From the IMG/VR virus record IMGVR_UViG_3300036894_000047, positions 1 to 23,599 of that record: 23,599 nucleotides of DNA; one strand, given 5' to 3'. The notes under the pieces are model-generated. The model was given only the letters and a program-made list of their open reading frames with translations, searched no databases and had not been told where the DNA came from. The stretch is from a virus. Of the stretch, positions 1 through 23,599 are shown one piece after another. Made by a program: the position numbers and the translations under genes. Position 1 is the stretch's first letter, and the number at the start of each line of letters is the position of its first letter.

Positions 1-474
1 CCCGATCTTGAGGTTTCAAACGATGCACGTTTACTCTGGATTCTATCAGGTTCTCAACCTCAAGCATTCATTTCTTATTTGCGATCATTCCCAACGCCGG
101 CAACCCAATCATTACTCAATGATCCGAATCATCTAAACGCAACAATCGAACAATTACAAAGATCCATACCTCAAGAAGCACAACCTGTTGTCGATGGAAT
201 ACCACACGCAGATCTGCAAAGTTCCAACATCTGGGGTGCTAACTACGACCCTGCGACAGGTAAAATGAAGGTGCGCTTCCAAGGTGGTTCAGAATATGAA
301 TACGACGGAGTGCCTAGGAATATATTCAATGCTTTTATCAAAGGTAACGCTTCGGCACGCACTAAAGGCAAGAATCAATACGGCGAGTGGTGGCCTCAAA
401 AAAATCCGAGTATGGGCGCCGCGATGAATCAGTATATTAAGGCTGGGGGTTTTCCTTATCGGAAGATTCGTTAG
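1..474 (+). CDS. KTSC-domain protein, 5' end missing
   Basis: The reading frame is open from base 1 to the TAG at 472-474, so the gene begins outside the window; 157 residues are visible. The last 85 residues resemble the KTSC domain: they start at SNIWGANYDPATGKMKVRF, go through a YDGVP turn, and end in PYRKIR. KTSC is a small domain named after the C-terminus of some lysyl-tRNA synthetases and is common as a single protein or as the tail of phage proteins. Its role in phages is not established. The preceding residues are polar and have no recognised motif, so this may be the C-terminus of a larger structural or ejection protein. A TTG at 79 could serve as a start, but nothing marks it as one. 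The 3' end overlaps the convergent gene ending at 437 by 38 bases. Confidence 0.75.
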   Translation, partial: PDLEVSNDARLLWILSGSQPQAFISYLRSFPTPATQSLLNDPNHLNATIEQLQRSIPQEAQPVVDGIPHADLQSSNIWGANYDPATGKMKVRFQGGSEYEYDGVPRNIFNAFIKGNASARTKGKNQYGEWWPQKNPSMGAAMNQYIKAGGFPYRKIR

Positions 475-682
475 ATTTATGTTTTTTTAGATCCAACATT
501 AAAAACATTTTGATAATTTCAAGTCTTGCATATTCTGGATCTCCCTCGTAAATACAAATATTTCCTAGCATAGATAAAAACGCGAAAATAGCATCTTTTT
601 TAGTAAGGTTCATAGAGTTTATGAGTTCGACAGTTTTTTCGATAAAATATTCAGGATCTTGTTTAGTTTTATCATCCATCAT
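437..682 (-). CDS. small protein, last gene of SPFH operon
   Basis: An 81-residue protein of unknown function with no recognised motif. It begins with two methionines and has a charged N-terminus, a helical middle (residues 13-60) and a polar lysine/serine-rich tail. The start overlaps the stop of the preceding gene as ATGA (679-682), and the ribosome binding site AAGGTGA lies inside the end of that gene, so translation is probably coupled. It is the last cistron of the leftward operon and overlaps the convergent KTSC gene by 38 bases. No terminator hairpin is visible between the two. Confidence 0.6.
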   Translation of the reverse strand: MMDDKTKQDPEYFIEKTVELINSMNLTKKDAIFAFLSMLGNICIYEGDPEYARLEIIKMFLMLDLKKHKSNESSDKENPQP

Positions 683-933
683 TCACCTTGTTCCTTATCG
701 CAAGTTGAAATGATATTATCCAATTCATCATTGCTTATGACACGTGATTTCCCTTTTTTTGATTGCTGGACTGAAGTTAAATTATTTTCGCGTATGTAGT
801 CTGTAAGTTCACTATATGTGATACCTAATTGAAAACATGCCGAACTCAGACTATTCTCATCAATATCTTTTAGGATCCTCATAATCCTTTCTTTAGTACG
901 CCATAGTAATGATATAATTTCTTGATCCATCAT
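679..933 (-). CDS. small protein, possible helix-turn-helix
   Basis: An 84-residue unknown protein. Residues about 28-55 (SLSSACFQLGITYSELTDYI) have the spacing of a helix-turn-helix with a glycine turn and a polar recognition helix. A basic stretch (SKKGKSR) follows, so DNA binding is possible but unproven. It is coupled to the gene upstream by ATGA (930-933). Its last residues, KEQGE, are shared with the 66-residue protein at 930-1130 because both 3' ends carry the same segment containing the next gene's ribosome binding site. Confidence 0.6.
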   Translation of the reverse strand: MMDQEIISLLWRTKERIMRILKDIDENSLSSACFQLGITYSELTDYIRENNLTSVQQSKKGKSRVISNDELDNIISTCDKEQGE

Positions 934-1130
934 TCACCTTGCTCCTTAAACCACTCTGAAATTGGCCCGTTTAGAATGATGATTGCGTCTCTGCATACTC
1001 TCAAATTATTTAATATGTCTGCGTGATTTTCAATCGAATGAACAGTTTCCAATATTCTTGAGTAGAAATTAGCTTTCTGAACAATAATTTCCCTTAGTAT
1101 AATTTGATCTTCAATTGTCATGTCGTTCAT
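930..1130 (-). CDS. small helical protein
   Basis: A 66-residue protein of unknown function, mostly predicted helix, beginning MNDMTIEDQIILREI. Its first 16 codons lie in the 51-bp direct repeat 1085-1135, which recurs at 1338-1388 at the end of the SPFH gene. The start overlaps the previous stop as TAATG (1128-1132). The end carries an AAGGTGA ribosome binding site for the next gene. No family is recognised. Confidence 0.6.
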   Translation of the reverse strand: MNDMTIEDQIILREIIVQKANFYSRILETVHSIENHADILNNLRVCRDAIIILNGPISEWFKEQGE

Positions 1131-1135
1131 TATTT
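1085..1135. repeat. 51-bp perfect direct repeat, copy 1
   Basis: Identical by eye to 1338-1388, 253 bases away. This copy spans the start codon and first codons of the 66-residue gene (leftward) and the stop of the 65-residue gene. The two copies bracket the 65-residue gene exactly, which suggests insertion or duplication of one cistron. Confidence 0.95.
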
Positions 1136-1327
1136 ATTAGTGTCTTGTATTTTCTCATATTCTTCTTCTCCTAGCATACTTATCAGATCGGATCTAACTA
1201 GATATATCTCTTGATCCAAAATTTTTAATATCTTTTCTTTATTATAATCAGGAAGCCACATATGATTTATTTCTTCACGAATTCCTAATAACATTTTAAT
1301 GCTGCTATAATAAATCTTTTTATTCAT
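1130..1327 (-). CDS. small protein between two direct repeats
   Basis: A 65-residue unknown protein (begins MNKKIYYSSIKMLLGI) with alternating charged and hydrophobic residues typical of a helical bundle. It lies between the two 51-bp repeats at 1085-1135 and 1338-1388. Its start is preceded by AAGGTGAGATA, a good ribosome binding site, and overlaps the stop of an 18-codon leader reading frame as TAATG. Its own stop overlaps the next start in the same way. No similarity to its neighbours is evident, so it looks like an inserted cistron rather than a duplicate of one. Confidence 0.6.
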   Translation of the reverse strand: MNKKIYYSSIKMLLGIREEINHMWLPDYNKEKILKILDQEIYLVRSDLISMLGEEEYEKIQDTNK

Positions 1328-1383
1328 TATCTCACCTTAATTTCCCTTAGTATAATTTGATCTTCAATTGTCATGTCGTTCAT
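1327..1383 (-). other. 18-codon reading frame made by the 51-bp repeat
   Basis: The second repeat copy recreates the start of the 66-residue gene, giving a frame that reads MNDMTIEDQIILREIKVR and then stops. It begins inside the 3' end of the SPFH gene and ends as TAATG at the start of the 65-residue gene. It may be a duplication scar, or a leader cistron that keeps translation coupled between SPFH and the next gene. Whether it is translated is unknown. Confidence 0.45.
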
Positions 1384-1388
1384 TATTT
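1338..1388. repeat. 51-bp perfect direct repeat, copy 2
   Basis: Identical by eye to 1085-1135. This copy supplies the last eight codons, including the stop, of the SPFH gene (stop at 1364-1366), so the SPFH C-terminus ends in sequence homologous to the start of the 66-residue gene. Confidence 0.95.
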
Positions 1389-2242
1389 TTAACCTCAATT
1401 TCTATAAAAGGCACAGCGCCGCTAGTAACCTGTGGAAGATGACCATCCCATTTTTGTATGGCCTGCCATTGGATTAATTGTTGAGTGACAGATTTTGAAA
1501 GGACTAAGTTTGCTTGTGCTTCAGATTCGGCTTTCAAAATAGAGCATTTTGCTTGTCCCTCCGCTTTAGCAACTTGTTTTTTTGCTTCAGCTTCTGCCTC
1601 TCTGAGTTCATTCTCACGCTGTTGCGCGCGTTGATTTGCCTCTATTTTTGCATTTAATGCGACAATAACATTCTGAGGAAAATGAAAACGTCCTATTAAA
1701 TAAATTCTGCTTAATTCGATTCCGAGAGGTTCCAAATCTTCTCTAACATGCGATTCCACATCCTCAAAAAAGCTCTCTTTACCGCTATAGAGATCTTCTA
1801 TCTTAGTTTTTGCGGCGGATTTATTAATGGAATCACGAATGAAATTTCTTATAAAAACATTTGTTATCTCATACATCCCTCGTCTATATCTTTGAAAAAT
1901 AGTAGGGATTGCATCAGGTCGTAGATGATAAGTAATTCCCACATCTGCTGATACTGCCATTCCTTCTGAGGTCTGAAAGTTAAATCCTTCTTTATCACCT
2001 TCCCATGTTTCATTTTGTTCAAAGATTGGAAACTGATAAACTGATTTCCATGGAGCAATCCAATGCATACCAACATGCAATTCTTTCGCCTGTGCACCTT
2101 TATTATCCCCTAGCATGTCGATAACGACTCCAACATATCCGGGAGAAATCATTTTAAAGCAAAACAACCAGCATATGAAAAATATTAATAACGATGTTAT
2201 TGAAATAACAAACGGTTTAGAGGTGAAAGTTGAATTTTTCAT
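1364..2242 (-). CDS. SPFH/band-7 (prohibitin-like) membrane protein
   Basis: A 292-residue protein with the layout of the SPFH/band-7 family. It has one N-terminal membrane segment (about 11-29), then GYVGVV (35-40) opening the band-7 domain, which runs to about residue 200. An alanine/glutamate-rich coiled coil follows (about 195-245, NAKIEANQRAQQRENEL onward), then a short C-terminal domain. Family members form large oligomeric rings or cages on membranes and often act with membrane proteases. In a phage, roles such as protecting the infected membrane, blocking superinfection or modulating a host protease are only inference. The start overlaps the stop of the upstream membrane coiled-coil gene as TAATG, so the two are probably made together. 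The last codons lie inside a 51-bp repeat, so the extreme C-terminus (NNERHDN) is probably not ancestral. Confidence 0.88.
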   Translation of the reverse strand: MKNSTFTSKPFVISITSLLIFFICWLFCFKMISPGYVGVVIDMLGDNKGAQAKELHVGMHWIAPWKSVYQFPIFEQNETWEGDKEGFNFQTSEGMAVSADVGITYHLRPDAIPTIFQRYRRGMYEITNVFIRNFIRDSINKSAAKTKIEDLYSGKESFFEDVESHVREDLEPLGIELSRIYLIGRFHFPQNVIVALNAKIEANQRAQQRENELREAEAEAKKQVAKAEGQAKCSILKAESEAQANLVLSKSVTQQLIQWQAIQKWDGHLPQVTSGAVPFIEIEVKNNERHDN

Positions 2243-2499
2243 TAAGAAACTTTCTCGCTATGTTTATTATTATTCAACATACAGCAATCTTGTCTCGAAA
2301 AAGCTCCCTCCATTCTGCAAAGCCTACGGTCAACATCGGTAAGTTTTTCGTCGATTTTATCCATTCTATTTTCTATACCTGCCATCCTTGTGTTTAAACC
2401 ACTATTTAGATAAAGCATGAGACTTCCGAGAGAGGCAAAACCTAAACCCATTACCCACATCAACATATTAATCTGACTGCTTATCAATCCTAATTCCAT
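2242..2499 (-). CDS. small membrane protein with coiled coil
   Basis: An 85-residue protein with one hydrophobic segment (about 10-31) followed by a heptad-repeat region (about 38-65: MAGIENRMDKIDEKLTDVDR) and a Cys-Cys pair near the end. This architecture is widespread among small phage proteins, some holin-like or XhlA-like, but no specific family can be assigned. A strong AAGGGGA ribosome binding site precedes the ATG, and it is the first gene after the promoter at 2523-2551. Tight coupling to the SPFH gene suggests the two may interact at the membrane, which is inference. Confidence 0.65.
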   Translation of the reverse strand: MELGLISSQINMLMWVMGLGFASLGSLMLYLNSGLNTRMAGIENRMDKIDEKLTDVDRRLCRMEGAFSRQDCCMLNNNKHSEKVS

Positions 2500-2522
2500 A
2501 ATTTCCCCTTGTTAGTCTGGAT

Positions 2523-2551
2523 AGCATAGCATACTTTCTCTCTCAAGTCAA
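2523..2551 (-). promoter_or_regulatory. sigma-70-type promoter of SPFH operon
   Basis: Read on the minus strand: TTGACT (2546-2551), 17 bases, TATGCT (2523-2528). The start codon of the first gene is about 24 bases below the -10. The 2500-2691 gap separates this operon from the rightward fibre genes. I see no equally good rightward promoter in it. Confidence 0.65.
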
Positions 2552-2691
2552 AAACTATAGCGCTTAAAATTATTATTTGTTAGGTTGATAAAAGCTGTAA
2601 AAGTGGGTTCGCTTCTCACATGGCTGTTGTACGGGATCGCCAACGTAGAAAACAAATTTAGTCGACAAAATTTTTATCTACGGAGATATAT

Positions 2692-5148
2692 ATGACAGCT
2701 TGCCTTCCAAATAATCCCAACGGTGCTTTCGGTGATGGAATAGACGGATTCGTTTATCCTCAATTTCTAACTGGAAATCGAGTGCCGACCTCACAAGATA
2801 TTTACACTCCCGGTACAAGAATATTTAATGCTGCCGTATCGCCCGGTGTAATTTATGAAACTGTCGGTGGTGGTGTGTGGAGTCAAGCTGGCGGCGCGTT
2901 AGCTACTACGACTACACAGGGAACGGTTTTTCTTGCCACGTTAGCGCAAACAGAATCCGGAGGCGCTCCTAGCTCCGCATATGTATCTTCAGCAAATGAC
3001 GTCGCCACGGCTTTAGCAGCAATTGTCGTTGGTGCTGGCGTGCCAGCAACCACAGCACAACAGGGGTATGTTTTCCTTGCTACCAACGCCGAATCTATTG
3101 CAGCCGTACCTTTAACAACAAATTACGCTATCAATCCGGGAACTCTTCAATATGCTCTAGCTAATGGAGTATTTCCTATCTCAGCCGGTGCGACAACAAT
3201 TGTCGGCACAACCAACATAAATGCTACAGGCGCAGCCGTCACAACTATCGCGACAGGCGGCACGGGTGCTTTAGCTCTTGGTAATGCGACGGGTAATACG
3301 ACTTTGACAGGCAGCTTCTCGACGCTTACAGCAGCGGGAACATTCGCAATCGGAACAGCGGCTCAGACAGGTACTACAACGATTGTTTCTTCTACCGCTG
3401 CAAATAGCGTGCTAATACAAAATGGTATAGCCGCGGGCGCGCAAATCACGAGCATCAATAACGGGGCTAATGCAGCCAATAGCACTCTAAACCTTATGTC
3501 TGGTGCAAATACAGGGGGAACACAAGCCGTTAACATCCTCACCGGCACATCGACAGGTGGAACGCAAACTCTAAATATAGCCACAGGATCTTCTCCGGCT
3601 GTTGTCAATATTGGTAACTCTGCTGCTGGCGCCATTACTATCACCGTAGGTACGGGCGGTTATTCTATTGTAGGCGGCGGAAATACAATCGGAATTGGTA
3701 ACGACGCAGCCGCTGCAAATACTATCGCAATTGGCGGTACAGGCGCAAACGTCATCGGGATCGGAAATACACAGACCGCAGGATCGATATCTCTTGGCGG
3801 TTCGATGACAACCGGTACGATCAGTATTGGAGGCACAATTGAAACAGGCGCCATCAACCTAGGTATTTCGACAGCGGCTCAAACGATAGGGATATCTAAT
3901 GCAGCTTCTAACACTGGAACAAGTGTTGTAAACTTACTCAGCGGAGCGACTCCAGGAGCAGCACAGACATTAAATATCATGACTGGTGTGTCTAGTGCAT
4001 CCGTGGCGCAAACAGTCAATATTCAGACTGGTAATGTAGCTACGGGTACTTCTGTATTCAATCTAGGTACAGGATCACAGCCTATTGCGATTAACATTGG
4101 CGGTACAGGCGCAGGAGTCAAAACCATAGCGATAGGTAACGGTGTATCGGGAAATCAAATCACTATCGGTAATGGAACTAATACAACATCTCAAACTATT
4201 TCTATTGCAAGTGGAGCGTCTGCGACACAAGCAAGCGCTGTAAATATTCTAGATGGAGCAACTCCCGGAGGAAATCAAACCCTTGCTGTTATGGCAGGTG
4301 TTGCCTCTGCAGGAACGCAGTCAGTGCAGATTCTTGGTGGTGCAAATACTACTGGCAGCCAAAACTTCCAAGTATTTAATGGTGTGATTGCAGGTGCTAC
4401 GGATTCAATAGCCTTGTTCAACGGCGCGATTGCATCAGGCACATGCACATTCAACCTATTCAACGGAAATGCGACAGGCGGAACACTTGTAGCCAACATT
4501 TTTGGTTCTGTAGCAGCAACCACAGCCGGCACAATAAATCTAGGCACAGGCGCTGCGGCTCATATAGTCAACATCGGAAGTACGTCAGCAGGCGCTATAG
4601 GAATTACTTCAGCAGCTAATATCACCAACACCATCGCCACAGGGCATACATATGCAGTTGTTGGCGGCGGCGGTACAATTAATATTGGTATCGATGCCGG
4701 CAATACTATAGCGATTGGTAACGGTGCATTTGCCACGACAGTTGCTCTAGGGTCTGCTAATACCACATCAACCACGACAATTAGTGGTGGATCTGGAGGT
4801 CTTGCGATTGTACCCGCAAGCGGTAAGATATCAGTTACCCCATCTACAGCAACAAGCGCATCAGCTTCTCAAACTATTAATAATAGATTTGGAGTGGCTA
4901 CATTCACAGGGTTCACCACTGCATCAGCAGGAACGCAAGCCTTTACAATATCTAACACAAATATCTTGACTACATCAGCAATTAACGTCACAGTGACAAA
5001 CCTTAATGCCTCCACTAATGGAGCATTAATGGGTATCACCGGCATCACTCAGGCTGCTGGATCTATTGTCGTGACATGTAAAAACAATGGTGCAGGCGCT
5101 TTAGGAGCTGGTGATAACGTCCTACTAACATTCTGGATTTACTCATAA
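2692..5148 (+). CDS. long tail-fibre-like repeat protein
   Basis: An 818-residue protein built for a fibrous trimer. Residues 1-70 form a distinct N-terminal domain (probably virion attachment). Residues about 73-160 hold two copies of a tail-fibre motif (TTTQGTVFLATLAQTE and TTAQQGYVFLATNAES, each followed by a helix ending in an LxxAL-type segment). Residues about 165-700 are a long shaft of short degenerate beta repeats rich in G, T, N, A and I (variants of INIGTG, TIAIGNG, TLNIMTG). The last 110 residues form a separate beta domain ending in LLTFWIYS. Such proteins act outside the cell, binding the host surface. The ribosome binding site is GGAG, seven bases before the ATG. Its bases are richer in G+C than the operon to the left. 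A non-adsorption surface role cannot be excluded. Confidence 0.75.
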   Translation: MTACLPNNPNGAFGDGIDGFVYPQFLTGNRVPTSQDIYTPGTRIFNAAVSPGVIYETVGGGVWSQAGGALATTTTQGTVFLATLAQTESGGAPSSAYVSSANDVATALAAIVVGAGVPATTAQQGYVFLATNAESIAAVPLTTNYAINPGTLQYALANGVFPISAGATTIVGTTNINATGAAVTTIATGGTGALALGNATGNTTLTGSFSTLTAAGTFAIGTAAQTGTTTIVSSTAANSVLIQNGIAAGAQITSINNGANAANSTLNLMSGANTGGTQAVNILTGTSTGGTQTLNIATGSSPAVVNIGNSAAGAITITVGTGGYSIVGGGNTIGIGNDAAAANTIAIGGTGANVIGIGNTQTAGSISLGGSMTTGTISIGGTIETGAINLGISTAAQTIGISNAASNTGTSVVNLLSGATPGAAQTLNIMTGVSSASVAQTVNIQTGNVATGTSVFNLGTGSQPIAINIGGTGAGVKTIAIGNGVSGNQITIGNGTNTTSQTISIASGASATQASAVNILDGATPGGNQTLAVMAGVASAGTQSVQILGGANTTGSQNFQVFNGVIAGATDSIALFNGAIASGTCTFNLFNGNATGGTLVANIFGSVAATTAGTINLGTGAAAHIVNIGSTSAGAIGITSAANITNTIATGHTYAVVGGGGTINIGIDAGNTIAIGNGAFATTVALGSANTTSTTTISGGSGGLAIVPASGKISVTPSTATSASASQTINNRFGVATFTGFTTASAGTQAFTISNTNILTTSAINVTVTNLNASTNGALMGITGITQAAGSIVVTCKNNGAGALGAGDNVLLTFWIYS

Positions 5149-5165
5149 GAAAGGAAAATATACTC

Positions 5166-5432
5166 ATGATGCAGCAGGTAACAAGATTCACTTCACAAAT
5201 TGAAAATAAGACTTCACAATGGATCGTGGAAAGTGACACCCCTATTGAAATAGCAGAAAGAATGTGCCTTGAATTCCTTCAGCAACTTGGAATGATCAAA
5301 GCACAGCAGAAAGCACAACAGGATGCACAAAAACAATTGCCGCAGACAGAGGAAAAAAACCTACCATGCGCTGACAACGCACCATCTAACGAAGATCCAA
5401 AAGTAGAGGAGATGCCTCATGTCGAATTCTGA
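5166..5432 (+). CDS. small Q-rich protein in fibre cluster
   Basis: An 88-residue protein of unknown function. The N-terminal half (1-50) looks folded, and the rest is glutamine- and acid-rich (AQQKAQQDAQKQ) and probably disordered or a coiled coil. It lies 17 bases after the long fibre gene with an AAGGAAA ribosome binding site, and its end overlaps the next gene by 14 bases. Its position suggests a fibre chaperone or connector, but no motif confirms this. Confidence 0.6.
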   Translation: MMQQVTRFTSQIENKTSQWIVESDTPIEIAERMCLEFLQQLGMIKAQQKAQQDAQKQLPQTEEKNLPCADNAPSNEDPKVEEMPHVEF

Positions 5433-5763
5433 GCAAGAATGGTTTCAGGCTATTCTAGTTTCACAATTTAATCCTGCAAGTTTGACCGGTACTTTCCAGC
5501 CTGTTTTTACTAGTGGTTTTGCAGATAATATCAAGATTATGACTGTATACAATGGCGGCGCTGTGGCTATGGACTATAGCTATGATGGTGTAAATCAGAA
5601 TGGAGTGTGGCCCGCTGGAGCTACGATGATTGTGGATTTTCAGACTAATCATTCGGATAATCCTCCTTATGGATCTGGCACACTAAATGGACGCGCGGGA
5701 CAGAATGTGTGGGTGAGAACGGCAACAAATCCGACGTGGCTTTCAATCGGGGGCTTTAGATGA
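5419..5763 (+). CDS. small structural-type protein in fibre cluster
   Basis: A 114-residue protein with alternating beta-type sequence and many aromatic and glycine residues (FTSGFADNIKIMTVYNGGAV, then YDGVNQNGVWPAGATM, ending in a glycine-rich loop). It resembles small beta-sandwich virion proteins often found among tail genes, but I recognise no named family. It overlaps the preceding gene by 14 bases, with GAGG just upstream, and is coupled to the next gene by ATGA (5760-5763), so it is probably made in step with the fibre proteins. Confidence 0.6.
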   Translation: MSNSEQEWFQAILVSQFNPASLTGTFQPVFTSGFADNIKIMTVYNGGAVAMDYSYDGVNQNGVWPAGATMIVDFQTNHSDNPPYGSGTLNGRAGQNVWVRTATNPTWLSIGGFR

Positions 5764-6254
5764 GTCAATTTTTCACCGTTGCAGGATCATCAGGGGCAGT
5801 CTCTTCAGTTACGGGATCGAATGGCGTCACTGCATCACCGTCAACAGGAAATGTTATTGTATCTGGGGTGAATGCCACGACAACTACCGTCGGGGTAGCT
5901 TCATTTAATTCAGTAGATTTTACAGTTGATGGGTCAGGTAAAGTATCATTGCTTGGTAACGCATCGAATTATGTCCTTATTACCGGGCCGGCCACCTACA
6001 CAGCTTCAGCAACAGATTATTATATTGCATGTGATCCAACTAATGGAGTGGTAACTATCCTCCTACCTACTGCGCCTATAGTAGGCAGAGAATTTGTTGT
6101 TAAAGATGCAACAGGAACATCAGAAATACATAATATTACTGTCGCAGCCGTTTTAGGGATTGTTCTATTCGATGGGCTATCATTTTATACGATCGAAGAT
6201 TCTTATGATTCCGTACAAGTACTTTTTGGTGGCACTAATTATCAAGTTTATTAA
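5760..6254 (+). CDS. tail-fibre-like protein
   Basis: A 164-residue protein. The first 60 residues are a low-complexity S/G/T/V beta segment (SSVTGSNGVTASPSTGNVIV). The last 95 form a compact domain with the pattern YTASATDYYIACDPTNG, VTILLPTAP, GREFVVKDATG and a final IEDSYDSVQVLFGG. That pattern recurs at the ends of many phage fibre and surface proteins and probably marks a trimeric head or knob. The start is fixed by ATGA overlap with the preceding gene. Confidence 0.65.
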   Translation: MSQFFTVAGSSGAVSSVTGSNGVTASPSTGNVIVSGVNATTTTVGVASFNSVDFTVDGSGKVSLLGNASNYVLITGPATYTASATDYYIACDPTNGVVTILLPTAPIVGREFVVKDATGTSEIHNITVAAVLGIVLFDGLSFYTIEDSYDSVQVLFGGTNYQVY

Positions 6255-6263
6255 GAGGATAAA

Positions 6264-7379
6264 ATGTCTTATGTAGGTACTTCAGCAGCGGGAAATTTGG
6301 TAACGGCAAAAGGAACTGGCATCCCTGCTTCTTTCTTGCCTCCTGGTTCTCTTTCGGGATTATCCGGTATTTTACTTGGTAACAATCTATCTGCTTTCAC
6401 TGCTGTCGCTTTAATAAACAATGGGACATTCATAACAAGTAATGCAGGCGTTCCATCTTTTCTAACTAATGGCACAACGGGTCAAGTGCTAACTGCTACA
6501 GCAGGATCACCTCCAACATGGGCAAATCCTACGACATCTGGAACAGTTACTAGTGTTAGCGGTACTGCAAATCAGGTCGCCGTAGCTACGGGAACTACAA
6601 CTCCTGTGATCTCGCTGATCGGCCCTTATACCCCTTCAACATTCACGACTAACGGAATTTTATTCGGAAATGGAATAACTTCGATCGGAGTCACAGCGCA
6701 AGGCGCTGCTAATACTGTATTGCTTGGCAATGGCGGAGTTCCATCGTTTGGAGCTGTACCTAATGCTGCCCTGGCTAACAGCTCGGTCACGTTATCTAAT
6801 GGAAATAACATCACGGTGACAGGTTCTCCCCTAAGTTTAGGGGGAACAGCTTCCTTCAACCTGACAGGCACAACGACTAATGCGGTCCAATTGGGTAATG
6901 CAAGTGGAAGCTTAACTTCCCTGGGATTGGTAAATAATGGCGTTCTAATCTCTGGAACAACAGGGATACCATCATGGCTTGTAGATGGCACAACGGGTCA
7001 AGTGCTAACTGCTACAGCAGGATCACCTCCAACATGGGCAAATCCTACGACATCTGTAGGTATATGGACAGATGAGGCAACTAGTTTCTCAGCAGTCGCA
7101 GGAAATGGATATTTCATCACAGCAGCATCTGTTGTAGCAACACTACCAGCATCGCCAACGCAAGGTCAAACGATCGCTTTTGCATCTGACAGTGCAACAG
7201 CTTCCTCACTTACCATTACGGCTAGTGCAGGTCAGGTTATCCGTTTGGGAACTACCGCTTCAGCAGCAGCAGGAACGGCGGTAAACACACAAAGAGGCGA
7301 TTCAATCACTCTAGTATATCGAACCTCAGACACAACATGGATAGCTACTCAAGCAATTGGCTCTTGGAACGTAACCTAA
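6264..7379 (+). CDS. tail-fibre-like protein with internal repeats
   Basis: A 371-residue protein. It has a glycine/serine/threonine-rich fibre body containing two near-identical blocks (about residues 69-93 and 241-265: NGTTGQVLTATAGSPPTWAN and its D-variant), a motif common in phage fibre proteins. The C-terminal domain of about 105 residues begins VGIWTDEATSFSAVAGNGY and ends SWNVT, and is similar in layout to the end of the preceding fibre protein. The two blocks are encoded by a 72-bp perfect repeat. The ribosome binding site is AGAGGAT, and the gene starts 9 bases after the previous stop. Confidence 0.7.
   Translation: MSYVGTSAAGNLVTAKGTGIPASFLPPGSLSGLSGILLGNNLSAFTAVALINNGTFITSNAGVPSFLTNGTTGQVLTATAGSPPTWANPTTSGTVTSVSGTANQVAVATGTTTPVISLIGPYTPSTFTTNGILFGNGITSIGVTAQGAANTVLLGNGGVPSFGAVPNAALANSSVTLSNGNNITVTGSPLSLGGTASFNLTGTTTNAVQLGNASGSLTSLGLVNNGVLISGTTGIPSWLVDGTTGQVLTATAGSPPTWANPTTSVGIWTDEATSFSAVAGNGYFITAASVVATLPASPTQGQTIAFASDSATASSLTITASAGQVIRLGTTASAAAGTAVNTQRGDSITLVYRTSDTTWIATQAIGSWNVT
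6469..6540. repeat. 72-bp perfect direct repeat, copy 1
   Basis: Identical by eye to 6985-7056, 516 bases (172 codons, in frame) apart, both inside one fibre gene. Identity at the DNA level, not just protein level, points to recent duplication or gene conversion. Confidence 0.95.
6985..7056. repeat. 72-bp perfect direct repeat, copy 2
   Basis: Second copy of the 6469-6540 repeat. Recombination between the two would delete 172 codons in frame and leave a shorter fibre with the same ends. Confidence 0.95.
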
Positions 7380-7392
7380 AGGATAAATGAAT

Positions 7393-8022
7393 ATGGCAAC
7401 GACAAATGCATTAAATGTCTCTACTGCTGGAATTGTTGGATTTGATGGAGCTAGTGTATTCACAGCAACTCCCATGACGCAATACGAAGTAGTATTAGGT
7501 GGATCAGCCACTGACACACTTTCACAAGTTTCAGGGTTAGGAACATCAGGATATGTTCTTACATCTAATGGGGCTGCATCAGCCCCTACATGGCAAGCAG
7601 GTGGAGGTGGTGGTATATTACAAGCCACGGGAACACTTACAAGTGCGCAAATTAAATTGCTTCACACCACTCCAATCGTTGCGGTGGCTGCTCAGGGAGT
7701 TGGAAAAGTTATAGTTCCTATTTCGTTGAATCTTAAATTAAATTATGGAGGGACAAGTGCATTTAGTAATGGTGGCGCTGCCGTATTAGCTTTATGGTAT
7801 GCACAAAATGTTTCTTCAGGATTTGCGGGAGCATCAAGTATAACACAAACAGCAACTACTTTTATGGAAATACCTATGACGACAACGCCAACCTCAGCAA
7901 ATACAAATTTTGATAATTTAAATTTAAATTTTTGGAATTCGTCAACGACACAGTTTTCAGGGAATGCAGCGGGAGATAATACAATAACATGGTCAATGCT
8001 TTATTATATTGTAGCGATTTAA
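7393..8022 (+). CDS. tail-fibre-like protein
   Basis: About 209 residues. The N-terminal part (to about 72) carries the fibre motif LGTSGYVLTSNGAASAPTWQ, a diverged copy of the block repeated in the previous gene, then a run of glycines. The C-terminal 135 residues look like a single beta-sandwich domain (SLNLKLNYGGTSAFSNGG, ending TWSMLYYIVAI), likely surface-binding. I prefer the ATG at 7393 because AAAGGA at 7378-7383 is well spaced from it; an ATG at 7387 is in frame but very close. The second half is clearly more AT-rich than the first, as if joined from two sources. Confidence 0.65.
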   Translation: MATTNALNVSTAGIVGFDGASVFTATPMTQYEVVLGGSATDTLSQVSGLGTSGYVLTSNGAASAPTWQAGGGGGILQATGTLTSAQIKLLHTTPIVAVAAQGVGKVIVPISLNLKLNYGGTSAFSNGGAAVLALWYAQNVSSGFAGASSITQTATTFMEIPMTTTPTSANTNFDNLNLNFWNSSTTQFSGNAAGDNTITWSMLYYIVAI

Positions 8023-8035
8023 ATGATAAAAAAAA

Positions 8036-8059
8036 GCGATTAGAAATAAATCTAATCGC
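8036..8059 (-). terminator. leftward intrinsic-terminator-like hairpin
   Basis: GCGATTAG (8036-8043) pairs perfectly with CTAATCGC (8052-8059) around an 8-base loop. An A-run at 8028-8035 makes this a stem followed by U8 when read leftward, so it would end leftward, not rightward, transcripts. No leftward gene lies to its right. The flanking bases resemble the two small-RNA-like units at 11.56-11.74 kb. Confidence 0.5.
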
Positions 8060-8145
8060 CACGCCAAGAATCGAAACTGAATCATGGAGCAATGTCAAGA
8101 TAGCATGGGAAAAATTAAAAATCTCTCTTTATTTGAAGGTAAAAG

Positions 8146-9495
8146 ATGGCTGTAACTACAGGTGATAATAATTTTAATACTACAAAATGGATAGTAAATA
8201 AGACTGCTGGTTTAGGTACTCATACCACGATTGCATCGGCATTGACATCGGCATCTAGCGGAGATGATATCTATATAATGCCGGGCACTTATACAGAATC
8301 ACCGGGACTTAAAGCAGGCGTAAACCTGATTGCATATAACACTGATGGTTATTCAGGGACAGTGATAATTAAAGGAACTTGTACTGCCGGATTTAACGGT
8401 ACAGCTAACATAACAGGCTGCCAACTCCAAACAAATACTATAAATGTCCTTTCATTAACTGGTGCAAATGCTACTGTTGTGAATTTGATAAATTGTTATA
8501 TAAATTGCACCAATCAAACAGGTATTTCCAGCACAGGGTCAAATTCAGTAGCCACAATTAGCCTTTATAATTGCACAGGGAATTTAGGAACAACAGGAAT
8601 TGCATATTTTTCAGTCACAAATGGAACTCTAGCACTTTATCAATGCGTTTTTAATAATTCGGGAAATTCGACTACTGCAAATACTTTCTCAGGATTATCA
8701 CTTACATATAAAAAATGCTATATAGGAAATGGAACTACAACATCAGGATCAACAGCGGTATTCCTTTCCGATACTAATTATTATGCGACTTCGGCGACAA
8801 ATGCAACTGCAATCACATCAAATTCAACAGTTGCATCGCAATCAACTATTTCACTTAATGATTATTTCAGCACGGGATCAGCAACTCCTATAGTTGTAGG
8901 AGCATCCTCAACCATTTTTGTTACTAACGCTACCACTTACAGCAGCAGTGCTACATTAGTCTCGGGAGCAGGCACTTTTACTTATGGTGGTTTAGTCCAA
9001 TCTCAAACCGTCGGTACTTTAAGCGCAACAACATTGGTATCATGTGGGACAATAGGAAATCAGACTTCTACAGCACCAGCAGCAGGTTATATTGGAGAAG
9101 TAATACAAGCGGCTAATACTTCTGGTACAACTATAACGCCGACCGCTACAGTTATAAATATATCTTCTATTACATTAACTCCCGGCATATGGGATATTTC
9201 AGGAAATTTATATTTCAATCCAACGGGAGCAAATATCTATACTTTTTTAGAAGCATTTATAGCGACTACAAGTAATGGCTCGACTCCCGCAGATAATTTT
9301 GGCGCTAGTGTAGGTATGTTATTAAGCGCATTAGCTGTATCGGTTACGACAAGTACACTTACAACAACATTAAAAATTGGGCCGGGAAGATTATCCGTAT
9401 CTGTAAATACCACATATTATTTAAATGCTTATATGAATGCCACCACTTTAAATATGTCAGGTGCAGGAGTAATAAGAGCAGTAAGAGTAGCTTAA
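8146..9495 (+). CDS. tail spike-like beta-helix protein
   Basis: A 449-residue protein. Residues about 18-200 look like a right-handed beta-helix: TIASALTSASSGDDIYIMPG followed by TYTESPGLKAGVNLIAYNTD is the typical entry of pectate-lyase-like spikes, followed by repeated NCYINC, LYNCTG and CYIGNG rungs. Residues about 300-449 form a C-terminal receptor-binding-type domain (AAGYIGEVI, SITLTPGIWDISGNLYF, YYLNAYM, ending IRAVRVA), a form seen at the tips of many fibres. Catalytic residues for polysaccharide cleavage cannot be picked out, so binding without cleavage is possible. It has a GAAGG ribosome binding site and follows a 120-base gap holding the 8036-8059 hairpin. Confidence 0.75.
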   Translation: MAVTTGDNNFNTTKWIVNKTAGLGTHTTIASALTSASSGDDIYIMPGTYTESPGLKAGVNLIAYNTDGYSGTVIIKGTCTAGFNGTANITGCQLQTNTINVLSLTGANATVVNLINCYINCTNQTGISSTGSNSVATISLYNCTGNLGTTGIAYFSVTNGTLALYQCVFNNSGNSTTANTFSGLSLTYKKCYIGNGTTTSGSTAVFLSDTNYYATSATNATAITSNSTVASQSTISLNDYFSTGSATPIVVGASSTIFVTNATTYSSSATLVSGAGTFTYGGLVQSQTVGTLSATTLVSCGTIGNQTSTAPAAGYIGEVIQAANTSGTTITPTATVINISSITLTPGIWDISGNLYFNPTGANIYTFLEAFIATTSNGSTPADNFGASVGMLLSALAVSVTTSTLTTTLKIGPGRLSVSVNTTYYLNAYMNATTLNMSGAGVIRAVRVA

Positions 9496-9522
9496 GATAG
9501 AATCATCGCCCGATGAAACTGG

Positions 9523-9551
9523 ATGGGGAGCGCGTAAAAAACACTTCCCAT
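9523..9551 (+). terminator. weak hairpin after spike gene
   Basis: ATGGGGAG (9523-9530) and CTTCCCAT (9544-9551) form an 8-pair stem with one G-U pair and a 13-base loop, followed by TCTTTA. It may reduce read-through into the short genes downstream, but the U-tract is poor. Confidence 0.35.
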
Positions 9552-9572
9552 TCTTTATAAAAGGAGAAAAAT

Positions 9573-9716
9573 ATGCCGTTGGATAAAGGAAAATCAAAAG
9601 AATCTGTGTCAAACAATATACGCACAGAAATGGAAGCGGGAAAACCGCAGAAGCAGGCAGTAGCGATTGCCCTTAATGTGGCCGGGAAGGCAAAGGGAAA
9701 AAAGAAAAAGAAATGA
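9573..9716 (+). CDS. DUF6496-like small basic protein
   Basis: A 47-residue lysine-rich protein ([20 protein letters not shown], then [13 protein letters not shown] and a poly-lysine end). The pattern [25 protein letters not shown] matches a small conserved protein frequent in phages and bacterial genomes (DUF6496). Its function is not known. A strong AAAGGAG ribosome binding site precedes the ATG by 7 bases. The stop overlaps the start of the next membrane peptide as ATGA. Confidence 0.75.
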
Positions 9717-9802
9717 TGGTGATTGGCGCTTCCTTATTTACTGGAGTTGTCTGCCTTTGCCTTGTATATATCGCCATCAAAATAAGTCAGAAAAAAATTT
9801 GA
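9713..9802 (+). CDS. 29-residue membrane peptide
   Basis: A very short reading frame, [20 protein letters not shown] then AIKISQKKI, which is one hydrophobic helix with a positively charged end. It begins inside the stop of the preceding gene (ATGA, 9713-9716), so translation would be coupled, and its stop lies in the first bases of the terminator stem. Single-helix peptides of this kind in phages can act on membranes, but no homologue is recognised. Translation is inferred only from context. Confidence 0.45.
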
Positions 9803-9831
9803 GACTGCCGCCTTGTTAGGGAGTCTCTTTT
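9801..9831 (+). terminator. bidirectional intrinsic terminator
   Basis: GAGACT (9801-9806) pairs with AGTCTC (9822-9827), with an inner CCT/AGG pairing, followed by TTTTATTAA rightward and AAATTTTTTT leftward. It sits between the rightward fibre/accessory genes and the leftward gene ending at 9833, so it can end both transcripts. Confidence 0.75.
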
Positions 9832-9832
9832 A

Positions 9833-10009
9833 TTAATAATACAATATCATCGCATATAGCCAGTCGCAGCCTGCCGATTCAGTACCCATGAATTTTATAT
9901 CTTTAACTTCGCATTCGTCAATTTCTGATATAAATTCATTGATTAATTCTTCTAGTTGTTCTGTCGTTTCAGATGCAGTTATCTTTACTTTCACTTGCCT
10001 ATACTCCAT
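9833..10009 (-). CDS. Cse60-like small protein
   Basis: A 58-residue protein (MEYRQVKVKITASETTEQLE, then INEFISEIDECEVKDIKFMG, ending DWLYAMILYY). The order of a beta strand, a helix with LEELINEF, VKDIKF and a final YAMILYY matches the small Cse60 family, first named in Bacillus sporulation and also found in phages. Its biochemical role is unknown. It is the last gene of the Bet operon, overlaps the previous gene by 11 bases, has a GGAG ribosome binding site, and ends just before the bidirectional terminator. Confidence 0.6.
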   Translation of the reverse strand: MEYRQVKVKITASETTEQLEELINEFISEIDECEVKDIKFMGTESAGCDWLYAMILYY

Positions 10010-10169
10010 ATTTACTCCTTAATCTATCTTCTAGGATACTGTTTTCCATCTCAAGATAAGCTATTTTTTTTGCTAGAATCCCGATGACTATCTCATCGGG
10101 ATTCTCAGACATTTCCAGCCATTCGGAAGCGTTTTCACGCACCTTATTAATTATTTCAATATGATTCAT
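9999..10169 (-). CDS. 56-residue helical protein
   Basis: Begins directly after the Bet stop (TAA then ATG) and overlaps the Cse60-like gene. The residues MNHIEIINKVRENASEWLEM and KIAYLEMENSILEDRLRSKY suggest two helices, the second a leucine-zipper-like coiled coil. A 13-bp perfect inverted repeat (10075-10105) lies within the coding sequence. The function is not known. Confidence 0.55.
   Translation of the reverse strand: MNHIEIINKVRENASEWLEMSENPDEIVIGILAKKIAYLEMENSILEDRLRSKYGV
10075..10105. repeat. 13-bp perfect inverted repeat inside a gene
   Basis: AGAATCCCGATGA (10075-10087) and TCATCGGGATTCT (10093-10105) are separated by five bases. It forms the strongest hairpin in this operon and lies in codons of the 56-residue gene. 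On the mRNA it is followed by A8, not U8, so it is not a terminator in the gene's direction. Confidence 0.9.
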
Positions 10170-11210
10170 TTAGTCGCCTCTAAATGCACTGTTGCGTTTA
10201 GGATATACATCGTCGGAAGTAGGCTCTCTGCCTGTGATTTCAATTGGTTCATCTTGAATAAGTTCTTTCTTAGTTTCTGTAACCACATCGACCACTTCTT
10301 GTATTGGTTGAGATTTCAATATTCCCATTTTTCTTAGAGCTGCCGAACGTACCCTTTCAAATATTTCGACTGGTGTCTCGAAAATGGTAGGGGCATTGTG
10401 TTTATCCCTTAGAGTTTTCAGCACTGATTCTTTATATTCAGGCTCGCATTCATTGAGGATATACAATAATTCGTCGGCTTGAACTTGCGATATGATGTTG
10501 TCAGATTGTTTCATCTCGTCCTTTGTGTAGACACCTGATAGCTCCGCTGGGAATGCCTTTCTAAGGGCCAAGGATTCCGCGCATTTGCCTAACTGGTTCC
10601 TCTCCATGTTCACCCACATGCCCGTCTTTTTTTTCTGTCCTGTCGATTTGTCGGTGTATGTCTGGCAATATTCGTCAAAAAAGGCTTCGGCCTCGACGAT
10701 ATGCCATGTTCCATCTTGAGTTAGTTTCTTTACGTATGCTGTCGCGGATAATATTTTTCCTTCTTTATCATATTCAAAAGTAGTCTTAGGCCCAGGAGCA
10801 TAACGACCTGTTCTTTCAGCAATGAGGCGATAGCCATCTATTCCTGTTTGGATAGTCATTGTCTCGCGTTTAAGGCGGCTATCATAGCGTTTGACAGCGT
10901 AGATTTGACGCATAAATGGATCTAGCTGAGTCTTTTGGCACGCCATAAGAAATACGGCAAATTCGTCATTTGTCGCATCTTTGCAGATTGAATTTTTCAA
11001 GATTTCTATTTGATCTGCGTTGAAATGGCCCGAAGACATCTCGTGTCTTTGCGGCATCAATTGGACTTTGTTCATATTGCTACCTGTACTTTTGGGTTGA
11101 TTTAAACCGCTGGTAACAATATTGTTATTGTCACAGCGTTGCGGATTTTCATTATTTTGTCTTGGCGGACGGTTAATGTGTGTTTGTGGCGCTGATCTTT
11201 CTTTTAGCAT
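10170..11210 (-). CDS. bet: phage recombination protein Bet (RecT/Red-beta family)
   Basis: A 346-residue protein that anneals complementary single DNA strands during phage recombination and replication. The conserved core starts near residue 64 (ADQIEILKNSICKDATNDEF) and includes LDPFMRQIYAVKR (96-108), the diagnostic QTGIDGYRLIAERTGRYAPG (121-140), and NQLGKCAESLALRKAFP (205-221). The first 45 residues are polar and poorly conserved, and an internal ATG at codon 46 (MNKVQLMPQ) is where many relatives begin. The ATG at 11210 has the better AAGGA site, so it is kept. The C-terminal 100 residues are less conserved and may bind partners. No exonuclease partner lies next to it; the short genes beside it are unrelated to lambda Exo. 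Confidence 0.9.
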   Translation of the reverse strand: MLKERSAPQTHINRPPRQNNENPQRCDNNNIVTSGLNQPKSTGSNMNKVQLMPQRHEMSSGHFNADQIEILKNSICKDATNDEFAVFLMACQKTQLDPFMRQIYAVKRYDSRLKRETMTIQTGIDGYRLIAERTGRYAPGPKTTFEYDKEGKILSATAYVKKLTQDGTWHIVEAEAFFDEYCQTYTDKSTGQKKKTGMWVNMERNQLGKCAESLALRKAFPAELSGVYTKDEMKQSDNIISQVQADELLYILNECEPEYKESVLKTLRDKHNAPTIFETPVEIFERVRSAALRKMGILKSQPIQEVVDVVTETKKELIQDEPIEITGREPTSDDVYPKRNSAFRGD

Positions 11211-11252
11211 GTTGCTATTCCTTGTAATTATTTTCTTGATTATTTTCCATGA

Positions 11253-11279
11253 TAAACCTGCTTCTTAGGAAGCAGGCTT
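11253..11279 (-). terminator. hairpin between acidic gene and bet
   Basis: CCTGCTTC (11257-11264) pairs with GAAGCAGG (11269-11276) around a four-base loop that contains part of the stop codon of the acidic gene. Leftward it is followed by only TTT, so it is probably an attenuator or mRNA-stability hairpin that lowers expression of bet. Confidence 0.5.
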
Positions 11280-11435
11280 GTTAAGTAAGTATTCGAGTTT
11301 GTCTTCTAGACAATCGAAATCGTCTAATTCCTCATCATCCCAATCATCTTCAGGATCTATTGCGATTTGATTTTCTTTGTAATGATCATATTCCTCCTCT
11401 GAGATAGTCCCGTTAAGTACATCTGTAAATTTCAT
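11265..11435 (-). CDS. 56-residue acidic protein
   Basis: First gene of the Bet operon: MKFTDVLNGTISEEEYDHYK, then a strongly acidic tail (DPEDDWDDEELDDFDCLEDK). About one third of the residues are D or E. Such small acidic phage proteins sometimes mimic DNA or bind host nucleic-acid proteins, but nothing specific can be assigned. A near-perfect AAGGAAGGTGG ribosome binding site and the promoter at 11471-11499 support that it is a real gene. Confidence 0.6.
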   Translation of the reverse strand: MKFTDVLNGTISEEEYDHYKENQIAIDPEDDWDDEELDDFDCLEDKLEYLLNKPAS

Positions 11436-11470
11436 TTACCACCTTCCTTTACTTGGCTTTCTTGTGACAA

Positions 11471-11499
11471 AGTGTAACATAACGTAAAGATTTACGCAA
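11471..11499 (-). promoter_or_regulatory. promoter of Bet operon with palindromic operator
   Basis: On the minus strand: TTGCGT (11494-11499), 17 bases, TACACT (11471-11476). The palindrome CGTAAA-GA-TTTACG (11483-11496) lies in the spacer and touches the -35. The 10-bp direct repeat AAAGTGTAAC flanks it at 11469-11478 and 11506-11515. This is the layout of a repressor operator, though the protein that binds is unknown. Confidence 0.5.
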
Positions 11500-11559
11500 G
11501 AGGTAAAAGTGTAACTTTGATGATTAAAATAACTCATATGTGACAAGTTTTAAATACAC

Positions 11560-11629
11560 AAAAAAAGCGAGACAGCTAAAGGGCTATCTCGCTCCTGACG
11601 AATCACCTAATGTATGGAGCACATGAGGT
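11560..11629 (-). ncRNA. small-RNA-like unit, left copy
   Basis: Leftward unit of about 70 nt. It starts near 11629, below a TTGCAA-N16-TATATT promoter, and carries TACATTAGGT in the middle. It ends in a GCGAGA/TCTCGC hairpin (11567-11592, with an inner AGC/GCT pairing) followed by U7 (11560-11566). It has no reading frame of note. The unit at 11671-11735 repeats the same plan about 110 bases away. Expression and target are unknown. Confidence 0.5.
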
Positions 11630-11635
11630 AATCGC

Positions 11636-11663
11636 AATATATAATTAAATTTATTATTTGCAA
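11636..11663 (-). promoter_or_regulatory. promoter of left small-RNA-like unit
   Basis: TTGCAA (11658-11663), 16 bases, TATATT (11636-11641), read on the minus strand. The predicted start is about seven bases below the -10. Confidence 0.45.
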
Positions 11664-11670
11664 ACATAAT

Positions 11671-11735
11671 AAAAAACGCGAGAACCTGGGGGAACTCGCG
11701 CTAACAAAGAGAGAAGGTAATGTAAAAACCTTTTC
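11671..11735 (-). ncRNA. small-RNA-like unit, right copy
   Basis: Leftward unit of about 65 nt, from a start near 11735 to U6 at 11671-11676. It contains TACATTACCT and ends in the CGCGAG/CTCGCG hairpin (11677-11682 with 11695-11700). The hairpins, the central TACATTA element and the CCTC segment near the 5' end are all offset by 110-111 bases from the left copy, so the two units probably arose by duplication. Confidence 0.5.
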
Positions 11736-11741
11736 GAGGTA

Positions 11742-11770
11742 AATCTACCACTGCATTGTGTAACGGTCAA
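11742..11770 (-). promoter_or_regulatory. promoter of right small-RNA-like unit
   Basis: TTGACC (11765-11770), 17 bases, TAGATT (11742-11747), read on the minus strand. No protein start lies downstream before the terminator hairpin. Confidence 0.5.
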
Positions 11771-11838
11771 TAGAAATGTCTGGATGTAAATTGTAGGAGG
11801 GGAGTATAACTCATAGCATTAACGCTTAAAAGCGACGA

Positions 11839-11856
11839 GGGGGCTTGCCGGCCCCC
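11839..11856 (+). other. GC-rich hairpin upstream of replication operon
   Basis: GGGGGC (11839-11844) pairs with GCCCCC (11851-11856), a six-pair stem in an AT-rich region. No U-run follows on either strand, so it is not a normal terminator. It may be a leader structure or protein-binding site, or part of an origin. Confidence 0.4.
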
Positions 11857-11865
11857 GTATCCAAT

Positions 11866-11930
11866 ATCTGATGTGTTAGAGCCTCAGATTATATATTTCG
11901 TCACTTTTAAGTCAACACAAATGGCTCTAA
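11866..11930 (+). promoter_or_regulatory. structured leader before 11943 gene
   Basis: ATCTGA (11866-11871) can pair with TCAGAT (11884-11889). TTAGAGCC in its loop (11876-11883) can instead pair with GGCTCTAA (11923-11930), and TGTGTT (11872-11877) with AACACA (11914-11919). These pairings compete or cross. The last one lies just before the ribosome binding site AAAGGA, so the leader could control translation. A TATATT at 11892-11897 is a possible -10 without a good -35. Confidence 0.35.
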
Positions 11931-11942
11931 AAAGGATAAAAT

Positions 11943-12197
11943 ATGTCTCTACTCATAAAGAAAATAGCCAACATAAAATTAGCTCAAGTCTCTGAAGATA
12001 GATTTATTTCATGGGAAGCCAAAGGAATTTTTTTATTTTTAGAAACTCACTTAAAGCCTATAACATATGATTTAGACAATGTGGAATCTGAAATAAAAAT
12101 TCATTCAAAATCTAACATTTCTATTGAAGAAATACATAATTTTATCAAGGAGTTGAGAGAATTGGGATATGTTCGAATAGAAATAGGAAGCAAATAA
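11943..12197 (+). CDS. small winged-helix-like protein
   Basis: An 84-residue protein whose pattern (SWEAKGIFLFLETHLKPITY, then IHNFIKELRELGYVRIE) resembles the winged-helix domains at the start of phage replication initiators: a helix with AKGIFLFL, a helix-turn-helix, then ELGYV and a beta wing. It lacks a second domain. It opens the rightward replication operon, with AAAGGA just upstream, and precedes a larger protein with a related N-terminal domain. It may regulate or assist replication initiation. Confidence 0.55.
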   Translation: MSLLIKKIANIKLAQVSEDRFISWEAKGIFLFLETHLKPITYDLDNVESEIKIHSKSNISIEEIHNFIKELRELGYVRIEIGSK

Positions 12198-12204
12198 ACA
12201 TTAA

Positions 12205-12222
12205 TGGCGCCCCCCGGCGCCA
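12205..12222. other. perfect GC hairpin between genes
   Basis: TGGCGCC (12205-12211) and GGCGCCA (12216-12222) pair fully around CCCC. It lies between the small winged-helix gene and the initiator-like gene. Rightward it is followed by A's, so it is not a terminator in that direction. It could be an RNA stability or processing element. Confidence 0.5.
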
Positions 12223-12262
12223 AAAACATATAAAAACAACAGTAAAGTGAGAAAAACTTAAC

Positions 12263-13195
12263 ATGGAAAGAAACTTAAGTCAAGAAGAGATCAAAGATGA
12301 TGTATCTATTCAACTTTGTCCCGATGAAAAGGAATTACCTTTCGCTATGATTCCTCATGAATTGATAAGAGATGAAAAAATATCTCCTCAATGCAGATTA
12401 TTAATAATATATTTACTTTCTAATGTGTCCAATTGGACAATAAATCGCGCTCAATTATGCAAACATTTTAAAGGTTTCATGGGTCGAGATGCTGTTCTAA
12501 AAACTCTAAAGGAAGCTATAGAATCAGGATATATGTTTAGAGAAGACTATTACGAACCAAATTTGCAAATAAAAAGTAAGGGTAAGATAAAGAATTGCAA
12601 GAATTTAAGAAGATGCAGATATTTAATATCTAGAACTCCAAAATTCAAAAAATTTCTCCGACGTCCTGAAAACAAGGATGCCGAACTCACGGATACCGAA
12701 AACAAGGGCGCTTATAAAGAACATAGTCAAGAAGATCATTGTAAAGAAAAACAACAACACGAAAAACTAAAAAAAACGAAAACGGCTACGCCTGTTGTTG
12801 TTTTTTCTTGCTTAGATAAACTTGAATTAACTCCAAAAGAAAAAGAAAACCTCTCAAAGAAATACCCTGAAGAGCAGCTTGAACTTGCCATTAGGAGGGT
12901 ATTGTCTTGGAAGACTCGCGGTAAAGATATAATCGCAATTAGGCATGTACTCAAGAATGCGGATAAATGGGAAGACGTGATACCAAAAGAAGAGATCATA
13001 GAACAAAATAAGAAGTTTTTAGAAAAAAACAGAGCAAATCAAGGAGCTAAATTAGGAAAATATAAATGCTGGGTTGGAAGTGATTATATCGAGTTTGACC
13101 CGGGTGTAGCAAATCAAATAATTAGATTTGAAGTAGATGATAAAAAATTTATTGCAAGCCTATGTGAATTCATTGAAACTTACAAAAAACGTTGA
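12263..13195 (+). CDS. probable phage replication initiator (winged helix)
   Basis: A 310-residue protein. Residues about 27-95 (FAMIPHELIRDEKISPQCRL, then LLSNVSNWTINRAQLCKHF, RDAVLKTLKEAIESGYMF) follow the winged-helix pattern of phage replication proteins that bind the origin and load helicase. A lysine-rich linker (about 105-190) is followed by a helical region (about 190-245: LELTPKEKENLSKKYPEEQL). The last 60 residues (FLEKNRANQGAKLGKYKCWV to the end) form a small module that recurs as two independent proteins in the next two genes. No helicase is visible, so the host's may be used. The basic linker suggests DNA contact. The function is inferred from fold pattern and place. Confidence 0.6.
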   Translation: MERNLSQEEIKDDVSIQLCPDEKELPFAMIPHELIRDEKISPQCRLLIIYLLSNVSNWTINRAQLCKHFKGFMGRDAVLKTLKEAIESGYMFREDYYEPNLQIKSKGKIKNCKNLRRCRYLISRTPKFKKFLRRPENKDAELTDTENKGAYKEHSQEDHCKEKQQHEKLKKTKTATPVVVFSCLDKLELTPKEKENLSKKYPEEQLELAIRRVLSWKTRGKDIIAIRHVLKNADKWEDVIPKEEIIEQNKKFLEKNRANQGAKLGKYKCWVGSDYIEFDPGVANQIIRFEVDDKKFIASLCEFIETYKKR

Positions 13196-13201
13196 GGACA
13201 C

Positions 13202-13438
13202 ATGACAGACGCAATACCCATGAAGAATAGAAAATACCTGCAGAAAATTAGGAACCTGCACCATGGAAAGAGAATAGGCCCATACAAAATAAAAGTGACC
13301 GCATATCACGTGATTTTCGATCATCACCACGCATCAGAATCAATGATATTCCATGTTAACGATGATGATTTTATCTCCCAAGTCGACAATTTCATGACAA
13401 ATGAAATGATAAAAATAAATGAGGGCAAAAATGGATAA
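13202..13438 (+). CDS. small protein, paralogue of initiator C-terminal module
   Basis: A 78-residue protein whose residues about 10-70 align with the C-terminus of the preceding protein: NRKYLQKIRNLHHGKRIGPY matches NKKFLEKNRANQGAKLGKY, and the match continues through the K-V--Y-I-F core to a final helix with DDFISQVDNFM. It is histidine-rich in the loop (DHHHASES). Function is unknown, but the shared module suggests a common partner such as the origin complex. It starts six bases after the previous stop and shares its end with the next start. Confidence 0.6.
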   Translation: MTDAIPMKNRKYLQKIRNLHHGKRIGPYKIKVTAYHVIFDHHHASESMIFHVNDDDFISQVDNFMTNEMIKINEGKNG

Positions 13439-13664
13439 CATGGATTTTATCGAAAGATTTATGATAAATCATGGCAGTGAATTCGGCGGTTACAAGTGCG
13501 AAGTCACCAAAAAATCCATCAACTTTACAAAAGGAAAGCTTAAAGTTTGCTTTGCATCCCATCACCAAAATATGGCAAAAGGTGTTATAGATTTTTTGAA
13601 TGAAATTAATAAAAATGAATATGTTGACCAAACACGCATATCACCTAAACATGTTGAAAATTAA
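13431..13664 (+). CDS. small protein, second paralogue of the module
   Basis: About 77 residues. It carries the same layout as the two proteins before it: FIERFMINHGSEFGGYKCEV, a beta segment, and a final FLNEINKNE helix. I choose the ATG at 13431 (MDNMDFIERF) because GAGGG lies well placed before it; an ATG at 13419 is in frame but lacks a site. The ATG overlaps the previous reading frame, whose TAA is at 13436-13438. No family is recognised outside this window. Confidence 0.6.
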   Translation: MDNMDFIERFMINHGSEFGGYKCEVTKKSINFTKGKLKVCFASHHQNMAKGVIDFLNEINKNEYVDQTRISPKHVEN

Positions 13665-13679
13665 GGAAAAAATCGACAT

Positions 13680-14045
13680 ATGCCAAAGCTAACATGGGAG
13701 ATACCAATAAAAACTGTCAGTGAGCTAAACTGCGCTCAGCATTGGACTGATAAGTTTAAACGCCACAAGAGCCAGCAAAAATTCGTGAAGCTAGCATTGA
13801 AGGCGGACATAGGGAAAGTGACATTACCCTGCAAGGTCACGGTAACACGTCTAGCGCCTAACACGCTCGACACCCACGACAACCTACCCGCTAGTCAAAA
13901 ATACGTGGTCGATCAAATTGCGAGCCTTTTAAGGCCCGGATTAGCGCCAGGCAGGGCAGATGACACCAAAGACATTATAATCGCGTACGCGCAAAGGAAA
14001 CAGCCAAATATGGGAATTCTAATAGAGATCGAATATGGACAATGA
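13680..14045 (+). CDS. rusA: RusA-type Holliday junction resolvase
   Basis: A 121-residue endonuclease of the RusA family, which cuts four-way junctions during phage recombination and replication. The core motif is present: LDTHDNLPASQKYVVD (63-78) and PGRADDTKD (90-98), giving acidic residues D64, D67, D78, D94 and D95 that would bind the catalytic metals. Length matches the family (about 120). It sits in the rightward replication block, with GGAAAAA before the ATG, and overlaps the next gene by 11 bases. With Bet it makes a recombination pair although the two are on opposite strands. Confidence 0.85.
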   Translation: MPKLTWEIPIKTVSELNCAQHWTDKFKRHKSQQKFVKLALKADIGKVTLPCKVTVTRLAPNTLDTHDNLPASQKYVVDQIASLLRPGLAPGRADDTKDIIIAYAQRKQPNMGILIEIEYGQ

Positions 14046-14229
14046 AAGAAAATACATAATCACCGTATATTTCGTTTCTGGCAAATCTTTGGATATTGCT
14101 GCCGGGGGCGACTATCTAAACGACTGGGTAGAATCTCTAAAAAAAGGATGGTCTGATCTGAAAATAATTGATAAAATATATGGATTTAATCTATATCACG
14201 TAACCCATTACGAGGTTTCAGAAAAGTGA
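14035..14229 (+). CDS. 64-residue protein
   Basis: Begins MDNERKYIITVYFVSGKSLD inside the end of rusA (11-base overlap) and continues GDYLNDWVESLKKGWSDLKI. It has a beta-alpha-beta look, with strands at about 7-13 and 52-60 and a helix at about 28-40. The function is not recognised. The coupled start and the lack of other overlapping frames make it a likely real gene. It ends six bases before the convergent gene's stop. Confidence 0.6.
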   Translation: MDNERKYIITVYFVSGKSLDIAAGGDYLNDWVESLKKGWSDLKIIDKIYGFNLYHVTHYEVSEK

Positions 14230-14234
14230 AATAA

Positions 14235-14519
14235 TCAAATGGAAATCTTTTCTTTAACATCGAATAATGAATCTTCCTGCTTATATATCCACTCGACCTT
14301 TTCATGATTCGTTTTAGACAACGCATCCTTCAACCTATCATTCTCAATCAGAATTTCACCTAGTAACTTTTTTAAATTACCAACCTCAGCAAAGAGTTTC
14401 TTCCTTGTTTTAGTCAAACTCTCATGAATAGCATCCATTTGCTTTTGCATGATATCAGCACGCACATCTTCTACGCTTCGGTTATCGATATTCAATTCTA
14501 ACTGGATATCTACACTCAT
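14235..14519 (-). CDS. coiled-coil protein, lone leftward gene
   Basis: A 94-residue protein from the ATG at 14519, which has a near-ideal AAGGAGG ribosome binding site five bases upstream. A longer frame to 14564 lacks one. It begins MSVDIQLELNIDNRSVEDVR and then forms a long charged coiled coil to about residue 80 (KLFAEVGNLKKLLGEILIEN). It may be a dimeric adaptor or regulator. It is isolated between rightward genes and could be transcribed from the 14520-14619 gap. Confidence 0.65.
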   Translation of the reverse strand: MSVDIQLELNIDNRSVEDVRADIMQKQMDAIHESLTKTRKKLFAEVGNLKKLLGEILIENDRLKDALSKTNHEKVEWIYKQEDSLFDVKEKISI

Positions 14520-14591
14520 AAAATCCTCCTTGGTAGAAGGATTCCATTCTCTCTCTGTTGCCAATTAAATCACAACTGAAAATCTTTCATA

Positions 14592-14600
14592 TGCTATAAA
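14592..14600 (+). promoter_or_regulatory. possible extended -10 promoter
   Basis: TGCTATAAA (14592-14600) is an extended -10 (TG-N-TATAAT type) 20 bases before the next rightward start at 14620. No matching -35 is seen. Confidence 0.35.
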
Positions 14601-14619
14601 TTATCTTTTTTGAGGTAAA

Positions 14620-14793
14620 ATGAAGGGATCAGAAAAGACCGGATTTTCTATTAGAGAATTACAGCAACTTTTTATAGATAGAATAATTACACAAGATCAA
14701 TTCAATCAGATTCTTATCGACAATTTGGGAGAAGATGAATTCATGAGGATCATGCAAGAACTTTTACAAGAAGCATATGGAAAACATGATTAA
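14620..14793 (+). CDS. 57-residue helical protein
   Basis: Rightward gene, MKGSEKTGFSIRELQQLFID then RIITQDQFNQILIDNLGEDE, ending AYGKHD. It is almost wholly predicted helix and acidic overall. A GAGG site precedes the ATG, and the last 17 bases overlap the ParB-like gene. No family is recognised. Confidence 0.5.
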   Translation: MKGSEKTGFSIRELQQLFIDRIITQDQFNQILIDNLGEDEFMRIMQELLQEAYGKHD

Positions 14794-15247
14794 GTGGCAA
14801 CTCAAAGAACTTTCCATAAAAGATTTAAAAAATCACCCCAAAAACCCCCGGCAAATTCATAAAGATCAACTCCGACGATTGACCGATACAATCGACAAAT
14901 TCGGCCTAATCGATCGCCCTATCGTCAATGCAGACATGACAATAATCGGCGGCCATCAGCGCATTCGCATTCTAAAGAAAAAGAAGATCAAAACAATAGA
15001 ATGCTGGTTCGCACCTGAAATGTTATCAGACCAAGAAGTTGACGAGTTAAACATTTCTTTAAACTTGCATCAAGGACAGTGGTGCTATGAAACTCTAGCA
15101 AATTCTTGGGAGCCTTTAGATCTCCTTTCCTATGGATTCACAGAACAACAACTATTAGGATGTTGTAATGATCAAGAGGATAAAATTGAAAAGAAAGAAA
15201 AGTCTATCAAACTGAATGAATGTCCCCAATGCGGATGTAAATTTTAA
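14777..15247 (+). CDS. ParB/sulfiredoxin-like protein with C-terminal cysteine knuckle
   Basis: A 156-residue protein. Residues about 10-100 form the ParB N-terminal fold: NPRQIHKDQLRRLTDTIDKF, GLIDRPIVN, then IGGHQRIRIL (57-66), which corresponds to the nucleotide-binding GGxRxx motif. Phage relatives are often fused to or followed by DNA methyltransferases, but none is here. The C-terminus carries CPQCGCKF (149-156), a short zinc-knuckle-like end. It may bind CTP or ATP and act on DNA. A start at 14786 is also possible. The HNH endonuclease gene follows 52 bases later. Confidence 0.75.
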   Translation: MENMIKWQLKELSIKDLKNHPKNPRQIHKDQLRRLTDTIDKFGLIDRPIVNADMTIIGGHQRIRILKKKKIKTIECWFAPEMLSDQEVDELNISLNLHQGQWCYETLANSWEPLDLLSYGFTEQQLLGCCNDQEDKIEKKEKSIKLNECPQCGCKF

Positions 15248-15299
15248 TTGCCTTTTAGCCAACGAATGGGATATGATATTCTCTAAGTAAGAGGATGTT

Positions 15300-15821
15300 A
15301 TGAGAAAATTTGAATGTTTAAATTGTAAAAAAGAATTTCAATCAGGAAAGTTTGATAAAAATAGAAAACCTAAATTTTGTTCTAAAAAATGCTATCAAAT
15401 TCGAGAAAAACCTGCCGAGACATTAGAAAAATATGCAGCAGCGAAAAGAGGAAAATCCACTTGGAATAAGGGAATTAAAATGTGGGAAGGGAAAGAACAT
15501 CCAAGAGGAACTTTAGGAAAAAGAGGATTAATCCCCAAAGAAAAACATCATTTTTGGAAAGGGGGAAAAACCGATGAAAATATGAGAGTCAGAAAAAGCG
15601 CAGATTATTCGAATTGGAGAAGCGAAGTATTTAAAAGAGATGAATATACATGCCAAGAATGCGGACAAATAGGAGGAAGACTAAATGCTGATCATGTCCT
15701 TCCGTTTAGTACTCACCCAGAATTACGATTAGAGTTGACTAATGGAAAAACTTTATGTGTTTCTTGCCATCAGAACACGAATACTTTTGGAGGAAAAATA
15801 CACAGAAAGAATAAGATATAA
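15300..15821 (+). CDS. HNH endonuclease with N-terminal zinc finger
   Basis: A 173-residue nuclease. An N-terminal zinc finger (C6, C9, C27, C31) is followed by a basic linker with WNKGIKMW and HHFWKGGK motifs as found in homing-type DNA-binding regions. The HNH domain comes next (about 104-160): RSEVFKRDEYTCQECGQ, NADHVLPFS (D131/H132), N148, and CVSCHQN (H157). The C118/C121/C153/C156 set binds structural zinc. The catalytic residues appear intact. It may be a free-standing mobile endonuclease that invaded this site, or a phage DNA-processing nuclease. Confidence 0.85.
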   Translation: MRKFECLNCKKEFQSGKFDKNRKPKFCSKKCYQIREKPAETLEKYAAAKRGKSTWNKGIKMWEGKEHPRGTLGKRGLIPKEKHHFWKGGKTDENMRVRKSADYSNWRSEVFKRDEYTCQECGQIGGRLNADHVLPFSTHPELRLELTNGKTLCVSCHQNTNTFGGKIHRKNKI

Positions 15822-15852
15822 TTAAAAAAATAATCTCGATGCAAAGGTAACT

Positions 15853-15891
15853 ATGAATGATCATGATGTTTTATGGGAGATTGCGACATGA
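15853..15891 (+). other. possible 12-codon leader peptide
   Basis: AAAGG precedes an ATG that starts a 12-codon frame (MNDHDVLWEIAT). Its TGA overlaps the next gene's ATG at 15888 as ATGA. It could couple or regulate that gene's translation. There is no other evidence of expression. Confidence 0.3.
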
Positions 15892-16109
15892 GTTCTGAAG
15901 AAGATATCCCATTGGGACATCAAATGATTATAAAAGCATTCAATAAATTGATGAATCCTAAGAAGTTGACGGGCAATGTAAGATTTATGCGATTCGAAAG
16001 ATTATCCGAAGACGATACTTCTCATATTGCGGAAGCGTGCCCGATATGCTCCAACGAAATAGTAGCCTGCGTGTGCATGGAGGAAGATGATCCTACAATT
16101 AAATCCTAG
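15888..16109 (+). CDS. small zinc-binding-type protein
   Basis: About 73 residues from the ATG at 15888, which has GGGAG eight bases upstream. An ATG at 15873 is in frame but has no site. The end carries ACPICSNEIVACVC, a C-x2-C-x7-C-x-C pattern that could hold one zinc ion. The rest is helical (HQMIIKAFNKLMNPKKL). It overlaps the next gene by 23 bases. Function is unknown. Confidence 0.6.
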   Translation: MSSEEDIPLGHQMIIKAFNKLMNPKKLTGNVRFMRFERLSEDDTSHIAEACPICSNEIVACVCMEEDDPTIKS

Positions 16110-16293
16110 TATTCCAGTCATTACGCCAAAGGGAACAGCTCTTGCTATTCTTATGATAGATTATGGAATTGAAAATGATATTTTTTGGGTCTGTTTCCAA
16201 GATAATACAGGAGAATGCTGGACATGGCCAAACCCAGACATCCGCGCACAAAAGAACATTACTGCCGGTAGAGAATATATATCCCCGTTTTAG
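16087..16293 (+). CDS. conserved small phage protein
   Basis: A 68-residue protein: MILQLNPSIPVITPKGTALA, a hydrophobic beta stretch (NDIFWVCFQDNTGECWTWPN), then DIRAQKNITAGRE. The pattern of P-TPKG, W-V-F-D-TGE-WT-PNP-R and N-T-GR is one I associate with short conserved proteins in many phages, with unknown function. The start is coupled to the previous gene, with GGAGGAA upstream. Confidence 0.65.
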   Translation: MILQLNPSIPVITPKGTALAILMIDYGIENDIFWVCFQDNTGECWTWPNPDIRAQKNITAGREYISPF

Positions 16294-16318
16294 GATCCAG
16301 ATGATGTTGAATTTGATG

Positions 16319-16345
16319 AAAAGTGCCGCACCTGTGATACGGCAC
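16319..16345 (-). terminator. leftward terminator after regulator operon
   Basis: GTGCCG (16323-16328) pairs with CGGCAC (16340-16345). Read leftward, the stem is followed by TTTT (16319-16322). It lies ten bases beyond the stop of the leftward regulator operon. Confidence 0.5.
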
Positions 16346-16354
16346 AAGATCAGT

Positions 16355-16531
16355 CTACTTCATAAAATCCAAGCTCTCCACTCTCTTTCTTGCGAGTGGC
16401 GACATTCTTTCCGGATGTTTGCACCATCGCATGTAAGTATTGTAGGGGATATCAATCAAACGCGCCATCTTCTCTTTTGTGATGCCCATATTGATGCGGT
16501 GATATTCTAGCTGCTCTATTAGGTTACGCAT
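16355..16531 (-). CDS. small XRE-like helix-turn-helix regulator
   Basis: A 58-residue DNA-binding-type protein: MRNLIEQLEYHRINMGITKE, then KMARLIDIPYNTYMRWCKHP. The spacing of L-x-x-x-R--GIT-EKMA-LIDIPYNTYMRW fits the helix-turn-helix of XRE/Cro-like repressors reduced to little more than the HTH. The start at 16531 is coupled to the upstream gene (ATGCGTAA contains its stop) with AAGGAAG upstream, so a longer frame to 16564 is not needed. With the next gene upstream it may form a lysis-lysogeny or excision control pair. Confidence 0.7.
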   Translation of the reverse strand: MRNLIEQLEYHRINMGITKEKMARLIDIPYNTYMRWCKHPERMSPLARKRVESLDFMK

Positions 16532-16736
16532 CTTTAACTTCCTTTTCTTCAAATTGAATTTCAATCCATTGATCGAATTTCTCTCTATTAATAATTATTC
16601 TTTTTCCTACCTGTCTAACAGCTTTGTACAATCCATTTTCTTGTCTTCGCAATAGAAAATGTCTCAATTGCCCCATTGTAAAAGGGTAAGTTTTTACAAT
16701 GTCTGTTAGTGATAAATATTTAGTTTCTTTGTCCAT
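16524..16736 (-). CDS. excisionase-like helix-turn-helix protein
   Basis: A 70-residue protein: MDKETKYLSLTDIVKTYPFT, then MGQLRHFLLRRQENGLYKAV and GKRIIINREKFDQWI. The order of an LSLTDIV helix, a recognition helix, a short wing and a final F-x-x-W-I helix matches AlpA/MerR-like excisionase domains used in phage excision or transcription control. The ATG at 16736 is preferred: it overlaps the preceding stop as TAATG and lies nine bases after AAGG. An in-frame ATG at 16745 is too close to that site. Confidence 0.7.
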   Translation of the reverse strand: MDKETKYLSLTDIVKTYPFTMGQLRHFLLRRQENGLYKAVRQVGKRIIINREKFDQWIEIQFEEKEVKDA

Positions 16737-16822
16737 TATTTCCATCCTTCATACATTCTTAAAGCAATTATAATCATGCAACCCGTATTTATAAGGTTAA
16801 AAAAGAATTCAAAACCGTCCAT
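16736..16822 (-). CDS. 28-residue membrane peptide, first in regulator operon
   Basis: MDGFEFFFNLINTGCMIIIA then LRMYEGWK: one hydrophobic segment and a basic end. It has a strong AAGGAG ribosome binding site and stops in a TAATG overlap with the next gene, and it is the first cistron after the best promoter in the window. It is too short for family assignment. It may act as a leader or a small membrane regulator. Confidence 0.5.
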   Translation of the reverse strand: MDGFEFFFNLINTGCMIIIALRMYEGWK

Positions 16823-16847
16823 TGTATTCTCCTTGTTGGATGGTCAC

Positions 16848-16876
16848 ATAATACTATTTGTATCTACATTTGTCAA
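16848..16876 (-). promoter_or_regulatory. strong sigma-70 promoter of regulator operon
   Basis: TTGACA (16871-16876), 17 bases, TATTAT (16848-16853), read on the minus strand. It is a perfect -35, a five-of-six -10 and optimal spacing. The spacer holds the palindrome TGTA-TC-TACA, a possible operator for one of the HTH proteins encoded downstream. Confidence 0.8.
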
Positions 16877-16938
16877 TACATAAAGATTAATTTAATCACA
16901 AAACCAGAGAAATGTAGAAAAAAATAACACTTACCGTC

Positions 16939-17004
16939 ATGATCATTGAGGAGCAGCAAGGCGTAACGCACTGGATACCATTACCGGAGCCACCGAATGA
17001 ATGA
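16939..17004 (+). pseudogene. DUF551 C-terminal remnant
   Basis: A 21-codon frame ending VTHWIPLPEPPNE, which matches the end of the DUF551 protein at 19355-19558 (ITHWMPLPIEPN). There is no upstream domain, an in-frame stop lies just before the ATG, and no ribosome binding site is seen. It is most simply the 3' scrap of a lost DUF551 gene. The next real gene starts inside it. Confidence 0.6.
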
Positions 17005-17251
17005 CAAATATTTAGTATTTTTAAGTGACAATTATTATCCTTCGGGTGGATGGGAAGATTTTTCCGGCTATTTCGATTCGTTGGAAATGGCAATTATTTT
17101 TATTCAATCTCAAGAACCAGATTGTAACTGGGCACATGTAGTTTACCAAGATAAAATAATCATAAGAGCAAGTTCTATTGAGGAATATAAAGAAACAGAT
17201 GAAGGAAAAGGGTTTAGCGATAATAGATGGTCGATTGAGTTAGCAGAATGA
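16997..17251 (+). CDS. conserved small phage protein
   Basis: An 84-residue protein beginning MNDKYLVFLSDNYYPSGGWE followed by DFSGYFDSLEMAIIFI, with later NWAHVVYQDKIII. The YPSGGW-DF-G-FDSLE-A and AHVV-YQDKI pattern recurs in short phage proteins of unknown function. GGAG at 16985-16988 is well placed for this start. The gene begins within the DUF551 scrap, as if a recombination joint placed it there. Confidence 0.6.
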   Translation: MNDKYLVFLSDNYYPSGGWEDFSGYFDSLEMAIIFIQSQEPDCNWAHVVYQDKIIIRASSIEEYKETDEGKGFSDNRWSIELAE

Positions 17252-17352
17252 TATAGGATGTGCTAAATACTAATGTCACTATAGGGTACTCCCCCTAACA
17301 CCTCAGACTTAAAAATTAAAGTATACCTATTTCTTATAATAGCATTACATAT

Positions 17353-17381
17353 TTGACAAAATGACTGTGTAGATGTTATTC
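17353..17381 (+). promoter_or_regulatory. promoter before 17406 gene
   Basis: TTGACA (17353-17358), 17 bases, TTATTC (17376-17381). The -35 is perfect and the -10 weak. It supports the 17406 start, since an ATG at 17373 would lie upstream of the transcript start. Confidence 0.5.
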
Positions 17382-17405
17382 TCATCTTACAAAAAAGAGA
17401 AAAAT

Positions 17406-17651
17406 ATGAAATGTGATCATCATCCCATTACCAAACGAATAAGAAACGAAGTTTATAAAGAAAAAAAACTTCAAGCAGAAATTTATTATGGCGATCTTAT
17501 GGAAGAACATAAATTTCAACTTATCTTCCAAAGAAAAAAAGAACTTGAACAACTAAAAAAAAGAATAAAATATTTAGAGATGGAACTTGAAGGGATGGGC
17601 GTAAGAGATTTTGAACTTACACAAGAAGAGATAAGGAGAAAAGAATGGTGA
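17406..17651 (+). CDS. small coiled-coil protein
   Basis: An 81-residue protein (MKCDHHPITKRIRNEVYKEK onward). Residues about 18-60 are highly charged and helical, with leucines in heptad spacing (QRKKELEQLKKRIKYLEMEL). This could dimerise. Its end overlaps the recombinase start by seven bases, so the two may work together. The function is unknown. I prefer this start to the ATG at 17373 because of the promoter position. Confidence 0.55.
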   Translation: MKCDHHPITKRIRNEVYKEKKLQAEIYYGDLMEEHKFQLIFQRKKELEQLKKRIKYLEMELEGMGVRDFELTQEEIRRKEW

Positions 17652-18217
17652 TCGGTAAAAAGATTGGATACAAAAGAGTAAGTACTTACGAGCAAAATCC
17701 TGAAAGTCAATTAATGTCAGTTGATCTAGATAAAGTTTTCGTAGAAATTGAAACTGGATATTCAACAAAGGATCGCCATCAATTAGCGTCTTTGAAGGAA
17801 TACGTTAGAGAAGATGATACCGTCTACGTGGAGTGCATGGATCGTCTAGGACGTAATGGATATGATTTAGATGAAACTGTTGAGTTCTTGTTAAAGAAAG
17901 GTGTGCAGATTCAATTCGTCAGAGAAGGAATTATTTTAGGAAAGAAAAACGACTTAATGTCCAAACTCGCTTATGACATGATGAAATCTTTTATTCATTT
18001 TTTCTCGCAGTTGGCAAAAGAAAGGCAACGCATTGGAATTGAGAAAGCTAAGAAAGAAGGCAAGTACAAAGGTCGAAAATCTAAATATGATGAGTTGATG
18101 GGTCATAAAATAAGAGACGCATTGCAAACCAGAGACACTAAAACCAAAATAGCCGAAGACTTGGGAATATCACGCGAAAGCCTATATCGCTATATGGGGC
18201 AATTGAATCTAAAATGA
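17645..18217 (+). CDS. serine recombinase (resolvase/invertase family)
   Basis: A 190-residue site-specific recombinase that breaks and rejoins DNA through a serine. Catalytic set seen: Y9, R11, S13 (IGYKRVSTYEQ), R44 (KDRHQL), D66/R67/R70 (MDRLGR) and E124 near the start of the long helix (KERQRIGIEKAKKEGKYKGR). A helix-turn-helix at about 164-185 (TKTKIAEDLGISRESLYRYM) binds the site. The length is that of a resolvase/invertase, not a large integrase. AAGGAG precedes the ATG. It may resolve multimers, invert a fibre segment or act on a mobile unit. No paired crossover sites were found by eye. Confidence 0.9.
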   Translation: MVIGKKIGYKRVSTYEQNPESQLMSVDLDKVFVEIETGYSTKDRHQLASLKEYVREDDTVYVECMDRLGRNGYDLDETVEFLLKKGVQIQFVREGIILGKKNDLMSKLAYDMMKSFIHFFSQLAKERQRIGIEKAKKEGKYKGRKSKYDELMGHKIRDALQTRDTKTKIAEDLGISRESLYRYMGQLNLK

Positions 18218-18363
18218 AAGCGATACTCATATGTATAACTATAAAATTATTAGTTTTATTACTTTGTTTTCCGTTAATCATTTATAGATTCCGACACCCA
18301 GAAATGACAGAGACACAGCTTTTTTTAAACACCTTTGAAGCTTACAAGGAGTTCGTTAGATGA
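18214..18363 (+). CDS. 49-residue membrane protein
   Basis: Coupled to the recombinase by ATGA (18214-18217) and to the next gene by another ATGA (18360-18363). It has one hydrophobic segment (MKAILICITIKLLVLLLCFP then LIIYRF) and a polar tail with PEMTETQLFLNTFEAYKEFV. Both overlaps support real translation. No family is recognised. Confidence 0.55.
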   Translation: MKAILICITIKLLVLLLCFPLIIYRFRHPEMTETQLFLNTFEAYKEFVR

Positions 18364-18596
18364 GAGATTGGACTAAGTTCGAGAACGATGAATTAATGAC
18401 TATTTGGAAAGGATACATCGCCCAAGAGTTTGGAAATCAAGATCCGATAAGAATTAGATTACATCATGATAAACCGATTAGATTAACACCTATGGAAATT
18501 ATCCAACTGGTTGAAGAGTTAATGAAAAGATTGGACATCAAAGAAAACCCAGAGATTTTTAATGATCAAAACATAGGGCAGCTTAATTTAAAATGA
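18360..18596 (+). CDS. 78-residue protein, shares C-terminus with recombinase
   Basis: Begins MRDWTKFENDELMTIWKGYI and is mainly helical (MEIIQLVEELMKRLDI). Its last six residues, GQLNLK, and the DNA around its stop are repeated from the end of the recombinase (19 of 23 bases match between 18197-18219 and 18576-18598). That suggests duplication of the junction when this cistron was inserted. The function is unknown. Confidence 0.55.
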   Translation: MRDWTKFENDELMTIWKGYIAQEFGNQDPIRIRLHHDKPIRLTPMEIIQLVEELMKRLDIKENPEIFNDQNIGQLNLK

Positions 18597-18661
18597 AAAT
18601 TATCTCCCGACTACTCTTTGAGGGGGACCAAAAGTCGTCGTCACAAGCGAGAAGTAGGTAA
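18593..18661 (+). CDS. possible 22-residue peptide
   Basis: MKIISRLLFEGDQKSSSQAR then SR, starting ATGA in the previous stop, as the membrane protein does after the recombinase. It may be the scrap of a once longer gene after the duplicated junction. The evidence for expression is weak. Confidence 0.25.
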   Translation: MKIISRLLFEGDQKSSSQARSR

Positions 18662-18718
18662 GCTGTGATCGCCGCATTTAAGAACAATTTAAGGTAAACA
18701 TAATATAGGGCCAGCATA

Positions 18719-18916
18719 ATGAGTGGTGAGTGCGAGAAATGTGGAGATCATACCATGGATTGTGAGTGCAATGAAATAAGATCGCGTAAAGAAGAATTTG
18801 AAGCCGATTTGAAACACTTACTGAGAACATTAGAATTATTATTTCATAGGAAAGCAGACCATGTTGATTATGTGAAATCATATAAATACTTCAAAGATAC
18901 ATGGTCTCCCTCTTGA
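18719..18916 (+). CDS. small CxxC protein
   Basis: A 65-residue protein with an N-terminal CEKCGDHTMDCEC cluster (C5, C8, C15, C17), likely zinc-binding, followed by a charged helix (EADLKHLLRTLELLFHRKAD). A weak AGGG site precedes the ATG. It lies just before the packaging genes. No family is recognised. Confidence 0.55.
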   Translation: MSGECEKCGDHTMDCECNEIRSRKEEFEADLKHLLRTLELLFHRKADHVDYVKSYKYFKDTWSPS

Positions 18917-18966
18917 TACGAGATAGGAATATGTAGTATATCTTTATTTAAAAAGTAAAGGTGTCA

Positions 18967-19395
18967 ATGGCTAGGCCATACAAAGAAATAAATTGGGATG
19001 TCGTTGAAAAACTGATGGAAGCCGGATGTAATGCAAAAGAAATTTGTGGTAAATTTAGAGTTGACACTGATACTTTTTACACTAGATTTAAAAAAGAATT
19101 TGGATGCGGGTTTCAGGATTATTCGGCAAAAGCTTCTGAGGCCGGTGTGGCCGATATAAGATCCATGCTGCAAGCAAAGGCAATAAACAACTCCGCTCCC
19201 GGAAATATTACCGCATTAATTTTTTTAGCTAAATGCCGATTGGGTATGACTGAGCCTGACATCATTAATCATCTTTCGCCAATACAAAACCTTATAGACC
19301 AAAACCATCTCATCATGGAACTGCAACATAAAATAGCTGTATTGGAGGCTAAAAATGGAATGGATAAAACCGAGCAAGAAATTACCGGAAATTAA
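18967..19395 (+). CDS. probable small terminase subunit (DNA-recognition)
   Basis: A 142-residue protein. The N-terminal helix-turn-helix (about 8-46: NWDVVEKLMEAGCNAKEICG, then FRVDTDTFYTRFKKEFGCGF) and the following YSAKASEAG...DIRSMLQAKA are like small terminase subunits that bind the packaging site. The middle (NITALIFLAKCRLGM) fits the same family. The C-terminus is a coiled coil. I choose the ATG at 18967 because AAAGG lies six bases upstream; a GTG at 18961 is too close. It precedes TerL by one small gene, the usual order. Confidence 0.7.
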   Translation: MARPYKEINWDVVEKLMEAGCNAKEICGKFRVDTDTFYTRFKKEFGCGFQDYSAKASEAGVADIRSMLQAKAINNSAPGNITALIFLAKCRLGMTEPDIINHLSPIQNLIDQNHLIMELQHKIAVLEAKNGMDKTEQEITGN

Positions 19396-19558
19396 TTGTC
19401 CTGTTTTATGTTATGACACTCAAAGAATTTATATAGCATATCGACGTGAAGAAGAAGAATATAATGAGCATTGGACTATATGCGAAGAAAATTGCTCATG
19501 TTATGGATGCACGGGAGCAATAACTCATTGGATGCCCTTACCGATTGAACCAAATTAA
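19355..19558 (+). CDS. DUF551-type small protein
   Basis: A 67-residue protein: MEWIKPSKKLPEINCPVLCY, YIAYRREEEEYN, and the diagnostic ITHWMPLPIEPN end. DUF551 proteins are short, common in phages and of unknown function. The pattern of W-x-P-S-LPE at the start, then CPVLCYD, matches the family. It overlaps the small terminase by 41 bases with GGAGG upstream, and ends four bases before TerL. A truncated relative of its end lies at 16939-17004. Confidence 0.75.
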   Translation: MEWIKPSKKLPEINCPVLCYDTQRIYIAYRREEEEYNEHWTICEENCSCYGCTGAITHWMPLPIEPN

Positions 19559-19562
19559 AATA

Positions 19563-20834
19563 ATGCCAACAAGTCCAAAGCAGAATAAATCATTCGTAGA
19601 AGCTACCCACAGGTTCAATATATGGGTTGGTGCTGTCAGTTCAGGAAAGACATACTCAAGCATAGAACGCTTTATATATGATCTTAAGAATGGCCCCAAG
19701 GGCGATGCGATGATCATCGGTGTCAACCGCACATCAATTCAACGTAATATTTTAACACACCTATATAAACAATTGGGGTTTCCATGTCCGACGGAGAAGG
19801 CATCGAAGAGCATATTATATGGGAGAGACGTATGGTTTGTAGGAGCTCCAGATGTGAGCGCTGTTTCTACCATACAAGGGTCTACTTTAGCCCTTGCTTA
19901 TGTGGACGAAGCGACGAATCTTCCGGAACCGTTTTGGAAGATGTTAGAATCCCGTTTACGTGTGCCCGGTGCCAAGCTTCTTGCTACTTGCAACCCTGAA
20001 GGGCCAGCACACTGGCTCAAGAAAGATTACATTGATAAGCCCGACCTAGATCTATTACACTGGAATTTCAATCTGGAGGACAATCCAACCCTTGACACAG
20101 CATACAAACAACAGCTCAAAGCCTCCTACACAGGCATGTGGTACAACCGTTACATACTTGGCGAGTGGGCGTTGGCCCATGGGGCGATCTATGACAATTA
20201 TGACCACTTCAACGAATATACGAATGACTTTCCATCCCCTTCATATTATGTCGTTGGCATTGACTATGGTACAACTAACGCCACAGCCGCTGTATTATGC
20301 GCAGTTACGCCCAACAAGTGGCCCCAAATACGAGTGGAAGCGGAATATTACTATGATTCTGCCAAGCGAGGACGTTCTAAAACAGACCAAGAACTTGTAC
20401 GAGATATTAAGGACTTTATCGGTTATAAAAACGTCTCTGCAGTTTATGTTGATCCTGCAGCCGCCTCACTCAAAATTGCTCTCAGACAAGCCGATCTCCC
20501 CGTATTGGATGCTAATAACGATGTGTTATTGGGAATTAAGATATGCTCAAAATTTATCGGTGGTAAAAACATTGTCATCTATAAAGGATGCACAACGCTA
20601 AGGGAGCATTTGCAATCATATGCCTGGGATAGCAAAGCAGCCGATAGGGGAGAGGACAAGCCTGTAAAAAAGAATGATCATATTTGTGATGCCCTCAGAT
20701 ATGCTGTCTGTTCTGCATTTCCACAAGGAGAGTTTTCTCACCCTGATGAAAATATCTCTTACGATCAACTTCGCAGAAATGTATTTGGCGGAGATGACAT
20801 TTACACGCAATTCAACGCAGGACTAGGATTTTGA
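19563..20834 (+). CDS. terL: terminase large subunit
   Basis: A 423-residue packaging motor and nuclease. ATPase: GAVSSGKT Walker A (23-30), LAYVDEA Walker B with E116, and TCNPEGP (142-148) as coupling motif. Nuclease (RNase H-like): D234 in VVGIDYG, D297 in YVDPAA and D376 in HICDALRY. All key residues are present, so it looks functional. The ATG at 19563 is used, four bases after the DUF551 stop; an in-frame TTG at 19545 would add six residues. It packs DNA through the portal encoded downstream. Confidence 0.93.
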   Translation: MPTSPKQNKSFVEATHRFNIWVGAVSSGKTYSSIERFIYDLKNGPKGDAMIIGVNRTSIQRNILTHLYKQLGFPCPTEKASKSILYGRDVWFVGAPDVSAVSTIQGSTLALAYVDEATNLPEPFWKMLESRLRVPGAKLLATCNPEGPAHWLKKDYIDKPDLDLLHWNFNLEDNPTLDTAYKQQLKASYTGMWYNRYILGEWALAHGAIYDNYDHFNEYTNDFPSPSYYVVGIDYGTTNATAAVLCAVTPNKWPQIRVEAEYYYDSAKRGRSKTDQELVRDIKDFIGYKNVSAVYVDPAAASLKIALRQADLPVLDANNDVLLGIKICSKFIGGKNIVIYKGCTTLREHLQSYAWDSKAADRGEDKPVKKNDHICDALRYAVCSAFPQGEFSHPDENISYDQLRRNVFGGDDIYTQFNAGLGF

Positions 20835-20960
20835 GTGGAAGATAGGAACGCGGAAGAGGCGCTGAAGCTTATCAACCTACTGGATAGGTGTAAATGCGAT
20901 AAATGTCAGTCTGAAATCGTTAGATTAAAAAAGAAATACGGCTGGATAAAGAAGGATTAG
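20835..20960 (+). CDS. 41-residue CxC/CxxC peptide
   Basis: Starts with GTG immediately after the TerL stop (AGGA upstream in the end of terL). The sequence MEDRNAEEALKLINLLDRCK then CDKCQSEIVRLKKKYGWIK has three cysteines (CKCDKC), perhaps metal-binding, and a basic tail. The GTG start is inferred from frame and site. Confidence 0.5.
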   Translation: MEDRNAEEALKLINLLDRCKCDKCQSEIVRLKKKYGWIKKD

Positions 20961-20964
20961 GGTT

Positions 20965-21123
20965 TTGAAAACAAATAAAGAAAAATTATATGAAGAGGAT
21001 AAAATATTGCGAGATTTATTCAATTCCTCACCTAGTCATTTTGATATTGATAATGAAGATGCTTTAATTTATGATTCAACAGGAAGAAAACTTACAAATA
21101 AAGAATTATTGAATATGGATTAA
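20965..21123 (+). CDS. 52-residue phage-type protein
   Basis: Starts with TTG (AAGGA eight bases before): MKTNKEKLYEEDKILRDLFN, then SSPSHFDIDNEDALIYDSTG and RKLTNKELLNMD. The ILRDLFNSSP-FD-DNEDAL-YD--GRKLTN-EL pattern is one I associate with short conserved phage proteins. The function is not known. It ends directly before the next gene. Confidence 0.6.
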   Translation: MKTNKEKLYEEDKILRDLFNSSPSHFDIDNEDALIYDSTGRKLTNKELLNMD

Positions 21124-21124
21124 A

Positions 21125-21376
21125 ATGGCTTCGATTAGAAAGAGGATTGCGAAAGGATGCGTCACAGAATCTTATCAAGTTCAGATAAGAAGAAGCGGAA
21201 TTCGTTCATTTACTATTACATTTGCAAGCTATGAAGACGCTGTGAAATGGGTCGAAAAAAACGAACGTAAATATATAAATAATCCCATTGATTATGATTA
21301 TCTTCGTAACACATATCAAGGTGAAAGGCTGGATCACTTAAGAGATGTTCATTTCAAAAAAAGAGGATTGAAATAA
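21125..21376 (+). CDS. standalone integrase arm-type DNA-binding domain
   Basis: An 83-residue protein whose first 55 residues (MASIRKRIAKGCVTESYQVQ, then IRRSGIRSFTITFASYEDAV, WVEKNERKY) match the N-terminal arm-binding domain of tyrosine integrases: SIRKR, a YQVQIRR strand, then F-TFASYEDAVKWVEKNE. There is no core-binding or catalytic domain and the ORF ends cleanly, so it is a domain on its own rather than an interrupted integrase. It may bind DNA as a regulator or accessory protein in the packaging operon. Confidence 0.65.
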   Translation: MASIRKRIAKGCVTESYQVQIRRSGIRSFTITFASYEDAVKWVEKNERKYINNPIDYDYLRNTYQGERLDHLRDVHFKKRGLK

Positions 21377-21381
21377 TCCCT

Positions 21382-21410
21382 TTGCAAATCTTAATTTGAT
21401 ATAGTATATA
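21382..21410 (+). promoter_or_regulatory. possible promoter of portal gene
   Basis: TTGCAA (21382-21387), 17 bases, TATATA (21405-21410), with the portal start 26 bases downstream. Confidence 0.4.
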
Positions 21411-21436
21411 AATATTTACTTTACCACGGTTTTCTG

Positions 21437-23467
21437 ATGGGATCATATGAATCTGGCGAATATTCTTTAGGTGGCTACGTAGACCCGAGCGATGTTTCAA
21501 ATAAAGATTTGAAACAGATGATGGATCATTTTTATCAAAGCAATTACACCCTGAATTCTACCTTTTGGCTTCAGGGGGCTATAGATAAGCGTTTCAAGGT
21601 AGGTGATCAGCAACTATACAATCAATTTTATGGATCAAATTCTCAGAGCGTACAGAAGTTCTTTTTCAACCTTGTGCGTCGTCATATCAATATGATCGTG
21701 GGATATCAGCGAAAGAATAGAAAGTCCACTGTCACGATGCCTGTAAATGAAAATGACGACCCATTATCAGATGATTATAATAAAGTATTAAGATGGGTAG
21801 ATGATAGAGACGGCTATCAAGAATATCAATCTCAAGCATTTGAAGGTGCGTGTGATGTTGGTGAGTCTTTGTTGCATCTGTATCCTGATTATACTTACGA
21901 CGCTATTTCTGGCGATCTTTTTACTGATAATGTTTCCTTTAATAATTACCTCATTGATAGCTACACTCGCAAGCAAGATCTATCAGATTGCAATGGGATA
22001 TGGCGCAGACGTTGGACATCAAAAGAAATGGCCAAAACATTATTACCGGGATATTCCAAAGAAATAGATAGAATGCGTCCGGGCGGTATGAAAGATGGGC
22101 GCTTTCCTTTACAAGCTGAGTTGCAAAATGTAGCGATCAACAATCTATTTACTTACGATGAATTCTACTACCGTACGACAAGGCCCGGTAAAATCATTTT
22201 AGATCCCTACACGGGCGAATCTATTGAGTGGGAGGATGATGAGACAGAAGAGGCTGGAATGCTTAAGAACGTGCTCCGTGAGCAGCCTTGGTTGAAAGTA
22301 AAAAAAGTCGATATGCCAACGGTTAAACTTGTAATATGTCTATCCGGGAAAATGGTATACCATGGAGAGAATCTTTTGCGCATTGATGATTATCCATTTG
22401 TTCCTGTACAGTGCTATGTAGAGCCAGATATACAGTCGTATGCGTGGAGAAAGCAGGGAGTGATCAGGAATCTTCGCGACAGTCAATTTCTTTACAACAT
22501 GCGTAAAGTCATCGAGCTGCAATTGCTTCAATCGAGTTTAAATGCTGGATGGATTTACCCTGTAGATGCTGTGACCGACCCTAAATGCTTCCGTCAAACA
22601 AGTGGTGGAGATGGTTTCCTTATTCCTTTAAAAGCAGGAAGGCTGCCTAATGAGATACAAAGGATCGAGCCTGTAGCATTGCCACAATCATTAATAGAAC
22701 TATCTAATTCGTTAGCAGAAGATATAACAAAAATTTCGGGTGTTAATGAGGAACTTCTTGGATCGGCCACTGACGACAAGAGTGGCATACTATCAATGCT
22801 TAGACAGGGGGCGGGACTCGTTACCCTTCAAACTATATTTGATAAATTGGACTATTCACAGAGACTTTACGGCAAGATTAGGCTTCAAGCTATTCGTAAG
22901 AACTTTAGTAAAGGTAAAATTCGAAACATACTGGGACATGATGCGGATCAACGCTTCTGGACATCGCATAGTCAAAAATATGCGGTGGCTGTCGAAGAAG
23001 GCAATTACAGTACGACACAAAGGCAAATGGAATTACAACAGCTCTTGCACTTCAAAGAGTTGGGAATGGGAATACCCGACAAATCTATTTTACGGGCAGC
23101 TTTTATTACAAATAAGCGACAAGTTATGCAAGATATGGAAGAACAGAATCAGCAGCAAATGCAGCAGCAGCAAGCTCAATCACAGCAGCAAGAGAAGCTC
23201 GATAATGCTAAGGTTATGGCAGCGTTTAGTAAATCTCGATTGGATATGGCCAAAATAGATGAGACATATGCTAAGGTGAATGATCTTAACGCTAATGCAG
23301 AGCATAAGACCACGCAAAGTGAGCTAGACATGATTAAATCAATGGTGGAGTTAGAGACAATGGATCTCGAAATGATTCATCGCTCATGGGAAATAGCTAT
23401 GGCGATTAAAGGGGCAAATACCCCGCAACAAACTACACAACAAACACAAATGGCCACGGCCGGATAG
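21437..23467 (+). CDS. P22-like portal protein
   Basis: A 676-residue protein forming the head vertex through which DNA passes. The body resembles the P22-type portal family in length and layout: an N-terminal domain with LVRRHINMIVGYQRKNRKST (about 80-99), repeated W-rich segments, and KISGVNEELLGSATDDKSGI (about 433-452) followed by LRQGAGLVTLQTIFDKLDYS. The last 110 residues are Q-rich and helical (QQQMQQQQAQSQQQEKLDN), which fits a barrel or disordered tail. No strong ribosome binding site is seen before the ATG (only CACGG). It partners with TerL just upstream. Confidence 0.85.
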   Translation: MGSYESGEYSLGGYVDPSDVSNKDLKQMMDHFYQSNYTLNSTFWLQGAIDKRFKVGDQQLYNQFYGSNSQSVQKFFFNLVRRHINMIVGYQRKNRKSTVTMPVNENDDPLSDDYNKVLRWVDDRDGYQEYQSQAFEGACDVGESLLHLYPDYTYDAISGDLFTDNVSFNNYLIDSYTRKQDLSDCNGIWRRRWTSKEMAKTLLPGYSKEIDRMRPGGMKDGRFPLQAELQNVAINNLFTYDEFYYRTTRPGKIILDPYTGESIEWEDDETEEAGMLKNVLREQPWLKVKKVDMPTVKLVICLSGKMVYHGENLLRIDDYPFVPVQCYVEPDIQSYAWRKQGVIRNLRDSQFLYNMRKVIELQLLQSSLNAGWIYPVDAVTDPKCFRQTSGGDGFLIPLKAGRLPNEIQRIEPVALPQSLIELSNSLAEDITKISGVNEELLGSATDDKSGILSMLRQGAGLVTLQTIFDKLDYSQRLYGKIRLQAIRKNFSKGKIRNILGHDADQRFWTSHSQKYAVAVEEGNYSTTQRQMELQQLLHFKELGMGIPDKSILRAAFITNKRQVMQDMEEQNQQQMQQQQAQSQQQEKLDNAKVMAAFSKSRLDMAKIDETYAKVNDLNANAEHKTTQSELDMIKSMVELETMDLEMIHRSWEIAMAIKGANTPQQTTQQTQMATAG

Positions 23468-23475
23468 AGGATATT

Positions 23476-23599
23476 ATGGAAAAGAAGCCCAAAGCAATGA
23501 AGAAACAGTTCAATATGAAAGAAGAGAAAGCCGCAAAGAAAACAACAGCGCCTTGCGGTATGGCTCCCAAAGATATGAAAAAGAAATCTAAATCAGCCA
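23476..23599 (+). CDS. lysine-rich protein, 3' end missing
   Basis: Starts ATG after GAGG, eight bases past the portal stop, and runs off the end of the window after 41 codons. It is lysine- and methionine-rich (MEKKPKAMKKQFNMKEEKAA then KKTTAPCGMAPKDMKKKSKS). In this position a scaffold, head-assembly or small basic virion protein is likely, but the visible part has no diagnostic motif. Confidence 0.5.
   Translation, partial: MEKKPKAMKKQFNMKEEKAAKKTTAPCGMAPKDMKKKSKSA

Follow-up and report, generated by a model that had tools for sequence, protein, structure and literature searches.

Short leftward RNAs, possibly antisense to the replication leader, predicted in the control region of an uncultured phage and its relatives

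The region between the leftward RecT operon and the rightward replication operon of an uncultured phage is best explained, if tentatively, as a set of short leftward RNAs directed against the replication operon's leader, in which the transcript of a promoter named P3 would act as a counter-transcribed RNA attenuator and two shorter units (units 1 and 2) would add further leftward RNAs. The base for this reading in the sequence is three leftward promoter-like sites (P3, P2 and P1) and two leftward intrinsic terminators (T2 and T1). In particular, a counter-transcribed RNA is recognized by a promoter and a terminator on the opposite strand within the leader, and P3 and T2 are predicted to form such a pair both in the window (the whole stretch of DNA analysed, 23,599 nt) and in a relative, G001. 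Moreover, leftward terminators lie at the same spot in other relatives, which suggests that an antisense RNA may hold back replication, as in plasmids.

At 23.6 kb, the window (virus record IMGVR_UViG_3300036894_000047) encodes a P22-like portal and a terminase large subunit, and it belongs to a family of ~38-kb phages that has many relatives in IMG/VR, the longer contigs being mostly ~35-40 kb. These relatives were retrieved through portal and TerL searches of IMG/VR; searches of the same database with the RecT and replication proteins returned nothing beyond the same phage (to which contig L002 also belongs), and DNA similarity to named phages consisted of short chance matches only. G001 (IMGVR_UViG_3300037083_000012) is the sole other contig found to have the control region in common in sequence; a pattern scan for P3 matched only the same phage and G001, and a scan for the terminator stem matched two contigs. 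Among GTDB genomes, a close terminase (86%) was found on a single contig, CAIWKX010000093.1 (L188), placed in a Bacteroidetes MAG possibly through a binning error. At 1364-2242 on the minus strand, the window also holds a phage gene for an SPFH/Band 7 membrane protein (phrog_200). The idea that these are phage-plasmids gained no support: a ParA-type ATPase was found in none of 26 records and a tyrosine integrase in one of the 26.

The control region and its flanking genes have the following features (window coordinates; the minus strand is read leftward).

10170-11210, minus: RecT-family single-strand annealing protein, a gene of the leftward operon
11265-11435, minus: first gene of the leftward operon (56 aa), with a C-terminus common to G001
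11471-11499, minus: P0, TTGCGT-N17-TACACT, its -10 preceded by TG, probably the leftward operon's promoter; beyond both terminators
11560-11629, minus: predicted unit 1 RNA, start ~11629, 5' hairpin UACCU...AGGUG, then T1
11596-11563, minus: stem-loop of terminator T1, with a T tract to 11560; from the terminator scan and folding
11636-11663, minus: P1, promoter-like site TTGCAA-N16-TATATT, from the promoter scan
11671-11735, minus: predicted unit 2 RNA, start ~11735, 5' hairpin AAGG...CCUU, then T2
11702-11675, minus: stem-loop of terminator T2, with a T tract at 11676-11671; would end the P3 RNA too
11742-11770, minus: P2, promoter-like site TTGACC-N17-TAGATT; TTGACC-N17-TATCGT at the same place in G001
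11805-11810, plus: TATAAC, weak candidate -10 of a rightward promoter, just left of D3'; TATAAA in G001
11825-11838, plus: D3', left arm of an inverted repeat, CTTAAAAGCGACGA, pre-emptor-like, in the rightward leader; its complement lies within the predicted P3 antisense RNA
11839-11856, minus: stem-loop GGGGGC-CGGCAA-GCCCCC in the P3 transcript, with no T tract behind it; GGAGCC-TGGGGA-GGCTCC at the same place in G001
11888-11915, minus: P3, promoter-like site TTGACT-N16-TATAAT (11/12), the strongest of the region, predicted start ~11881; kept in G001
11898-11911, plus: D2', right arm of the inverted repeat, TCGTCACTTTTAAG, overlapping the P3 -35 region on the opposite strand
11943-12197, plus: ORF84 (phrog_11718), related to the replication protein's N-terminal part
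12263-13195, plus: replication initiation protein, whose relatives match lambda O-like and DnaD-like PHROG families

The proposed mechanism centres on P3, which is missing from the initial annotation because that annotation ends too early. Transcription from P3 would yield a counter-transcribed RNA of ~205 nt that contains the D3' complement and ends at T2. By pairing with D3' of the rightward mRNA, this RNA would free D2', which would then shut the ribosome-binding site; as template number goes up, synthesis of the replication protein would go down. The P3 RNA would thus control the expression of ORF84 and the replication gene, while P2 and P1 would add shorter leftward RNAs that may tune the same circuit.

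Fold predictions for the window agree with such a switch. D2' has two predicted pairing options, D3' or the ribosome-binding region of ORF84. In the predicted fold of the full leader, CTTAAAAGCGACGA and TCGTCACTTTTAAG are paired and the ORF84 ribosome site is mostly open; without CTTAAAAGCGACGA, TCGTCACTTTTAAG is predicted to shut both the ribosome site and the start codon, and the calculated openness of the ribosome site falls from 0.53 to 0.22. The leftward region of the window is not predicted to pair strongly with the ribosome site of ORF84 itself. The leader directly precedes ORF84 in the window rather than the replication protein, which counts against an attenuator. ORF84 matches phrog_11718, as does the replication protein in its N-terminal part, so that the full gene is preceded by a separate N-terminal-domain copy. 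Replication proteins of the family are mosaic: those of the window and G001 (L173, 3421-4266) have only the C-terminal part in common (40% identity, window residues 169-310), and the N-terminal domains vary across the family.

The control-region feature at 11560-11770 is real and, judged from its signals, was correctly observed in the initial annotation as leftward promoter-terminator units. The AATGTA motifs (11609 and 11719), the hairpins (11567 and 11677) and both minus-strand promoter sequences, TTGCAA-N16-TATATT (11663-11636) and TTGACC-N17-TAGATT (11770-11742), are where they had been placed, and the proposed U6-U7 ends correspond to tracts of T7 (unit 1) and T6 (unit 2) that follow the stem-loops on the leftward strand only. 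The fold of the predicted unit 1 RNA has a free energy of -28.6 kcal/mol (z -5.5) and that of unit 2 -19.9 kcal/mol (z -4.5), and none of 200 dinucleotide shuffles was as good in either case; for the P3 leader, z is only -1.4. The automatic terminator scan lists T1, and T2, whose stem has an internal loop, is absent from its list. Together, sequence, folding and conservation in a relative bear out the description of small-RNA-like leftward units between the RecT/Bet-like and replication operons.

The further claim that the two units are duplicates is no more than weakly borne out. The offset of 110-111 applies to the AATGTA motifs and the hairpins, whereas the promoters are ~106 apart and so out of register. 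A local alignment of unit 1 with unit 2 is equalled by 2-4 of 1000 shuffles, a score owed in part to the terminator that both contain; with a likeness this loose and the ~106 promoter offset, exact duplication is a possibility only. TACATTA by itself does not exceed its chance frequency in the window. TTACCTC occurs on the minus strand at 11500-11506, 11625-11631 and 11736-11742, three times within 243 bases, out of five copies in the window; the copies are found close to the predicted P1 and P2 starts and directly upstream of the P0 -35, and TTACCTC is possibly a shared operator.

P1 and P2 score 9/12 each, and a 2.3-kb scan gave 11 promoter-like sites against 6.9 expected, so that neither site has significance as a promoter by itself. 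It is accordingly conceivable, if very improbable, that T1 and T2 are plain terminators that shield the RecT operon from leftward transcription, that P1 and P2 are chance matches and that no functional RNA is made; the terminators are strong, and P1 and P2 are near the regional expectation. Such terminators would nevertheless need leftward transcription upstream, for which P3 is strong and conserved, and P2 together with the P2-T2 segment is conserved in G001 beyond the stem.

The initial annotation proposed that the units are trans-acting or decoy RNAs, a reading that we regard as quite unlikely. Their compact promoter-hairpin-terminator form, an exposed ACAUU/CCUU segment resembling an anti-start-site seed, and retention of the unit 2 segment in G001 all speak for it. 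However, the 41 phage start regions contained no convincing pairing target: no complementarity to unit 2 stood out, and the best target of unit 1 reached a z of -3.0, within the expectation for multiple tests. Units 1 and 2 are more likely part of an antisense array controlling replication, and the family comparison described below likewise indicates antisense control encoded in cis and directed at the neighbouring replication gene rather than action in trans.

Whether units 1 and 2 are themselves antisense depends on the rightward promoter. With a promoter at 11805-11810, both units would lie outside the mRNA and would not be antisense; with a promoter further left, both would be antisense to it. 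The TATAAC at 11805-11810 has no good -35 and is not among the promoter-scan sites.

Conservation in G001 is greatest around P3, which is the best conserved stretch of the region in the alignment with the window. G001 also has P3, the D2/D3 inverted repeat (its counterpart of D3' lies at L173, 3294-3306), unit 2 and T2. In particular, unit 2 retains TTGACC at the same place, the ACATT...CTTTG-TTAGC segment and the terminator stem, and none of 1000 shuffles reaches the score of this match. Between the window and G001, T2 has compensatory changes in 2 of its 7 pairs and the inverted repeat in 2 of its 14. Conservation of the stems, named in the initial annotation as a check, was thus found for unit 2, with two compensatory changes in G001, and not clearly for unit 1. 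Further to the left, G001 has a second leftward unit that is like unit 2 of the window (0/1000 shuffles) and weakly like its own neighbour (24/1000 shuffles); unit 1 of the window has no likeness to it (811/1000 shuffles as good) and no traceable counterpart outside this phage. Another relative, G010 (L181, 2150-2345), has its own tandem leftward promoter units with an offset of 95, near-identical promoters (TTGACT/TTGTCT...TAAGAT) and, in the first unit, a T9 terminator. The presence of multiple units in G001 and G010 makes more than one leftward unit a recurring plan.

Window 11804-11918 is homologous to the 5' part of the replication ORF of G001, with some in-frame similarity persisting. 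Its interpretation as a relic of a gene was rejected; the likely start codon and ribosome site of G001 lie 126 bases further in, and both stretches, in the window and in G001, are therefore better taken as leader.

The stem-loop of the P3 transcript bears on another reading, in which the locus is an attenuated leader of the leftward RecT operon and transcripts from P3, P2 and P1 stop at T2 and T1 unless antitermination occurs, in the manner of lambda nut/N or HK022 put. Tandem terminators between leftward promoters and the leftward operon are arranged as in lambda pL leaders, and a stem-loop without a T tract that is kept in G001 could be put-like. Three observations make this reading doubtful, and we give it a low probability: P0, a plausible promoter for the operon itself, lies beyond T1; readthrough in most relatives would run antisense through a rightward small gene that separates the terminator from the leftward operon; and no N-like gene was identified. 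Around P0, window 11463-11553 holds direct repeats of AAAGTGTAAC (spacing 37, twice near P0) and TGTGACAA (spacing 76), with a palindrome, CGTAAATCTTTACG, inside the P0 spacer; these repeats and the palindrome look like the operator region of the leftward operon.

Across the family, 26 replication-gene leaders, including those of the window and G001, were compared with control genes from the same contigs that encode at least 150 aa, with start codons of the leaders set by simple rules and visual inspection. Of 25 leaders, 16 have a leftward intrinsic terminator upstream of the lambda O-like gene, compared to 11 of 160 controls (p = 3e-10); rightward terminators were fewer in that test (5 and 4). 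The window itself falls marginally under the cut-off of this automatic test, since the tested stretch covers only part of the array. The D2:D3 inverted repeat is significant in 13/26 leaders and 6/160 controls (p = 5e-9), with the D2 arm ~35-75 bases upstream of the start codon and the D3 arm further left. Leftward promoter scores also exceed those of controls (p = 3e-4), with -10 elements mostly 55-79 bases before the start codon; from these positions, D2 would overlap the promoter of the leftward RNA, and the predicted RNA would include D3. Two signals are weaker: D2 complements the ribosome-site region (D1) in 8/26 leaders against 17/160 controls (p = 0.01), and D3 resembles D1 in 6/26 against 9/160 (p = 0.009). 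In the window alone, neither the direct D1/D3 likeness nor the D2/D1 likeness is significant (p = 0.14 and 0.30, respectively). The p values for leaders are somewhat optimistic because some of the 26 are kin, and the three-segment model was built on part of the same leaders, which favours the contrast; the control set may include a few replication genes, which works against it.

The same switch was examined by folding leaders from successive 5' ends and predicting the openness of the ribosome site. Removal of D3' lowers the predicted openness by a family median of 0.14, compared to 0.03 in controls (p = 1e-7). The effect is weak in G001, whose leader is predicted to adopt the closed form by default, and in several relatives; leaders L162, L163, L181 and L183 give little sign of a switch. 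In other leaders the predicted leftward RNA could itself cover the ribosome-binding site through strong pairing (L161, z -4.7; L164, z -4.0; L180, z -3.0).

Control at the level of DNA is a serious rival to antisense control, because several relatives hold multiple copies of a repeated element. Under such control, which we consider unlikely, the repeats would be operators or initiator sites (iterons), the leftward promoters would regulate or activate an origin and the RNAs would be by-products. Leaders L065, L069, L167 and L168 have, in their leftward region, at least three copies of a short iteron-like element (for example CTAGTCCTT or CAACGTT) that run in both orientations; these fit protein-binding sites equally well, which counts against the attenuator. 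The overlap of the inverted repeat with the -35 of the leftward promoter and, in the window, the three one-strand TTACCTC copies and the two of AAAGTGTAAC near P0 point in the same direction. Against this, the predicted openness of ribosome sites shifts as an RNA switch would have it, a pure operator would not need the recurring leftward T-tailed terminator, and stems change in a compensatory manner between the window and G001, where few pairs vary.

More generally, it is a speculative and rather unlikely extension that many uncultured phages control a lambda O-like initiator by a plasmid-type attenuator whose architecture is kept and whose sequence is rewritten in each phage, making it a diverging RNA determinant of replication incompatibility (superinfection), with the antisense unit in tandem in some. 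Counter-transcribed RNA attenuators are textbook devices of plasmid copy-number control. In lambda, the OOP unit is located before gene O, a similar location in a phage, but its target is cII. If the proposal is true, an attenuator on the initiator operon itself would unite plasmid attenuators with an OOP-like position, dozens of natural variants would be at hand for studying the evolution of such switches, and related phages would be predicted to show RNA-based incompatibility. A phage RNA acting on the leader of an initiator gene was found neither in excerpts of a phage-RNA review (PMC12197685) nor in searches of open-access papers.

Among known phage RNAs, lambda OOP is a 77 nt RNA, transcribed leftward from pO to an intrinsic terminator and overlapping the 3' end of cII (PMC5869508, PMC12197685). 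In the window and its relatives an O-like replication gene is likewise preceded by a short leftward unit, with ORF84 lying between in the window, and G001 has the same layout of a Cro/C1-type HTH gene (HTH_3) on the left, then the leftward unit, then the O-like gene; no CII match is listed for the genes of G001. Unlike OOP, the window has three promoters rather than one and no rightward or cII-like gene beneath its units; the lack of a cII-like gene there and of any relevant match in the region in an Rfam scan of the window (E <= 1) is why the units are not filed as an OOP member. The P22 sar RNA (68-69 nt), which pairs with the antirepressor mRNA to block its translation initiation (PMC12197685), is similar in size and differs in its target and in its unrelated position. 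Cluster A mycobacteriophages have RNA-based prophage origins without a rep gene, beside parABS (PMC7157519); noncoding RNA, here predicted, is an element of replication control in both, whereas the present phages have an initiator gene and no ParA-type match in 26 records.

Plasmid systems are closer in target. The pMV158 RNAII is a 48 nt RNA with an intrinsic terminator, encoded in the intergenic region before the replication gene on the opposite strand, and it blocks translation (PMC4485353). The predicted RNAs resemble it as short opposite-strand transcripts before a replication gene that end at an intrinsic terminator; RNAII is complementary over its full length to the copG-repB mRNA, while an overlap of units 1 and 2 with an mRNA is only putative. 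In pT181 and pSK41, binding of the antisense RNAI to the leader lets a start-site stem form that a pre-emptor otherwise prevents, and RNAI of pSK41 acts on translation (PMC5703833). The present system differs from these in being a phage with an O-like initiator, in an antisense promoter that overlaps the inverted repeat, in further promoter-terminator units downstream in the window, and in an RNA that is predicted. Like them, it has a putative RNA against the leader of the replication gene, and by model calculations a middle segment may have two alternative partners, an upstream pre-emptor and the ribosome-binding region, with an effect that is clear in the window and weak in G001 and several relatives.
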